DNA of 64,000 bases, from contig NZ_NWFK02000001.1 in assembly GCF_002313155.2 (NCBI RefSeq), positions 1 to 64,000 of the forward strand. Direction: 5' to 3'. Below are positions 1-64,000 of this stretch, piece by piece. The stretch is from Psychrobacter sp. FDAARGOS_221. Its GTDB lineage: Bacteria > Pseudomonadota > Gammaproteobacteria > Pseudomonadales > Moraxellaceae. Position 1 is the stretch's first letter. Each line of letters opens with the position of its first letter. A model generated the notes under the pieces. It saw only the letters and a list, made by a program, of their open reading frames with translations. It searched no databases and was not told where the DNA came from. The position numbers were made by a program, and so were the translations under genes.

Positions 1-281
1 ATTCATTCTTTGTCGGTATTGCTCAAATCAGCAGTTATGCCTTCTTTGGCGTACTCACGCAGCGCTATGGTTTATGGCCTGGTGTTAGGGGTCGGCGCCA
101 TTGTTGGTAATATGATTGGTTTATGGCCTGGTGTTAGGGGTCGGCGCCATTGTTGGGTAATATGATTGGTAAGCGCTTTTTGACCGGCATGAGTGTTACT
201 CAGTTTCGTACTGCGCTGCTTGTTTTGATGAGTATCAGTGGTCTGGTTATGATTATTGATAATATTGATTTAATCTTATAA
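1..281 (+). pseudogene. TauE/SafE family membrane exporter, C-terminal fragment (left-arm copy)
   Basis: The end of a sulfite/organosulfonate-exporter-type membrane protein. Small hydrophobic residues, the segment VGAIVGNMIGKRFL and a final hydrophobic helix are visible. The start lies outside the window and the frame is disturbed by the 49-bp tandem duplication. The fuller copy is at 12998-13777 on the other strand. Family assignment is from overall character (polytopic, Gly-rich half repeats), and substrate is unknown. Confidence 0.6.
72..170. repeat. 49-50 bp tandem duplication inside the TauE/SafE fragment
   Basis: Bases 72-120 are repeated at 121-170 with one extra G in the second copy. 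The corresponding place in the right arm (about 13090-13150) has a single copy. The difference between arms makes an assembly or sequencing error likelier than a real duplication. Confidence 0.85.
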
Positions 282-434
282 ATCATTTACTGACAACGAC
301 ATACTCAACCCTATTTATTCTCATCAATTTTCATCATCCGCTCATAGTTATCACACAACCACCAATTTGTTTATGCTAGGATAGCACTTAGCTAATGGGG
401 CTTAACCCGTTGTGCTTTCTCATAAATTTATTAT

Positions 435-540
435 TATAGTCAGAGAAGTCTAAAATGGTTACCAGCCAACCGAGCGCAAGTACTACAAATGTAGCTTAGC
501 GAGGTTAATACCGTAACCCTTTAGTAGTTCGCTGACTATA
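435..540. repeat. MITE-like palindromic element upstream of creB (left arm)
   Basis: A 106-bp non-coding element with imperfect terminal inverted repeats. It opens with TATAGTCAGAGAA and closes with TTCGCTGACTATA, so the first nine bases are perfectly inverted and similarity extends further in. It lies 22 bases before the creB start, in its probable promoter region. A lone copy of one end (TATAGTCAGCGAACTA) occurs at 62769-62784 next to another gene, which supports a dispersed element. No coding capacity. Confidence 0.6.
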
Positions 541-562
541 GTTCTTCAATCTGGCTCATACT

Positions 563-1362
563 ATGACTCCCTCTATGCCACAATCAACGCCTGTACATTC
601 AAGTTCGCCTCATATTTTAATCGTTGAAGATGATCCGGCGATTGCCACATCGTTAAGTGACTTTCAAACGCGAAGGCTGGCAAGTGACTGGCTGGATAAT
701 GCCACTAGCGTGCTACCCACTTTGACTGACTTTAATGAGCAGCAGCAGCCATTAGCTGGTATCGTGTTAGATGTAGGTTTGCCCGATGGTGATGGTCTAA
801 ATCTATGTCAGGACATACGCCGAAGTGAGCAGATTGTAGCTTAAAACAACTGCCTATCGTATTTTTGACGGCTCGCAGTGATGAGATAGATAGAATACTT
901 GGCCTTGAAATGGGCGGCGATGATTATTGTCCCAAGCCCTTTAGTCCAAGAGAATTGGTTGCTCGATTAAAAGCCATTTGGCGCCGTGAACAACTTACCG
1001 CATCAGCAACTCTTGATACCCAAACTCAGAGCCAACAAGAGACTGAGCCGCAACAGTTGTGTTAGAGTCAGGCATTTGGCGCTATGAGCCGATGACTTAT
1101 ACCCTATATTGGAATGATCATAAGCTAGAGCTCAGTAATACCGAGCGCAAACTAATACTGGCCTTATTAGCCAATCCAGATCGAGTGTTTAGTCGTGAAC
1201 AATTAAAATGCCATTAGTGATTATCCCGATCATCGCTTAGCTCGCACCATTGATAGTCATGTTAAATCTATTCGTAAGCAATTGGCTCAGATTAGCGAGC
1301 AGCAGGATGTTGAAATCATTCACACTCATCGTGGCTTAGGTTATGGACTTTGTGCGTCATGA
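563..1362 (+). pseudogene. creB: Response regulator CreB (frameshifted, left-arm copy)
   Basis: OmpR/PhoB-class response regulator partnered with the CreC kinase downstream. The receiver begins after a short leader with ILIVEDDPAIA (acidic pocket) and holds LDVGLPDGDG (phospho-acceptor Asp) and [11 protein letters not shown], then [15 protein letters not shown]. The winged-helix DNA-binding half ends in HTHRGLGYGL. Several indels break the frame: a G is missing near 835 (AGATTGTAGC here, AGATTGGTAGC in the right arm), a T near 1057, and others near 1200. With the two arms combined the gene reads as a full regulator of about 265 residues. The stop overlaps the creC start as ATGA. The creB name comes from the strong CreC match next door. 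Confidence 0.7.
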
Positions 1363-3281
1363 GCAACACCCCTTCTCCACAATCTGAAAATCAAAGCCAA
1401 CAGACCAGTGATTCCAATAGTAACGAAGACAACCGAAACACAGGTAGCACATCCACGCCGCCCAATTGGTATGCCAAGCTACACCCAATAGGCAAAGACA
1501 GTAGCGCTCACACTGCTAGCCGTAAACCTGAGAAAATTCTTAATTTGAGTTTGTTTTTTCGGATTTGGATTGCAGTTGGGGTGATTGTCATCATCTCGGG
1601 TATTGTGGTTTTCAACCAGTTGTTTACCTACGTTCGCCCTATCACCCAGCAAGTGATTGAAGATACTTTAGTGGACACCTCTAAACTGTTGGCTGCCAGC
1701 TTACAATCTGCGGTCGAAAGCGGAGAGATTTATAACAGCAGCTATCAGGCCATGCTTGATCAAGCTTTCACGACCCCTTCACTTCCTGAATCTGACTCAG
1801 GGTCGGCTGCAACTGAAATAAGCAACACATCTGAAAACATTAAGACACAGCCATCTAATTCGAGCGTAAATTCTGAGTCATCAAATGAGTCACAACCTTT
1901 AAATCCAGTGATTAAAGCGTTACCTTTCGAGACCCAAGCTACTTGGTATCATCAAAAGCAGCGCAGTAGTTTCCGAGTCTATATTACCGATAACCAAGGC
2001 ATCGTTATCTATGACTCTTTGCCGGAACAAGGCAATCATACTAATCCAGAAGGAAATGCCAGAGGCGAAGATTACTCGAGTTGGAATGATGTCAATCTAA
2101 CCTTACAAGGTAAGTATGGCGCACGCACCACTCGTAGTGATCCCAATGATTCATCAACGTCGGTGATGTATGTCGCTCAGCCCATATATAGCTCAGATGG
2201 TAGCGGTGATATCATCGCTGTGGTCAGTGTCGGCAAACCAACCTCAACCGTGCTACCTTACCTAAATGCCACGCGACAACGGATGTTAACTGCCTCACTG
2301 ATTATCAGTATCGTCACCTTAATCATGGCAGGCTTGGTCGCTTGGTGGCTGCGTCAAAGTACCTTATTGGTCACTCGCTACACTCAGTCATTGGCACAAG
2401 ATACTAAAAAGCCTTACTTTTACTTGGGTCGTGAGCTTAATGAGCTAACCGATACCATTGAAAGCATGAAGCATCGGCTTGAAAATCGAGCTTATGTGAC
2501 TGACTATGTGCATACTTTGACGCATGAACTAAAAAGCCCACTGACGGCGATTCGCGCCAGTGGTGAGCTATTAGAAGAGACCGATTTAGACAGTGAAGAC
2601 AGACAAATGCTCAGCCAGACCATCACTGAGCAAAGTATCAAATTGCACTCGTTGATTGACCGCTTGTTGCTATTGGCAAAAATTGAACAGCCTACATTCA
2701 AGTTAGCGATTCAAGCCATAGATCCAGATGCACTGGTTCAGACTCTAATTGCCGGCAGTGAAATGCAGCGTCAGTATCAGCATCTAGAGATTGACTATCA
2801 ATGTGACCTGAAGCAGTCCAATCAAAGCTTTATTTTTGCCGATGAGTTTTGGATGACTCAAGCCTTACAAAATGTGCTTGATAATGCCTTATATTTTGCG
2901 CATCACAAAGTACTGGTGTCAGTGACTACGCAGCAAATTAACAAAGCACCTTTTATCAAGTTGTCCTTTATTAATGATGGTGAACCCATACCTGAGTATG
3001 CTTTAGCTAAAGTCTTTGATCGCTATTTCAGCTTATCGCATCAGTACAATAAGCCCACCAATAACCCAGCTCAGACACCTAGCTCACCAGCACCGAGACA
3101 ACAAGGTAAAAAAGGTACCGGACTGGGACTAACCTTGGTAAAACAGGTGATTGAACGTCATGGTGGTTATGTCAGTATCCATAATCTAAGCGATCAAAGT
3201 CAGCAACATAACAAAACCCCTGAGACTAACTCAGGGGTTGAGGTGGTAATTTTATTACCTATCGCACCGCTTCAAGATTAA
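1359..3281 (+). CDS. creC: Sensor histidine kinase CreC
   Basis: Inner-membrane sensor kinase, 640 residues from the ATG that overlaps the creB stop (ATGA). After a Ser/Asn-rich cytoplasmic leader there is a membrane helix (about 66-90), a periplasmic sensor region, a second helix (about 308-328), HAMP-like linker, the HisKA box LTHELKSPLTAIR with His near 389, and an ATPase domain with NVLDNAL (N box), FDRYFSLSH and GKKGTGLGLTLV (G box). The sensor contains WNDVNLTLQGKYGAR and VMYVAQPI, which I recognise from CreC of E. coli. It is longer than E. coli CreC because of a low-complexity insert (about 140-185). A terminator for the opposing gene is embedded near its 3' end. It is the only intact member of the pair in either arm. 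Confidence 0.85.
   Translation: MSNTPSPQSENQSQQTSDSNSNEDNRNTGSTSTPPNWYAKLHPIGKDSSAHTASRKPEKILNLSLFFRIWIAVGVIVIISGIVVFNQLFTYVRPITQQVIEDTLVDTSKLLAASLQSAVESGEIYNSSYQAMLDQAFTTPSLPESDSGSAATEISNTSENIKTQPSNSSVNSESSNESQPLNPVIKALPFETQATWYHQKQRSSFRVYITDNQGIVIYDSLPEQGNHTNPEGNARGEDYSSWNDVNLTLQGKYGARTTRSDPNDSSTSVMYVAQPIYSSDGSGDIIAVVSVGKPTSTVLPYLNATRQRMLTASLIISIVTLIMAGLVAWWLRQSTLLVTRYTQSLAQDTKKPYFYLGRELNELTDTIESMKHRLENRAYVTDYVHTLTHELKSPLTAIRASGELLEETDLDSEDRQMLSQTITEQSIKLHSLIDRLLLLAKIEQPTFKLAIQAIDPDALVQTLIAGSEMQRQYQHLEIDYQCDLKQSNQSFIFADEFWMTQALQNVLDNALYFAHHKVLVSVTTQQINKAPFIKLSFINDGEPIPEYALAKVFDRYFSLSHQYNKPTNNPAQTPSSPAPRQQGKKGTGLGLTLVKQVIERHGGYVSIHNLSDQSQQHNKTPETNSGVEVVILLPIAPLQD
3215..3239 (-). terminator. 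Terminator hairpin embedded in the creC 3' coding region
   Basis: A perfect 10-bp stem (AACCCCTGAG / CTCAGGGGTT) with a 5-base loop. Read on the minus strand it is followed by TTTTGTT. It sits downstream of the convergent hypothetical gene (3354-3838), for which it would act as terminator while coding part of the CreC C-terminus. The mirror copy is near 10055-10080. Confidence 0.6.
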
Positions 3282-3353
3282 ACGCGGGTACTATTGAATA
3301 TGTGGCCTAATGAGTGTGTGTCTTAAAGGGTTTTTATCAAAGCGCTATAAATA

Positions 3354-3838
3354 CTACTCACCCTGGCTAAGCGGTACAATACGTTCATTTTGACCACTAC
3401 CAATCATACCTTGGCTACCAACGCCTTCAGGATTGCTTTGTAGATAAGCCGTCATTTCAGCAATAATTTCAGGATCATCATTGGCTAAGATACGCTGCTT
3501 GATCATCTCTACCGGGGGCACAGGTAAGTTCTTCAATAGCGACAACAGCTGAGTATCATTACCTTTGGCAACGACCAGTTCAATCAATTGACGGGCATCA
3601 ATTGGCAAATCTGGTGTTGACTGAGCCATCAATGCTAAGTGATACGCACCATGAGTATCTCATCTTGCATGATGCGTCGCTCAATAGCAGTATAGGTCTC
3701 ACTGGTCGCTCCGCCTGCTACTCTTAGCAAGTGAATACATTTTAATGAAGACTGTTCTTCTTGTTCAGCAATGGCCAGAATCTTTTCTGATTGTGCCTCT
3801 AGCATTTGTCTTTTTTGCTGTAATTTATCGTTGCTCAT
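3354..3838 (-). pseudogene. Hypothetical protein (frameshifted, left-arm copy)
   Basis: A soluble, acidic protein of about 161 residues once the frame is repaired with the right arm (a base is missing near 3650, inside MQDEDTHGAYHLALMAQ). No signal peptide or membrane segment. The first part is Gln/Glu-rich and probably helical (DKLQQKRQMLEAQSEKIL), the middle has DLPIDARQLIELVVAKGND, and the end is Gly/Ser-rich (EGVGSQGMIGSGQ). I do not recognise a family. It lies between grxD and creC and converges on creC. Confidence 0.6.
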
Positions 3839-4032
3839 GATTATTTCCTAACGTTATTAATGGTTATTATTTATTCAAGGTTTTCATAAATGACTCTTAG
3901 GCGATAAGTAAAAACCAATCTTCTCGCCCTATTGCTACTATATGTGGTGCTAAAGATTCATTTATAAAGTGAGCATATACAAAAACATAACAGGCGGCTC
4001 TATCTTTAAAAAATCCCAAAGCAATCGTCAAT

Positions 4033-4067
4033 AAAAAAAGCCTTAGCATGAATCTAAGGCTTTTTTT
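4033..4067 (-). terminator. Rho-independent terminator after grxD (left arm)
   Basis: Stem AAAGCCTTAG / CTAAGGCTTT with a 7-base loop and runs of A and T on both sides, so it can work in both directions. It lies 41 bases past the grxD stop. Confidence 0.85.
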
Positions 4068-4107
4068 ATTGAACAACTCTAATATAAACTTAAATCATTT
4101 AGTGCAA

Positions 4108-4439
4108 TTAGCTAGCAGGGCTATGCTCTTCAACCAATGGCTTTAATTCGCCTGATTGGTACATTTCTAAGATAATGTCTGAACCGCCCATCAACTCACC
4201 ATTAATCCACAATTGTGGGAATGTTGGCCAGTTGGCAATTTTTGGCAATGTCGCACGAATTTCAGGGTTTTCTAAAATATTAACGAACGCAAAAGGACGA
4301 CCAATTTGAGTTAACACTTCAATGGCACGAGCAGAAAATCCACACTGTGGAAACTGTGGTGTACCTTTCATATATAAACTGGGTTTTCTTTGATTTGATT
4401 GCGGATTAACGTTTCAATATCTTGCGCTTGGTCTGTCAT
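4108..4439 (-). pseudogene. grxD: Monothiol glutaredoxin Grx4/GrxD (frameshifted, left-arm copy)
   Basis: Cytosolic monothiol glutaredoxin that binds and delivers [2Fe-2S] clusters together with glutathione. The signature is FPQCGFSARA, whose single cysteine in CGFS marks the monothiol class, followed by WPTFPQLWINGELMGGSDI, the cis-Pro and glutathione-binding region. The gene begins MTDQAQDIETLIRNQIKENP; four bases are lost before LYMKGTP compared with the right arm, which splits the frame. Repaired length is about 110 residues, normal for the family. A terminator follows. Confidence 0.8.
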
Positions 4440-4762
4440 AATAAATCCTTAATTGATTTGGAAAATCGATTACCTAAAAAATAAAATACTAAAATATAAT
4501 ACTTAAAATAATGTGCTGAGTGTTTAAATTTAGGCCAATGTCTCTTTTATGGGGATGCTGATTAAAATTACAATAATAAATCCAGCATAACCACACTTTT
4601 AACTGTAGCCATCTCGAACATCTTAACGGATGCTTTCAATAACAGCTGTTGCTAAGCCCTAAAGCTAAAAGCTAGAGTCATATTATGCGTCAGCCCTAGC
4701 TGTTTTTTATTACCCCTAACTGAGTAGTGGCTACTACTTTCTATTTAGCTTTAAGCTTAATT

Positions 4763-5272
4763 TTAAACGTTGTCTGTCTGGGTCAGTAATACCACAGCAC
4801 TGACCATGATACCCTCTTGACGTCCAGTAAAGCCAAGCTTTTCAGTGGTGGTTGCTTTAACACTGATATTATCAATCTGAGTATTTAAATCTTCAGCAAT
4901 GTTGGTGCGCATCGCCAGATTGTGTTTAGCCAACTTTGGTCGCTCACACATCACCGTGATATCTGCATTTACCAAATGATAGCCTTTTTTGATAATTAAA
5001 TCATAGACATGACGCAGCAGCACACGTGAATCTAGTCCAGCATTGGCCTCATCAGTATCTGGAAAGTGTTGCCCTATATCGCCAAGAGCCAATGCACCAA
5101 GCAGCGCGTCAGCCAAAGCATGCAATACCACATCACCATCTGAATGCGCCAGTAAACCGACCGGATGCGGGATATTCACCCCTGCTAAAGTCACAAACTG
5201 CTCGGCTGTATCGATCACATCTTTTGGATCGCAAAACGCGTGTACGTCAATACCTTGCCCAATTCTTATCAT
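4763..5272 (-). CDS. ispF: 2-C-methyl-D-erythritol 2,4-cyclodiphosphate synthase
   Basis: MEP-pathway enzyme that cyclises CDP-ME 2-phosphate to MEcPP for isoprenoid synthesis, a cytosolic zinc-dependent trimer. The start is taken at [13 protein letters not shown] (Asp and His of the metal site), not at the longer upstream frame that overlaps mnmA. Further markers are [21 protein letters not shown], read in two parts, [10 protein letters not shown] and the C-terminal [15 protein letters not shown]. About 169 residues, slightly longer than the usual 155-160. It is divergent from mnmA, with only 55 bases between the starts. Confidence 0.9.
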
Positions 5273-5327
5273 TATTTGCCTTTCAGTGTTATAATTTAGC
5301 CAAATTTTAGCATAGTTTGTGAGACTT
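5273..5327. promoter_or_regulatory. Divergent ispF/mnmA promoter interval
   Basis: Only 55 bases separate the ispF and mnmA start codons, and they include the AT-rich stretch TTATAATTTAGCCAAATTTT, which offers -10-like hexamers in both directions. Promoters for both genes must lie here or inside the neighbouring coding sequence. The right-arm copy is at 7988-8042. Confidence 0.4.
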
Positions 5328-6522
<1,195 letters not shown>

Positions 6523-6809
6523 CTTTAGCATTTTAAAGGCTTTAGCACCTTAAAGTATAGTTCCGTACTTATTTTAAGCGGTTACACCCTTATAAGTTGA
6601 GGATAAGATATTGACGTTTATTCTGACGTTGGCAGTTATTTGGTTATCAGCGGCATGACTAGTGATGATCAAGCCTATCAAATGGCTAACCAAATAACTG
6701 CCAACGTCAGAATAAACGTCAATATTATCCTCAACTTATAAGGGTGTAACCGCTTAAAATAAAGTACGGAACTATACTTTAAGGTGCTAAAGCCTTTAAA
6801 ATGCTAAAG
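6523..6809. other. Centre of the palindrome
   Basis: Intergenic sequence downstream of both mnmA copies, with the 40-base unpaired loop at 6647-6686. The loop contains an ATG at 6655 that opens MTSDDQAYQMAN. This could be the true start of the gene after mnmA (hflD in many gammaproteobacteria), cut off when the sequence folds back. Nothing else is visible. Confidence 0.5.
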
Positions 6810-7987
<1,178 letters not shown>

Positions 7988-8042
7988 AAGTCTCACAAAC
8001 TATGCTAAAATTTGGCTAAATTATAACACTGAAAGGCAAATA

Positions 8043-8538
8043 ATGATAAGAATTGGGCAAGGTATTGACGTACACGCGTTTTGCGATCCAAAGATGTGAT
8101 CGATACAGCCGAGCAGTTTGTGACTTTAGCAGGGGTGAATATCCCGCATCCGGTCGGTTTACTGGCGCATTCAGATGGTGATGTGGTATGCTTTGGCTGA
8201 CGCGCTGCTTGGTGCATTGGCTCTTGGCGATATAGGGCAACACTTTCCAGATACTGATGAGGCCAATGCTGGACTAGATTCACGTGTGCTGCTGCGTCAT
8301 GTCTATGATTTAATTATCAAAAAAGGCTATCATTTGGTAAATGCAGATATCACGGTGATGTGTGAGCGACCAAAGTTGGCTAAACACAATCTGGCGATGC
8401 GCACTTGCTGAAGATTTAAATACTCAGATTGATAATATCAGTGTTAAAGCAACCACCACTGAAAAGCTTGGCTTTACTGGACGTCAAGAGGGTATCATGG
8501 TCAGTGCTGTGGTATTACTGACCCCAGACAACGTTTAA
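8043..8538 (+). pseudogene. ispF: IspF, frameshifted right-arm copy
   Basis: Mirror of 4763-5272. Bases are lost after the DVHAF region, in the [12 protein letters not shown] region and near 8404, giving three frames. The left-arm copy is the readable one. Confidence 0.85.
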
Positions 8539-8858
8539 AATTAAGCTTAAAGCTAAATAGAAAGTAGTAGCCACTACTCAGTTAGGGGTAATAAAAAACA
8601 GCTAGGGCTGACGCATAATATGACTCTAGCTTTTAGCTTTAGGGCTTAGCAACAGCTGTTATTGAAAGCATCCGTTAAGATGTTCGAGATGGCTACAGTT
8701 AAAAGTGTGGTTATGCTGGATTTATTATTGTAATTTTTCAGCATCCCATAAAAGAGACATTGGCCTAAATTTAAACACTCAGCACATTATTTTAAGTATT
8801 ATATTTTAGTATTTTATTTTTTAGGTAATCGATTTTCCAAATCAATTAAGGATTTATT

Positions 8859-9204
8859 ATGACAGACCAAGCGCAAGATATTGAAACGTTAATCCGCAAT
8901 CAAATCAAAGAAACCCAGTATTGTTATATATGAAAGGTACCCACAGTTTCCACAGTGTGGATTTTCTGCTCGTGCCATTGAAGTGTTAACTCAAATTGGT
9001 CGTCCTTTTGCGTTCGTTAATATTTTAGAAAACCCTGAAATTCGTGCGACATTGCCAAAAATTGCCAACTGGCCAACATTCCCACAATTGTGGATTAATG
9101 GTGAGTTGATGGGCGGTTCAGACATTATCTTAGAAATGTACCAATCAGGCGAATTAAAGCCATTGGTTGAAGAGCATAGCCCTGCTAGCTATTGCACTAA
9201 ATGA
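8859..9204 (+). pseudogene. grxD: GrxD, frameshifted right-arm copy
   Basis: Mirror of 4108-4439. It contains the NPVLLYMKG codons missing on the left, but has its own errors near 8920-8940. A base lost at the end reads AGC TAT TGC ACT AAA TGA instead of AGC TAA, giving a spurious C-terminal extension. Confidence 0.85.
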
Positions 9205-9230
9205 TTAAGTTTATATTAGAGTTGTTCAAT

Positions 9231-9264
9231 AAAAAAGCCTTAGATTCATGCTAAGGCTTTTTTT
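9231..9264 (+). terminator. Rho-independent terminator after grxD (right arm)
   Basis: Mirror of the hairpin at 4033-4067: stem AAGCCTTAG / CTAAGGCTT followed by a T run. Confidence 0.8.
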
Positions 9265-9457
9265 ATTGACGATTGCTTTGGGATTTTTTAAAGATAGAGC
9301 CGCCTGTTATGTTTTTGTATATGCTCACTTTATAAATGAATCTTTAGCACCACATATAGTAGCAATAGGGCGAGAAGATTGGTTTTTACTTATCGCTAAG
9401 AGTCATTTATGAAAACCTTGAATAAATAATAACCATTAATAACGTTAGGAAATAATC

Positions 9458-9940
9458 ATGAGCAACGATAAATTACAGCAAAAAGACAAATGCTAGAGGC
9501 ACAATCAGAAAAGATTCTGGCCATTGCTGAACAAGAGAACAGTCTTCATTAAAATGTATTCACTTGCTAAGAGTAGCAGGCGGAGCGACCAGTGAGACCT
9601 ATACTGCTATTGAGCGACGCATCATGCAAGATGAAGATACTCATGGTGCGTATCACTTAGCATTGATGGCTCAGTCAACACCAGATTTGCCAATTGATGC
9701 CCGTCAATTGATTGAACTGGTCGTTGCCAAAGGTAATGATACTCAGCTGTTGTCGCTATGAAGAACTTACCTGTGCCCCCGGTAGAGATGATCAAGCAGC
9801 GTATCTTAGCCAATGATGATCCTGAAATTATTGCTGAAATGACGGCTTATCTACAAAGCAATCCTGAAGGCGTTGGTAGCCAAGGTATGATTGGTAGTGG
9901 TCAAAATGAACGTATTGTACCGCTTAGCCAGGGTGAGTAG
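9458..9940 (+). pseudogene. Hypothetical protein, frameshifted right-arm copy
   Basis: Mirror of 3354-3838. Here the middle reads correctly (MQDEDTHGAYHLALMAQ), but bases are missing near 9480, 9537 and 9760. A good GTTAGGAAATAATC ribosome-binding region precedes the ATG. Confidence 0.7.
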
Positions 9941-10011
9941 TATTTAAGCGCTTTGATAAAAACCCTTTAAGACACACACTCATTAGGCCACATATTCAAT
10001 AGTACCCGCGT

Positions 10012-11914
10012 TTAATCTTGAAGCGGTGCGATAGGTAATAAAATTACCACCTCAACCCCTGAGTTAGTCTCAGGGGTTTTGTTATGTTGCTGACTTTGAT
10101 CGCTTAGATTATGGATACTGACATAACCACCATGACGTTCAATCACCTGTTTTACCAAGGTTAGTCCCAGTCCGGTACCTTTTTTACCTTGTTGTCTCGG
10201 TGCTGGTGAGCTAGGTGTCTGAGCTGGGTTATTGGTGGGCTTATTGTACTGATGCGATAAGCTGAAATAGCGATCAAAGACTTTAGCTAAAGCATACTCA
10301 GGTATGGGTTCACCATCATTAATAAAGGACAACTTGATAAAAGGTGCTTTGTTAATTTGCTGCGTAGTCACTGACACCAGTACTTTGTGATGCGCAAAAA
10401 TAAGGCATTATCAAGCACATTTGTAAGGCTTGAGTCATCCAAAACTCATCGGCAAAAATAAAGCTTTGATTGGACTGCTTCAGGTCACATTGATAGTCAA
10501 TCTCTAGATGCTGATACTGACGCTGCATTTCACTGCCGGCAATTAGAGTCTGAACCAGTGCATCTGGATCTATGGCTTGAATCGCTAACTTGAATGTAGG
10601 CTGTTCAATTTTTGCCAATAGCAACAAGCGGTCAATCAACGAGTGCAATTTGATACTTTGCTCAGTGATGGTCTGGCTGAGCATTTGTCTGTCTTCACTG
10701 TCTAAATCGGTCTCTTCTAATAGCTCACCACTGGCGCGAATCGCCGTCAGTGGGCTTTTAGTTCATGCGTCAAAGTATGCACATAGTCAGTCACATAAGC
10801 TCGATTTTCAAGCCGATGCTTCATGCTTTCAATGGTATCGGTTAGCTCATTAAGCTCACGACCCAAGTAAAAGTAAGGCTTTTTAGTATCTTGTGCCAAT
10901 GACTGAGTGTAGCGAGTGACCAATAAGGTACTTTGACGCAGCCACCAAGCGACCAAGCCTGCCATGATTAAGGTGACGATACTGATAATCAGTGAGCAGT
11001 TAACATCCGTTGCGCGTGGCATTTAGGTAAGGTAGCACGGTTGAGGTTGGTTTGCCGACACTGACCACAGCGATGATATCACCGCTACCATCTGAGCTAT
11101 ATATGGCTGAGCGACATACATCACCGACGTTGATGAATCATGGGATCACTACGAGTGGTGCGTGCGCCATACTTACCTTGTAAGGTTAGATTGACATCAT
11201 TCCAACTCGAGTAATCTTCGCCTCTGGCATTTCCTTCTGGATAGTATGATTGCCTTGTTCCGGCAAAGAGTCATAGATAACGATGCCTTGGTTATCGGTA
11301 ATATAGACTCGGAAACTACGCGCTGCTTTGATGATACCAAGTAGCTTGGGTCTCGAAAGGTAACGCTTTAATCACTGGATTAAAGGTTGTGACTCATTTG
11401 ATGACTCAGAATTTACGCTCGAATTAGATGGCTGTGTCTTAATGTTTTCAGATGTGTTGCTATTTTCAGTTGCAGCCGACCCTGAGTCAGATTCAGGAAG
11501 TGAAGGGGTCGTGAAAGCTGATCAAGCATGGCCTGATAGCTGCTGTTATAAATCTCTCCGCTTCGACCGCAGATTGTAAGCTGGCAGCCAACAGTTTAGA
11601 GGTGTCCACTAAAGTATCTTCAATCACTTGCTGGGTGATAGGGCGAACGTAGGTAACAACTGGTTGAAAACCACAATACCCGAGATGATGACAATCACCC
11701 CAACTGCAATCCAAATCCGAAAAAACAAACTCAAATAAGAATTTCTCAGGTTACGGCTAGCAGTGTGAGCGCTACTGCTTTGCCTATTGGGTGTAGCTTG
11801 GCATACCAATTGGGCGGCGTGGATGTGCTACCTGTGTTCGGTTGTCTTCGTTACTATTGGAATCACTGGTCTGTTGGCTTTGATTTTCAGATGTGGAGAA
11901 GGGGTGTTGCTCAT
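10012..11914 (-). pseudogene. creC: CreC, frameshifted right-arm copy
   Basis: Mirror of 1359-3281, broken into at least six frame segments by small indels (near 10400, 10760, 11010, 11110, 11240, 11510 and 11660). The kinase G-box end (10012-10377) is still readable. The left-arm copy is intact. Confidence 0.85.
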
Positions 11915-12707
11915 GACGCACAAAGTCCATAACCTAAGCCACGATGAGTGTGAATGATTTCAACATCCTGCTGCTCGCTAATCTGAGCCAATGCTTACGA
12001 ATAGATTAACATGACTATCAATGGTGCGAGCTAAGCGATGATCGGGATAATCACTAATGGCATTAATAATTGTTCACGACTAAACACTCGATCTGGATTG
12101 GCTAATAAGGCCAGTATAGTTGCGCTCGGTATTACTGAGCTCTAGCTTATGATCATTCCAATATAGGGTATAAGTCATCGGCTCATAGCGCCAAATGCCT
12201 GACTCTAACACAAACTGTTGCGGCTCAGTCTCTTGTTGGCTCTGAGTTTGGGTATCAAGAGTTGCTGATGCGGTAAGTTGTTCACGGCGCCAAATGGCTT
12301 TTAATCGAGCAACCAATTCTCTTGGACAAAGGGCTTGGGACAATAATCATCGCCGCCCATTTCAAGGCCAAAGTATCTATCTATCTCATCACTGCGAGCC
12401 GTCAAAAATACGATAGGCAGTTGTTTTAAGCTACCAATCTGCTCACTTCGGCGTATGTCCTGACATAGATTAGACCATCACCATCGGCAAACCTACATCT
12501 AACACGATACCAGCTAATGGCTGCTGCTGCTCATTAAAGTCAGTCAAAGTGGGTAGCACGCTAGTGGCATTATCCAGCCAGTCACTTGCCAGCCTTCGCG
12601 TTTGAAAGTCACTCTTAACGATGTGGCAATCGCCGGATCATCTTCAACGATTAAAATATGAGGCGAACTTGAATGTACAGGCGTGATTGTGGCATAGAGG
12701 GAGTCAT
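11911..12707 (-). pseudogene. creB: CreB, frameshifted right-arm copy
   Basis: Mirror of 563-1362 with different breaks. It retains the GGTAGC and the CAGTTTGTG that the left copy lacks, but loses bases around FSPREL and elsewhere. Confidence 0.8.
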
Positions 12708-12729
12708 AGTATGAGCCAGATTGAAGAAC

Positions 12730-12834
12730 TATAGTCAGCGAACTACTAAAGGTTACGGTATTAACCTCGCTAAGCCTACATTTGTAGTACTTGCGCTCGG
12801 TTGGCTGGTAACCATTTAGACTTCTCTGACTATA
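12730..12834. repeat. MITE-like element upstream of creB (right arm)
   Basis: Mirror of 435-540, opening with TATAGTCAGCGAACTACTAA and closing with CTGACTATA. One base shorter than the left copy. Confidence 0.6.
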
Positions 12835-12997
12835 ATAATAAATTTATGAGAAAGCACAACGGGTTAAGCCCCATTAGCTAAGTGCTATCCTAGCATAAAC
12901 CAAATTGGTGGTTGTGTGATAACTATGAGCGGATGATGAAAAATTGATGAAGAATAAATAGGGTTGAGTATGTCGTTGTCAGTAAATGATTATAAGA

Positions 12998-13777
12998 TTA
13001 AATCAATATATCAATAATCATAACCAGACCACTGATACTCATCAAAACAAGCAGCGCAGTACGAAACTGAGTAACACTCATGCCGGTCAAAAAGCGCTTA
13101 CCAATCATATTACCAACAATGGCGCCGACCCCTAACACCAGGCCATAAACCCATAGCGCTGGCGTGAGTACGCCAAAGAAGGCATAACTGCTGATTTGAG
13201 CAATACCGACAAAGAATGAATTGGCTGTTTTAGTGGCAATCAAATCCTTTGGTGAGGCCTGAATTCATATAAAACGGATTAAAACTGGCCCTAAGCCGCC
13301 AACTAAGGTGCTGACGAATGCAACCAAAAAGCCTAAGGAATAAAGCCTGATTTTGGCATGTGAAAGGTTTTGTCCACTTTGCCAAATTTGTATTGAAATA
13401 AGGTGGATACCAAGAATATACCAACGGCCAGCTGTATCCACTGCGCATTAAGCGGCTAAATAACAGTCCCGATAACCAAGCGCCGGCAATAGCACTAGGC
13501 ACGTAATATAAGATAAGACGCCAATCAATATCATGCCAAAACAACAGCATACGTGAAGGGCGTGATAAGAAAGTACCTAGGTTAATGATGGGCGGGGCAG
13601 AAGAGGCGCCGGTTAACAAGACACGGCGGGTATTAATAGCAGTGCGCCCCCACCCCCGGAGATGGTCGATATCACAAAAGCAACCACACCCAGTAAAAAT
13701 AGTGCCACAAGGTGCCAAAGCGGTAGGCCAAAGCCAACATCTACAAAAGAGGTAATGTCTAAGGCAGTGGCAATCAT
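12998..13777 (-). pseudogene. TauE/SafE family membrane exporter (frameshifted)
   Basis: Polytopic inner-membrane protein of the sulfite-exporter TauE/SafE family (anion/sulfonate export; substrate unknown). With the frame followed from the ATG at 13777 it begins MIATALDITSFVDVGFGLPL, then LWHLVALFLLGVVAFVISTI and a Gly-rich ISGGGG segment, the usual start of the family. The C-terminal part reads IAQISSYAFFGV and GNMIGKRFLTGMSVTQFR. Several indels between about 13240 and 13690 break it. The last 220 bases belong to the palindrome arm. Likely intact in the organism at about 255-260 residues. Confidence 0.75.
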
Positions 13778-13851
13778 AAGGCACCTGTATAATAAAAATA
13801 CGCAGTCGTTAGTTCATGCTATTTTTGCTAAATAGCGGTTTACTGCGTTTA

Positions 13852-15288
13852 TTATAGCCCTTTGCAATTGGCATAGTAAGTAACAGTAGTTGGCCAGTCT
13901 GAAAAAATACCTTTTACCCCAACTTGCTGCGCTAAAACATCAATGTAATATACATATCGCCATCATTATTAATCGCATCCTCAAGCCCGGTATAATACCA
14001 GCCGCCGCCATTGGCAAGTGGCCCTGAACGCTCAAGTGACCAAGTGATCATATCAAGTCCAGCGGCTTTGGCCTGCATAGCATACGTTGAAGGTTTAATT
14101 TACCTTGGCCATCACTGCTAACCAATAGCCAAGTGGCCGGAGCAATAATATTGACACCCATTGCTTTCAGCTGCTGTGGTGAGTGCTTCCAAGTGCTCGG
14201 ATCGTCTTTATTAAAGGTTTGGTTATCAGCGGTTTCATTGCTGTCATCAATCAGATACACCGCATTTTTACCAAACTCTGGATCGTGCTGCTGCCAAGCC
14301 AATACGTCTGATAACTGAAAAGATTGTGCAAATACATCATCAGGTGCCACGCCAGCACGGCGATAGGCGTTAATCAGCTGCTGACGATAATCTGCTTGAG
14401 TATAAGGCTTACCATCCGACCCTATATGTGGCATATCCACGCTAGGCGCTTTAGCTCTGGGGTGTGCTTCAATCCCAAAGACTTTGCAAGCGCAATGTGC
14501 TCGTCTAAGCTTAATAGCTGTGCATTTTGGTTATAAAGCTCAGTGCGCCAAGTAGGTGTCGCATTCATATAATCGGTTAGGCTAGTCGCCTTTTTATCAG
14601 CGGCATCCATTTTGCCCATGCAATGATTTAAATTCGGCTAAGCTAATGTCCGAGGTGCGACATTCAATATCACTGGCATTGGTCAAGTTACCCATGGCAT
14701 CAAATTTAGGCGGCTGAGTACATGATTGGCCAAAGGTGTGGTCAATATATTGGTGGTGGTATGCAGATCATTTTGGGCATGGCGACATACCAACTCATGG
14801 TCTTTAGTAAAGGCCACATCACATTCTAAAACACCTGCGCCCATACGCGCCGCAGCCATATAACCATCAAGGGTGTGTTCAGGATATTGTAGCGGTGCAC
14901 CACGGTGAGAAATCGAAAAATCGGTTTTTTTCGGGGTCTGAGCTTCACAGGCCTGTAGCTCTTGTTTTAACGGACTATCGTCCATATCATCTATTAAATA
15001 AAACGGCCTTGAACCATAGCTGTAGTTGACTTGTTTTGTGCGATTATCTGACTTATTATCCGCGCTATTCTGAGCATGAATTAAAGGGCTATGAGCGGAT
15101 TGACTATGCTGCTGATTTTCGGTTTGACAGCCGCTTAATGTCACTGAAATCACGCCAAGGCAGGCAAGCCAAGTGCTGTGCTTTTTAAATAGGGTAGGGC
15201 TTGTCTTATTATCACAATGGGTACGCGATACGCTGTCCGACAATAACGGTTGCTTTTTTAGAGAGTGTTTTGACCTTTGGGGTAACAT
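13852..15288 (-). pseudogene. Glycerophosphodiester phosphodiesterase lipoprotein (frameshifted)
   Basis: GDPD-family enzyme that releases glycerol 3-phosphate from glycerophosphodiesters, apparently exported as a lipoprotein: a hydrophobic segment ends in VTLSGC with Cys near 54. The catalytic start is [21 protein letters not shown] with [21 protein letters not shown] following, and the C-terminus [15 protein letters not shown] is the usual family end. The start at 15288 has AGGAG six bases upstream. Frameshifts near 14690, 14620, 14440, 14090 and 13930 split the frame. Since they occur in the same low-quality zone as the palindrome, they are probably sequencing errors. GlpQ-like in architecture. 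Confidence 0.8.
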
Positions 15289-15589
15289 GGGCGCTCCTAG
15301 CCGAGTGAACTGTTAGTGATGTGATATAGTCTGCTAAATGATAAACTGACTGTGAATGATTTAAGCGGTATCTTTTAAGCTATTGTTAAAACAGTTTTTT
15401 TAACGATTATTTTTATAAAATTGTCAGTTTGGTAATAACCCTATAGATTAAAATAAGCCGGTTAAAATAGCTCATTAAAAACGGGTAAGGGTTAAACTAA
15501 CCCAACTAATTGACAAGGTTATGACAATCGACACATATAACCGTTTAAACTTAAAATGATTTTAAAATAAGACAAAATAAGGAAGAAAT
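15289..15589. other. Intergenic region between the GDPD gene and the esterase
   Basis: About 300 AT-rich bases between two divergent genes, so promoters for both should be here. AAGGAAGAA before 15590 is the esterase ribosome-binding site. No gene or clear repeat seen. Confidence 0.4.
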
Positions 15590-16260
15590 ATGACAACCTA
15601 TTTAGACTGCGTCATTGTTGAACACAACCCACAAAATAAAGCGATTGATAAAGCAGTAATTTGGTTACATGGATTGGGCGCCAGTGGTCATGACTTTGAA
15701 CCTGTGGTTCCTGAGCTGGGCTTAAACTCAGAGTTAGCGGTACGCTTTGTATTTCCTCATGCACCGCGAATTCCTGTCACTATTAACGGTGGTATGGTGA
15801 TGCCGGCTTGGTATGACATTCTTGAGATGAGCCTTGAGCGCAAAGTTGATGTTGAGCAGATTCAAAAATCCGCCGCTGCCATTAATGACTTATCCAGCGC
15901 GAAGTGGATCGTGGCGTGTCACCTGACAATATTGTGATTGCTGGCTTTTCTCAAGGCGGCGCAATTGCCTATCAAGTTGCGCTAACTCATCCGCAAAAGC
16001 TAGCTGGTTTGCTAACATTATCGACCTACTTAGCCATTGATGATTCTGCCAATTTCAGTGATGCCAATAAAACCTTACCAGTCAAGATTGACCATGGTAC
16101 TCAAGACCCGGTAGTGCCTGTACAGTTAGGGCAGCGTGCGACTGAGTCATTAAAGCAGTTGGGCTATGATGTTGACTTCACCACTTATCCGATGGCGCAT
16201 CAGGTGTGTATGCCTCAAATAAAATCAATTGGCAACTGGCTAAATACTGTTTTGACCTAA
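15590..16260 (+). pseudogene. Alpha/beta-hydrolase carboxylesterase (one frameshift)
   Basis: Cytosolic serine esterase of the phospholipase/carboxylesterase family (about 223 residues when repaired). It has WLHGLGASGHDFEP near the start (oxyanion hole), the nucleophile elbow GFSQGGAIAYQ, the acid in HGTQDPVVPV and the catalytic His in YPMAHQVC. One base is missing near 15888, where INxLIQREVDRGVSP would be expected; the two frames overlap at 15904-15937. This is the last frameshifted gene coming from the left, so sequence quality appears to recover after here. Confidence 0.85.
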
Positions 16261-16340
16261 TAAAGATAATCTAATTTAGATCTAGATGGTTAGATTGAAA
16301 AACCGTCAAATCAATCTCATACCATAGGATAAAGGTAACT

Positions 16341-17396
16341 ATGCAACGATTTGCTAAGTTTGTGGCTGGCAGCATGGTGACACTTAGTGCATTAAGCTTG
16401 AGTACGCAAGCAATAGCTGCTGAGTACTATAACTGCTCTAACCCCAGTGGTTGTGTGTTGGTTGCAAACGTGCATCCTGATAATGATGCAACAGCGACTC
16501 AATATCCTGTGGTACTGGTACATGGACTGGGCGGATTTAACGAAGTATTTGGTATCGTTAATTATTTTAACGGTATCCCAGAGGCGTTAATGCAAGGCGG
16601 CACTGATGTCTATGTGACCAAAACTTCTTCCATGCAAGATGCAGAGTATCGCGGCGAGCAGTTGCTACAACAGGTCAAAACCATTACGGCAGTTACCGGC
16701 AAACCAAAGGTCAATTTAATCGGTCACAGCTTAGGCGGTATCGATATTCGTTATGTGGCTGAAGTAGCACCAGAGTACGTGGCATCGGTGACCGCTGTTG
16801 CTAGCCCTGAGCAGGGCTCGAAGATGGCGGATTGGCTGTTATCTGTGGTATCCAAAGACAACCCAGCGTCAGATGCGCCCAAAGATCGATTTAACTTATT
16901 TGGCCGCGCCTTGATTGCGTTTCATAACGCGGTCGGACGTTTGTTTGACTTTGGATCTGGCATTGACGTTAAGCAGCTTCAGCATCAAGACTCTATTAAA
17001 GCAGTGATGGGCTTAACCACAGACTATATGACTGGGTATTATAACAAAAAATACCCTGCTGCCATGCCCAGTGAATATTGTGGTCAGCCTCCTGCGGAAT
17101 ATGTGATAAACGGCATTCCGTATTACTCTTTTTCAGGGGTAGGGACAGTGACTAATAGCTTTGATCCCAGTGACTATATGTTGGCTTTAACCGGGCTAAC
17201 CTTTGATAAAGATGACCCTAATGATGGCCTAGTATCAGCCTGTTCAAGTCGTATTGGCTACGTGATTCGTGATGACTATAAGATGAATCATCTAGACTCA
17301 GTCAATCAGATATTTGGTCTTGTCTCTCGTAGTGAGGTTGATCCAGTCTCAGTGTACCGCAGTCAAGTAAATCGTTTAAAAAATCAAGGTTTTTAA
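16341..17396 (+). CDS. lipA: Secreted triacylglycerol lipase (family I)
   Basis: Exported lipase, 351 residues. A signal peptide (1-27) ends QAIAA. YPVVLVHGLGGFNEVFG holds the oxyanion-hole residues, and IGHSLGGIDIRYV the nucleophile Ser near 130. The acid is likely in DPNDGLVSACSS (about 290) and the His in KMNHLDSVNQ (about 314), the calcium-site region of true bacterial lipases. Its dedicated foldase follows 46 bases downstream, so the pair is probably one operon and secretion is probably by a type II system. The upstream AAAGGTAAC is a usable ribosome-binding site. Confidence 0.92.
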   Translation: MQRFAKFVAGSMVTLSALSLSTQAIAAEYYNCSNPSGCVLVANVHPDNDATATQYPVVLVHGLGGFNEVFGIVNYFNGIPEALMQGGTDVYVTKTSSMQDAEYRGEQLLQQVKTITAVTGKPKVNLIGHSLGGIDIRYVAEVAPEYVASVTAVASPEQGSKMADWLLSVVSKDNPASDAPKDRFNLFGRALIAFHNAVGRLFDFGSGIDVKQLQHQDSIKAVMGLTTDYMTGYYNKKYPAAMPSEYCGQPPAEYVINGIPYYSFSGVGTVTNSFDPSDYMLALTGLTFDKDDPNDGLVSACSSRIGYVIRDDYKMNHLDSVNQIFGLVSRSEVDPVSVYRSQVNRLKNQGF

Positions 17397-17442
17397 CAAA
17401 GTTTCAATGCAAGGTTTCACTAAGGTGTAAATAAGAGAGACT

Positions 17443-18564
17443 ATGCCAAATCAGTCACAGCAAAATAGTCAGAAGTCGTTCAGTATAAAAGCTGCTAACC
17501 CAATTGTTTTGGCGTTGTTGTTCGTATCGATAATCGCGCTGCTTATATGGCTGTTTAAAAGCAAAGAGTCTGCTGATAATACGGATGCTAATATAGACAA
17601 TACAAAGCCAGTGCAAGCTGTGAATCAGTCTCAGAATGAAAGTGATGATGTGGTGACTGATGAAGTCATCGAAGATTTAGACTATACCCCAGATGCGTTG
17701 ACGATAGGCGTAGAAAATATGCCCAGATCATTGCAAGGAACACAGGTTGATGGTGATTTAATTGTCAATGAAGAGTATGAGCTGGTAGAGACTCGAGAGC
17801 TACGCCGTTTGTTTGATTACTTTTTATCGGCACAGGGTGAAGAAGACAGTGACACCATTAATAGACGCGTTGAGTCATATATTAGCAGTCGCACGCCTGA
17901 GCCCGCCGCATCGAAAGCCATTGATTTGTATTATCAATACCTAGCCTATCTACAACAGTTATCAACCATTGATGGTAAATATGGTAATCAGTCTAAACAG
18001 GCTAACGAGATGAATGTGCAGCGCATAAAACAACAACAGCGTGAGGTTCAGGCTTTAAGAAGTAAGCTGTTTTCAAAGCAAGCAAACAAGGCCTTTTTCG
18101 ATGAAGATGATGCCTTGGTTGATTACAATGCGGCGATGTTAAGTATTGCTCAGGATAAGTCGCTCACTCAGGCGCAAAAGCAGCAGGCGCGTGATAAGTA
18201 TATCAATCAATTACCTGAGTCTGCGATTAAGCAACACGCCAAGCAGCAAGCCAATATCGAGCAGTTATTGACGCGTACCCAACAGTTACAACAGCAAGGC
18301 GCCAGTCAAGATCAATTATTCGCGATGCGCTCGCAGATGGTAGGGAAAGAGGCGGCTCAGCGTTTAGCACAGCTTGATGCCGAGACAGCAGACTTTGATC
18401 AAAGGTTTGAGCAATATCAGGCCGTTAAGAATAAAATACTAACCGCGACAAAAGATGAGCAAAGCCAACAACGACAAATAGATCAGCTACAAAATAAGCT
18501 GTTTAGCAAAACGGAGCAAAAACGCTTAACCGGCTACGCGCTATTTAAACAACAACAACAGTAG
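17443..18564 (+). CDS. lifO: Lipase-specific foldase (lipase chaperone)
   Basis: Membrane-anchored periplasmic steric chaperone that folds the upstream lipase. A short cytoplasmic start is followed by one membrane helix (about 22-42), an acidic Asn/Asp-rich linker, and the family signature RRLFDYFLSAQGEED near 123. The rest is Gln-rich helical (LQQQGASQDQLFAMRSQMVG, KEAAQRL) as in the extended alpha-helical scaffold of Lif proteins. 373 residues, normal length. It is called LipB, LifO or Lif in different organisms. Confidence 0.9.
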   Translation: MPNQSQQNSQKSFSIKAANPIVLALLFVSIIALLIWLFKSKESADNTDANIDNTKPVQAVNQSQNESDDVVTDEVIEDLDYTPDALTIGVENMPRSLQGTQVDGDLIVNEEYELVETRELRRLFDYFLSAQGEEDSDTINRRVESYISSRTPEPAASKAIDLYYQYLAYLQQLSTIDGKYGNQSKQANEMNVQRIKQQQREVQALRSKLFSKQANKAFFDEDDALVDYNAAMLSIAQDKSLTQAQKQQARDKYINQLPESAIKQHAKQQANIEQLLTRTQQLQQQGASQDQLFAMRSQMVGKEAAQRLAQLDAETADFDQRFEQYQAVKNKILTATKDEQSQQRQIDQLQNKLFSKTEQKRLTGYALFKQQQQ

Positions 18565-18736
18565 TAGGGCGTTTGTGGTCATCGATTGCTGATTGGTTGT
18601 AGTTTTTAATCTGTCACCTATTATCTGACTAAGGTTAATTATCAAATAGCAGTTCTTTTTTATAGTTTTATAGTCCAGATTTGAGATAGAGTCTGGGCTG
18701 TAGGGTATAAAAATGTCAGATAACGACCGATAAAAT

Positions 18737-19129
18737 CTACTTCACAAACTTCCAATAAAACAAAATAATTAAAATACAGCACACCAATAAAATAATTAGT
18801 AAGCGTTTCATCCAATAGGGAATCATTGGTTTTTGATAACCCATATTGTCTAATCTATTATCAACACTGCTTATTAAACGGTTTTGATTGACTTGACGGG
18901 TATTCGCTTTAATAGTTTTAGCTTTGCTAGTGCTGTGCTGTTTGTCGGAAATGGCCTGCACCTTTTTGGCTTGTTTTTGCTTTAAATGCTGCTCATAGTC
19001 ATCGATAATGGTTTTAGCCTCACTCATGCTAATGTTGCGTTCAGCAGCAAGTTCTTTAATGGCCAACACTAGATTATTTTTCTCAACCATTTGAGCGATG
19101 TGTTTGGGCAGGTTATTTGTCTTTGACAT
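18737..19129 (-). CDS. Small membrane protein with an L7/L12 C-domain-like segment
   Basis: 130 residues from the ATG at 19129, which has AAGAGAA upstream; the nine-residue extension further upstream would start inside the terminator and is unlikely. The first part, LVLAIKELAAERNISMSEAK, resembles the ribosomal L12 C-terminal helix pattern (AIKxxREExGLxLxEAK). Then a basic, Gln/Lys-rich linker and a C-terminal membrane helix (about 107-125) ending FYWKFVK. Predicted tail-anchored with the domain in the cytoplasm. Function unknown. Confidence 0.65.
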   Translation of the reverse strand: MSKTNNLPKHIAQMVEKNNLVLAIKELAAERNISMSEAKTIIDDYEQHLKQKQAKKVQAISDKQHSTSKAKTIKANTRQVNQNRLISSVDNRLDNMGYQKPMIPYWMKRLLIILLVCCILIILFYWKFVK

Positions 19130-19146
19130 AACAATTCTCTTAATGT

Positions 19147-19179
19147 AAAAAAGCACTTTAATAATTTAAAGTGCTTTTT
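19147..19179 (-). terminator. Terminator downstream of ppa
   Basis: Stem AAAAGCACTTTA / TAAAGTGCTTTT with a 6-base loop, A and T runs on both sides. It separates ppa from the small membrane-protein gene that begins 18 bases further on. Confidence 0.85.
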
Positions 19180-19222
19180 GTCAATACAAGCCAGATTGGT
19201 TTAGCTCTGGGTAGAGCAAAGA

Positions 19223-19753
19223 TTATTTATCTTTCCAACGCTGAATGGCTTCTTTGATAACTTCTTTAGCTTCAGCAACATCACCCCAAGACTCAACCAC
19301 AGTTGTGCCTGGTTTTTTCAGGTCTTTGTAATGGCTGAAGTGGAATTCAAGCTGCTCGATTAAACGTTTTGGTAGATCTTCTAAGCTGTTGTAAGCGTTG
19401 CCAGTGGTGCGATCATCAGCTGGAACTACAACGATTTTGTCATCTACTTCGCCATCATCAACAAACTTCATTACACCGATAACTTTTGCTTTTAAGAAAA
19501 CACCAGTGGTTAATGGCTCATCAGTAATAATTAGCGCATCTAACTCATCGCCATCTTCGTCAAGCGTTTGAGGGATGAAGCCATAGTTACAAGGCTTAGC
19601 AAAGATAGCAGGCTCAACACGGTCTAGCTCAAATACAGCCAGTTCACGGTTCCATTCGATTTTGTGGTTACTGCCTGTTGGGATTTCAACAACAACGTTA
19701 ATCTCGCCGCCATCAACATCGCCTGCATCTAAAATTACGTTAAAATCTGCCAT
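19223..19753 (-). CDS. ppa: Inorganic pyrophosphatase
   Basis: Cytosolic family I soluble pyrophosphatase (PPi to two phosphates), 176 residues. The start is MADFNVILDAGD, preceded by GGAGAACAAA; an upstream in-frame ATG has no such site. Substrate and metal residues are in VVEIPTGSNHKIEW, CNYGFIPQTLDEDGDELDAL (read in two parts) and VVPADDRTTGNAY, with HFSHYKDLKKP near the end. Single-gene unit with its own terminator. Confidence 0.95.
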   Translation of the reverse strand: MADFNVILDAGDVDGGEINVVVEIPTGSNHKIEWNRELAVFELDRVEPAIFAKPCNYGFIPQTLDEDGDELDALIITDEPLTTGVFLKAKVIGVMKFVDDGEVDDKIVVVPADDRTTGNAYNSLEDLPKRLIEQLEFHFSHYKDLKKPGTTVVESWGDVAEAKEVIKEAIQRWKDK

Positions 19754-19964
19754 TTTGTTCTCCAATAACAGCGCTTCTGTGAGCACTAGGTGATGATTGT
19801 TTAAAAGTCCTGCTGATTATAACAATTTTTGACCGATTGCCAAGTTATGACAATATTCCAAAATAACATTTGTCAGCTTAAATTCGCTAAGGTTTAGTTT
19901 CAGGGGCTTATAAATAAAACCCATAAATATATTCATAACTATAAGCATAAATACAAGTACAAAT

Positions 19965-20000
19965 AAAAAAAGCAAATAACCTAGGGCTATTTGCTTTTTT
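19965..20000 (-). terminator. Terminator after the entericidin-like gene
   Basis: Stem AAAAAGCAAATA / TATTTGCTTTTT around ACCTAGGGC, 22 bases past the stop of the small lipoprotein gene. Confidence 0.85.
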
Positions 20001-20021
20001 GTTCTAAGGCTCTATTTAAGC

Positions 20022-20162
20022 TTAGATCTTTTCTTGTACTTTTTCAGCAGATTTAGAAACGCCTTCGCCTGCTTTAGAAACGTCTTGGCCGAAACCTTTG
20101 AAAGTGTTGCAACCAGAAAGAACGATTAGAGCAGCGAAAGAGGCAAGAGCTAGCTTTTTCAT
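20022..20162 (-). CDS. Entericidin-family small lipoprotein
   Basis: A 46-residue peptide: MKKLALASFAALIVLSGCNT gives a signal peptide with the lipobox LSGC (Cys 18), and the mature part FKGFGQDVSKAGEGVSKSA matches the entericidin pattern (CNTxxGxGxDIxxxGxAI). AAGGATTTACT precedes the ATG, and a strong terminator follows. Entericidins are small envelope lipoproteins; EcnA/EcnB act as an antidote/toxin pair in E. coli, but here there is one gene only, as in many Proteobacteria, so no toxin role is assumed. Confidence 0.85.
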   Translation of the reverse strand: MKKLALASFAALIVLSGCNTFKGFGQDVSKAGEGVSKSAEKVQEKI

Positions 20163-20602
20163 AGTAAATCCTTAATATAAAGAATAAAAGTTTAGTGGGT
20201 CAAAAATAATGTTGTGCGTCAAGGATAACGCAAACTTGATATGCATAACCAGCCAAAATGAATAACCAGTTACTTATATTATACAATCATATCTTTCCTA
20301 CAGCCATATTATCAACCGAACTTTTAACTGAATATAGAGTTGTTTGGTAACTCTATTGTATAAAAGTGTTGAAAATTAAACTTAATGCTGGATAACTTTA
20401 GTTTAATTTTATATAACCTAAATACAATCGATATCCTATAAGTTTTAGAAACATATCAGAGATATAGAAGATATCCTTGGTAACATATTATATTAATATT
20501 ATGAATAACGACAACACATTAATGTGTGTAATTTATCTAAAACTGTCATAAAATTGTAAATTTAATTTTCATTGTAATGCAAATACGCTTAAGGGCAGAT
20601 TT
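20163..20602. other. Long AT-rich divergent intergenic region
   Basis: 440 bases between the entericidin-like gene and trmL with very low GC. It should carry both promoters. I see no ORF and no clear repeat. Confidence 0.4.
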
Positions 20603-21148
20603 ATGACCATCCATATTGTACTGGTACATCCTAGAATTCCAAATAATACCGGCAGCGCGATTCGCCTGTGTGCCAATACGGGGGCGCAGTTACATTTGGT
20701 TGAGCCGTTAGGCTTTGATTTAGAAGACAAAAAGTTGCGCCGGGCTGGTCTTGATTATCATGAATATGCCAATATGCAAGTACACAAAGACTGGGAGCAG
20801 GCTAAGCAGGCTCTAAATCAGGCAGGATGTGAGCGCATGGTGGCATTGACTACTAAGCTAAGTCACCCTTTTTACGAATATGATTTTGCGCAGACAGACA
20901 GTGGCGATAAGATTGAAAATATTGCTTTGGTATTTGGTTCTGAAACCGCAGGACTAGCCGATGATATCAGGGCAGATATCGGTGAGAAAAACTGGCTGCG
21001 CTTGCCAATGCTACCAGACTCACGCAGCCTTAATTTGGCAAACAGTGTCAGTATCTGTCTGTATGAGGTGTGGCGCCAGCAAGGCTTTGTTGGAGATGAG
21101 GGGCGCAGTACCGGCTATACTGAATTAACGCCGTACGACCCTAAATAA
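20603..21148 (+). CDS. trmL: tRNA (cytidine/uridine-34 2'-O)-methyltransferase TrmL
   Basis: SPOUT-class methyltransferase that 2'-O-methylates the wobble base of Leu tRNAs. The three SpoU motifs are present: HPRIPNNTGSAIRLCANTG at the start, LVFGSETAGL in the middle and LRLPMLPDSRSLNLANSVS with LYEVWRQ at the end, forming the knot that binds SAM. 181 residues, slightly longer than E. coli TrmL (157) through a short insertion before FGSE and a C-terminal tail. Confidence 0.9.
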   Translation: MTIHIVLVHPRIPNNTGSAIRLCANTGAQLHLVEPLGFDLEDKKLRRAGLDYHEYANMQVHKDWEQAKQALNQAGCERMVALTTKLSHPFYEYDFAQTDSGDKIENIALVFGSETAGLADDIRADIGEKNWLRLPMLPDSRSLNLANSVSICLYEVWRQQGFVGDEGRSTGYTELTPYDPK

Positions 21149-21242
21149 CCGCTATGATCCTAAATAATAGGCAATGACTTGTCGTCGTAGGTAGCAGTAA
21201 GCAGCCAGATGTTAAGTAGGTTATAACCAAATCATAACCAAA

Positions 21243-21611
21243 TTATAAACAGTTAGGCGGTTTAGGCAGTCCGGCAATACGATTGACATGACGAGCAACC
21301 AAGCCAGTGTTAAACATTTGCTGTAGTTTTTGGTTGCTAATATCTTGATCTGGCAGTGTTTTCATCAGGTACTTAATCAGTGGCCGGGTCGAAGGCGGGT
21401 GATTAAAGTTATTGTGGAATTCTCGAACTTTATGCAACACAGCGTAGTGTTCCGTGGTTAAAGACACGTCTAAAATATCGGCCAGCTGCTGCGCAACCGC
21501 TTCACTCCATAAGGTATGATCGACTAAGTGCCCCTCATTGTCTAATGCAATGGGGGTTTGGTTATCAGAGTGAATATTTAAGCCAGCCAGTGCCGTGGTA
21601 TCTGTGGTCAT
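21243..21611 (-). CDS. tusE: Sulfur-relay protein TusE (DsrC family)
   Basis: Cytosolic persulfide carrier that takes sulfur from TusBCD and passes it to MnmA for 2-thiouridine synthesis. The C-terminus AGLPKPPNCL carries the conserved penultimate Cys; HYAVLHKVREFHNNFNHPPS and RPLIKYL are typical DsrC helices. 122 residues with an N-terminal extension. It is the last gene of the tusD-C-B-E order. Confidence 0.9.
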   Translation of the reverse strand: MTTDTTALAGLNIHSDNQTPIALDNEGHLVDHTLWSEAVAQQLADILDVSLTTEHYAVLHKVREFHNNFNHPPSTRPLIKYLMKTLPDQDISNQKLQQMFNTGLVARHVNRIAGLPKPPNCL

Positions 21612-21766
21612 AGTGTTTTTTAGCTCGTTTTAGTGTAAAGCTCGTTTTATTGTTTAGTTTGACTGCTAAGTCTGCTCAAATCATAAGCTAGATAAAGTTA
21701 ATCAGTATTTACTAATAAATCTTAGATATTAAGTTATGTCGTAGATAATAAGCTGTACAGTAAGTA

Positions 21767-22114
21767 CTAAGTCGTGGAGTGTAAGGTCACCACACGATGG
21801 GTCTTTTGAGTCAGGTTGACCCAATCTAAGTCACTTAATACGGTTACCCCGGTCAAATCTAGGTTTAGTTTGGCGCTGTCATTAAGACGGTCAATATCCT
21901 CAGCAAGTACATACCAAGCACTAACACTGTCGATGCTACTTTGAATCTCATCATCGCCATTGAAGTCTTTGATATATGCCTTCGCCCAGGCATAGTAAGC
22001 GCTTGATTCGCCAAGTAACAAAATACTGTCACCTGCCTGCCAAAGTGTGCCTAATTCCCTTATAAGCGGTTTTAGGGTATTCATGGTTGCGTGAATTTGA
22101 AACAAAGTGGCCAT
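21767..22114 (-). CDS. tusB: Sulfur-relay protein TusB (DsrH family)
   Basis: Probable TusB subunit of the TusBCD heterohexamer. Sequence is divergent, but has the family layout: MATLFQIHAT start, GDSILLLGESSAYYAWA near 27, VLAEDIDR and a C-terminal VLSDLDWVNLTQKTHRVV strand (the 'DY..FV.L' region of DsrH). Assignment leans on position between tusC and tusE. Confidence 0.75.
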   Translation of the reverse strand: MATLFQIHATMNTLKPLIRELGTLWQAGDSILLLGESSAYYAWAKAYIKDFNGDDEIQSSIDSVSAWYVLAEDIDRLNDSAKLNLDLTGVTVLSDLDWVNLTQKTHRVVTLHSTT

Positions 22115-22215
22115 AATCTAAACTCTTTTAATGGGTCAATGTATTAAGACAAAAGGTGAGTTAACTTAATGGGTTAACTGAATAAGATAAAGTGCTATGA
22201 GAGCAGCAGTCTGAA

Positions 22216-22539
22216 TTAAAACGAGAAAATCTGCTCAAACTGGCTGGCATCAAAATCCTCAGGAATAAAGTCAATCTGCTCAGTAATCTCATTAGGCACC
22301 ATGCCGGTCAGCCAGCTGCTAAACACATCATCAGGCAGCCATGCTGGTGGTAAGTCATATAAATCAAGCGATTTAATCATGCCATGAAGTCGACTGTCTG
22401 GCTGCATTAATAGCCCAAATACTGAGCTTCCCAACATCAGTTGTACCTGTTGACCAAAGGTCGCTAAGGTCAATGCCAAAGCACAACCTTCATAGGTTGC
22501 CGTTTCTGTTGCGGTTGTCAGACGAATTAAAATAGCCAC
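22216..22539 (-). CDS. tusC: Sulfur-relay protein TusC (DsrF family)
   Basis: 107-residue DsrE-fold protein, structural subunit of TusBCD. ALALTLATFGQQVQLMLGSS and VFGLLM match the DsrF core, followed by a short acidic tail ending EQIFSF. Position directly after tusD supports the call. Confidence 0.8.
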   Translation of the reverse strand: MAILIRLTTATETATYEGCALALTLATFGQQVQLMLGSSVFGLLMQPDSRLHGMIKSLDLYDLPPAWLPDDVFSSWLTGMVPNEITEQIDFIPEDFDASQFEQIFSF

Positions 22540-22660
22540 TGCGTTTCCTATTTGTGTGAATGGTTTTAGACGGTCTTATCTTTTTATTTATTATTATTTG
22601 GGTTTTACTGTATTTGGGTTTTATTGTCTTTTTTACGCTCAATTAAATACCAATTAAAAA

Positions 22661-23086
22661 CTAAAAAGACACCACTTTTTCAGCGTCTGCTAAAGCGGTT
22701 GCAAGATCACCCAATCCAACCAGCTCAAAGCCTGCTGCTAGATTGTCAGCTGCCAAACCATTTGAGGTTAAATCATGGCGTTTGGCATTGTCTTCATCGG
22801 TAATCCCACGCGTTAATGCGGTACTGACGCAAACCGGCAACGGCTGATGAAACTGCTCACTTAGTGCTCGCCATTTTTCGGTTAAGTTATCTCTGTCTGC
22901 ACTCTGCCAGCGTAGTTTATTGGCCGTATGCGCCGCATCAGCATAAAAAAACACGCTCAGTTTTGATGAGCCCGAGTTGTCAGCAGCTTGTGACTGCAAA
23001 AAGGCGTGTGCATAACGATAGGCATGGGTGGCAAGCGGATGGCTTGGGTCAGCTGTGATCAGTAGTAGAGTTGAGGCAATAGTCAT
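22661..23086 (-). CDS. tusD: Sulfur-relay protein TusD (DsrE family)
   Basis: First gene of the tus operon. DsrE-fold subunit carrying the active cysteine in PVCVSTALTRGI, with LLITADPSHPLATHAYRYA at the start and NLAAGFELVGLGDLATALAD near the end, all as in TusD. 141 residues. Gaps to the following genes are 121, 101 and 155 bases, looser than in E. coli but same order and strand. Confidence 0.85.
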   Translation of the reverse strand: MTIASTLLLITADPSHPLATHAYRYAHAFLQSQAADNSGSSKLSVFFYADAAHTANKLRWQSADRDNLTEKWRALSEQFHQPLPVCVSTALTRGITDEDNAKRHDLTSNGLAADNLAAGFELVGLGDLATALADAEKVVSF

Positions 23087-23372
23087 AATCAGGGCAACTG
23101 TATTTAATAAGATTCAGTGAATGTGATGACCTAAGTTAAGTAAATAACCTTTTATGCTAAAACAAGTTAGCTTAATACAGGTTAGGTCATTAAAAGCGTT
23201 ATGGTTATATTTATTATTAGGGTTAAACCGCATTATCTCAAGAGCCTAGTGTTAAAAGATAGGCATCTATTAAGTGAGGTTTGTCATCAAACTGTGATTA
23301 AAGCGCCATAAAACTGTCAACTGCCATCCGTACAGTGAGGGTATAAAAAATATAACTCATTAGAGGACCTTT

Positions 23373-24842
23373 ATGATAACTCGGTATTGGCAGCAAACAC
23401 AGCAACCACACTTGCAATCACCTATTCAGCGCAAATCAATGCTGGGTGAGTCAGTAGGGCGCATAGAGCCAATGATGTTTTTCACTAAAAACACAACCTC
23501 CACTAAAAAAGCAACTTCTGACACATCTAACTTCCACAGTGCTAAGTCTCAATCATTTGAGCCTAATCATTCCGTAGTACAGCCTACTGATATGCCAACC
23601 CTGCACGTGCTATTGGTAACGGAAACTTGGTTACCTGACATGAACGGGGTGGCGATGAGCCTACAGCGTATCATGAAGCAGATGGCTGAGATGGGGCATC
23701 AAGTCAGTTTGGTAAGACCTAAGCCAAAAATGAGTGGTAACGATAAATACAAGTTGAGTGTTCAGCAGCTTGTAGAACAAAATAGCTTTATTGCAAATGA
23801 CATACAAGTGAAAGGTATGTCGATTCCAAAGTATGCAAGCCTACAGTTTGGCCTGCCGTCTTATCCTACCTTTATAAAGACTTTAAAGCGCATTCGTCCT
23901 GATATTGTACATATTGCGACTGAGGGTCCTTTGGGGCTGGCGGCATTACTGGCTGCCAAGAGGCTTGGTATTTCTGCAACCACTGGTTATCACACTCAGT
24001 TTCATGACTTTAGCAAGCACTTTGGCCTTGGCGTCCTTGCTGAGCCGATCATGACTTATTTTAAGTGGCTGCATAATAGCTCTAAAGCAACCTGCGTGCC
24101 CAGTCGCAAAACTTACAATGACCTTGATCAGCTTGGTTTTAAACGTCTATACGAAGTGGGACGTGGTGTCGACTTGGTGCAGTTTAATCCGAAGCATCGT
24201 AGTAATGTGCTCAGAACAAAATGGGGTGCCAATAAAGATGACACCGTATTGGTGATGGTCAGCCGTTTATCACCAGAAAAAGGCATTGATTTGGTGATTA
24301 AAAGCTTTCAAGCTTTAAAGCAGTCTCAACCACAACGCGCACTGAAACTGGTTATCGTAGGTGATGGACCGGATAAACCACGACTGGAGGCTTTGGCGAA
24401 AAACAATAAAGCCGATATCCATTTTGCAGGGGCTCAAACCGGTTTGGATTTATCTGAGCATTATGCCAGCGGTGATGCATTCGTGTTTGCCAGTCAGGTA
24501 GAGACCTTTGGTAATGTGGTGATTGAAGCCATGGCCAGCGGGCTACCAGTGTATGCCTTTGATGATGCCGCAGCGGGCATGTTGGTAGGCTCTAATCAAA
24601 CAGCTGAAGTGGATAACCATCCTATAAAAGATAATCCATCTATCAAACAGAGCGATAAAGGGGCATTGGCAGCATTGGGTAATGAGCAAGCTTTTATTAA
24701 CATGGTCGCAAACCTACCTGAGCAAGCGCGGTTGCACCAGCAAGGTCAACTGGCGACAGCTAGTGTGGCACAATTTTCATGGCAGCGTCCTGCTAAGCAG
24801 ATGCTGGAGATGTTTTATAACGCCATTGGTAAAAAGGGCTAA
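23373..24842 (+). CDS. GT4-family glycosyltransferase
   Basis: Retaining GT-B glycosyltransferase, 489 residues. The catalytic part starts only at about residue 75 (LHVLLVTETWLPDMNGVAMS, the donor-side loop); before it is a polar extension supported by AGAGGACC just upstream of the ATG. The donor domain has VSRLSPEKGIDLVIKSF, IVGDGPDKPRLE and the EX7E motif in EVETFGNVVIEAMASGLPV. Closest in style to enzymes that mannosylate or glucosylate lipids. A PAP2 phosphatase gene follows 261 bases on, compatible with glycolipid synthesis, but the substrate is unknown. Confidence 0.8.
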   Translation: MITRYWQQTQQPHLQSPIQRKSMLGESVGRIEPMMFFTKNTTSTKKATSDTSNFHSAKSQSFEPNHSVVQPTDMPTLHVLLVTETWLPDMNGVAMSLQRIMKQMAEMGHQVSLVRPKPKMSGNDKYKLSVQQLVEQNSFIANDIQVKGMSIPKYASLQFGLPSYPTFIKTLKRIRPDIVHIATEGPLGLAALLAAKRLGISATTGYHTQFHDFSKHFGLGVLAEPIMTYFKWLHNSSKATCVPSRKTYNDLDQLGFKRLYEVGRGVDLVQFNPKHRSNVLRTKWGANKDDTVLVMVSRLSPEKGIDLVIKSFQALKQSQPQRALKLVIVGDGPDKPRLEALAKNNKADIHFAGAQTGLDLSEHYASGDAFVFASQVETFGNVVIEAMASGLPVYAFDDAAAGMLVGSNQTAEVDNHPIKDNPSIKQSDKGALAALGNEQAFINMVANLPEQARLHQQGQLATASVAQFSWQRPAKQMLEMFYNAIGKKG

Positions 24843-25103
24843 ACAGGGCATGGCAAAAAACTAACGCAAAAATAAAAACCAAAGCGTTAATACTAAAATA
24901 AAAAGAGATAATAACAATAATAAAATTAAATAGTAAAAAACGATAATTAAAACAATAAGTTAATTGAATAAATTCAAATAAGGAGTAAGGTTAATAGTAA
25001 TTATAGGGCAACATAAAAATTGGGCTAATGATAAATCAACGTGTGATCGCAATCTAGCAATTACACCAAGATCAATAGGTCAACCAATACAAGGGGATAT
25101 GAC

Positions 25104-25769
25104 GTGAGACGCAACCACACTAAACTTCCAGATACCAGCAAGCCTCGCACGCTTGCCAAGCAAAGTGTAGAGCCAAGTCCTTTGTTTGATTTATTCACCA
25201 AAAACTCCACCATGGCAGTGTATGTCAATCAGTTCATCTCTTGGGATACCAACCTGTGTATCCATATCAATCGATACTCAACCAACTATGTCATAGCCAC
25301 CTTCTTTAAGGTGGTTAGTCGTTTAGGCGATGGATGGTTCTGGTATTTGATGTTAATTTCCGCTTTTGTATTAAATGGTTTATCGGCAATCATACCTTTA
25401 GTATCGACATTGGTTATCAGTCTTAGTGGACTGGCAATTTATAAACTACTAAAAGTTAAAACAGTGCGCCCAAGACCGTATCAAGTGCATCAAGTCATCG
25501 TATTGGGTGAGCGACCACTGGATGTGTTTAGCTTTCCCTCAGGGCATACCTTACAAGCGGTTTTATTCACCTCAACCTTAGGCAGCTATTTCCCTGAGTT
25601 GTTGCCTATCATGCTCCCGTTTGCTTTATTGGTTGCCTTATCACGTATGGTATTGGGCCTTCATTATCCAACTGATGTGTTGATTGGTGCCTGTATTGGT
25701 TATGCACTGTCTTTATGGGTAACCGATGTACAACAATTGATTGAGCAAGCAGTTGTGGTAATCGGTTAG
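25104..25769 (+). CDS. PAP2-family phosphatase, membrane bound
   Basis: Integral-membrane lipid phosphatase of the PAP2/undecaprenyl-pyrophosphatase superfamily. The three motifs are KTVRPRPYQVHQ, FPSGHTLQAVLF and SRMVLGLHYPTDVLIGA, with five or six membrane helices between them. Start is GTG at 25104 with AAGGGG seven bases upstream; the overlapping ATG at 25099 reads ATG ACG TGA and cannot be used. 221 residues. Acts on a lipid phosphate or diphosphate in the inner membrane, possibly linked with the upstream glycosyltransferase. Confidence 0.85.
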   Translation: MRRNHTKLPDTSKPRTLAKQSVEPSPLFDLFTKNSTMAVYVNQFISWDTNLCIHINRYSTNYVIATFFKVVSRLGDGWFWYLMLISAFVLNGLSAIIPLVSTLVISLSGLAIYKLLKVKTVRPRPYQVHQVIVLGERPLDVFSFPSGHTLQAVLFTSTLGSYFPELLPIMLPFALLVALSRMVLGLHYPTDVLIGACIGYALSLWVTDVQQLIEQAVVVIG

Positions 25770-26120
25770 ATTTGAATCTAGTGTGGTTTGTATTATACGG
25801 CGGCTTTGAAAATTAAATAGTGGTTGTGGTTATAAGATGGAAATAGTTTTTAGATAAATTTAGTTGTTAGATAGCTATATTTATGTTATCAGTATGTCGT
25901 TATTAGAAAGCTATCACTGTTAATTATTAAAGCTAAATAGTATCCACTATCAATTGACCAGTAGCCATCATATAGCAATGGAAAGTAATGGATTAATTAA
26001 AAAAATATCGCTCACCTTATTTGCAACACAAGCAAAAAAAATTAATACAACCAGTCATCTTGTCAATGTCAGTTATGTGGTAGGCTTATAGATATATCAG
26101 TACATATTAGGAGCCGAGCC
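25770..26120. other. AT-rich intergenic region before glnE
   Basis: 350 bases without an ORF. It should contain the glnE promoter; TTAGGAG at 26107-26113 is the glnE ribosome-binding site. No repeats or RNA structure recognised. Confidence 0.4.
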
Positions 26121-29030
26121 TTGCCATCTGCGAATCACACCTCTCATCTTTTAGCTCAAGACAAGCTAGCTCAAGACAAGCTAGCTCAAGATAAACAATC
26201 TATTTCATCCAATCAGACCATTCCCGCCAGCGCCATAACGCCTGAGTACATTGAACAATTAAGAATAGCCAGTCCATTTGCGTATCAAATTTGGCAAAGT
26301 AGACAATCTGTTTGTCAAAACTTTTTGACCAGCTATCCCTTAGGTGAGTCATTATCACCGCAACAAGTCTGTGATCTAATTGATGACTACACCTTAGACG
26401 ATGGCCTCGATGGTGAGCTGCAGCGTGCTGATGAAGCAGGGGTCATGAAGGGGCTACGCCGCTTACGAGAGCTGCTAATGCTGCGCTGGATTTGGCAAGA
26501 TGCACTAGGCATTATCAGTTTGGAGCGCCTAACCGCTGAGCTGTCTTATTTTTCTGATAACTGCATTATCTTTGTCAAAGACTATGTGTGGGAGACGATG
26601 GTCAAGCGCTATGGTCGGCCTACTTTTATCGATGCCAAAGGTCAACAACAAGTTGATGATATGGCCATCTATGCAATGGGTAAGCTTGGCGCTCAAGAGC
26701 TAAATTTATCCAGTGATATTGACTTGATCTTTGTGCATCGCGCGCGCGGTCAGACCGATGGAGATAAAACGCAAGGAACTAAGTGTATTGATAACAAGCG
26801 CTTTATGATCAAACTCGGTCAAGGCATTATTAAGATACTTGATACCAATACTGCTGATGGCTTTGTCTTTAGAGTGGATATGCGCCTGCGTCCATGGGGT
26901 GAGGGCAGTGACTTAGCGATTCATTTATCGGCGTTAGAGAAGTATTTTGCTGATCAAGGCCGTGCTTGGGAACGTTTTGCTTGGTTAAAAGCGCGTATTG
27001 TCAACGATATTGACAATACTTTTAAACAGAATCTAGACGACATTACCAAGCCGTTTGTGTTCCGCTATTATGTGGATTACAGTGCCTTTGCTGCACTGCG
27101 CGAAATGAAGTCATTAATTCAGAACCAAGTGGCGCAAAGGGAAGATTTAGACAACGTCAAATTAGGCGCGGGTGGTATTCGTGATATAGAGTTCGTAGTA
27201 CAGGCCTTTCAGTTAATTTATGGTGGCCGTCATAGTCAGTTAGAGGTGAAACCTTGTTTGCAAGCCATGCAAGTGCTACATGAGTTTGACTTTTTAGATG
27301 ACCAAACCTATCACAACCTAGAAGCTGCTTATCGATTCTTACGTCGTGTTGAACATGGTATTCAAGCCATTCATGATCAACAAACTCAAAAGCTACCCAG
27401 TGACCCTGAGTGTCAGCATAACTTAGCCATTACCTTAGGGTTTGACGGTTGGGATGCCTTCTTGCAGCAGCTTAATACGCATCGTAAAAATGTGCATATT
27501 CCCTTTGATCGGATGGTTACTGAGCGTCAAACGGCTACCAATACCAGTGTCGATGCTAAAGATGAGCTACAAAGCCTAACCCGTATCTTAACCGAAGAAA
27601 ATAACAACAAGCTGGAGCAGTTTTGGAACAGTAAACTGGTCGCTAATTTGACCCAAGAAGCCAAGAATCGACTGGATACTGCCTATCCGGTGCTGGTGCA
27701 TGCGCTACTTGAGCATGAGAATAAGCAGGGTAAGGCAAATGTGGCTTTGCCGCGCTTAATCGATCTATTAGAAGCCATCTGTCGCCGCTCTATTTACCTG
27801 GTGATGTTGGCTGAGAATCCTAATGCTACCGTCAACTTAATTCCCATGTTGTCAGCCAGTCCTTGGATTGCTGGCGAGTTGACGCGTTATCCTGTGCTTC
27901 TTGATTCATTTTTGCAGCAGCGCTACCGACATCTGCCGGACAAAGATGAGCTTGCCAATATCTTACGTCAGCGCTTATTGCGGGTTGAGCCAGATGATGA
28001 AGAGACACTGCTAAACGTGCTGCGACTGTTTAAAAACAACCAGGTATTGGCAGTCGCTGCCAGTGACGTGATCGCTGAACGTCCGATTATGAAAGTGTCA
28101 GATTCTTTAACTTATATCGCCGAAGTGGTGCTAGAGTTTACTTTGGAGCGGGCATTTTCTGAACTGGTTAAACGCCATGGCTATCCGATAAATCAACAAG
28201 GCGAGTCGGTGACGGAAGCACACAGTGGCTTTGCCATTATCGGCTACGGCAAGCTTGGCGGCATAGAGATGTCTTATACCTCTGATCTAGACTTAGTGTT
28301 TATCCATCAGATTAATGAGCAAGCGATGACTACCGGCGGCAAGCCGGTTAGCGGTATGAAATTTACCGCACGATTAGCACAAAAGCTAATGACATATCTG
28401 AATACTCAAACCCGCGATGGTCGTGCTTATGAAATTGACATGCGTTTAAGACCGTCGGGCAATGCCGGTATGATGGTGGTCTCAAGTCGTTCATTTGAGC
28501 GTTATCAGCTCGAAAAAGCTTGGGTGTGGGAGCATCAAGCCTTGGTGCGGGCACGTGTTATTTGTGGTGATAAGCGAGTGCAGCACAGTTTTAACCACAT
28601 ACGTAAGCAGGTGTTGACCCGTCATCTAGACATCAATGAGCTGAAACAGCAAGTGATTGAGATGCGTAATAAAATGAAAGATCATTTGGGCAGCAATCAA
28701 CAAACCCAGCAGCAAGGCAAATTTCATTTAAAACAAGACGCTGGCGGTATTGTCGATATCGAGTTTATGGCTCAGTTTGGCGTATTGGCACATGCCCACG
28801 CACATCCTGAGCTGGCTCAGTGGAGCGACAATGTGCGTATCTTTGAAAGTATGGCAGCAGCCGGCGTTTGGGATGAAGAGACCTGTCAGGGCTTGATTCA
28901 AGCCTATTTGGACTTACGCACTGCAATACACAAAATTGCGCTGGCCAATGAAGATATCGTGGTCGATGTCAATCCGTGGCAGAAGACACGTGAATTTGTC
29001 ATATCAAAATGGAATCAGATTGTTGTATAA
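26121..29030 (+). CDS. glnE: Bifunctional glutamine synthetase adenylyltransferase/deadenylase
   Basis: Adjusts nitrogen assimilation by adding or removing AMP on glutamine synthetase under PII control. Two nucleotidyltransferase domains are visible: AMGKLGAQELNLSSDIDLIF near 186 (deadenylase half) and GYGKLGGIEMSYTSDLDLVF near 708 (adenylylase half), each with the paired Asp, plus RVDMRLRPWGEGSDLA and EIDMRLRPSGNAGMMV. 969 residues, close to E. coli GlnE. The start is TTG with AGGAG eight bases upstream. The N-terminus holds LAQDK three times in tandem, from a 15-bp DNA repeat at 26155-26190. Confidence 0.93.
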   Translation: MPSANHTSHLLAQDKLAQDKLAQDKQSISSNQTIPASAITPEYIEQLRIASPFAYQIWQSRQSVCQNFLTSYPLGESLSPQQVCDLIDDYTLDDGLDGELQRADEAGVMKGLRRLRELLMLRWIWQDALGIISLERLTAELSYFSDNCIIFVKDYVWETMVKRYGRPTFIDAKGQQQVDDMAIYAMGKLGAQELNLSSDIDLIFVHRARGQTDGDKTQGTKCIDNKRFMIKLGQGIIKILDTNTADGFVFRVDMRLRPWGEGSDLAIHLSALEKYFADQGRAWERFAWLKARIVNDIDNTFKQNLDDITKPFVFRYYVDYSAFAALREMKSLIQNQVAQREDLDNVKLGAGGIRDIEFVVQAFQLIYGGRHSQLEVKPCLQAMQVLHEFDFLDDQTYHNLEAAYRFLRRVEHGIQAIHDQQTQKLPSDPECQHNLAITLGFDGWDAFLQQLNTHRKNVHIPFDRMVTERQTATNTSVDAKDELQSLTRILTEENNNKLEQFWNSKLVANLTQEAKNRLDTAYPVLVHALLEHENKQGKANVALPRLIDLLEAICRRSIYLVMLAENPNATVNLIPMLSASPWIAGELTRYPVLLDSFLQQRYRHLPDKDELANILRQRLLRVEPDDEETLLNVLRLFKNNQVLAVAASDVIAERPIMKVSDSLTYIAEVVLEFTLERAFSELVKRHGYPINQQGESVTEAHSGFAIIGYGKLGGIEMSYTSDLDLVFIHQINEQAMTTGGKPVSGMKFTARLAQKLMTYLNTQTRDGRAYEIDMRLRPSGNAGMMVVSSRSFERYQLEKAWVWEHQALVRARVICGDKRVQHSFNHIRKQVLTRHLDINELKQQVIEMRNKMKDHLGSNQQTQQQGKFHLKQDAGGIVDIEFMAQFGVLAHAHAHPELAQWSDNVRIFESMAAAGVWDEETCQGLIQAYLDLRTAIHKIALANEDIVVDVNPWQKTREFVISKWNQIVV

Positions 29031-29315
29031 TTTTTACGTGGCTTTTATCAAACTAAAATTTGATGGTCAAATACATTCTCAGTGCTATACTTAAGCTTTA
29101 AAACTTATGCTTTATAAGAAATAAGTCATGAACCACTTAGGCGCTCAGCTTAAATGACTATCAGCGCTTAAATAAGTATCAGAACTTAAATGAAAGTAAT
29201 ATAAGTCTAAAATACAAAACGTTAGGGTTTATCCATACCTGTTTTAGTCAGATAGTCTAGATAGACCAAACAGGATGATAGACCCAGTCACTCTCTAAGT
29301 TATGGAATAATTATT

Positions 29316-30245
29316 ATGAATATGGCAACAACCGACGGTAAACTTTGGCTAAATGGCACCATGCTTGAGCAGCCAGATGCTAAAATTCACGTACTAACCC
29401 ACAGCTTGCATTACGGCATGGCTGTTTTTGAAGGGGTGCGTGCCTATGAAACGGATGACGGTCGTACTGCAATCTTCCGTCTTGATGATCATACCGATCG
29501 CTTGTTGGGTTCTGCTAAGATTTTCCAATTAGATGTGCCTTATGACAAAGCCACTTTGGATCAAGCACAAAAAGACGTGGTTAAGCAAAATAACTTAGCG
29601 TCTGCCTATATCCGCCCACTTATTTGGGTAGGTGCAGAAAAGCTGGGTCTGTCTTCACGTGGCAATAGTATCAATGCAATGGTTGCTGCCTGGCAGTGGG
29701 GCGCCTATCTTGGTGAAGAGGGTATTCAAAAAGGTATCCGAGTTAAAACCTCATCGTACACACACCACATGACCAATGTCACCATGTGTAAAGCTAAAGC
29801 AGCGAGCAACTATCCTGTATCGATCATGGCCAACCAAGAAGTAACACGCAATGGCTATGATGAAGCAATCCTAATGGATCCACAAGGTTATGTGTGCCAA
29901 GGCTCAGGTGAGAACTTATTCTTAGTTAAAAATGGCGAGTTACACACCCCAGATCTAGCCGGCGGTGCGTTAGATGGTATTACCCGTCGTACAATTATCC
30001 AGTTCGCTGAAGACTTAGGCATCAAGGTCATTGAACGCCGTATCACGCGTGATGAATTCTACCTTGCTGATGAAGTATTCATGACAGGTACTGCTGCTGA
30101 AGTAACACCAATTCGTGAATACGATGATCGCACTATTGGTAATGGCGGACGCGGTGAAATCACTGAGAAGCTACAGACCTTATACTTCGATGTGGTGCAT
30201 GGCCGCAATGAACAATACAAGCATTGGTTAAGCTTCATTGACTAA
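29316..30245 (+). CDS. ilvE: Branched-chain amino-acid aminotransferase
   Basis: PLP enzyme for the last step of Val, Leu and Ile synthesis, 309 residues. LHYGMAVFEGVRAYE and the PLP-lysine region CKAKAASNYPVSIMA are present, followed by DEAILMDPQGYVCQGSGENL (read in two parts) and FMTGTAAEVTPI, the fold-type IV cofactor loop. Starts at 29316 or six bases later (second ATG). Single gene with a terminator behind it; borders the polysaccharide locus. Confidence 0.93.
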   Translation: MNMATTDGKLWLNGTMLEQPDAKIHVLTHSLHYGMAVFEGVRAYETDDGRTAIFRLDDHTDRLLGSAKIFQLDVPYDKATLDQAQKDVVKQNNLASAYIRPLIWVGAEKLGLSSRGNSINAMVAAWQWGAYLGEEGIQKGIRVKTSSYTHHMTNVTMCKAKAASNYPVSIMANQEVTRNGYDEAILMDPQGYVCQGSGENLFLVKNGELHTPDLAGGALDGITRRTIIQFAEDLGIKVIERRITRDEFYLADEVFMTGTAAEVTPIREYDDRTIGNGGRGEITEKLQTLYFDVVHGRNEQYKHWLSFID

Positions 30246-30313
30246 AATAGCTCGTTTAGTGAGTTGTTAATAAGCAGTTATGCAGCTAACTATTTAGCCA
30301 GTAACTGATTTAT

Positions 30314-30346
30314 AAAAAAGCAAAGGTCAGTGCCTTTGCTTTTTTG
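30314..30346 (+). terminator. Terminator after ilvE
   Basis: Stem AAAAAGCAAAGG / CCTTTGCTTTTT with a short loop and a T run, 70 bases past the ilvE stop. Confidence 0.88.
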
Positions 30347-30474
30347 TTTTAGTGCTTTTTAATTGATAGAGAATGACGGTATTTGCTTTTAAGGTTATAA
30401 TAGTACTTTTATCCTATACACCCCACTGAATGACTTTTATCATAAAAACTTATTACAAAAAAAGACTAAATACT

Positions 30475-31536
30475 ATGAAAATTCTAATAACAGGTGGCGC
30501 AGGATTTATTGGTTCTGCTGTGGTGCGTCATATTATTGAAAACACCCAAGATGAGGTGCTCAATATTGATAAATTGACGTATGCAGGCAATCTAGAATCG
30601 CTGGACAGCGTCTCAGACAACCCTAGATATCGCTTTGAGCAAATAGATATTTGTGACAGACAGGCGTTAGAGCAAGCTTTTGCTAGCTTTAAACCGGATG
30701 CCATTATGCATTTAGCCGCTGAGTCACATGTTGATCGCTCTATTGACGGGCCTGCTGAATTTATACATACCAATATTGTTGGCACTTACACTCTGTTAGA
30801 AGTGGTGCGCCAATATTGGCAACAATTAGATGCTGACAAAAAACAACGCTTTAAGTTTCACCATATCTCAACTGACGAAGTGTATGGCGATTTAGAAAAT
30901 ACCTCTGATTTATTTACAGAGACCACGCCTTACGCACCAAGTTCGCCTTATTCTGCTTCGAAAGCCAGCTCTGACCATTTGGTTCGCGCTTGGCATCGTA
31001 CTTATGGTCTGCCAGTAGTAATTACTAATTGTTCTAACAACTACGGACCATATCACTTTCCTGAAAAATTGATTCCACTGGTTATCTTAAATGCACTTGA
31101 GGGTAAGTCGTTACCTGTCTATGGTACAGGTAATCAGATTCGTGATTGGCTATATGTAGAAGATCATGCCCGTGCGTTATATAAAGTGGTAACTGAAGGC
31201 GTGGTAGGAGAAACTTACAATATTGGCGGACACAATGAGAAGCAAAACATCGAAGTGGTTAAGATGATTTGCCACATCTTAGATGAATTGCAACCACAAG
31301 CTGATGGTCAATCCTATGAGTTGCTTATTACCTTTGTTAAAGATCGTCCAGGTCATGATCTGCGTTATGCTATTGATGCCACTAAGATTCAACAAGAGCT
31401 TGGCTGGAGGCCGGAAGAAACTTTTGATACCGGTATCCGTAAAACAGTACAATGGTATCTAGACAACCTAACTTGGTGTCGACGAGTTCAAGACGGCAGT
31501 TATCAACGTGAAAGATTGGGAGTACAGCCAGAATGA
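30475..31536 (+). CDS. rfbB: dTDP-glucose 4,6-dehydratase
   Basis: Short-chain dehydrogenase-type enzyme making dTDP-4-keto-6-deoxyglucose. The NAD-binding start [20 protein letters not shown] fixes the start at 30475 (a 15-residue upstream extension is unlikely). [10 protein letters not shown] and the catalytic [19 protein letters not shown] follow, with [18 protein letters not shown] typical of RmlB. 353 residues. Overlaps the next gene by ATGA, so it is part of an operon rfbB-rfbA-fdtA-fdtC. Confidence 0.95.
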
Positions 31537-32423
31537 GTAAAAACATGAGTACCAAAGGCATTATTCTTGCAGGAGGCTCAGGAACACGCTTGTATCCTAT
31601 CACTAAAGGGGTCTCTAAGCAGCTACTGCCAATCTATGATAAGCCAATGATTTATTATCCGTTGTCTGTGCTGATGCTGGCAGGGATTCAGGATGTTTTA
31701 GTCATTAGTACCCCAGAAGATATCGATGGTTTTAAGCGTTTGCTTGGTGATGGCAGTCAACTGGGTATTGATATTGATTATGCGGTTCAACCAAGTCCTG
31801 ATGGGTTAGCACAAGCGTTTGTTATCGGTGAAGACTTTATTGATGATAGTAATGTGTGCTTGGTGTTGGGCGATAATATCTTTTATGGTCAAGGCTTTAC
31901 GCCCATGTTAAAAAAAGCAGTAGAACGTCCATCCGGCGCTACTGTGTTCGGTTATCAAGTCAAAGACCCTGAGCGTTTTGGTGTGGTTGAGTTTGATGAC
32001 AATCAACGCGCCATTTCATTAGAAGAAAAACCGGCGCATCCAAAATCGAATTTTGCGGTCACAGGTTTGTACTTTTATGATAATGATGTGGTTGAAATGG
32101 CCAAGAAAGTACAGCCATCAGATCGAGGCGAGCTTGAGATTACCAGTATCAATCAGATGTACCTACAGCGTGGCGACTTAAATGTTGAATTACTCGGTCG
32201 TGGTTTTGCTTGGTTAGATACTGGCACACATGAAAGCTTGCTTGAGGCAGGGATGTTTGTTGAAACTATTGAAAAGCGTCAAGGTTATAAAGTGGCCTGT
32301 CTTGAAGAAATTGCCTATAACAATGGTTGGCTAACCGAAGATGAGGTATTACAGCAGGGTCAAAAGCTGAGTAAAAATAGTTACGGTCAATATTTATTAG
32401 CACTGGCAGAAGGCAAGTTATGA
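31533..32423 (+). CDS. rfbA: Glucose-1-phosphate thymidylyltransferase
   Basis: Makes dTDP-glucose from glucose 1-phosphate and d[23 protein letters not shown] is the nucleotide-binding start, with [11 protein letters not shown] (metal Asp), [20 protein letters not shown] and [14 protein letters not shown], all RmlA hallmarks. 296 residues. Start and stop overlap neighbours by four bases, so translation is coupled. The first Met is used in the overlap; a second one (MSTKG) is five codons in. Confidence 0.95.
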
Positions 32424-32821
32424 GTTTAGTTAATTTGATTGATTTGCCAGTATTAGGCGATGATAGAGGCTCGTTGGTTGCCATTGAAGCAATGGACACC
32501 ATTCCGTTTGAAGTTAAGCGGGTCTATTATATTTTTGATACCAAAGCTGGCGTTTCGCGCGGTTTCCACGCCCATCATCAGCTACAACAATTGGCTGTGT
32601 GCGTATCAGGAAAATGTCGGATGCGTTTAGATAATGGTCAAACCAAAGAAGATGTTTGGCTTGATTCACCAAGTAAAGGTCTGTTAATCGGTGATATGAT
32701 ATGGCGTGAGATGCATGATTTTAGTGAAGAATGTGTGCTACTGGTATTAGCCAGTGAGCATTATGACGAAGCCGATTATATCCGTGATTATGATGAGTTT
32801 TTGAAGAGCGTCAATCAATGA
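32420..32821 (+). CDS. fdtA: dTDP-4-keto-6-deoxyglucose 3,4-ketoisomerase (FdtA/QdtA family)
   Basis: Small cupin (133 residues) that shifts the keto group from C4 to C3, the branch point towards dTDP-Fuc3NAc or dTDP-Qui3NAc. [19 protein letters not shown] carries the active-site His pair, and [20 protein letters not shown] and YIRDYDEFL are family features. FdtA and QdtA differ in the C4 epimer made, which cannot be told by eye, so the final sugar is open. Overlaps both neighbours by four bases. Confidence 0.85.
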
Positions 32822-33207
32822 GTTTTATTCACCCATTAGCAGATGTGAGTTCTACCCATTTAGGTGAAGGTACTAAGGTTTGGCAATTTGTGGTCATTCT
32901 TAAAGGCGCTATTATTGGCAGAAACTGTAACATTTGTGCTCATACCTTTATTGAGGATGATGTAATAATTGGTAATAATGTAACACTAAAATCAGGTGTG
33001 TATGTTTGGTCAGGTACAAGAATTGAGGACGATGTATTTCTAGGTCCTAATGCAACTTTGACTAATGATATGATGCCGCGATCAAAACAATATCCTGATA
33101 GATTATTTGGTATTACCTTAAAAAAAGGGGCAAGTATTGGTGCTAATGCCACGCTTTTACCAGGTGTGACTATAGGTGAATACGCTATGGTAGGTGAGCT
33201 ATGCTGA
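32818..33207 (+). pseudogene. Sugar N-acetyltransferase (FdtC/QdtC type), truncated by the IS junction
   Basis: Left-handed beta-helix acetyltransferase expected to N-acetylate the 3-amino sugar made through FdtA. Hexapeptide turns run through [20 protein letters not shown] and [20 protein letters not shown]. The frame then departs from the family after EYAMVG, where A-G-A-V-V-T would be expected, and stops within five codons. The lost end would hold the rest of the last coil and the C-terminal helices (roughly 40-60 residues). Sequence from about 33194 is foreign, and the IS inverted repeat starts at 33213. The aminotransferase usually found with this set is absent. Confidence 0.8.
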
Positions 33208-33260
33208 AAAAACCGTAGACAAAAACTTGGTAAACTAAGGAAGACAAATAGGAGTTTACC

Positions 33261-33560
33261 ATGACAAAGAAAGCTAAAAGATACAGTGAAGAATTTAAAG
33301 CAGAAGCAGTTAAAGCAATAGAGAATAATGGTGGCAATGTTAGTGCTACAGCTAGGCGGTTAGGGCTGCCAATGCAGACACTGGCTAACTGGCAACGAAA
33401 AGCCAATCAAGGCATGCTCAAGGGTACTAAGCAATACGATCCAGAGCTTGTTTCAGCCCTTGAAGAAATGAAGCGTTTAAAGCGTGAACTAAAAATAGCA
33501 CAAGAAGAACGAGAGATACTAAAAAAGGCCACGGCGTACTTTGCGAAACACGGTCAGTAA
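33261..33560 (+). CDS. IS3-family transposase OrfA
   Basis: 99-residue helix-turn-helix protein (YSEEFKAEAVKAIENNGGNV, ATARRLGLPMQTLANWQRK) with a C-terminal leucine-zipper-like helix. Near its end the in-frame heptamer A AAA AAG (33521-33527) is a standard slippery site: a -1 shift there continues without stop into OrfB, giving the OrfAB transposase. Confidence 0.92.
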   Translation: MTKKAKRYSEEFKAEAVKAIENNGGNVSATARRLGLPMQTLANWQRKANQGMLKGTKQYDPELVSALEEMKRLKRELKIAQEEREILKKATAYFAKHGQ

Positions 33561-33607
33561 GGTACGCCTTTATTGACCATCACAAATATGAATTTAGCAT
33601 TACCAGC

Positions 33608-34426
33608 ATGTGTAAAACCCTTGATATTAAACCATCAAGCTACTATGACTGGACCAAGCGTAATATCAGTGCTCAGCAAATACATCGTAACCGCTGTGAG
33701 CTGCTTGTAAAAGCTGCGCATAGTGAGACTAAAGAGCGATATGGTTATCAGCGTCTGCATGCACATTTAAGTGAGCATGGACATGAGATTAGCAAGTACA
33801 TGGTGCGTAGTATCAAGGAAGAACATGACATCAAATGTAGACGTCATAAACGCTTTAAAGTGACAACGGACTCAGACCATAACAAGCGAGTCTATCCTAA
33901 TTTTCTTAAACAACAGTTTGGCGTTAACCGTCCTAATTGTGCTTGGGTCAGTGATATAACCTATATTTGGACAGATGAGGGCTGGCTTTATTTAGCAGGC
34001 GTCAAAGACTTATATACCAAAGAATTGGTTGGCTACGCTATCGATAAACGCATGAAAGCAGATTTAGTCTGTAGAGCCTTAAATAAAGCAATCAAGGATA
34101 AACGACCTAGCCAAGGGCTTATTGTACATTCAGATAGAGGCAGCCAGTATTGCAGCGAAGATTATCGCAAAATGATCAGTAAATACGGTTTTAAAGGATC
34201 TATGAGTGCGAAAGGTAACTGTTATGACAATGCGCCAATAGAGAGCTTCTGGGGCGTTTTAAAGAATGAGCTGATATATCATCATAATTACAAAACTCGA
34301 TTTGAAGCAATCAACAGTATCATAAAATATATCGAGTTAGATTACAATCAAGTCAGGATTCAGCAGAGTTTAGGTATGAGATCGCCAAGACAAGTTTGGA
34401 TGGATTTCTATCGTCAAGCTGCCTGA
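33608..34426 (+). CDS. IS3-family transposase OrfB (DDE catalytic half)
   Basis: 272 residues shown from the first ATG, but probably made as an OrfAB fusion by -1 frameshifting; the frame is open back to 33521. The DDE residues are in WVSDITYIWT, IVHSDRGSQYCS and PIESFWGVLKNEL, with an N-terminal HTH-type region (RYGYQRLHAHLSEHG). Appears intact, so the element could be active. Confidence 0.92.
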   Translation: MCKTLDIKPSSYYDWTKRNISAQQIHRNRCELLVKAAHSETKERYGYQRLHAHLSEHGHEISKYMVRSIKEEHDIKCRRHKRFKVTTDSDHNKRVYPNFLKQQFGVNRPNCAWVSDITYIWTDEGWLYLAGVKDLYTKELVGYAIDKRMKADLVCRALNKAIKDKRPSQGLIVHSDRGSQYCSEDYRKMISKYGFKGSMSAKGNCYDNAPIESFWGVLKNELIYHHNYKTRFEAINSIIKYIELDYNQVRIQQSLGMRSPRQVWMDFYRQAA

Positions 34427-34455
34427 TCAAAATCTCCCAAGTTTAGGTGTACGGA

Positions 34456-34713
34456 TTTGACGGCAGGGGTCAAAACAGTACAACACAGTTAAACACGGCT
34501 AATCCTGCTTTGGATATTGAAGATGACGATGATTTAGACGGCTTTATCAATGTGACCGAGCAATCTATTAAAGCGTTGGTCACACAGCTACAAAGCGCAA
34601 ATAGCTTTGATGAGATGCTAACTCTTCTTAATGACGCTCAATTAAACACCAGTGATATTGCGGATGCGTTGGCATTGGCTGGCATTAAGGCTTTTGCTGA
34701 TGGGGTTAAATAA
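34456..34713 (+). pseudogene. Mu gp29-like portal protein, C-terminal remnant
   Basis: About 85 codons open from the IS edge with no start of their own; the frame runs backwards into the IS end. The sequence FINVTEQSIKALVTQLQSAN, SFDEMLTLLNDAQLNTSDIA and DALALAGIKAFADGVK has the helical layout of the DUF935 portal C-terminus (residues that close the protein in Mu gp29). About 400 residues are missing. It abuts the MuF gene with a one-base overlap, as in Mu-like phages, which is the main support. Confidence 0.65.
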
Positions 34714-36032
34714 TGGCGGACAAACTTTTAGATGACGAACCCAAAGTTATACCTCATGAGGCCATTGCTTATATTAAGAGTAAAAAGCTGGCAACCAGCT
34801 ATAACTGGTCAGAGATATACGCACAACAGCATGCCTCAAAGTTTACGGTTGCTAAGATTATGGAGATGGATGTATTAGATGACATCCATCAATCTGTAAT
34901 TGAAGCCGTTGCTGAAGGACAAAGTTTTTACACATTTAAAAAAGGCATACTTAATCGACTTGGTGAGTCTGGCTGGGGTAACTTTGAGCAAGCAGATGAG
35001 GTAACTGGCGAAAAAATAACCCGATTGTCAAACCGTCGATTAAGAAAGGTCTACAGCGTTAATAAAACTCAGTCTTATCACACAGGCTCTTGGCATCGGT
35101 TTGAGACTAACAAAGCCACTCACCCTTACTTACGCTATCGCCTTGGGCCAAGCAAAGAACATAGACTTGAACACAAAGGGTTTGAGAGCTTGGTATTGCA
35201 TGTTGATGACCCGTTCTGGCAAACACATATGCCTATGAATGGCTGGGGCTGTAAGTGCTGGGTGCAAAGCCTAACTGCTGAAAAAGCGGAGAAAATGGGT
35301 ATCAGCAAATCACCCGAGGTTGAATTGCATGACTGGGTGAATAAATCAACTGGTCGTATTCATAAAGTGCCCAAGGGTATTGATCCAGGATTTGAATATA
35401 ATGTCGGTAAGCATCACGAACATAAAGCGCTTGAGATGGTGACAGATAAGCTGTCACAGGTCGTGACGCAAAACCCAGGCTTAGCCAATGCCACCATGAC
35501 AGCCTTGCTTAATGATACAGCTCAAAAAGCGATGATAGCTAAAGTGGTACATGACATGGTTACTGATATTGCTGAGAATAAGCGTGCTTATGGCAATACG
35601 CTGGCAGTTGGCACTATAAAAGATGAGGTTGTTGATAAGCTTGAGCAACTGGGTAAAGCGCCATACCATCGCATTATTGCCGTACGAGATGTGGATATAT
35701 TGCATGGTTTAAGAGATAGTAAGCAGAAATTAGATAAGCATTTAGATATAGAGTTCTGGCAAAACCTACCAATCGAGCTACAAAACCCTACTGCAATTTT
35801 ATTACAGAGTAAAGAGCAACAACGGCAAAAGAATGCACTTGATACATTAGTGTTTGTTTACGCTCAACAAAATGGAAAGCTACTCGTTAAAGTTGATTAT
35901 GCTGTCAAAACAAAAGATACCAATGGCGAGAAAAAACAAATTTTATTGAATTTGGTAAAAACAGGGTCGGCGTTATCTAAGGATGAGCTATCTACTTTAA
36001 GGGCGTTTGAACTACTGTGGGGGGAGTTATAA
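34713..36032 (+). CDS. MuF-type head morphogenesis protein (Mu gp30-like) with C-terminal extension
   Basis: 439 residues. The first 240 are the SPP1 gp7/Mu gpF domain of minor head proteins: AIAYIKSKKLATSYNWSEIY, RRLRKVYSVNKTQSYHTG, LRYRLGPSKEHRLEHKGFES and MPMNGWGCKCWVQSLTAEKA with the conserved Cys pair. After a Gly/His-rich bridge (EYNVGKHHEHKALEMVTDKL) comes a separate domain (about 295-439) ending LSTLRAFELLWGEL. Such C-terminal parts in MuF proteins are often small RNase/barnase-EndoU-type toxin domains; no catalytic set is certain here. Confidence 0.8.
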   Translation: MADKLLDDEPKVIPHEAIAYIKSKKLATSYNWSEIYAQQHASKFTVAKIMEMDVLDDIHQSVIEAVAEGQSFYTFKKGILNRLGESGWGNFEQADEVTGEKITRLSNRRLRKVYSVNKTQSYHTGSWHRFETNKATHPYLRYRLGPSKEHRLEHKGFESLVLHVDDPFWQTHMPMNGWGCKCWVQSLTAEKAEKMGISKSPEVELHDWVNKSTGRIHKVPKGIDPGFEYNVGKHHEHKALEMVTDKLSQVVTQNPGLANATMTALLNDTAQKAMIAKVVHDMVTDIAENKRAYGNTLAVGTIKDEVVDKLEQLGKAPYHRIIAVRDVDILHGLRDSKQKLDKHLDIEFWQNLPIELQNPTAILLQSKEQQRQKNALDTLVFVYAQQNGKLLVKVDYAVKTKDTNGEKKQILLNLVKTGSALSKDELSTLRAFELLWGEL

Positions 36033-36049
36033 GAAAAGATGGCGTTTTT

Positions 36050-36166
36050 ATGTTGGGTTGGATTTGAACCAACGTCACTTGCTAACCTATTTTTGTAATA
36101 CCGCCATCATAATACTACAAAACCACAGTTAACAATCCCTTCTACCTGAATTGGGCTCTACAACAT
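36050..36166 (-). ncRNA. tRNA-like structure, antisense, between the MuF and protease genes
   Basis: Read on the minus strand the 117 bases begin ATGTTGT and end CCAACAT (six of seven acceptor pairs, extendable by flanking TTTT/AAAA). A perfect T arm GTTGG-TTCAAAT-CCAAC obeys the T-loop consensus. CCC...GGG encloses a D-loop-like AATTCAGGTAGAA. In place of a normal anticodon arm is a long hairpin: TTGTTAACT pairs with GGTTAGCAA, then a small internal loop, then TTTTGTAGTA with TATTACAAAA (10 bp) and a 12-base loop. Five bases (GTGAC) then lead to the T arm like a class I variable loop. It is too long for an ordinary tRNA; it could be a relic with an insert or a tRNA mimic. Confidence 0.5.
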
Positions 36167-36210
36167 AAAAACTAACTAATATTATACGCCAAACCCCACT
36201 CCTATCAAGT

Positions 36211-36261
36211 AAAAATCAGTAAACCACTTTAATAATACCCTCCTTGACATATTGCTAATCT
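36211..36261 (+). promoter_or_regulatory. Putative activator-dependent late promoter (PI-like) before the protease gene
   Basis: Box at 36211-36235 (begins AAAAATCAGTAAACCAC, ends TTTAATAA) followed after exactly 18 bases by GCTAATCT (36254-36261) with -10-like TAATCT. The same pair with the same spacing occurs at 46699-46749 and 47967-48017. The gene start at 36269 lies seven bases past the -10-like element, so the transcript may be leaderless. Analogy: the C-activated PI promoter of Mu. Confidence 0.6.
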
Positions 36262-36268
36262 AAGCAAT

Positions 36269-37237
36269 ATGAAAACACCTCTATATACCACGCTTAACAA
36301 TACCAATCAAAGTCAAAGTGACGTTATCACTGCACTTTGCCGTAGCTTGCCGTCTGACTCTAATACAGACAGCGGGCTATGGTTGCCGCTTATTCCCATT
36401 GGTAAGTTTAGTGGACGTGATGGACGTAGCTGGAACAACAGCGACCCTGAAGCGGTCATTAAAAACACCACCCTGCCGTTTATCTTAGATATCGACCATG
36501 CCAGTGAAACCACACCAAACACTGAAGCTAGCGGCTGGATAACTCAGCTTAAGATTGAGAACAACCATATCTTGGGATTGCTTGAGCTCAATGGTCTTGG
36601 CAAACAAGTCATAGCCGATAAGCGTTATAAATTCTACAGCCCCGCCTTTAACGTCACCAAAGATGGCGTGGTACATGCACTAGCTAGTGTCGGCTTGACC
36701 AACAAGCCGAACTTAAATGTACCCGCCCTAAATAATGCAACCACCAACCCAACGCAAAAGGACACTCCTATGGATCCAGAATTATTAAAAGCCCTTGGCT
36801 TACCTGAGGATGCTGATCAAGCAGCAGTGCTTGACGCTATCAAAGCATTAAAAGCTGCTAAGTCAGAAAAAGAGCCACAAACGCCTGATTTAAATAGCTT
36901 TGTGCCGCAAGCAACCCACACTCAAGTGGTCACTGAGCTTAATACTGCTAAACAACAGCTTGCAGACATGAAAGCTGCAAAGCATCAAGAAGCAGTAGAG
37001 ACGGCCATTAACACGGCTATTGTAGATAAAAAGATTGCCCCTGCTGATAAAGAGTTTTACACAAAATGTTGCTCAACTGAGCAAGGCTTGGCTGACTTTA
37101 ATAAGTTTGTATCAACCAAAGCAGCAATTATTGGCGACAGTAACTTACCAAATACATCACCCAAAGATGACAAAAGCACAGAGCTAAACAGTGCGCAACA
37201 AGCAGTCCTGGCTCAAATGGGTGTTGTCTTAGATTAA
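36269..37237 (+). CDS. Mu gpI-like head protease/scaffold
   Basis: 322 residues. The N-terminal half is the protease domain of the Mu gp32 family: LWLPLIPIGKFSGRDGRSWN, LPFILDIDHASETTPNTEAS and YKFYSPAFNVTKDGVVHALA, the last with the active Ser region. The C-terminal half is the scaffold: helical, charged, Lys/Ala-rich (DAIKALKAAKSEKEP; AKQQLADMKAAKHQEAVETA), with an internal MDPELLKALGLP that could start a separate scaffold as in Mu gpZ. No clear ribosome-binding site before the ATG. Confidence 0.85.
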   Translation: MKTPLYTTLNNTNQSQSDVITALCRSLPSDSNTDSGLWLPLIPIGKFSGRDGRSWNNSDPEAVIKNTTLPFILDIDHASETTPNTEASGWITQLKIENNHILGLLELNGLGKQVIADKRYKFYSPAFNVTKDGVVHALASVGLTNKPNLNVPALNNATTNPTQKDTPMDPELLKALGLPEDADQAAVLDAIKALKAAKSEKEPQTPDLNSFVPQATHTQVVTELNTAKQQLADMKAAKHQEAVETAINTAIVDKKIAPADKEFYTKCCSTEQGLADFNKFVSTKAAIIGDSNLPNTSPKDDKSTELNSAQQAVLAQMGVVLD

Positions 37238-37310
37238 GCAACACCTGCTTTAACACTTTATTAATCAGTAAATTTATTCAAGTAAATCATAAAACATAAG
37301 GAACAAGCTC

Positions 37311-38222
37311 ATGGCTTTAGTTAATGCTGCAACGCTATCAGCACTCAATACGGCGATTAAACAGACATTCCAAAAAGGTTTGGACAGTGTTGAACCTGAA
37401 TACACCCAGATTGCGACCGTCGTACCCTCTAGCACTGCCAGCAACACTTACGGATGGCTGGGTGAAATGCCGGACATGCGGGAATGGATCGGTGAACGTG
37501 TGCTAAATGATATTAAAACGCACGGTTACACCATTGTTAATAAGCTGTATGAATCAACGATTGCGGTGAAACGTACTGATATCGAAGATGACAATCTTGG
37601 CACATTAACCCCACTTGCAGAAGCACATGGCCGCCGTGCGATGCAACATCCAGATAAGCTGGTGTTTGGTGCATTAAAAGACGGTCGCAACCAACTGTGC
37701 TATGACGGCCAAAACTTCTTTGATACTGATCATCCCGTGTATGAAAAGCACGATGGTACTGGCTCTGCCACCACTGTATCAAACCTTGACTACGATGCTG
37801 ACTCTGGTGAACCAGCGTGGTATTTGCTAGATACCAGCAACATCATCAAGCCAATCATCTTTCAGAAGCGTAAAGACGTTGAGCTGACAAGCATGACCAA
37901 GCTGGATGATGAGTCAGTATTTATGCAAGACATCTTCCGTTGGGGCGCTCGAGCACGTCATAACGTCGGCTATGGCTTTTGGCAAATGGCGTATATGTCA
38001 AATAAACCATTAACTAGCGACAATCTAAACGCTGCCATTGCACATATGCAGTCACAAAAGGCTGACGGTGGCCGTGAGCTTGATATTAAGCCTACTTTGC
38101 TAGTTGTCCCACCATCACTACGAGCCAAAGCGTTAGAGCTCGTAAAAGCGGAACGCTTGGCGAATGGTCAGACCAACATCAACAAAGATGTGGTTGATGT
38201 GTTAGTCACTCAGCGAGTGTAA
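37311..38222 (+). CDS. Mu gpT-like major head subunit
   Basis: Capsid protein of the gpT family, 303 residues. LSALNTAIKQTFQKGLDSVE, YGWLGEMPDMREWIGERVLN and YEKHDGTGSATTV are typical, and the C-terminus KPTLLVVPPSLRAKALELV with NGQTNINK and VVDVLVTQRV closes the fold. AAGGAAC precedes the ATG. Placed after the protease as in Mu. Confidence 0.92.
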   Translation: MALVNAATLSALNTAIKQTFQKGLDSVEPEYTQIATVVPSSTASNTYGWLGEMPDMREWIGERVLNDIKTHGYTIVNKLYESTIAVKRTDIEDDNLGTLTPLAEAHGRRAMQHPDKLVFGALKDGRNQLCYDGQNFFDTDHPVYEKHDGTGSATTVSNLDYDADSGEPAWYLLDTSNIIKPIIFQKRKDVELTSMTKLDDESVFMQDIFRWGARARHNVGYGFWQMAYMSNKPLTSDNLNAAIAHMQSQKADGGRELDIKPTLLVVPPSLRAKALELVKAERLANGQTNINKDVVDVLVTQRV

Positions 38223-38254
38223 CCAATCTTTTAATGTAACGATTTAACACCAAG

Positions 38255-38274
38255 CTGGGCTAAAACGCCCAGCC
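38255..38274 (+). promoter_or_regulatory. GC-rich hairpin downstream of gpT
   Basis: Perfect 7-bp stem GCTGGGC / GCCCAGC with a 6-base loop, in the 105-base gap after gpT and without a T run. It could attenuate transcription or stabilise the capsid mRNA. A conserved RNA element downstream of Mu-like gpT genes has been described (Mu-gpT-DE); whether this is one needs a covariance model. Confidence 0.5.
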
Positions 38275-38327
38275 CTTAAATCACATAACTTAATAACTTA
38301 GCTTTATAAAAATCAAAGGACACAAAC

Positions 38328-38798
38328 ATGAGTAACAAAGTTTTAGTATCAGTGATGGCAGCCGGTTGCCTAAGTCGATTTCGTAATGGCATGCAATTCA
38401 CAAAGACACCAAGAGATATTGAGGTTACGCAAAGCGAGCTGGCAGCGCTTGAAGCCGATAGTTATCTTAAAGTTAAGGTGCTCTCCGATGATGCTGATAT
38501 CAAAAATGCAAGCGGTTCATTGGGCGTTGATGAAGATATCGCAGCAGATTCAGGTGCTGATACGGCTCAAAGCGATGATGCAGGTGCAAATGCTACTGAA
38601 AGCGATGATGATTCAGAGGCATCTGTTGAGCGTTTAGCTGTCATCACTGAGTCAATGCGTGGCTTAAATCTTGATATGACAGCAGATAAGCCAACTGTCA
38701 AAGAGCTTAAAGATGCTGGTCTTGATGTGAGCGCAAAAGAGCGTGATCACGCTTGGGATGTGCTTGTTGCCGAATATACCGAGAGTATCCCAGAATGA
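38328..38798 (+). CDS. Mu gp35-like protein
   Basis: 156 residues. The start LVSVMAAGCLSRFRNGMQFT followed by VTQSELAALEADSYLKVKV is the usual N-terminal region of this family; the middle is acidic and repetitive (DDAGANATESDDDSEA), and a C-terminal helical hairpin (TVKELKDAGLDVSAKERDHA) resembles a small Rho-like N-terminal fold. Role in Mu is unclear (head region). Overlaps the next gene as ATGA. Confidence 0.7.
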   Translation: MSNKVLVSVMAAGCLSRFRNGMQFTKTPRDIEVTQSELAALEADSYLKVKVLSDDADIKNASGSLGVDEDIAADSGADTAQSDDAGANATESDDDSEASVERLAVITESMRGLNLDMTADKPTVKELKDAGLDVSAKERDHAWDVLVAEYTESIPE

Positions 38799-39250
38799 GC
38801 TATGCCGCTGTCACAGATCTAGAATTGCGCTTGGGCACGCAGACAGTTATTGAACTGACTAACCCGAAGCGCCGTGCTGACAGCATTAATACGCCAGTTG
38901 CTGATGCAGCTATTGCAGATGCCACTGGCATTATTGATAGCTATATCGGTCAGCGTGTGAGCCTGCCGCTTGATATCGTACCTGCTTTAGTTAAGACGCT
39001 GGCTATTGATTTAGCTGTGTACTATCTAAAGGTCAAGCTTGGTAATACAGGCAATGCGGATAACGCTACTACTAAGCTATACGATGATGCCATCAAGCAT
39101 CTTGAGCGATTTGCCAAGGGCGACACCAGTCTTGGCTTAGCTATTCCTGAAGATAATGGTGATGATGACGCCAATCAAACCAGTGATCATGCAGACATTA
39201 GCAGTGAGCCACGGCAGTTTACTCGTAATAAGATGGGTCGTTTAACTTAG
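38795..39250 (+). CDS. Mu gp36-like head protein (DUF1320)
   Basis: 151 residues from the ATG in the ATGA overlap. MSYAAVTDLELRLGTQTVIE starts the family; TGIIDSYIGQRVSLPLDIVP and ALVKTLAIDLAVYYL complete a small helical head-completion-type fold. The C-terminus is acidic and disordered. A further upstream frame start is an artefact. Confidence 0.85.
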   Translation: MSYAAVTDLELRLGTQTVIELTNPKRRADSINTPVADAAIADATGIIDSYIGQRVSLPLDIVPALVKTLAIDLAVYYLKVKLGNTGNADNATTKLYDDAIKHLERFAKGDTSLGLAIPEDNGDDDANQTSDHADISSEPRQFTRNKMGRLT

Positions 39251-39275
39251 CATAAAAATATTAAGAGGTTGGGTT

Positions 39276-39530
39276 ATGTACGCATCTGATGAACAAAAAA
39301 GCGCCCAGCAAGCGATAAAAGATTTTAATGAAGTTATTCGTCCTATTATTGCTAATCTAAGTTTAGAAAATGAAAAAAAAGGCTATGCAAAAGCTTTGTT
39401 TATATTAGCTTGTCATGAGCTAGCAGCTGCAACTGGTGATAAATTCGAATTTACAGTCGATTTTTTAACTAGCGCTGCTAAAAGCTATTTTGAAGATCAT
39501 GCTTCTCAGACGCCCTCTGAGCCGTCGTAA
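39276..39530 (+). CDS. Small hypothetical phage protein
   Basis: 84 residues, mainly helical (SAQQAIKDFNEVIRPIIANL, YAKALFILACHELAAATGD). AAGAGGTTGGGTT before the ATG gives a ribosome-binding site. Not recognised; sits inside the head module between gp36- and gpG-like genes. Confidence 0.6.
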   Translation: MYASDEQKSAQQAIKDFNEVIRPIIANLSLENEKKGYAKALFILACHELAAATGDKFEFTVDFLTSAAKSYFEDHASQTPSEPS

Positions 39531-39611
39531 AGATAAAAAGCGGTCATAGCACCATAATTAAGTTTTGAACAAATTTAAAAAGGGTTTAAAGCGATTTAAA
39601 AAGGGTTTGAT

Positions 39612-40031
39612 GTGAGTACAGCGATAACATGGCAAGGCTTGGCTGATTGTAGAGCGCTTTTTGCAAGATTGCGTGAGCAGACTGACGACTTGACCCCAAT
39701 ACTCGACACCATTGGTCATGAGCTCACTGAAAGTACAAAAGAGCGTATCGCTGATGAAAAGAAAACGCCTGAAGGCACAGCGTGGAAACCTCTCACTGAA
39801 AAGTACGCCAGATATAAAAGCCGAAAATCAAGCGGTGGCTTACTTGTATATACAGGCATGTTATTGCAATCAATTACATACAACGTGCCTACTCAACGCA
39901 AAGTAGTGGTTGGTGCAACTGAAGAATATGCTAAATATGTCCAAGCAGAACGTCCATTTTTGGGGATTAGTAATGATGACAGCAACGCCATTATCAAGCA
40001 CATTAAGCGAGCATTAAGAGATGCAAATTAG
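39612..40031 (+). CDS. Mu gpG-like virion morphogenesis protein
   Basis: 139 residues with a GTG start; the nearby ATG reads ATG TGA. WQGLADCRALFARLREQTDD, LDTIGHELTESTKERIADEK, GTAWKPLTEKYARYKSRKS and YAKYVQAERPFLGIS are family features (phage virion morphogenesis, tail-completion role). The upstream sequence ATTTAAAAAGGGTTT occurs twice, 21 bases apart, duplicating the ribosome-binding region. Overlaps the next gene by 11 bases. Confidence 0.85.
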   Translation: MSTAITWQGLADCRALFARLREQTDDLTPILDTIGHELTESTKERIADEKKTPEGTAWKPLTEKYARYKSRKSSGGLLVYTGMLLQSITYNVPTQRKVVVGATEEYAKYVQAERPFLGISNDDSNAIIKHIKRALRDAN

Positions 40032-40461
40032 ACAACAAATCGCCCAGCGTATCAATGACTATGACCAAGCTCATGACCAGTTATTTATTGAGGTTGCTGA
40101 CAGCGGGCAACTTGATGAGGTGCTAAGAAACCGAAGTACAACTGAAGCTTGTTATGTCATCAAATTGGAAACGCAAGCGCAAAGCCAAAGCGAATACTAT
40201 CAAGCCGTTACGGAGCGTTATCAGATTATTACTATTTGCAGTAACTACACAGATAGCTATGGTGCAGCGGTTGGTGAACGTGCGGAAGCCATGCAAGATA
40301 CGGTGTTTAACGCTATTAGTGGCTTTATTTGTACTAAAAAAGGTGACACCACTGACCCGCTCAAGTTTGTCACTGGCGGACTGGTCGATCTAAAAGACAG
40401 CTTGCACGTGTGGGCGGACATATATGAGCTGGGCTATACCCAACAAATTAATCAGCAATAA
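40021..40461 (+). CDS. Mu gp37-like protein (DUF1834), tail-terminator type
   Basis: 146 residues. MQIRQQIAQRINDYDQAHDQ, YYQAVTERYQIITICSNYTD and LHVWADIYELGYTQQINQQ fit the gp37/DUF1834 family of tail-terminator-like proteins. The gene comes immediately before the tail tube, as expected. Confidence 0.75.
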   Translation: MQIRQQIAQRINDYDQAHDQLFIEVADSGQLDEVLRNRSTTEACYVIKLETQAQSQSEYYQAVTERYQIITICSNYTDSYGAAVGERAEAMQDTVFNAISGFICTKKGDTTDPLKFVTGGLVDLKDSLHVWADIYELGYTQQINQQ

Positions 40462-40472
40462 AGGAGTAAATG

Positions 40473-41405
40473 ATGCCACAAGTTGCATTAAGTCGTAAAT
40501 TCAAGAAAAAGCTATTGCTATGGGGTATTGGTGACCTCGCCGCTAACGAGCTGACACCCGTTGAAACTAAGGATGTCGATATTAGCTTTGAAGGTGACAC
40601 CATCGAGCAAGAAAAAGACGGTGAAAGCTGGGGTGCTAACAAGAAGTTTCGTACAACAGATAAGGTCAAAATCACAGGTAAAGTCGCATTTGCAGCAAGT
40701 GGCACCGCCGGTACCGCCCCTGCTTATCGTGACTTGTTCTTGATGGCTGGGCATAGTGAAACTGTATCAGAAGAAGGAAGTACAGTCACTTATACGCCTG
40801 AAACCACAGACACCAATCATGGCACCGTGGCGTTTTTACTCGATGGGCAGTTTCACATTGGCAAAAAGGCCCAAGCTGAAGTCAAACTATCAGCGAACAG
40901 TGGCGAACTTGGCTACTGGGAGTTTGAAATTAGCATGGTAGGCGGTACTGTGCCAATCGAAAAACCGAGCGACTTAAATACAATCGTTGAAGGTTATAAA
41001 ACACCAAAAGCGGTTAACTTCGCTAACACGCCTGTATTTAAGCTGGGTAATAAAGACTATGCCATGAAAAGCTTCAGCCACACCACAGGCAATGAGGTGA
41101 CCTCGCTTGATATGGTCAACCACCAATCATCCATGATTAGTGACCGCAAACCTGTGGTTTCTATTACCGTTGGTGCGCCGCAATTAAGCGAGATTAACTT
41201 ATATCAAAAAGCCTGGGACGGTGAAGAAATGCCATTGGTGCTTGAGCACGGCACCACGGCCGGTCAGAAAATCAAACTGGACTATCCAGCGGTAGCTTTA
41301 GATATCCCCAAAGCGACCGATATGGACGGTGCATTGGGCTACGAGATTGAGTGCAGCGTCATGCAATCAGCAAGCAAGCCACCATACACCATTGTATTTA
41401 GTTAA
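40473..41405 (+). CDS. Phage major tail (tube) protein
   Basis: 310 residues from the second of two consecutive ATG codons, which is six bases from AGGAG and so preferred. Beta-rich protein of siphophage tube type: KKLLLWGIGDLAANELTPVE, KITGKVAFAASGTAGTAPAY (read in two parts), GTVAFLLDGQFHIGKKAQAE and LEHGTTAGQKIKLDYPAVAL. The tail tube of transposable siphophages is of this kind, and there is no contractile sheath gene, so the tail is non-contractile. Confidence 0.75.
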   Translation: MPQVALSRKFKKKLLLWGIGDLAANELTPVETKDVDISFEGDTIEQEKDGESWGANKKFRTTDKVKITGKVAFAASGTAGTAPAYRDLFLMAGHSETVSEEGSTVTYTPETTDTNHGTVAFLLDGQFHIGKKAQAEVKLSANSGELGYWEFEISMVGGTVPIEKPSDLNTIVEGYKTPKAVNFANTPVFKLGNKDYAMKSFSHTTGNEVTSLDMVNHQSSMISDRKPVVSITVGAPQLSEINLYQKAWDGEEMPLVLEHGTTAGQKIKLDYPAVALDIPKATDMDGALGYEIECSVMQSASKPPYTIVFS

Positions 41406-41480
41406 CTCATCAATCCAACTCTAACCTAGCAGTTAACCCGTTTAACTGCTTTTAAACCCACTTAAATTAGGAATAAAACC

Positions 41481-41861
41481 ATGTTTAAACTTAGCGATGT
41501 CACCGATACCTATCCTTGGACAGTAACTATTAAGATGCCACATAACGGCAGTTATAAAAAGACAACTGTAAAAGTGGACTTTAACCGTTTACCACATGAT
41601 GAACGTATGCGTTTAATGGAGCGTATCCAAACAACGCAAGACGTTGAAAGCGTAGAAGAAGTTGAAAACGACTTCTTTGATAAGGTCTTTGCTGGTTGGC
41701 ATGCAGGTCAAGTGAAAGATGAGAATGGTGACGACTTAGAAGTTACTGACGATACTAAACGCCAAGTGCTGACTATTTCAGAGTTTCGCCAAGCTGTTAT
41801 TGATGGCTACTTTGACAGTGTGGCTGGTGACAAGCTAAAGCAAAAAAACTCCATGCGCTAG
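41481..41861 (+). CDS. Tail assembly chaperone, lambda gpG-like
   Basis: 126 residues. Sits between tail tube and tape measure, the G position. TVKVDFNRLPHDERMRLMER and FFDKVFAGWHAGQVKDENGD are in the style of gpG-like chaperones. The last codons CAA AAA AAC TCC ATG CGC TAG include the slippery heptamer A AAA AAC (41843-41849), allowing a fraction of ribosomes to enter the -1 frame and make a G-GT fusion. Confidence 0.82.
   Translation: MFKLSDVTDTYPWTVTIKMPHNGSYKKTTVKVDFNRLPHDERMRLMERIQTTQDVESVEEVENDFFDKVFAGWHAGQVKDENGDDLEVTDDTKRQVLTISEFRQAVIDGYFDSVAGDKLKQKNSMR
41843..41849 (+). promoter_or_regulatory. Programmed -1 ribosomal frameshift site (G/GT)
   Basis: A AAA AAC in the zero frame of the G-like gene, 12 bases before its stop. 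After a -1 shift the frame reads CTC CAT GCG CTA GGT AGT CAT and runs without stop into the 41870-42214 frame. Phase check: 41481 is phase 0 and 41870 is phase 2, which is -1. Confidence 0.85.
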
Positions 41862-41869
41862 GTAGTCAT

Positions 41870-42214
41870 GTGGCTTGTCAACGGCAAGCCTATCAAACCT
41901 ACCTAGCCGACCAACAAGCCCTTGATGACGCATTTGCAGAGTTTGGCGTTGAAGCAGAAAAAGAAGAGTTTGAATTTGAAGTGATGACAATATGGCGTGA
42001 GTTTGAACCAATCTTGCCGTTATTTGACTACATTGTATTACAGCACAATAGCTTTAACGGTCATGTTATGGGGATTGATTGGATTGCAGTAGATATTTTG
42101 CTAAGACGAGAAGATGTCACTGTAACGCCAGATGACTTTGCAAACTTTAGAGCCGCCACCGATGGCTATGTGAATAGCATCAATGAGCATTTAACACATG
42201 GCTCTACAGCCTAA
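41870..42214 (+). CDS. GT extension of the tail assembly chaperone (DUF1799-like)
   Basis: 114 residues from a GTG, but probably expressed only as the C-terminal part of the G-GT fusion; it has no good ribosome-binding site. ALDDAFAEFGVEAEKEEFEF, VMTIWREFEPILPLFDYIV and GIDWIAVDILLRREDV match the DUF1799-type proteins found right before tape measures. Confidence 0.82.
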   Translation: MACQRQAYQTYLADQQALDDAFAEFGVEAEKEEFEFEVMTIWREFEPILPLFDYIVLQHNSFNGHVMGIDWIAVDILLRREDVTVTPDDFANFRAATDGYVNSINEHLTHGSTA

Positions 42215-42277
42215 ACAGTAAACAGCTTTAATAATACTCAGCAAGCCCAGTGTTTATCTTAAACACTGGGCTTTTTG
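42211..42277 (+). terminator. Strong terminator before the tape measure gene, with a weak promoter-box copy
   Basis: Stem AGCCCAGTGTTTA / TAAACACTGGGCT plus T run (42244-42277). Immediately upstream, 42211-42234 (ACAGTAAACAGCTTTAATAA in its core) resembles the conserved late-promoter box, and 18 bases further is TTTATCTT, inside the hairpin. A strong terminator within the tail operon needs either read-through or a fresh promoter to express the tape measure. Confidence 0.7.
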
Positions 42278-42300
42278 TATTTATATTAAAGGATAAATAA

Positions 42301-45300
42301 ATGGCTGAAGAGCTAAAGTTTGGGCTAGTTATATCTGCTGACGGCACAGCAGCGATACGTACACTTGAAGAACTTGAAGACGGTCTAAATGACGTTGATA
42401 AGACGTCAGACAAGGCAGGCAAAAGCACAAGCACAACGTTTGATACGATGCGACAACGTGCAATGAGTTTCGGTGGCACGCTAGCCAACGTAGCTAAAAA
42501 AGTAACCATGTTTGGCGGTGTAGTTGGTACGTTGGCAGGTGCGTTAAGTTTAAATTCTCTCGTAGATACTCAACGTCAGTTTGATGTGCTTAACTCTCAG
42601 CTTGTTACAGCAACAGGCGGAACAAAAGAAGCGGCTGCTGCATTCGATGAGTTGACTAAGTTTGCATCAACAACGCCTTATGCTCTGGAGCAATCTGTCA
42701 GTGGGTTTGTGCAGCTCAAAAACTTAGGCTTAGATCCAAGCATGCGTAGTATGCAAAGCTACGGCAACTTTGCAGCGGCTATGGGTAAAGACTTAAATCA
42801 GATGATTGAAGCCGTTGCTGATGCGTCTACATTTGAGTTTGAGCGATTAAAAGAGTTTGGTATCAAAGCTAGTCAGCAAGGCAATAAAGTAGCGTTTACT
42901 TTCCAAGGCGTCACTACAACGGTTGGTAAAAATTCAAAAGAAATTCAGGAATATCTATTAGCTATCGGTGAGACAAAGTTTGGTGATGCGATGGCTAACC
43001 GAGCCAAGACCTTGGATGGTGCGCTTAGTAATTTGGGTGACAACTTCAATAGTTTGAAGCTGGCGGTAGTGCAATCAGGTATTGGTGATGTCATACAAGA
43101 CATCGTTATCAGAGCGTCTGACGGTCTAGCAAGGATGACAGATGCGTTGAGAGAGCCTGAAAACGCCGCTAAGCTCAAAAGTGCTATTGAGTCAGTAGGT
43201 GATGCTTTTAATCAACTGCAAGGCTTTGTTGATCAAGCAAAAGATGTTATTGCGCATGTCATCGAAGTAATGAGCCAACCTGAGAATATCGAAAGAATGC
43301 ATAGTGCATTGGATGCGCTGGGTGATGCTTTTAATGATTTGAAAGATTTTGCATCACAAACAATTGATGTCATCGGTCAAGTAACAGATTTTTTAATTGA
43401 TAACAAAGAGATTGTTATCGCGTTAGCGAGCGGTGTTGCGGCGGCAGCGTCCGCATTTTTGTTATTAAACGGTGTGATTGCTGCTTGGACAGCAATTGGT
43501 ACAGCAGCAACCGCAGTAACTACGGCATTTGGTATTGCTGTCGGTATTGCCACCAGTCCAGTCACTCTGATATTAGCAGCAATCGCAGGCTTAGTCGCTG
43601 TCGGTGTCTATTTATACCGCAACTGGGATGAGTTGTCTGCAAAAGCAAGTGAAGTCTGGCAAGGCATCAAAAACTATGTGTCTGAAGCGTGGGAAGGTGT
43701 TAAAGCCAAGACGTCCGAAGTATGGGAAGGCATCAAGAGTAAAGTAGCCGAAGTATGGGACGGCATCAAGCAGAAAGTTGTCGATACTGTGGCGGGCTTA
43801 CCGCAGCCGGTGCAAGACATGATTACCAATATACAGTCTATGTTTACTGGTATCAAAGATCTGGCTGTTGCTGCTTTTGAGTTTGTTGCAGACAAGGCAC
43901 TGTGGGCTGTCGAACAAATTACTGTCATTTGGCAAGGCGCAAAAGAAGTCTTTAGCACGGTTTGGGATGGCCTGTCAGCGGCTGCATCTGTTGTATTTGA
44001 GAGTATCAAAGGTGTTGTAGCGACTGGCTGGGAAGCGATTAAGTCAACTGTGAGTGCTGGTGTTGATATCGTTGTATCAGTGACTAAAGTTGCGTTTGAT
44101 GGTTTAAAGACCGCCATATCAAATACATGGGATGGTATAAAAGCCTTTGCCAGAGATGGTTGGCAGGCCTTAAAAGCTATCTTTACAGCAGGCATTACCG
44201 CTGTCGCTATTGTATTTAACACAGGGTTTAATACGGTTAAAACGGTTGTTAAAACTGCTTTTAATGCGATTAAAGCGCTGGCAAAAGGCGATATTGAGGG
44301 CTTTAAAACAACGATTAAATCAGGGCTGGATAAGCTAAAAGGCATTGCTAAAACAGCAATCAGTCAGTTTGTTGATGCATTTGGCACTTTGGGATCTAAG
44401 CTGTTGCAGATTGGACGGGATGCTGTACAAGGTCTCATTAATGGTGTTAAGGAAAAAATCAGCGGTGCGATTGATGTTGCTCGCAATTTAGCAAGTAGTG
44501 TCAGCGATACTGTCAAAAACTTCTTTGTCATCCGATCGCCATCAAGACTATTTAAAAAGTTTGGTGAATGGCTGTCAATAGGCTTGGGCTTGGGTATTAA
44601 AGGCAAGCAAAGCGAGGCTGTACAAGCGGCGCTAAATCTGGCTCAAAATATCTATAATGCGATGAGTGGCATTAAAAAAGACATCGCTTTATTCGGCAAA
44701 AATAGTGAGTTAGCCAGCTTTGATTATGACCGTGCAAACGGTATGTATAAGGGTATCAAAGACAGCGTATTAAACAGCTATCGCAATTTAATCAAAGCAA
44801 AAGAAGATTTAATCAAACTGGATGCCGAAATAAACAAAGTAAATGAGTTTACGATTCGACAGCAAACGTCTTTAGAGCAGTATGCGTTTGAAACATCGCT
44901 GATCGGCAAGCAAGCCGATGAAGTTGAGCGCTTGCGGTTTAGTCACAACCTACTTAATCAAGCCAAACAAGATGGCAAAGATTTATCTGAGCAAGCCCAA
45001 CAGCAGTTGTTGGCAACCACACAACAAATCATTGCTCAGCGTGAAGAATTGGTTGCTTTACGCACTAAGAAACAAGAAGCTGAAAAGATGGCAGACTTTA
45101 CTGCTCGACAGCAATCAGCTTTAGAAAAATACGCTTTTGAAACCTCACTGATTGGCAAGCAAGCCGATGAGGTTGAACGCTTGCGCTTTGAACGTAACTT
45201 GTTAAACCAAGCGGAGCAAGCAGGTATTACTTTATCAGAACAGGCAACCCAAAAAATCATAGCACAGCGTGAAGAACTGATTGAGCTACGCAAGCAACAG

Positions 45301-45978
45301 CAAGCGCTACAAGATAATAACTGGGTCGATGGATTGCAGTCAGGCTTTCAAAGCTTATCTGATGGCGCTAAGAGCTTGAATGAAACTATGCAACAGGCCA
45401 CGACTGGCGCCTTTAACAAAATGAGTGACAGCTTTAGTAACTTTGTGGCGACGGGCAAAGGCAGTTTTAAAGACTTAACCGCATCTATCTTACAAGATAT
45501 TAGTAAGATGCTGATTAAGTTTGCTATGTTACGTGTCGCTAAAATGGCTGTGGGTATGTTTGAAGACGGTGGTGCTTTTGCTGGCAGCGGTCTGCTTGAG
45601 CTTGCTAAAGGCGGTGCGTTTAATAATCAAGGCATCCAGTACTATGCCAATGGCGACATCTTTAATAAGCCAACAGCTTTCCGGCATGCTGGTGGTCTTG
45701 GTGTCATGGGTGAAGCAGGCCCTGAAGCGGTTATGCCATTAACTCGTGGACCTAATGGCAAGCTAGGTGTACAAGTCTTTAACAGCAAACAGAATAATCA
45801 ATCTGCTGGTGTTGTTAATCAAGTGAAGATTGATATACATATCAATAGTGACGGTGCTAGTGCAGACGTACAGACAACTACCCAAGACAGCAAACAACTT
45901 GCTGAGTCTTTAAAGGCAGTTGTGTTGCAAACGTTGCAGAACGAGATAAGACCAGGGGGAATGTTAGCCCCTGTCTAA
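42301..45978 (+). CDS. Tail tape measure protein
   Basis: 1225 residues, setting tail length. N-terminal coiled coil, a tape-measure core with LVDTQRQFDVLNSQLVTATG and TTPYALEQSVSGFVQLKNLG, hydrophobic segments at about 365-445, then Trp repeats around 455-500 (VSEAWEGVKAKTSEVWEGIK). Two copies of an 83-residue unit (DNA 44858 and 45107, 249 bp apart; YAFETSLIGKQADEVERLRF in both) form a helical segment. The C-terminus has FKDLTASILQDISKMLIKFA and GLGVMGEAGPEAVMPLTRGP, the lambda-type tape-measure end. Confidence 0.92.
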   Translation: MAEELKFGLVISADGTAAIRTLEELEDGLNDVDKTSDKAGKSTSTTFDTMRQRAMSFGGTLANVAKKVTMFGGVVGTLAGALSLNSLVDTQRQFDVLNSQLVTATGGTKEAAAAFDELTKFASTTPYALEQSVSGFVQLKNLGLDPSMRSMQSYGNFAAAMGKDLNQMIEAVADASTFEFERLKEFGIKASQQGNKVAFTFQGVTTTVGKNSKEIQEYLLAIGETKFGDAMANRAKTLDGALSNLGDNFNSLKLAVVQSGIGDVIQDIVIRASDGLARMTDALREPENAAKLKSAIESVGDAFNQLQGFVDQAKDVIAHVIEVMSQPENIERMHSALDALGDAFNDLKDFASQTIDVIGQVTDFLIDNKEIVIALASGVAAAASAFLLLNGVIAAWTAIGTAATAVTTAFGIAVGIATSPVTLILAAIAGLVAVGVYLYRNWDELSAKASEVWQGIKNYVSEAWEGVKAKTSEVWEGIKSKVAEVWDGIKQKVVDTVAGLPQPVQDMITNIQSMFTGIKDLAVAAFEFVADKALWAVEQITVIWQGAKEVFSTVWDGLSAAASVVFESIKGVVATGWEAIKSTVSAGVDIVVSVTKVAFDGLKTAISNTWDGIKAFARDGWQALKAIFTAGITAVAIVFNTGFNTVKTVVKTAFNAIKALAKGDIEGFKTTIKSGLDKLKGIAKTAISQFVDAFGTLGSKLLQIGRDAVQGLINGVKEKISGAIDVARNLASSVSDTVKNFFVIRSPSRLFKKFGEWLSIGLGLGIKGKQSEAVQAALNLAQNIYNAMSGIKKDIALFGKNSELASFDYDRANGMYKGIKDSVLNSYRNLIKAKEDLIKLDAEINKVNEFTIRQQTSLEQYAFETSLIGKQADEVERLRFSHNLLNQAKQDGKDLSEQAQQQLLATTQQIIAQREELVALRTKKQEAEKMADFTARQQSALEKYAFETSLIGKQADEVERLRFERNLLNQAEQAGITLSEQATQKIIAQREELIELRKQQQALQDNNWVDGLQSGFQSLSDGAKSLNETMQQATTGAFNKMSDSFSNFVATGKGSFKDLTASILQDISKMLIKFAMLRVAKMAVGMFEDGGAFAGSGLLELAKGGAFNNQGIQYYANGDIFNKPTAFRHAGGLGVMGEAGPEAVMPLTRGPNGKLGVQVFNSKQNNQSAGVVNQVKIDIHINSDGASADVQTTTQDSKQLAESLKAVVLQTLQNEIRPGGMLAPV

Positions 45979-46046
45979 ATGTTTTGCAGTGATTAGTAAT
46001 AACAGGGTATGATTAAAGTTTAAACGAGCACAGATAAGGTTGAGTT

Positions 46047-46634
46047 ATGATTAAGAAAATCCTAATTGGTTTTGGTTTATTTTTACTATTTATCCTAATA
46101 ATTGGCTTTTTTGCAGGTGAAGATACTACTGAAAGCCCAGAAGATAAAACGGTAGAGGCGACACCAGTAGAAATGACGGCTACAGAAACAGAAACGCCTG
46201 AAGTGGCACCTGAGCAAGTATCAGTAGAGCCAGAACCTGACATGACACCAACAGAGGTTGCACCCGTTGAAGACACCAAAACAGTAACACCACCTGCCAA
46301 AGTAGAAAAAGAAGCTAAAGAGGCTGAGACTGTAAAGCTGAAAGAAAAAAAAGCGGATGACGGCAAACTGTCTGATGCAAAAAAAGCCGAAATAATTGAG
46401 TATTTTAAGGGTAATGATGAACCGAATGTTCTTGATGCATTATTCCCTTATGACACATTAAAGTTAGGTATGCATAATGACAGCGGCAATCGTGACGGAT
46501 ATGCAGAGTATGCTTGCGAAGTGCTTAAATCAGACTTTAATGTTAAGCAGGCTGTTATTGTAAGAATTATTGATATTGATAAGCTTGTTAGCTCAGATAA
46601 ATGGGAAACCATCGGTGAGGCAAACTGTAACTAA
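46047..46634 (+). CDS. Membrane-anchored hypothetical protein (possible moron)
   Basis: 195 residues. One N-terminal membrane helix (IGFGLFLLFILIIGFFAG), then a long Glu/Pro/Thr/Val-rich linker (30-95), a basic stretch (VKLKEKKADDGKLSDAKK) and a small C-terminal domain with two Cys (YAEYACEVLKSDFNVKQAV and EANCN). Interrupts the tail operon between tape measure and the M-like gene and has its own terminator. Such anchored proteins in prophages can block superinfection, but there is no direct evidence. Family not recognised. Confidence 0.7.
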   Translation: MIKKILIGFGLFLLFILIIGFFAGEDTTESPEDKTVEATPVEMTATETETPEVAPEQVSVEPEPDMTPTEVAPVEDTKTVTPPAKVEKEAKEAETVKLKEKKADDGKLSDAKKAEIIEYFKGNDEPNVLDALFPYDTLKLGMHNDSGNRDGYAEYACEVLKSDFNVKQAVIVRIIDIDKLVSSDKWETIGEANCN

Positions 46635-46660
46635 TAAACAGTGATAACTATCTTTTAAAG

Positions 46661-46692
46661 CTCTTTTAACCAACCGTTAAAGGGGTTTTTTA
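46661..46692 (+). terminator. Terminator after the membrane-anchored protein
   Basis: Stem CTCTTTTAAC / GTTAAAGGGG, loop CAACC, then seven T. Seven bases further the second late-promoter box begins, so this is a transcription-unit boundary. Confidence 0.82.
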
Positions 46693-46698
46693 ATGCCT

Positions 46699-46749
46699 AA
46701 AAATCAGTAAATCACTTTAATAAAGATAATATAGTTTTAGAGCTATTAT
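46699..46749 (+). promoter_or_regulatory. Putative activator-dependent promoter (Pmom-like) before com
   Basis: Box at 46699-46723 differing from the 36211 copy at one base (T for C in the AAAYCAC part), then 18 bases, then GCTATTAT with a near-consensus -10 TATTAT at 46744-46749. Predicted start near 46756, giving a leader of about 140 bases. In Mu the com-mom operon also has its own C-dependent promoter. Confidence 0.62.
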
Positions 46750-46802
46750 AAGAATGTAGAACAAGCGGCCAGCAGATATTGACAGTATCTACTAGCCCCG
46801 CA

Positions 46803-46891
46803 GGTGAAAACACCACCATTGGCAAGGCTTGCCTCCCCGTACGGAGAACGCATAGCCTACCTATATTTTTTGTTAAAATCAATGGTGGTGT
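46803..46891 (+). promoter_or_regulatory. Structured 5' leader of com with mutually exclusive pairings
   Basis: CACCACCATT (46811-46820) is the exact complement of AATGGTGGTG (46881-46890), which contains the com ribosome-binding region five bases before the ATG; with flanking pairs the helix reaches 12-13 bp. The same CACC can instead close the hairpin GGTG-AAAA-CACC (46803-46814). Two more hairpins, GGCAA-GGC-TTGCC (46821-46833) and CTCC-CCGTAC-GGAG (46833-46846), lie inside the long-range helix. The layout is that of an on/off translational switch; the trigger is unknown. Confidence 0.55.
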
Positions 46892-46895
46892 AATT

Positions 46896-47120
46896 ATGCA
46901 ATCAATTAGATGCAAATCATGTAATAAGCTTTTAGCCAAAGCAAGATATCAACAGTTAGAAATCAAATGCCCTCGTTGTAAACTCTTAAATAAACTGAGC
47001 GTCAGGAACGCCTTACAAGAAGACCATGAGTCTCATACTATTCAGGTTAAGACTCGTGGACAATCAAATACCCAAGCTATACAACAAAGCACCAACTCCG
47101 TTTGTCGGTCAAAAACGTAA
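46896..47120 (+). CDS. com: Com, zinc-finger translational activator
   Basis: 74 residues from MQSIRCKSCNKLLAKARYQQ; with EIKCPRCKLLNKL it gives the CxxC...CxxC zinc site of Mu Com, which binds mRNA at the mom start and opens it for translation. An upstream in-frame ATG (46779) would add 39 residues encoded by the leader structure and is rejected. The gene overlaps the methyltransferase start by 65 bases, the com-mom arrangement. Confidence 0.88.
   Translation: MQSIRCKSCNKLLAKARYQQLEIKCPRCKLLNKLSVRNALQEDHESHTIQVKTRGQSNTQAIQQSTNSVCRSKT
47025..47058 (+). promoter_or_regulatory. Hairpin sequestering the methyltransferase GTG start
   Basis: CATGAGTCT (47025-47033) pairs with AGACTCGTG (47050-47058), nine consecutive pairs including one G-U, loop 16 bases. 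The 3' strand contains the GTG start codon (47056-47058) and the loop contains AGG. It corresponds to the inhibitory stem-loop at the Mu mom start that Com opens. Confidence 0.6.
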
Positions 47121-47904
47121 TTTTTTAAAAGCCTTTCGTCAAGTCATTACTGAACACATTAGTGATGGCGGTGAAGGCTGGACGATTATTGATGTCTTTG
47201 GCGGTAGTGGTTTATTAGCAAATAATGCTAAGCATCTATTGCCCAAAGCTCATGTTATCTATAACGACTTTGATGATTACAGCAGTAGATTGAGGAATAT
47301 AGCAGATACTAATAGGCTGCTTATACTTTTAACAGAGGTGCTTAAAGACTCACAACGAGGCAAAAAGCTATCTGTAGAAGTAAAAGCAAGGATCAAAGCT
47401 GTAGTTACTAGCTTTAATGGGTTTGTAGATTTGCAGACATTGAGCACTTGGTTGTTGTTTAGCGGTAAGCAAGTCAGCACGCTGGATGAGTTGTGGCAAC
47501 ATACGATGTATAACACTATTAGACGCACTCAATATCAAGGTGCTGATGGCTATTTTGATGGTATTGAGATAACTTGCGAATCATTTGAATCACTAATGCC
47601 AAAGCATCAAGATAGCGATAAGACACTGTTTATATTAGACCCACCTTATGTCAGCACTAAACAAGGGGCATATGCACTTGACGAATACTTTGGCATGGTG
47701 CAATTTTTAAAACTTATGAACTTAACTAGCCCTCCATATATTATGTTCAGTAGCACACGCAGCGAATTGTTAAGTTATTTAGACTATATAAAAGAGTTTG
47801 ATGCAAAGGCATGGGATAAGCTGGGCAACTATGATGTAATTAGTCAAACATCGAATATTAATAATAAAGCCCGCTATGTTGATAATATGATTTATAAGTT
47901 TTGA
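47056..47904 (+). CDS. D12-class adenine-specific DNA methyltransferase
   Basis: 282 residues from GTG. SAM-binding IIDVFGGSGLLANNAKHLL and catalytic LFILDPPYVSTKQGAYALDE with DPPY show an N6-adenine methylase of the Dam/D12 type; KAPTPFVGQKRNFLKAFRQV is the typical start with the conserved basic residues. It takes the place of mom behind com, as in some Haemophilus Mu-like prophages. Probably modifies phage DNA to evade host restriction. An upstream ATG in frame (47026) lies in the inhibitory hairpin. Recognition site unknown; no cognate nuclease nearby. Confidence 0.87.
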   Translation: MDNQIPKLYNKAPTPFVGQKRNFLKAFRQVITEHISDGGEGWTIIDVFGGSGLLANNAKHLLPKAHVIYNDFDDYSSRLRNIADTNRLLILLTEVLKDSQRGKKLSVEVKARIKAVVTSFNGFVDLQTLSTWLLFSGKQVSTLDELWQHTMYNTIRRTQYQGADGYFDGIEITCESFESLMPKHQDSDKTLFILDPPYVSTKQGAYALDEYFGMVQFLKLMNLTSPPYIMFSSTRSELLSYLDYIKEFDAKAWDKLGNYDVISQTSNINNKARYVDNMIYKF

Positions 47905-47928
47905 TGAATGACTCAGGTCATTGATTCT

Positions 47929-47959
47929 AGCCCTTGATATAACTATCAAGGGCTTTTTT
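47929..47959 (+). terminator. Terminator after the methyltransferase
   Basis: Stem AGCCCTTGATA / TATCAAGGGCT, 4-base loop, then T run. The third late-promoter box starts eight bases later. Confidence 0.88.
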
Positions 47960-47966
47960 AATGCCT

Positions 47967-48017
47967 AAAAATCAGTAAACCACATTAATAACCGCATAAC
48001 TCACGCCCTGCTAATCT
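47967..48017 (+). promoter_or_regulatory. Putative activator-dependent promoter (PP-like) before the tail-tip genes
   Basis: Box at 47967-47991 differing from the 36211 copy at one base (A for T in CACWTTAATAA), 18 bases, then GCTAATCT (48010-48017), identical to the one before the protease gene. ATG follows six bases after the -10-like TAATCT, again suggesting a leaderless mRNA. Confidence 0.6.
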
Positions 48018-48023
48018 AAGTAT

Positions 48024-48353
48024 ATGAAAACATTTACTTATGACATTGGCATACAAGCGGCAGGCAGCACTGACAACGATGTTGTGATTGTGCAATTTGG
48101 TGACGGCTATGCCCAGCGTCAGCCCAAAGGTCTTGCACCACGTTTAGAGCATTGGCAAGCAAGCAAAGTTGGCAATAAAGCCACTATTGATGAGATCAAA
48201 GCCTTCCTTGATGCACACACAGTAACGCCGTTTTTATGGCGTGTCACAAGTGATGAGCCTTTGCGTAAATACATAGCCAAAGATATATCACGCAGCCCAC
48301 AGGGTGGCAGTAAATGGACGCTGAATTGGACGATGCAACAAGTACTAGCGTAA
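48024..48353 (+). CDS. Minor tail protein, lambda gpM-like
   Basis: 109 residues. VVIVQFGDGYAQRQPKGLAP and FLWRVTSDEPLRKYIAKDIS are typical of gpM-type minor tail proteins, ending in a WTLNWTMQQV strand. First gene of the M-L-K-I-J tip module. No ribosome-binding site visible. Confidence 0.85.
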   Translation: MKTFTYDIGIQAAGSTDNDVVIVQFGDGYAQRQPKGLAPRLEHWQASKVGNKATIDEIKAFLDAHTVTPFLWRVTSDEPLRKYIAKDISRSPQGGSKWTLNWTMQQVLA

Positions 48354-48392
48354 TAACAATCACACCCCCAACCAATCCAAACGGAGCAAACT

Positions 48393-48743
48393 ATGAGCGA
48401 ATCTACAAACACAACTAAAACGGTCACTCTTGACGAACTATCAGTCTTGATGAGCTTTCATTATGCGAAAGAAGCTTGGGATAAAGAAGATACAGCTCAA
48501 GTCAGTATTGATTTTGATAACGAATACAAAGATTTTTTAGTTACGACCAGTGAAAATAATGTGCGTCCTGGTCGTTTCTCGAAACTACAAGCTGAAATTA
48601 CTGCATGGGCTGATCAACAAATTAAGACTTTTTCTTATCAAAATAAAAACGTCAATGCATTTGTGCTGACCTTTGTAGATGATGTTTTAAGCATTGAACT
48701 TGGCTTTGAGTCTGATGCTGAGCAAGTAGACACAGAAGCATGA
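48393..48743 (+). CDS. Hypothetical phage tail-region protein
   Basis: 116 residues, acidic (KEDTAQVSIDFDNEYKDFLV; LTFVDDVLSIELGFESDAEQ). CGGAGCAAACT upstream is a ribosome-binding site. No family recognised. Lies between M- and L-like genes and overlaps the latter by ATGA. Confidence 0.65.
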   Translation: MSESTNTTKTVTLDELSVLMSFHYAKEAWDKEDTAQVSIDFDNEYKDFLVTTSENNVRPGRFSKLQAEITAWADQQIKTFSYQNKNVNAFVLTFVDDVLSIELGFESDAEQVDTEA

Positions 48744-49441
48744 GAGAGTTAACACCAGAGCAAAATAAAGCAATCACTCAGCTTGAGCAAGACGTACTGC
48801 TTGAGCTGTTTGATATCGACTTTACCAAGTTTGGTGGCGACGTCTATCACTTTTGCAATCAGACCAATGAGCTTGGTCAGCCGATCGTCTGGCAAGGCGT
48901 CACTTATCTGCCATATCCCATCACTGCTGACGGATTTGAGCTTAAAAATACGGGTGCAAGCAATCGCCCTAATGTCACGCTGTCTAATCTATATGGCTTG
49001 GTAACTGCTGTCGTTGAAGATTACCAAGGTGGTGTTGGTGCAGTGGTTACAAGACGTCAAGTCTATGCCCAGCATTTAGACGCAGCTAATTTTGCCAACG
49101 GCAACCCAAACGCTGATCCTAATCAACAATTAGTGTCTCGCTATGTCATTGAGCGTTATTCAGCGTTAAATAATCAATCAGCCACCTTTGAGTTGGCAGT
49201 ACCTAGCGAAACTGACGGCGCTATGTTGCCACGCCGTATCATTGTCGCCAATACGTGTGGCTGGACGTATCGTGGCGATGGCTGTGGTTATACGGGTCAT
49301 CCTGTCGCTGATGAGTTTGATCAGCCTACCAATGACCCTGATAAAGACAAATGCAGTAAGTGTCTACAAGGTTGCCGTGCAAGGTTTGGCCGTAAAGCGG
49401 TACTGCCGTTTGGTGGCTTTGTTGGAGTCGATAAGTTATGA
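48740..49441 (+). CDS. Minor tail protein, lambda gpL-like
   Basis: 233 residues. N-terminal LEQDVLLELFDIDFTKFGGD and LKNTGASNRPNVTLSNLYGL; the C-terminal region has the conserved cysteines NTCGWTYRGDGCGYTG and KDKCSKCLQGCRARFG, the [4Fe-4S]-type motif reported for gpL-like tail-tip proteins, ending LPFGGFVGVDKL. Overlaps neighbours by four bases. Confidence 0.9.
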   Translation: MRELTPEQNKAITQLEQDVLLELFDIDFTKFGGDVYHFCNQTNELGQPIVWQGVTYLPYPITADGFELKNTGASNRPNVTLSNLYGLVTAVVEDYQGGVGAVVTRRQVYAQHLDAANFANGNPNADPNQQLVSRYVIERYSALNNQSATFELAVPSETDGAMLPRRIIVANTCGWTYRGDGCGYTGHPVADEFDQPTNDPDKDKCSKCLQGCRARFGRKAVLPFGGFVGVDKL

Positions 49442-50148
49442 CGTTAGAGCAGCAAATAATTGACCATGCAAAGCAAGCCCTGCCCAATGAGTGCTGTGGT
49501 CTTATTGTTGACGCTGTTTATATCCCATGTGACAACGTCGCAGACAAACCCATAGAGACCTTTAGGATTAGTCACGATGAGTGGCAGCCTGCTGATGTAG
49601 TCGTGCATTCGCACCCGCAAGGTCAGCGTTATTTGAGCGATGCAGACCGTAAAGCCCAGCATAAGATGCGCTGTGATTGGTGGATTGCTGTTAATGGCTC
49701 TGATAACTGGGAGTTAATCAAATATCGTTACTCCCCTCTGTTACGTGGTCGCATCTTTGAATATGGCAAACATGATTGTTACTCGCTTGTTGAAGATGCT
49801 TATATTCTGTGCGGTATTGAGCTAATGGCTTATAAACGCAAAGGCGAAGCCCAAGAAATAGCGGATAACGCTTTTATTGTTAACTTTCCACGTACTGGAT
49901 TTTACCAAGTTGAATTGGCTGAGATGCAAGCTGGTGATGTCATCTTAACGTCAATCCGTGGCAACGCAAACCACGCAAGCATCTATCTGGGTAATGAGCA
50001 AGTACTACACCACCCATACGGCGGACTATCACGGCGTGAGGGGTTTTGTGACGTCTGGCACAAGCAGATGCACAGCGTATGGCGTCATAAAGACTGGCAA
50101 CCAGACATGATGACGGCAATACTCAATGATTTAGAGGCAACAAGATAA
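49438..50148 (+). CDS. Tail-tip peptidase, lambda gpK-like (JAMM + NlpC/P60)
   Basis: 236 residues with two hydrolase domains. N-terminal JAMM-type metalloprotease: ALPNECCGLIVD and VVHSHPQGQRYLSDADRKAQ (HxH...SxxD zinc site). C-terminal NlpC/P60 cysteine peptidase: YGKHDCYSLVEDAYI with the nucleophile Cys and GNANHASIYLGN with the His. Acts in tail assembly or cell-wall entry. Confidence 0.9.
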   Translation: MTLEQQIIDHAKQALPNECCGLIVDAVYIPCDNVADKPIETFRISHDEWQPADVVVHSHPQGQRYLSDADRKAQHKMRCDWWIAVNGSDNWELIKYRYSPLLRGRIFEYGKHDCYSLVEDAYILCGIELMAYKRKGEAQEIADNAFIVNFPRTGFYQVELAEMQAGDVILTSIRGNANHASIYLGNEQVLHHPYGGLSRREGFCDVWHKQMHSVWRHKDWQPDMMTAILNDLEATR

Positions 50149-50858
50149 TGGCAATCGTAAGACTATATGGCGACTTGACTGATTTTGGCACCCGCTTTGA
50201 CTTAAAGGTTAAAACAGCGGGTGAAGCCATGCGTGCTTTATTTACTCAAATAGACGGGCTGCAAAGGCGTATTAGCGAGGGCGGTTATTTTGTGCGTGTT
50301 GCTCGCAAAGATGTGACAGATAATACGATAGGCACTGACTTTAGCCGTGATTTAACGGATAACGATGTGATCCATGTTGTACCAGAAATTGCGGGGGCCG
50401 GTAAGTTTGGTCAGATTATCTTAGGCACGGCAATGATTGGTGCGGCCTTTTTCACAGGTGGTGCATCGATTGCAGCATGGGGTGCCTTATCGACAGGGCT
50501 ATTAACTGCTGGTATTGGCATGGTATTGGGCGGTGTCGCCCAGATGCTGACAAAGCAGCCCAGCTTTGGCGATACGAGTAATACCAATAAATCACGCTCA
50601 TCATCGTTTAGTAGCCTAGGTAATAATACTGCTCAAGGCTCATGTGTGCCAGTCGCATATGGCGAAATAATGATTGGCAGTAAAGTCATCTCACAATCGA
50701 TTGAGAGCTATAAAGTGAGCGGTGATGTTGTTGCAAAAGATGCGGCACAGCTAGTGCAAACTCGTGATTATCATGTGCCAACAGCGTTTGATAACTATAA
50801 CTTAGATGCAGATGATGACTCTGTGAGAGCAGTTAACTATATAGTGAGGGTAGATTAA
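50148..50858 (+). CDS. Tail assembly protein, lambda gpI-like
   Basis: 236 residues. VRLYGDLTDFGTRFDLKVKT and a beta-grasp-like N-terminus, two hydrophobic segments (IILGTAMIGAAFFTGGASIA; GLLTAGIGMVLGGVAQML), Ser/Asn linker and QGSCVPVAYGEIMIGSKVIS, the conserved end of gpI. Starts within the TAATG overlap with K. Confidence 0.88.
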   Translation: MAIVRLYGDLTDFGTRFDLKVKTAGEAMRALFTQIDGLQRRISEGGYFVRVARKDVTDNTIGTDFSRDLTDNDVIHVVPEIAGAGKFGQIILGTAMIGAAFFTGGASIAAWGALSTGLLTAGIGMVLGGVAQMLTKQPSFGDTSNTNKSRSSSFSSLGNNTAQGSCVPVAYGEIMIGSKVISQSIESYKVSGDVVAKDAAQLVQTRDYHVPTAFDNYNLDADDDSVRAVNYIVRVD

Positions 50859-53800
50859 TGGGTGGCGGCGGAAAAGGTGGCGGCGGCGGACATACGCCCA
50901 TCGAGCAACCAAACACACTAGAATCAGCACAGAAGCTGAAAATCATAGATTTGTTATGTGAAGGCGTGGCAGGTCAAGATGTGACTTTTAAAAACATCTA
51001 TCTGGACAATACGCCAATCCAAAACCAAGATGGTAGTTATAACTTCACGGGTATCCGTGTGTCTGCACTACCTGGTACCCATAATCAGGATTATCTAGCA
51101 GGCTTTGATAGCACGGATAAAATCGTATCCGTCGGTGCTGAAGTAAAAGCAGATAAGCCAATTACCCGTACCATCACAGATCCGCTTGTTGATAGCGTCA
51201 GGGTAACATTGGCGCTGGGGTCGTTAGTTGAGATGAAGAACAATGGCGACCGTGTCGGTAGCTCTGTATCACTAACCGTCAGATGCGGTAATAAAAGCTA
51301 TCCAGTTACCATAACAGGTAAAACTACGTCTGCATATCATCAAGATGTTGTTTTAACTGATTTGCCCGATACACCATTTAATATCAGCGTACATCGCAAC
51401 ACACCAGACAGCACTAGCGACAGTACAAGCAACGCTACGCATTGGGTAAGCTATGTTGAGTCAATCGATGCTAAATTTAGCTATCCAAATTCTGTAGTAG
51501 TCGGTCTTGAGATTGATTCTGCACAATTTGGCGGCAAAATCCCAAAACGTACTTATTTAAACAAATGGACACAGATTAAAGTACCTGACAATTACGACCC
51601 AATCAAACGCACGTATGATGGTATTTGGACGGGTGAATTTAAGACCGCTTGGAGTGATAATCCAGCGTGGGTGTTTTATGACTTAGTGACTGATAAACGC
51701 TACGGCTTGGGCGACCGTCTTGGCGACTTTGGCTGTGATAAATGGTCACTGTATCAAATCGCTAAATACTGTGATCAGATTGTACCAGACGGCTTTGGCG
51801 GTGAAGAACCCCGCTTTACCTGTAATGCGTATCTAAGCGAGCCGCGAGACGCCAAAGCACTGCTTGATGACTTAGCAAGCGTGTTCCGTGGCATTGCTGT
51901 GTGGGATGGTCAAATGGTGACGGCACTGCAAGACGCCAAAAAAGACCCAGTTGCCACTTACACTAATGCTAACGTGGTGGACGGTGCATTTGCATACTCT
52001 GGTGCAGCTCAAAAGACCATATTTACTGCTGTGCATGTCAAATACAACGACAAAGCCGACAACTACGCAACAAAGACCGAATACGTCGCAAACGATGATG
52101 CAATCAAGCGTTATGGACTCAATGTTAAACAAGTCACCGCCTTTGGTTGTACTAGCCGTGGGCAAGCAGCCCGTGTCGGTAAATGGCTCATTGAAACCTC
52201 AATTCGTGAGCAACAAATGGTTAATTTTAAGATCGGTCGTGAAGGTATCCGCCATTTGCCGTTTGACATCATTGAAATCGCTGACAATGACTACGCTGGC
52301 GATATGATCGCTGGGCGTGTGCTGTCAGTCACTGGCAATACAATCACTGTTGACCGTGCAATGACTGATATCAGCAGTATCCGCTACTATGCTAACGGCC
52401 ATAGCAAAACTGTGTCTGTGCAATCAGTAAATGATACCAAAATCACGCTTACAGATACCCCAAATGGCATCGAGCAATTAGGTGTATTTAGTGCTGCTAA
52501 AACAGACGTTAAACCCCGTTTATTTAGGGCTTTAAGCATTAAAGAAGATGGCGACACTTACACAATCAGTGCCGTACAACACGATGAAAACAAAGAAGCC
52601 ATCGTTGATAAAGGTGTAACTTTTGAACAAGATGATACAGCGACCAAACACACGCCTCAAGTTAGCTATGGCCGTGTCTCTAAAGATGGCGATGAATTAC
52701 TAATTGCGTGGGAAGGCACTAACACCACTGAGTATCTGATCAAAATCTATAAAGACGGAGAGCTATACCGCAGCTACAGCCAAGACAGTGCCGAGATTAA
52801 ACTTAAAGGCTTACCGAATGGTGAGTATAAAGCCGAAATCCGTGGTAAATCAGCAAACGGGCAACTGACTGAGCCAGTTATCAAGACATGGTCTATCGAC
52901 TATGACATCAAAGGGCTAAAAGCAACATCTGAGCTGTTTGCGATTAAGCTGGATTGGACCAACCCAACGAGGGTTATTAATAAAGCCAAGATTGAGATAT
53001 ATCGTAGCTTAAGCAATAACAGAGCGACTGCAACCAAAGTTGCTACTTTGTCTTACCCCACCGATACATTTATTCAAAATGGCGTTAAGTTATCGGAAAC
53101 ACATTACTTTTGGTTACGCTTAATCGATGACCAGGGCAATATGGGCGACTGGGTAACTGTGAGTGGTCAGTGCAGTAGTGACACATCGCAAATTGTCGCA
53201 AGCATTAACGGCAAAATCACCCGAACTGAGTTATCGCAAGCATTAATTAATAGCTTACAGACTGATATTAATACGGCTAAAACCCAAGCTATTAACAGTG
53301 CCAATGTTAACGCTGATAATAAAGTAGCCGCTGAAGCCACTAAACGTGCTCAAGCATTGCAAGCAGAAGCGACCAAGCGAGCTGATGCAATACAAGCTGA
53401 AGTCACAGCACGGCAGAAAGCACTGGCAGCACAAGACAAAAAGCAAACAGACGCTTTGACTGCTAAAGCTCAACAGCTTGGCACGCAAATTAGTGCGGTT
53501 GAGACTGTCAATGATGCTCAAGCTAAGCAGTTAACAACATTGACGGCTAAACAAGGCAATTTAACATCTGGTTTGGAAGTAGAACGGACAGCACGTATTG
53601 CGGGTGACAATGCTGAGGCTGAGGCTCGTCAAACGTTGGTAAGCAGAGTTGGCTCTGCTGAAAGCAGTATCAACACTCTGCAATCTACAAAGGCCAGCAA
53701 GACCGAAGTAGCAAGCCTTGCACGCAGCGGACTACAAAGCGAGTGGCGTGATGATATTGACGCTATTGAGATAGGTGGTCGGAATTTATTAAGAAATAGT

Positions 53801-56800
53801 GAGTTTAATCAAGGTTTAAATTTTTGGTACAAGCAATCGACAGGTTCTTCATTAGAAAAAGATGGCACCATGCGGTTAACTAAAGGTGCTGATATTTACC
53901 AAACAGGAGTAATTGCTAGCACTCCATTGATAGCTACTGTTTGGTGCAGGGGCAATGGCTCTATATTATGTAGATATGGAGGAGGTTCAAGGACTGGTTA
54001 TGTAACACTAAAATCTGATAGTGAGTATTTACCATATTCGTTTGTCATTAGCAGTAAAGGCAATACCAACTTAATTATAGACAGTCTAGGAGATGTGTTT
54101 GTTCAGAAAGTAAAACTAGAAAAAGGCAACAAGGCTACAGACTGGACACCAGCACCCGAAGACGTCGCTGAAGAAATCAACAACACAAAAGCCAGTCTTG
54201 ATGAGTTTAAACAGACTCAAGCGACTAAAGACCAAGCTCAGACTGTGGTTAATAGCCAAGCACTGTCTCGTATCAATAGTGCCGAAAGTAGTATCAGCAA
54301 TCTGCAAAGCACCAAAGCCTCTAAGTCTGAGGTAGTGAGCCTTGCACGTACTGGGCTGCAGAGTGAATGGCAAAGTGCAGCGAATACAGCTAAACAGCAA
54401 GCAATCAATGCTGCCAAAGCAGATGCCAAAGCTAAGGCAGATGAGGCCAAGTCTGCTGCTCAAGAATACGCTAACGCTCAAATTAATGCTAAGAGCGTTA
54501 GTGATAAAGCATACGCTGACGGTCTCGTAAGTGCTGAAGAGCAAAGGGCTATTGACGATGCCAATGCTAAACTAGCTGTTGCTAAGGCGGACGCTAAAGC
54601 CAAGGCAGATGCAGCTGAGTCAGCAGCTAAAGCTCATGCAGACGCTATTGAGATTGGTGGGCGTAACTTACTGATTTCTGAAAGATATAAATATACACCA
54701 AATATAGATGGTGAGTTTCAAACACTCACATTTTCTAATAAAACGTCAGAGGACTTGCTAAAAGCATTTTGGCTTGAGCCAGGTACTTATACGTTCTCAT
54801 TGTTGGCTAGTTTTGCTAACAATGGCTCAGAGGGTCAGTTTAGGGTGTATAGAATTTATGGGAAAAATACTATAGGTTATTTTAGAGCGCCTAGTGATTA
54901 TGTAGATGGGGATACTGTCAAGCTATCTCATACATTCACATTGGAGTCTCGTGCAGCTGTAAACCTGCAAGTATATAACCATAATTTTGGTACCGCTTTT
55001 GTTAGCAACGCCAGTGTCGGTGCTATTAAGCTAGAAAAAGGCAACAAAGCAACAGACTGGACGCCAGCGCCAGAAGACATTGCTGAAGAAATTAACAGTA
55101 CAAAAGCAAGTCTTGATGAGTTTAAGCAGACTCAAGCGACTAAAGACCAAGCTCAGACTGTGGTTAATAGCCAAGCACTGTCTCGTATCAATAGTGCCGA
55201 AAGTAGTATCAGCAATCTGCAAAGCACCAAAGCCTCTAAGTCTGAGGTAGTGAGCCTTGCACGTACTGGGCTGCAGAGTGAATGGCAAAGTGCAGCGAAT
55301 ACAGCTAAACAGCAAGCAATCAATGCTGCCAAAGCAGATGCCAAAGCTAAGGCAGATGAGGCCAAGTCTGCTGCTCAAGAATACGCTAACGCTCAAATTA
55401 ATGCTAAGAGCGTTAGTGATAAAGCATACGCTGACGGTCTCGTAAGTGCTGAAGAGCAAAGGGCTATTGACGATGCCAATGCTAAACTAGCTGTTGCTAA
55501 GGCGGACGCTAAAGCCAAGGCAGATGCAGCTGAGTCAGCAGCTAAAGCTCATGCAGACGCTATTGAGATTGGTGGGCGTAACTTACTGATTTCTGAAAGA
55601 TATAAATATACACCAAATATAGATGGTGAGTTTCAAACACTCACATTTTCTAATAAAACGTCAGAGGACTTGCTAAAAGCATTTTGGCTTGAGCCAGGTA
55701 CTTATACGTTCTCATTGTTGGCTAGTTTTGCTAACAATGGCTCAGAGGGTCAGTTTAGGGTGTATAGAATTTATGGGAAAAATACTATAGGTTATTTTAG
55801 AGCGCCTAGTGATTATGTAGATGGGGATACTGTCAAGCTATCTCATACATTCACATTGGAGTCTCGTGCAGCTGTAAACCTGCAAGTATATAACCATAAT
55901 TTTGGTACCGCTTTTGTTAGCAACGCCAGTGTCGGTGCTATTAAGCTAGAAAAAGGCAACAAAGCAACAGACTGGACGCCAGCGCCAGAAGACATTGCTG
56001 AAGAAATTAACAGTACAAAAGCAAGTCTTGATGAGTTTAAGCAGACTCAAGCGACTAAAGACCAAGCTCAGACTGTGGTTAATAGCCAAGCACTGTCTCG
56101 TATCAATAGTGCCGAAAGTAGTATCAGCAATCTGCAAAGCACCAAAGCCTCTAAGTCTGAGGTAGTGAGCCTTGCACGTACTGGGCTGCAGAGTGAATGG
56201 CAAAGTGCAGCGAATACAGCTAAACAGCAAGCAATCAATGCTGCCAAAGCAGATGCCAAAGCTAAGGCAGATGAGGCCAAGTCTGCTGCTCAAGAATACG
56301 CTAACGCTCAAATTAATGCTAAGAGCGTTAGTGATAAAGCATACGCTGACGGTCTCGTAAGTGCTGAAGAGCAAAGGGCTATTGACGATGCCAATGCTAA
56401 ACTAGCTGTTGCTAAGGCGGACGCTAAAGCCAAGGCAGATGCAGCTGAGTCAGCAGCTAAAGCTCATGCAGACGCTATTGAGATTGGTGGGCGTAACTTA
56501 CTGATTTCTGAAAGATATAAATATACACCAAATATAGATGGTGAGTTTCAAACACTCACATTTTCTAATAAAACGTCAGAGGACTTGCTAAAAGCATTTT
56601 GGCTTGAGCCAGGTACTTATACGTTCTCATTGTTGGCTAGTTTTGCTAACAATGGCTCAGAGGGTCAGTTTAGGGTGTATAGAATTTATGGGAAAAATAC
56701 TATAGGTTATTTTAGAGCGCCTAGTGATTATGTAGATGGGGATACTGTCAAGCTATCTCATACATTCACATTGGAGTCTCGTGCAGCTGTAAACCTGCAA

Positions 56801-57523
56801 GTATATAACCATAATTTTGGTACCGCTTTTGTTAGCAACGCCAGTGTCGGTGCTATTAAGCTAGAAAAAGGCAACAAAGCAACAGACTGGACGCCAGCGC
56901 CAGAAGACATTGCTGAAGAAATTAACAGTACAAAAGCAAGTCTTGATGAGTTTAAGCAGACTCAAGCATCTAAAGACCAAGCTCAAACTGTTGTTAATAG
57001 TCAGGCGCTGTCTCGTATTGATAACGCTGAAGGCAAGATCACGTCTTTACAGCAAACGTCAGTAACCAAAGACAAAGCCCAATCTACTCACACCATCAAA
57101 ACACAAGCCATTGCTGGCGGTAAACGAGCTCTCGCAGGCATTGCTGTTGGGGCAATGGCAAATGAGCAAACAGCAGAAAGCGAAGTCATTGTTATGGCTG
57201 ATAAGTTTGGCGTTGTCAGAGATGCGGGTGATGGCGTCGTCAAGCCAATGTTTACTGTGCTTAATAACCAAGCGGTCTTTAATGGCGATTTGATCGCAGA
57301 CGGCACAATCTTGGGTAAGCACATCAAAGCCAATCAAACACTATCAGCACCAAAAATACAAGGCGGTGAGTTAAATATCAACAACCGTTTTATTGTTGAT
57401 AAGTACGGCAACACGACTATCCAAAGTAGCACAGCTAAGACTGGACTGAAAATCACGCATGAAAAAATCGAAGTCTATGACAGCGCTGGGCGGTTACGTG
57501 TCAGATTGGGCAAGTTAAATTAA
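50858..57523 (+). CDS. Host-specificity protein J-like central tail fibre with three identical repeat units
   Basis: 2221 residues. Gly-rich start, then the conserved J body: LKIIDLLCEGVAGQ, YLNKWTQIKVPDNYDPIKRT, WVFYDLVTDKRYGLGDRLGD and the fibronectin-like region to about 790. Ala/Lys/Gln coiled coils follow, carrying GGRNLL domains (carbohydrate-binding-like, ending LEKGNKATDWTPAPED). The first GGRNLL domain (base 53773) is divergent; the next three are in a tandem DNA repeat (54212-56967) with apparently identical units. The C-terminus (VTKDKAQSTHTIKTQAIAGG; FNGDLIADGTILGKHIKAN) is the usual end. Determines adsorption. Confidence 0.92.
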   Translation: MGGGGKGGGGGHTPIEQPNTLESAQKLKIIDLLCEGVAGQDVTFKNIYLDNTPIQNQDGSYNFTGIRVSALPGTHNQDYLAGFDSTDKIVSVGAEVKADKPITRTITDPLVDSVRVTLALGSLVEMKNNGDRVGSSVSLTVRCGNKSYPVTITGKTTSAYHQDVVLTDLPDTPFNISVHRNTPDSTSDSTSNATHWVSYVESIDAKFSYPNSVVVGLEIDSAQFGGKIPKRTYLNKWTQIKVPDNYDPIKRTYDGIWTGEFKTAWSDNPAWVFYDLVTDKRYGLGDRLGDFGCDKWSLYQIAKYCDQIVPDGFGGEEPRFTCNAYLSEPRDAKALLDDLASVFRGIAVWDGQMVTALQDAKKDPVATYTNANVVDGAFAYSGAAQKTIFTAVHVKYNDKADNYATKTEYVANDDAIKRYGLNVKQVTAFGCTSRGQAARVGKWLIETSIREQQMVNFKIGREGIRHLPFDIIEIADNDYAGDMIAGRVLSVTGNTITVDRAMTDISSIRYYANGHSKTVSVQSVNDTKITLTDTPNGIEQLGVFSAAKTDVKPRLFRALSIKEDGDTYTISAVQHDENKEAIVDKGVTFEQDDTATKHTPQVSYGRVSKDGDELLIAWEGTNTTEYLIKIYKDGELYRSYSQDSAEIKLKGLPNGEYKAEIRGKSANGQLTEPVIKTWSIDYDIKGLKATSELFAIKLDWTNPTRVINKAKIEIYRSLSNNRATATKVATLSYPTDTFIQNGVKLSETHYFWLRLIDDQGNMGDWVTVSGQCSSDTSQIVASINGKITRTELSQALINSLQTDINTAKTQAINSANVNADNKVAAEATKRAQALQAEATKRADAIQAEVTARQKALAAQDKKQTDALTAKAQQLGTQISAVETVNDAQAKQLTTLTAKQGNLTSGLEVERTARIAGDNAEAEARQTLVSRVGSAESSINTLQSTKASKTEVASLARSGLQSEWRDDIDAIEIGGRNLLRNSEFNQGLNFWYKQSTGSSLEKDGTMRLTKGADIYQTGVIASTPLIATVWCRGNGSILCRYGGGSRTGYVTLKSDSEYLPYSFVISSKGNTNLIIDSLGDVFVQKVKLEKGNKATDWTPAPEDVAEEINNTKASLDEFKQTQATKDQAQTVVNSQALSRINSAESSISNLQSTKASKSEVVSLARTGLQSEWQSAANTAKQQAINAAKADAKAKADEAKSAAQEYANAQINAKSVSDKAYADGLVSAEEQRAIDDANAKLAVAKADAKAKADAAESAAKAHADAIEIGGRNLLISERYKYTPNIDGEFQTLTFSNKTSEDLLKAFWLEPGTYTFSLLASFANNGSEGQFRVYRIYGKNTIGYFRAPSDYVDGDTVKLSHTFTLESRAAVNLQVYNHNFGTAFVSNASVGAIKLEKGNKATDWTPAPEDIAEEINSTKASLDEFKQTQATKDQAQTVVNSQALSRINSAESSISNLQSTKASKSEVVSLARTGLQSEWQSAANTAKQQAINAAKADAKAKADEAKSAAQEYANAQINAKSVSDKAYADGLVSAEEQRAIDDANAKLAVAKADAKAKADAAESAAKAHADAIEIGGRNLLISERYKYTPNIDGEFQTLTFSNKTSEDLLKAFWLEPGTYTFSLLASFANNGSEGQFRVYRIYGKNTIGYFRAPSDYVDGDTVKLSHTFTLESRAAVNLQVYNHNFGTAFVSNASVGAIKLEKGNKATDWTPAPEDIAEEINSTKASLDEFKQTQATKDQAQTVVNSQALSRINSAESSISNLQSTKASKSEVVSLARTGLQSEWQSAANTAKQQAINAAKADAKAKADEAKSAAQEYANAQINAKSVSDKAYADGLVSAEEQRAIDDANAKLAVAKADAKAKADAAESAAKAHADAIEIGGRNLLISERYKYTPNIDGEFQTLTFSNKTSEDLLKAFWLEPGTYTFSLLASFANNGSEGQFRVYRIYGKNTIGYFRAPSDYVDGDTVKLSHTFTLESRAAVNLQVYNHNFGTAFVSNASVGAIKLEKGNKATDWTPAPEDIAEEINSTKASLDEFKQTQASKDQAQTVVNSQALSRIDNAEGKITSLQQTSVTKDKAQSTHTIKTQAIAGGKRALAGIAVGAMANEQTAESEVIVMADKFGVVRDAGDGVVKPMFTVLNNQAVFNGDLIADGTILGKHIKANQTLSAPKIQGGELNINNRFIVDKYGNTTIQSSTAKTGLKITHEKIEVYDSAGRLRVRLGKLN
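54212..56967 (+). repeat. 915-bp tandem repeat, three units, inside the J-like gene
   Basis: Units 54212-55126, 55127-56041 and 56042-56956 plus 11 bases; period 915 bp = 305 codons, so the frame is kept. By eye the units are identical. Divergence begins at 54211 (A against G) on the left and 56968 (A against G) on the right. Each unit encodes a coiled-coil stretch (SAANTAKQQAINAAKADAKA) and one GGRNLL beta domain. Confidence 0.92.
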
Positions 57524-57532
57524 GGAGCAATG

Positions 57533-57841
57533 ATGCAAGGGTTACAAGTATGGGATGAGAAAGGTAAAAAAGTATTAGATACGTCATTTACCACTTTCAA
57601 AATTTTAAAAGAGGTGCAAGGCATAAATCAGTCAGAGATAACAAGGACTGTTAGTTTTACACACCCCTTGCTCGCTGAGCAAACGCCGTTTTATATGATA
57701 AAGCCATTAATGGTACTAAGCAGTGTGGGTGTCAGTGTTAATGTGCAGTTCGAAAGTACTAAGTGCACGGTTACGTTTACAGCTCTTAACTATCGATATA
57801 GAGACTTTTCAAAAACTAAAGTAATTATTGGAGTGTACTAA
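57533..57841 (+). CDS. Small tail-tip-associated protein
   Basis: 102 residues from the second of two ATGs (five bases from AGGAG). Begins MQGLQVWDEKGKKVLDTSF; beta-rich; ends NYRYRDFSKTKVIIGVY. Genes of this type follow J in many siphophages. One-base overlap with the next gene. Function unknown. Confidence 0.7.
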   Translation: MQGLQVWDEKGKKVLDTSFTTFKILKEVQGINQSEITRTVSFTHPLLAEQTPFYMIKPLMVLSSVGVSVNVQFESTKCTVTFTALNYRYRDFSKTKVIIGVY

Positions 57842-58464
57842 TGTTCGAGGTGTATAACTCTGATGGATCACTACAAGTGACTGCAAACCAAGCTTATGAT
57901 CTGTCACTGACATCAACTATTATACAACAGCAAGCAAGTGCTACTTATATCGATCCAAGTAAAATATACGCACTGCAACCCGTTGCAGATGACGATAGCG
58001 GTGTTACTCACCTGTTCTTCAATCCCAATAAACCAGACGGATTGATTCAGATAGCTGGTAGTACAGGTGCTAAAGTGCATATATTTGATTATATGTTGCC
58101 TCAGGCACGACAAAATGAGTATGGGCTAGAAGTATATGACAGCGATGGTGTAATTACATTTAGTAGTCGCTACCCAAGTCTGAATGTTATTGATCATATC
58201 AAAGCTGATGCTGGGATTGATGCTCAAAGACACGGCAGACGTAATTACGGTACTACTAACTTAGCAATTGTCCCTAATAAAATACCATTCATCATCCAAC
58301 TTGGAGGTGTTGCTAATCTCGCGTACTTTATTACTACGGTATGGACTATAGAACAAGGAGAGTTGTGCTGGTATACAAAAGCAGTAACCACCGCACCCCC
58401 ATTCGAAAACTTTGAATCCAGCTCCGCAATCGACTTTTTGGTTATCGACACAAGCCACTTTTAA
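57841..58464 (+). CDS. Tail-tip-associated protein, last gene of the prophage
   Basis: 207 residues. Begins MFEVYNSDGSLQVTANQAYD and contains YGLEVYDSDGVITFSSRYPS, two related beta strand segments, suggesting an internal duplication (FEVYNSDGSL against LEVYDSDGVI). Probably part of the adsorption apparatus with J. Not assigned to a named family. Confidence 0.7.
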   Translation: MFEVYNSDGSLQVTANQAYDLSLTSTIIQQQASATYIDPSKIYALQPVADDDSGVTHLFFNPNKPDGLIQIAGSTGAKVHIFDYMLPQARQNEYGLEVYDSDGVITFSSRYPSLNVIDHIKADAGIDAQRHGRRNYGTTNLAIVPNKIPFIIQLGGVANLAYFITTVWTIEQGELCWYTKAVTTAPPFENFESSSAIDFLVIDTSHF

Positions 58465-58487
58465 ATAAGTACAGCTTGGACTGACGA

Positions 58488-58535
58488 TTAAAGCATCTTT
58501 AAATGCTATTTATAATAGCCTCAAAGATGCTTTAA
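58488..58535 (+). promoter_or_regulatory. 13-bp perfect hairpin after the last prophage gene
   Basis: TTAAAGCATCTTT / AAAGATGCTTTAA with a 22-base AT-rich loop and no T tract. Possible transcription end or mRNA stabiliser. Confidence 0.5.
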
Positions 58536-58565
58536 CAAGGTTAGTATATACAATACAAAGCAATA

Positions 58566-58616
58566 AAAACCAGTTAAAATGGGAACGTTTAAAAGGCGTT
58601 TTAACTGGGTTTTTTG
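58566..58616 (+). terminator. Terminator at the prophage right end
   Basis: AACCAGTTAAAA / TTTTAACTGGGTT with one bulged base, then TTTTTTG. Ends late transcription just before the phage end. Confidence 0.72.
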
Positions 58617-58663
58617 TTCTCATTTTGACTGGTTGCGATTCTCATTTTTAGCGACCGGCTACA
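58617..58663 (+). other. Prophage right terminus with paired transposase-site-like repeats
   Basis: TTCTCATTTT occurs at 58617-58626 and 58639-58648, exactly 22 bases apart, the size of adjacent MuA binding sites R1 and R2. The prophage then ends ...CGACCGGCTACA at 58663, giving the CA terminus of Mu-type elements. From 58664 the minus-strand frame reads the host protein (PIETVYGFIP); before it the reading is phage noise. Confidence 0.72.
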
Positions 58664-58942
58664 TGGGATGAAACCGTATACGGTCTCAATCGGGAAAATA
58701 AATTGTTTGTCACTGTAGTTGTTTTTACACAGCTGTAAGTATTGCAATAGCTCACGACGGAACTGGCGATAAATACCTTGATGACGATGAGAGCGTAAGT
58801 GGTGCTGTGTCGCGCGGCCACCATCAACAGTCGCATTCTCTGGTCGCATTAGCTTGATTACTTTATTATCATCCTCTGGATGGGCATAGACCAGCTTTTG
58901 TGTGCCTTTACCAAGTAATTCAAGTTCTTCTACTGCAATCAT
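58664..58942 (-). pseudogene. YrbL-like protein, truncated by the prophage
   Basis: N-terminal 93 codons of a YrbL-family (PhoP-network, kinase-like fold) protein: LELLGKGTQKLVYAHPEDDN, KVIKLMRPEN and GIYRQFRRELLQYLQL, then FIFPIETVYGFIP, where the family would continue with TDxGxG. At that point the prophage begins, adding about 20 junk codons. GAGATCAAC precedes the ATG. The rest of the gene should be at the other end of the prophage but is not in this window. In LPS/capsule loci such genes are sometimes heptose- or Kdo-kinase-like, so a role in glycan modification is possible. Confidence 0.75.
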
Positions 58943-59019
58943 GTTGATCTCGCTTTATATGCTATGTTGGTTCAAATAAAATAAATCTGACTTTAAACAA
59001 TGGTCTATAAAAACAGCGT

Positions 59020-59799
59020 CTATCGAAAAGGTATTGATTTGGCAAATAGGGCGTCTTTGGTTTGATCTACCAATCTATTGGCTTCACGGCGTATTTTAGC
59101 CAACCCTTTTTTCTTTTCTGAGCGCATACGTTTACGACGGTCCTCTTCTAAAGTACTGGGTAACACCAATGCTTCTGCAGATTTATTTAGAATAATATCT
59201 TGGATACAAAGTGCTGGTACCATTTGATATACCGGCATGACGTTTTCGTTAATTAAATCTCTAAACACAGTTTCATCAATCGGAAGCATGATGTGCTGTA
59301 GCGTATAATTCAGCACCTTTTGAGCGCCCTGTCTTGAAAGAGTATAAGCACCAGCACCTAAGTGCTTGCCTTTTAAAGGGATTAATTGACGCTGTTTTTC
59401 GATAGATGTTTGTTTTTTGGTGTTTAACAGTACTTTGTTATCTACTGTTTCAATCTTAATGATATCCCAACTCGGCTTAATCCAGTCAGAGTTGTTTAGA
59501 AAAAAAGCAGCATCTTGCCCTAAATATACATCGTCCTCAAAAACTGTGAAGTGAGATACGCCTTCATCAAGTGCTTTTTTCCATACCGCCACATGACTCA
59601 TCATGCAAGCCAATTCAACCGGTGTTAAATGATCAGGCTCAAGCTCAAAGGGTAGGGCTTTGTCAGTAATATACTGCTTAGCCGTCTCAGGCGTTAGTGC
59701 ATCAAAAAACTCAAAATCGACTTGCTGCTTGCCAAATTCTTTTTTGATATGTTGACGGCGCTCTGTTGCCGACTTTAGACTAATGACATAATTTTTCAT
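59020..59799 (-). CDS. GT25-family glycosyltransferase (LPS/LOS type)
   Basis: 259 residues. NYVISLKSATERRQHIKKEF is the GT25 start; ELACMMSHVAVWKKALDEGV and FTVFEDDVYLG hold the conserved SH..W and acidic metal site; GAGAYTLSRQGAQKVL follows. Similar to galactosyl-/glucosyltransferases that extend lipooligosaccharide in Neisseria and Haemophilus. The C-terminus is basic. Likely in one operon with the next gene (20 bases between them). Confidence 0.87.
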   Translation of the reverse strand: MKNYVISLKSATERRQHIKKEFGKQQVDFEFFDALTPETAKQYITDKALPFELEPDHLTPVELACMMSHVAVWKKALDEGVSHFTVFEDDVYLGQDAAFFLNNSDWIKPSWDIIKIETVDNKVLLNTKKQTSIEKQRQLIPLKGKHLGAGAYTLSRQGAQKVLNYTLQHIMLPIDETVFRDLINENVMPVYQMVPALCIQDIILNKSAEALVLPSTLEEDRRKRMRSEKKKGLAKIRREANRLVDQTKDALFAKSIPFR

Positions 59800-59819
59800 A
59801 ACAAAGTGACCTATGGCAG

Positions 59820-60596
59820 TTATTTCGATTTCGCTTTAGCGGTCGCTAAATGTTTCATAGCTGCAGATTTATTTTTTAACATGCGCATTTGCTTCTTAAG
59901 GTTATAGCTGGCGTCTCTTTTTTCTCTATCTTTACGCTCAATATTTTGTTCAGTCACTGAGCCTAAGATATCGCTATCAATGCCTAAAGGTCTGACCGGA
60001 GCTGGCCAAATACCCAAACCTTTACCATTTGCACTTAGCCAATTTTGGAAAAAGATATCAACTGGCATGGAGATAGGTTTGCCTTTGGCAACGAATTCAG
60101 CAGCACCTTGACGTGACCAAATCAGTCCAAGACCGCGAATTGGAAAATAAAAGGCATGCCATAAGCTATGACCCTCTAGTGTCGTGATGTCATGCGCTAG
60201 CTTTTTCTTCTTTGAAGCCAGATTCACCAAATACCAGTCTAGTTCAGGATGCTCATGTAAATAGGCTAAAGTCGCATCGATAATCCTCTTAAACTCAGAT
60301 GTGATTTTCAAGTCATCTTCAAGCACAACCAAATAATCAGCATCAGTCTGCAAGAATTTCTCGGCACATTGGTAATGGCTTAAATAACAGCCAATTTCAG
60401 AGTTTAGTAAACGTCGACCCAGCTGTTTTCTAGTTTTAGTATCATCATAGTCCTCAAACTCTGATAGCTGTTTGCCGCGTCCATCATAAGCCGAGACACG
60501 CTCAAAAGGCCAGTTCACAGCGTTTAGCTGTTCTGTTGCTTGCTTTAAACGTTCTTCGCTACTGTCTAGATTAATTAAATAAGTGACTGTTTTCAT
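59820..60596 (-). CDS. Second GT25-family glycosyltransferase
   Basis: 258 residues. TYLINLDSSEERLKQATEQL, SEIGCYLSHYQCAEKFLQTD and LVVLEDDLKITSEFKRIID are the GT25 landmarks, with GLGLIWSRQGAAEFVAKGKP and a very basic C-terminus. Only moderately similar to the neighbouring GT25, so probably a different linkage. Transcribed before it. Confidence 0.87.
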   Translation of the reverse strand: MKTVTYLINLDSSEERLKQATEQLNAVNWPFERVSAYDGRGKQLSEFEDYDDTKTRKQLGRRLLNSEIGCYLSHYQCAEKFLQTDADYLVVLEDDLKITSEFKRIIDATLAYLHEHPELDWYLVNLASKKKKLAHDITTLEGHSLWHAFYFPIRGLGLIWSRQGAAEFVAKGKPISMPVDIFFQNWLSANGKGLGIWPAPVRPLGIDSDILGSVTEQNIERKDREKRDASYNLKKQMRMLKNKSAAMKHLATAKAKSK

Positions 60597-60715
60597 ATGA
60601 TGGTCTTAACCGATTAGAGATGATAAATAACACATTAAACCGCAACATATTGTCAGCTCTTAGCTTGAATATAGGGCGGTAAATATAAAGACATATCCTT
60701 AATATGAGGATGGTG

Positions 60716-61714
60716 TTACGAGTTTGCAAGCAATGCCGATGGAAGGTGCGACTCAAGCTTTTTATTCATGGCCTCGCTGACTTGATCAAACAAGCTTGGA
60801 TCAAGTTGATCCATACTCTGAATACAACCATATTTAATGGATGGGTCAGACAAATCTTGCAAAAACTGGGGAACACTACTGTCATTTTTTAGATAGTTCA
60901 AATTAAGATTAGGCAGCAAAGTGGCTTGATTTTGCTTAATTTTAATATGGTTCATTAATGACACTGGGTCAAATTGATTGATGTCACGAAATTTGTGCTT
61001 GATCTGGTTTTTAAGTAGTTTTGGATTATCGAGTAAATATGACTTAATGGTTTGCTTGTCATTGATATGAGGGTAGTGGTGAATTTCAAAAAACTTATTA
61101 CCTGCGTAGACCTGCTCGGCACCCAGCATTTGTGCAGTGGTGTATTTGGGTTGTAAGGTCTTATTAAATACGTCGTGTAAAAAGGTGCGATATTTTAACT
61201 TAGTCTTTAATATGGTCTTTTTACGCCAATGACCACGAATAATAATATTACCGTTGCTGTCAATGAAGTCACTCACTTGAGCGGGCGAGTTAAAGAAAAA
61301 GTCATCATCAAGACTGATGAAGTAGTCAGTTAAGCCAGGAATATTCCATAGCATGGTTTCAATAGACAAGCTGTTAAAGGTCGGCAGATACTGCTCATAA
61401 CCATCAAATATTTGTTTGTGATCAATGATTTGAATTTTGTCTTTGTCACAAATGCCTTCTGTCACAAAGTCATCAATAAACTTAGGTTTTTGGCCATCAG
61501 TGACGATATAGATATGACGACAAAACGGGACGTACTTTAAAATAGAGGCCACGTTGTAGTATATTTCATTGACGCTATTAAATCGGGTCGGACTAATGGC
61601 ATTCGATGGAATATCATCTTGCTGCAGATAAGGCGCTCGTTTTTTATTTAAAACGGGATCATCACCATCTACCCAGGTGAGTACTAGGTCAAATTTTTGA
61701 TCGCTTTGAGACAT
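60716..61714 (-). CDS. Stealth-type capsular polysaccharide phosphotransferase
   Basis: 332 residues. FDLVLTWVDGDDPVLNKKRA is Stealth region 1; NEIYYNVASILKYVPFCRHI, YIVTDGQKPKF and TDYFISLDDDFFFN are region 2 with the acidic catalytic motif; HHYPHINDKQTIKSYLLDNP and KHKFRDINQFDPVSLMNH are regions 3-4. Stealth enzymes transfer hexose-1-phosphate in capsule or exopolysaccharide synthesis. It suggests a phosphodiester-linked surface glycan. Confidence 0.87.
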   Translation of the reverse strand: MSQSDQKFDLVLTWVDGDDPVLNKKRAPYLQQDDIPSNAISPTRFNSVNEIYYNVASILKYVPFCRHIYIVTDGQKPKFIDDFVTEGICDKDKIQIIDHKQIFDGYEQYLPTFNSLSIETMLWNIPGLTDYFISLDDDFFFNSPAQVSDFIDSNGNIIIRGHWRKKTILKTKLKYRTFLHDVFNKTLQPKYTTAQMLGAEQVYAGNKFFEIHHYPHINDKQTIKSYLLDNPKLLKNQIKHKFRDINQFDPVSLMNHIKIKQNQATLLPNLNLNYLKNDSSVPQFLQDLSDPSIKYGCIQSMDQLDPSLFDQVSEAMNKKLESHLPSALLANS

Positions 61715-61850
61715 GATTTCTCCGTTTTATAGGGTTGTGCTTGTTTACAAGATATTTATAGGGTGTATTGTTATAACGTTTTTAGCTAATTGCAGTTTTT
61801 AAAACAATGGACTTCATAACGGCATTGTTTAAAATAAGGGTTGTTTTAGA

Positions 61851-62657
61851 CTACTGCCAATAATCTTTCAGCCAAGGGCTAGGCTTCACATGGCGATACC
61901 ATTTACCGCCGCCACCTTTGATTGCATCAGGTGGATTAATTTCACCATGGAAGATGACGATTTTAGCGCCTTCTGGTAAACGCGGTGCCTTCACAAAGTT
62001 TAACGGACTAGGTGCCATGCACTGGTATTTGAAGCTGACACACCAAGTCTTATCCCAATATTCTAAGTGATGATGTTTACGCAAGTAATTAGATAAGTAG
62101 GCCTGTTCATGACGCACTTCATTACGTATGGTAGAGAAGTTAGTTTCAAAGTTGCTTAATAAATTCGGATAAGTATTCTGTCCTACTTTAAAGCGATATA
62201 CAGAACTGTTACCAATCATACGCCAGGGCTTCTTCCAATCACGAATAATCACCACGCTGTCATCATGCTTGGCTTTGTATTCGAAGAAAGCATCGATATT
62301 ATCAACAATCACAATATCAATGTCTAAAAACAAAGCTGTGCCTTTTAGATCATACAGCTCAGGCTTAAAGGTAGTTAGTTTTTTCCAGCCACGTTCAGGC
62401 AAACCTGAAGGCAAATTTAACTCAGGGATAGGGTAGCAGGTTACATTGCTATTAATGCCAGTTGAGTCGTCAGTTAAGCAAACCATTTCAAAGTCTAAGG
62501 TTAGGTTACGCTTAACCATGTTGTACAAGCGGTTGACGTATTCAGGGCCATATTTGGTACCCCATTTCATGCAAATGATATAACGCTTATCATCGCTATC
62601 ATTTAAGTGATGATTAGATTGACTATCAGGCTGAACGCTGGTCTGGGTATTACTCAT
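61851..62657 (-). CDS. Glycosyltransferase with DxD motif
   Basis: 268 residues from the ATG at 62657 (a TTG five codons upstream is less likely). A polar tail, then YIICMKWGTKYGPEYVNRLY, VCLTDDSTGINSNVTCYPIP, LKGTALFLDIDIVIVDNID (DxD metal site) and RHEQAYLSNYLRKHHHLEYW (read as one helical segment); ends KWYRHVKPSPWLKDYWQ. GT-A type with general resemblance to GT8-like enzymes; acceptor unknown. Furthest upstream of the four glycan genes. Confidence 0.75.
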   Translation of the reverse strand: MSNTQTSVQPDSQSNHHLNDSDDKRYIICMKWGTKYGPEYVNRLYNMVKRNLTLDFEMVCLTDDSTGINSNVTCYPIPELNLPSGLPERGWKKLTTFKPELYDLKGTALFLDIDIVIVDNIDAFFEYKAKHDDSVVIIRDWKKPWRMIGNSSVYRFKVGQNTYPNLLSNFETNFSTIRNEVRHEQAYLSNYLRKHHHLEYWDKTWCVSFKYQCMAPSPLNFVKAPRLPEGAKIVIFHGEINPPDAIKGGGGKWYRHVKPSPWLKDYWQ

Positions 62658-62768
62658 GGAAGACTCGTGCAAATAAGTGATTTATTTAAATAGATTTTAG
62701 CAGATTATGCAGCTATTTGGCTGTTGTATTTTAATCGCACTGTTTTTCAGTTACTTAATAATTGTAAA

Positions 62769-62784
62769 TATAGTCAGCGAACTA
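62769..62784 (+). repeat. Solo end of the MITE-like repeat
   Basis: TATAGTCAGCGAACTA equals the end of the element at 12730-12745. The other end is missing; the sequence runs directly into a terminator. Confidence 0.5.
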
Positions 62785-62825
62785 AAAAAAAGTGCCCCCA
62801 CTTATGATAAGCAGGGACACTTTTT
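62784..62825 (-). terminator. Terminator after aspS
   Basis: AAAAAAGTGCCCC pairs with GGGACACTTTTT around a 16-base loop; A and T runs on both sides. It lies about 108 bases beyond the aspS stop. Confidence 0.75.
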
Positions 62826-62932
62826 AGTCTTATGGTATAAAACTTTGAATTTTGTAAAACTTAGGGCTATTACCAATGACTACTCTTTGTAGACTGATAC
62901 AACACTAGGTAATACATACAGCAAAGTTGTTA

Positions 62933-64000
62933 TTATTCGTCAGCCTTTGGCTTTTCACGTAAACGAATACCTAGCTCACGTAACTGACGGTTGTCAACTT
63001 CTGCAGGCGCTTGAGTCAATGGATCTTCTGCTGTCTTAGTTTTCGGGAAGGCAATCACGTCACGGATTGAGCCAGCACCAACCATTAACATGATTAGACG
63101 ATCTAGACCGAAGGCTAAACCACCGTGAGGAGGCGCACCATATTTAAGCGCGTCTAGTAAGAAGCTAAACTTCTCATCGGCTTCTTCTTTAGAGATACCT
63201 AGGGCATCGAATACTGCACGCTGCATCTCAACCGTGTTGATACGTAAACTACCGCCGCCAACTTCAGTACCGTTTAATACCATGTCGTAGGCAATAGATA
63301 ATGCCGTTTCTGGGCTATTTTTAAGCTCTTCAACAGAGCCTTTTGGCATGGTGAATGGGTGGTGCATTGCTGTCCACTGGCCATCATCTGTTTCTTCAAA
63401 CATTGGGAAGTCAACAATCCATAATGGTGCCCACTCACAGGTCTCCATATTCATATCAAGACCGATTTTGACACGTAGTGCACCCATCGCATCGTTCACA
63501 ACCTTGGCTTTATCAGCACCAAAGAAGATGATGTCGCCATTTTCAGCGCCAGTACGCTCAACCAAGCTCACCAGAACCTCATCGCTCATATTTTTGATGA
63601 TAGGTGACTGTAGGCCTGACTCTTTGTCAACACCATTATTGATGTTGCTAACGTCATTTACTTTGATGTATGCCAAGCCGCGAGCACCATAGATGCCAAC
63701 ATACTTAGTATATTCATCAATTTGCTTACGCGTTAATGAACCACCGTTTGGAATACGTAGCGCAGCAACACGGCCTTTAGGATCGTTAGCTGGACCTGCA
63801 AACACTTTGAACTCAACGTCTTGCATCAAGTCAGCCACGTCGACTAATTTTAATGGAATACGTAAGTCAGGCTTGTCTGAAGCATAGTCACGCATAGCGT
63901 CAGCATAAGTCATGCGTGGGAACTTGCCTAGGTCAACATCAAGCATCTTTTTGAATAAGTCTTGGATTAGACCTTCGTTGATGTTCATGATGTCTTCTTC
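62933..64000 (-). CDS. aspS: Aspartyl-tRNA synthetase, C-terminal part (runs off the window)
   Basis: Class II synthetase charging Asp tRNA. About 355 codons are visible, open to the window edge. The bacterial GAD insert ([40 protein letters not shown]) is followed by [45 protein letters not shown] (read in two parts) and motif 3, [16 protein letters not shown]. The C-terminus is basic-acidic (REKPKADE). Conserved housekeeping border of the polysaccharide locus. Confidence 0.95.

Follow-up and report, generated by a model that had tools for sequence, protein, structure and literature searches.

DNA modification protects phages against restriction and must be timed, and the control of such modification that has, to our knowledge, been studied in detail is that of the com/mom operon of phage Mu. 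There, according to the passages of PMC6483171 that deal with this control, Com binds an RNA hairpin beside a translation-inhibition structure and activates the translation of mom. The leader RNA analysed here, found in a Psychrobacter prophage, is similar to the Mu system in belonging to a phage DNA-modification operon with a Com zinc ribbon and in containing a start-site-hiding RNA helix, but the TIS helix of Mu is located at mom, the second gene, where Com opens it (as described in the same passages of PMC6483171), whereas leaders of the present family carry a 110-nt pseudoknotted domain ahead of the first gene.

With the 4227 models of Rfam 15 no family exceeded its gathering score at the leader of the window (by which we mean the whole stretch of 64,000 nucleotides analysed), and none exceeded its cut-off at a leader in 34 related loci, 32 of them leader-bearing; the matches seen at leaders (folP, SymR, TCV_Pr, P26) are below threshold and concern the opposite strand. 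The likeness of D12-methyl (RF02950, 64 positions) to the leader is one of name, which we take to point to D12 methyltransferases, and identity with it was rejected, as the model exceeded its cut-off (57 bits) in none of 13 leader-bearing genomes and its weak places were not at leaders. Translational riboswitches of the preQ1-II type combine an H-type pseudoknot containing an inserted hairpin with sequestration of the ribosome site. The leader is alike in all these respects, but differs in that its loop 1 holds two additional hairpins, that P5 is a helix of its own and that phage DNA-modification genes lie behind it. Similarly, the guanidine-II riboswitch, in the part of PMC7357161 that describes its loops, is comparable in having self-complementary tetraloop bases that could pair from loop to loop, whereas the leader family has four self-complementary bases, which occur in nine sequences, one such loop per RNA, and other genes. 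A first-pass annotation of this DNA had stated that no description of such a leader was known; consistent with this, we found none in the open-access papers searched and none in Rfam, and we rate the leader as a new RNA family exerting a known kind of control.

The cassette and its prophage

The window is the start of a 3.16-Mb single-contig Psychrobacter genome. On its forward strand the leader core, comprising P1, P2, P2b, P3 and P4, occupies 46757-46865 (positions 1-112 of the covariance model R2, see below) and is followed at 46896-47120 by com, which encodes a zinc ribbon Com of 74 aa (PF10122, E 1.3e-9; phrog_13819 gpCom), so that the operon has a Com gene as does the com/mom system of Mu. 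The end of com is overlapped by the gene for a D12-class adenine DNA methyltransferase (47026-47904, forward strand; PF02086, E 2.1e-8), behind which the fold gives a terminator-like hairpin with a T run (47929-47954, forward strand). The cassette of leader, com and methyltransferase sits within the tail region of a prophage, between an upstream ORF of 1225 aa (42301-45978), by reading of its sequence a putative tape-measure protein, and a downstream minor tail protein (48024-48353, PF05939). It is enclosed by a 44-nt direct repeat on the forward strand, one copy of which (46680-46723, the end of a terminator-like hairpin and an AT-rich tail) precedes the leader while the other (47948-47991) closes the cassette. 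These copies are identical at 41 of 44 positions, and the cassette looks like an inserted moron and the repeat would be the scar of its insertion. The leader is present twice in this genome (G000), in identical copies, the second belonging to a prophage stretch (C1:2789000-2808000) in the opposite orientation that is 99.96% identical over 17.9 kb. A simple scan found no promoter before the window leader.

Two further observations concern the surroundings. A partial third prophage match lies at 678733-681251 of the same genome (96% to window 40000-42518), and the ORF before the cassette (46047-46634, 195 aa) has a product with a hydrophobic stretch at the N-terminus and a linker rich in proline and acidic residues, its sole match, in the absence of one in Pfam, being phrog_7191 (function not known).

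A family of structured leaders

Relatives were gathered through the methyltransferase and Com, and in many of them about 110 nt of like layout stand directly before com. A first covariance model, R1, built from ten leaders, recovers remote leaders (L067 at 3.4e-9, L129 at 3.5e-8, L074 at 8.3e-8) and does not find the window leader at E<=1; the second, R2, built from 24 related leaders with the window excluded, has the window leader (46757-46865; 33.9 bits, E 1.5e-7) as its sole match up to E 10 in the 64 kb, the E-values of both models being rough. R2 matches 86 of 99 chosen sources (23 of the 86 being members of the training set) and none of the eight picked as negatives because no leader was seen; these eight, together with L121, L183, L194, L225 and L237, which are leader-like by eye, make up the 13 sources without a match. 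The com region of Mu likewise has no R2 match. Alignment A9 was made from 88 matches, of which the opposite-strand second matches in L167 and L174 (17.7 and 19.2 bits) were dropped to leave 86 sources, and because certain sources represent one locus, or nearly so, we used 60 clusters formed at about 80% identity. One of them, L191, scores 24.1 bits and probably does not belong to the family. In early MAFFT alignments P2 of the more distant leaders was wrongly placed, and a DNA similarity search of phages with the leader gave nothing useful. As judged from these sequence comparisons, the window leader belongs to a widespread RNA family preceding phage DNA-modification genes, of which it is a divergent member, its P2 loop and UANCA tail deviating from the consensus.

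The order of elements in the family is P1 5', P2, P2b, P3 5', P1 3', P4, P3 3' with the UANCA tail, a linker and the ribosome-binding site; since the P1 3' strand thus stands between the strands of P3, P1 and P3 make an H-type pseudoknot. In the window, on the forward strand, P1 pairs CAAGC (46762-46766) with GCTTG (46827-46831), supported by its letters and by the family; the P2 hairpin (46767-46797; core stem 46774-46778 with 46786-46790) is found in the fold, by R2 and as a family helix; P3 pairs AGGC (46825-46828) with GCCT (46855-46858); and the P4 hairpin spans 46833-46846. Two bases are common to P3 and P1, which compete for them.

Across A9, 89.3% of 2158 cells are paired, compared with 28-40% in slid versions, and changes on both sides occur at all 26 counted pairs, P2 being paired in 90.4% and P2b in 93.4% of cells, although the counts for P2, P2b, P3 and P4 lean towards the model to which A9 was fitted. 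P1, which is outside the model, is paired in 75.1% of cells (33-56% when slid) and has a covariation score of 0.446 against 0.173 for shuffled alignments (reached by 0/500), while two of its five measures are not significant, the number of double-change pairs being reached by 142/500 shuffles and that of further pair types by 56/500. When own and swapped partners are compared, P1 has z -8.0 and P3 z -4.8, and RNAalifold on an early alignment also picks P1 and P4; in RNAfold of single leaders P1 cannot appear. Pairing of the P1 5' strand with bases after P2 was considered and is unsupported (z +0.2).

Conservation extends to bases outside these helices. The UANCA tail is nearly invariant (U in 56, A in 59, C in 56 and A in 50 of 60 clusters), the window having UACCU (P3 3' strand and tail together at 46855-46862, forward strand), and A stands at position 5 in 47 of the 48 clusters with six-base P2 loops. 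With all loop lengths counted, the P2 loop ends are C...A in 42/60 clusters and U...G in 8/60. C-A and U-G wobble pairs resemble each other in shape, and the loop ends therefore look like a conserved closing pair.

The genes behind the leader were surveyed by genome searches with the RNA alone, which gave 8 matches in 7 of 145 relatives (E<=0.01), 9 matches in 9 of 369 genomes of the class (E<=0.001) and 16 matches in 12 of 398 genomes of the phylum (E<=0.001); with one match common to two samples there are 32 loci, three of which (L144, L147, L149) coincide in place or sequence with the training leaders L003, L071 and L142. These counts are lower bounds, since the whole-genome searches miss G000, whose leader scores E 1.5e-7 directly, and their filters thus lose members. 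Behind 30 of the 32 loci there is either com (15) or, directly, a DNA methyltransferase (15), while of the remaining two one stops at a contig end and the other has no recognised gene. By Pfam the fifteen direct methyltransferases are 11 D12 (PF02086), 3 N4/N6 (PF01555) and 1 C5 (PF00145), while the fifteen com genes are followed by 11 D12 and 1 N4/N6 enzymes, by 2 proteins with ABC-ATPase and GNAT matches, and in L150 by a gene without a Pfam match that is nevertheless 67% identical to the window methyltransferase; C5 enzymes also occur among the loci recruited through Com (L082, L064). An RNA structure with compensatory changes is thus found upstream of one functional class of genes. The annotation's 'controlling com' is too narrow, because with 15 of 32 leaders directly before a methyltransferase the RNA goes with phage DNA-modification genes generally.

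Such leaders are present in 11 of 15 tested loci of named com phages (chosen from 42 records, L056 among them being in the training set), namely in Moraxella phages Mcat1 and Mcat3, Burkholderia phages KS5 and Mana, Curvibacter phage TJ1 and Pseudomonas phages B3, UMP151, JD024, PAN70, Bise and Komp_PAO1_1, and no leader was found among these 15 at the com loci of Mu, Chuche, Smp131 and Carl1. Occurrence in named phages of four host genera and in genome samples up to phylum level, before several families of modification enzyme, points to a common RNA-level timing device.

Some individual loci deserve mention. In L146, L147 and L192 a protein with ABC-ATPase and GNAT parts takes the methyltransferase's place after com (in L092 the ATPase part only), that of L146 also matching phrog_11143 (function not known); these are possibly a further type of phage DNA-modification enzyme. 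In L171 the C5 methyltransferase ORF directly after the leader starts with a Com-like CxxC stretch and is a possible Com-enzyme fusion. L078, L087, L127 and L244 (Mu) have several GATC/GATCGAT sites before com in place of an RNA leader, suggesting that the leader and Dam-type transcription control may be alternatives.

Pairing over the start site

The annotation's central observation was that CACCACCATT (46811-46820) is a perfect complement of AATGGTGGTG (46881-46890) at the ribosome-binding region of com, and both letters and coordinates are correct. The complementarity extends to 13 pairs, 12 Watson-Crick and one G-U, between the P5 5' strand ACACCACCATTGG (46810-46822) and the 3' strand TCAATGGTGGTGT (46879-46891), which covers the ribosome-binding region (both forward strand), with a stacking energy of -25.2 kcal/mol that is matched by 1 of 3000 dinucleotide shuffles. 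The alternative hairpin GGTG-AAAA-CACC (GGTGAAAACACC, 46803-46814, forward strand) is likewise as the annotation gave it; this is P2b, whose 3' strand is overlapped by the P5 5' strand and which therefore competes with P5. Its 'two more hairpins' enclosed by the long helix were about right, the minimum free energy fold having a P3/P4 stem and a weak A-U hairpin there. The 156-nt window leader is more stable than its shuffles (z -3.6, 0/200). A translational switch between the two helices had been proposed, and both helices covary across the family; the balance in the naked RNA is uneven, however, the long helix being clearly ahead in folds without pseudoknots (-45.0 kcal/mol, against -32.9 with 46879-46891 forced single-stranded).

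Across the family, P5 was assessed by taking, in 58 of the 60 clusters (in L126 and L191 the script found no start), the strongest gap-free helix that the P2b region can form with the bases from -25 to +9 relative to the start. The mean for own partners is -13.49 kcal/mol compared with -10.05 (sd 0.31) for permuted ones (z -11.2, 0/10000), while other regions in the same test give z -2.5 (P2), -2.1 (P4/P3b), +1.2 (upstream sequence) and +2.7 (P1 strand), the first two of these controls thus leaning slightly in the same direction. With 60 downstream bases in place of the start region, P5 has z -7.4 and the P2 control -2.9; the corresponding own-versus-swapped test with RNAduplex (P5 z -8.7, P4/P3b control -3.3) is noisy because it admits long gapped duplexes, for which reason gap-free helices were used. 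The pairs themselves vary widely, for example GTGAGCC/GGCTCAC, GTGAACC/GGTTCAC, TGCAAGC/GCTTGCA, CAAAAGC/GCTTTTG, GTGAATCA/TGATTCAC, CTGCATAT/ATATGCAG and GGCAACACC/GGTGTTGCC, and in L150, by eye the most window-like member, AACCACCATTG/CAATGGTGGTT. Family permutations and window shuffles together rule out chance complementarity in a single leader, and the annotation's structured leader is borne out by compensatory changes in both alternative helices, the covariation check that it proposed for the long helix included.

P5 is at least as strong as -9 kcal/mol in 50 of the 58 clusters. In 46 it touches positions -12 to +2 of the start, so that there the alternative helix covers the start codon or ribosome-binding site, and in 41 it shares at least 2 bases with a P2b strand. 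Of the 17 that deviate, 8 have a P5 weaker than -9 kcal/mol and 9 overlap P2b by fewer than 2 bases; the start codons chosen by the script are doubtful in L071 and L004, where the listed helix misses pairing visible by eye. At the level of these predicted pairings the P5/P2b alternative is a conserved feature, though some members could form P5 and most of P2b at the same time.

Our preferred reading, to which we assign a probability of roughly two in three, is that the RNA acts in cis as a translational leader, keeping a phage DNA-modification operon off by default until the pseudoknot domain is stabilised. Comparison of the sequences establishes the domain with its pseudoknot as well as P5 and, for most clusters, the overlap of P2b with P5; the terminator-like hairpin behind the window cassette also counts in favour. 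The sensor domain P1-P2-P2b-P3-P4 would fold with P1/P3 as an H-type pseudoknot, or alternatively the P2b 3' strand (or, in certain members, the 5' strand plus the loop), together with neighbouring bases, would pair with the ribosome-binding site or start codon as P5, presumably the default OFF state. A trans-acting factor may then stabilise the pseudoknot domain, such that P2b stays closed and the start site open, and com and/or the modification enzyme would be made at the right time of phage growth. Since the leader can hide the ribosome-binding site, it probably helps decide when the phage starts marking its DNA. The open state of the window leader lies about 12 kcal/mol above P5, too much for a weak ligand to flip the leader once folded; switching would call for a strong factor or for folding kinetics. 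Since the genes behind the leader encode members of three methyltransferase families and an ATPase/GNAT-type protein, the trigger is probably neither Com in general nor the product of one enzyme.

Candidate triggers

One candidate is suggested by P4, the central four bases of which, with the centre picked from the stem alone, are self-complementary in 50 of 60 clusters, compared with 6.8% expected from composition, whereas the same procedure gives 4/60 for P2 and 1/60 for the P2b region; the nominal binomial value of 1.7e-48 is not a true probability, as the clusters are not fully independent. Nine palindromes occur (GTAC, TCGA, CGCG, TGCA, GATC, ACGT, GCGC, AGCT and CCGG). The P4 hairpin of the window includes the palindrome CCGTACGG (46837-46844), which is scored as non-palindromic with the script's centre, probably misplaced here as in L145 and L156, all three being so scored. 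This pattern hints at the kissing of two RNAs as its simplest reading, with a DNA-level site as another possible one. On such a model the P4 loops of two mRNAs would kiss and the dimer would stabilise the pseudoknot domain, so that translation would follow the amount of mRNA, as in late infection. The loops of the guanidine-II riboswitch, which kiss via two C-G pairs in the part of PMC7357161 concerned with them, offer a precedent, but several family members have non-palindromic P4 loops (ACGC in L150 and L159, AGCC in L018, GCAC in L069, L171 and L176), and a two-fold site at the DNA level would look alike. We consider this form of sensing tentative, at perhaps one chance in five expressed only as a guide, and hold equally loosely the wider proposal of a new class of phage regulatory RNA in which the P4 dimer, as a sensor of mRNA dosage or late infection, would free the start sites of DNA-modification genes independently of Com, enzyme family and phage type. 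If the P4 loops do dimerise, the sensing principle would be unusual.

Com itself was among the possible inputs suggested by the annotation, and could bind the leader of its own mRNA and open or close P5, as it acts on the mom mRNA of Mu. In support, Com is a known translational regulator with the Mu mom precedent (described in the relevant passages of PMC6483171), and com comes first after the leader at 15 of the 32 RNA-only loci, as it does in the window. The other 15 leaders, however, stand directly before a methyltransferase without a separate com (that of L171 starting Com-like), and in 13 genomes, which account for 14 of these 15, a search for Com gave nothing at E<=0.01 and two partial matches at 0.05 and 0.08, although the same search succeeds at E<1e-10 in all 13 genomes with com leaders. 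The leader is, moreover, missing at 4 of the 15 named com-phage loci, Mu among them. The window leader lacks the Mu Com motif CC(N)2-3GAG, which is depleted in com leaders (4/43, with 13 expected), while com-less leaders have it in 6/15 (5.7 expected); Coms other than that of Mu may bind another motif. With com-less leaders in genomes where no Com was found, Com is probably not the general sensor, and autoregulation by Com is in our view unlikely.

Just as doubtful is a small-molecule riboswitch (for SAM or SAH, for example) giving feedback on DNA methylation. The methyltransferases found downstream use SAM, as DNA methyltransferases do, and the pseudoknot is aptamer-like, with nearly invariant unpaired bases in the UANCA tail and at position 5 of the P2 loop; on the other hand, an ABC-ATPase/GNAT protein replaces the methyltransferase after com in the loci noted above, and leaders gave no match over cut-off to any Rfam model, those of riboswitches included.

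That P4 is instead a DNA-level element (an operator, recombination or methylation site) with incidental RNA folding is very improbable, for although P4 is often a perfect DNA palindrome and Mu has GATC-containing sites upstream of com instead, covariation as RNA helices is seen for P1, P2, P2b, P3 and P5, in the last case involving the ribosome-binding region of the gene that follows, and CGCG or GCGC precedes D12 adenine methyltransferases in L163, L164, L166 and L168. The narrower idea that the palindrome is the methyltransferase's own site is out, these palindromes being adenine-free.

As a minor observation, one com-recruited locus carries a second structured RNA: in L082 the Rfam family Pseudomonadales-1 lies at 2138-2305 (79.9 bits, over its cut-off), upstream of the leader at 2362-2472.
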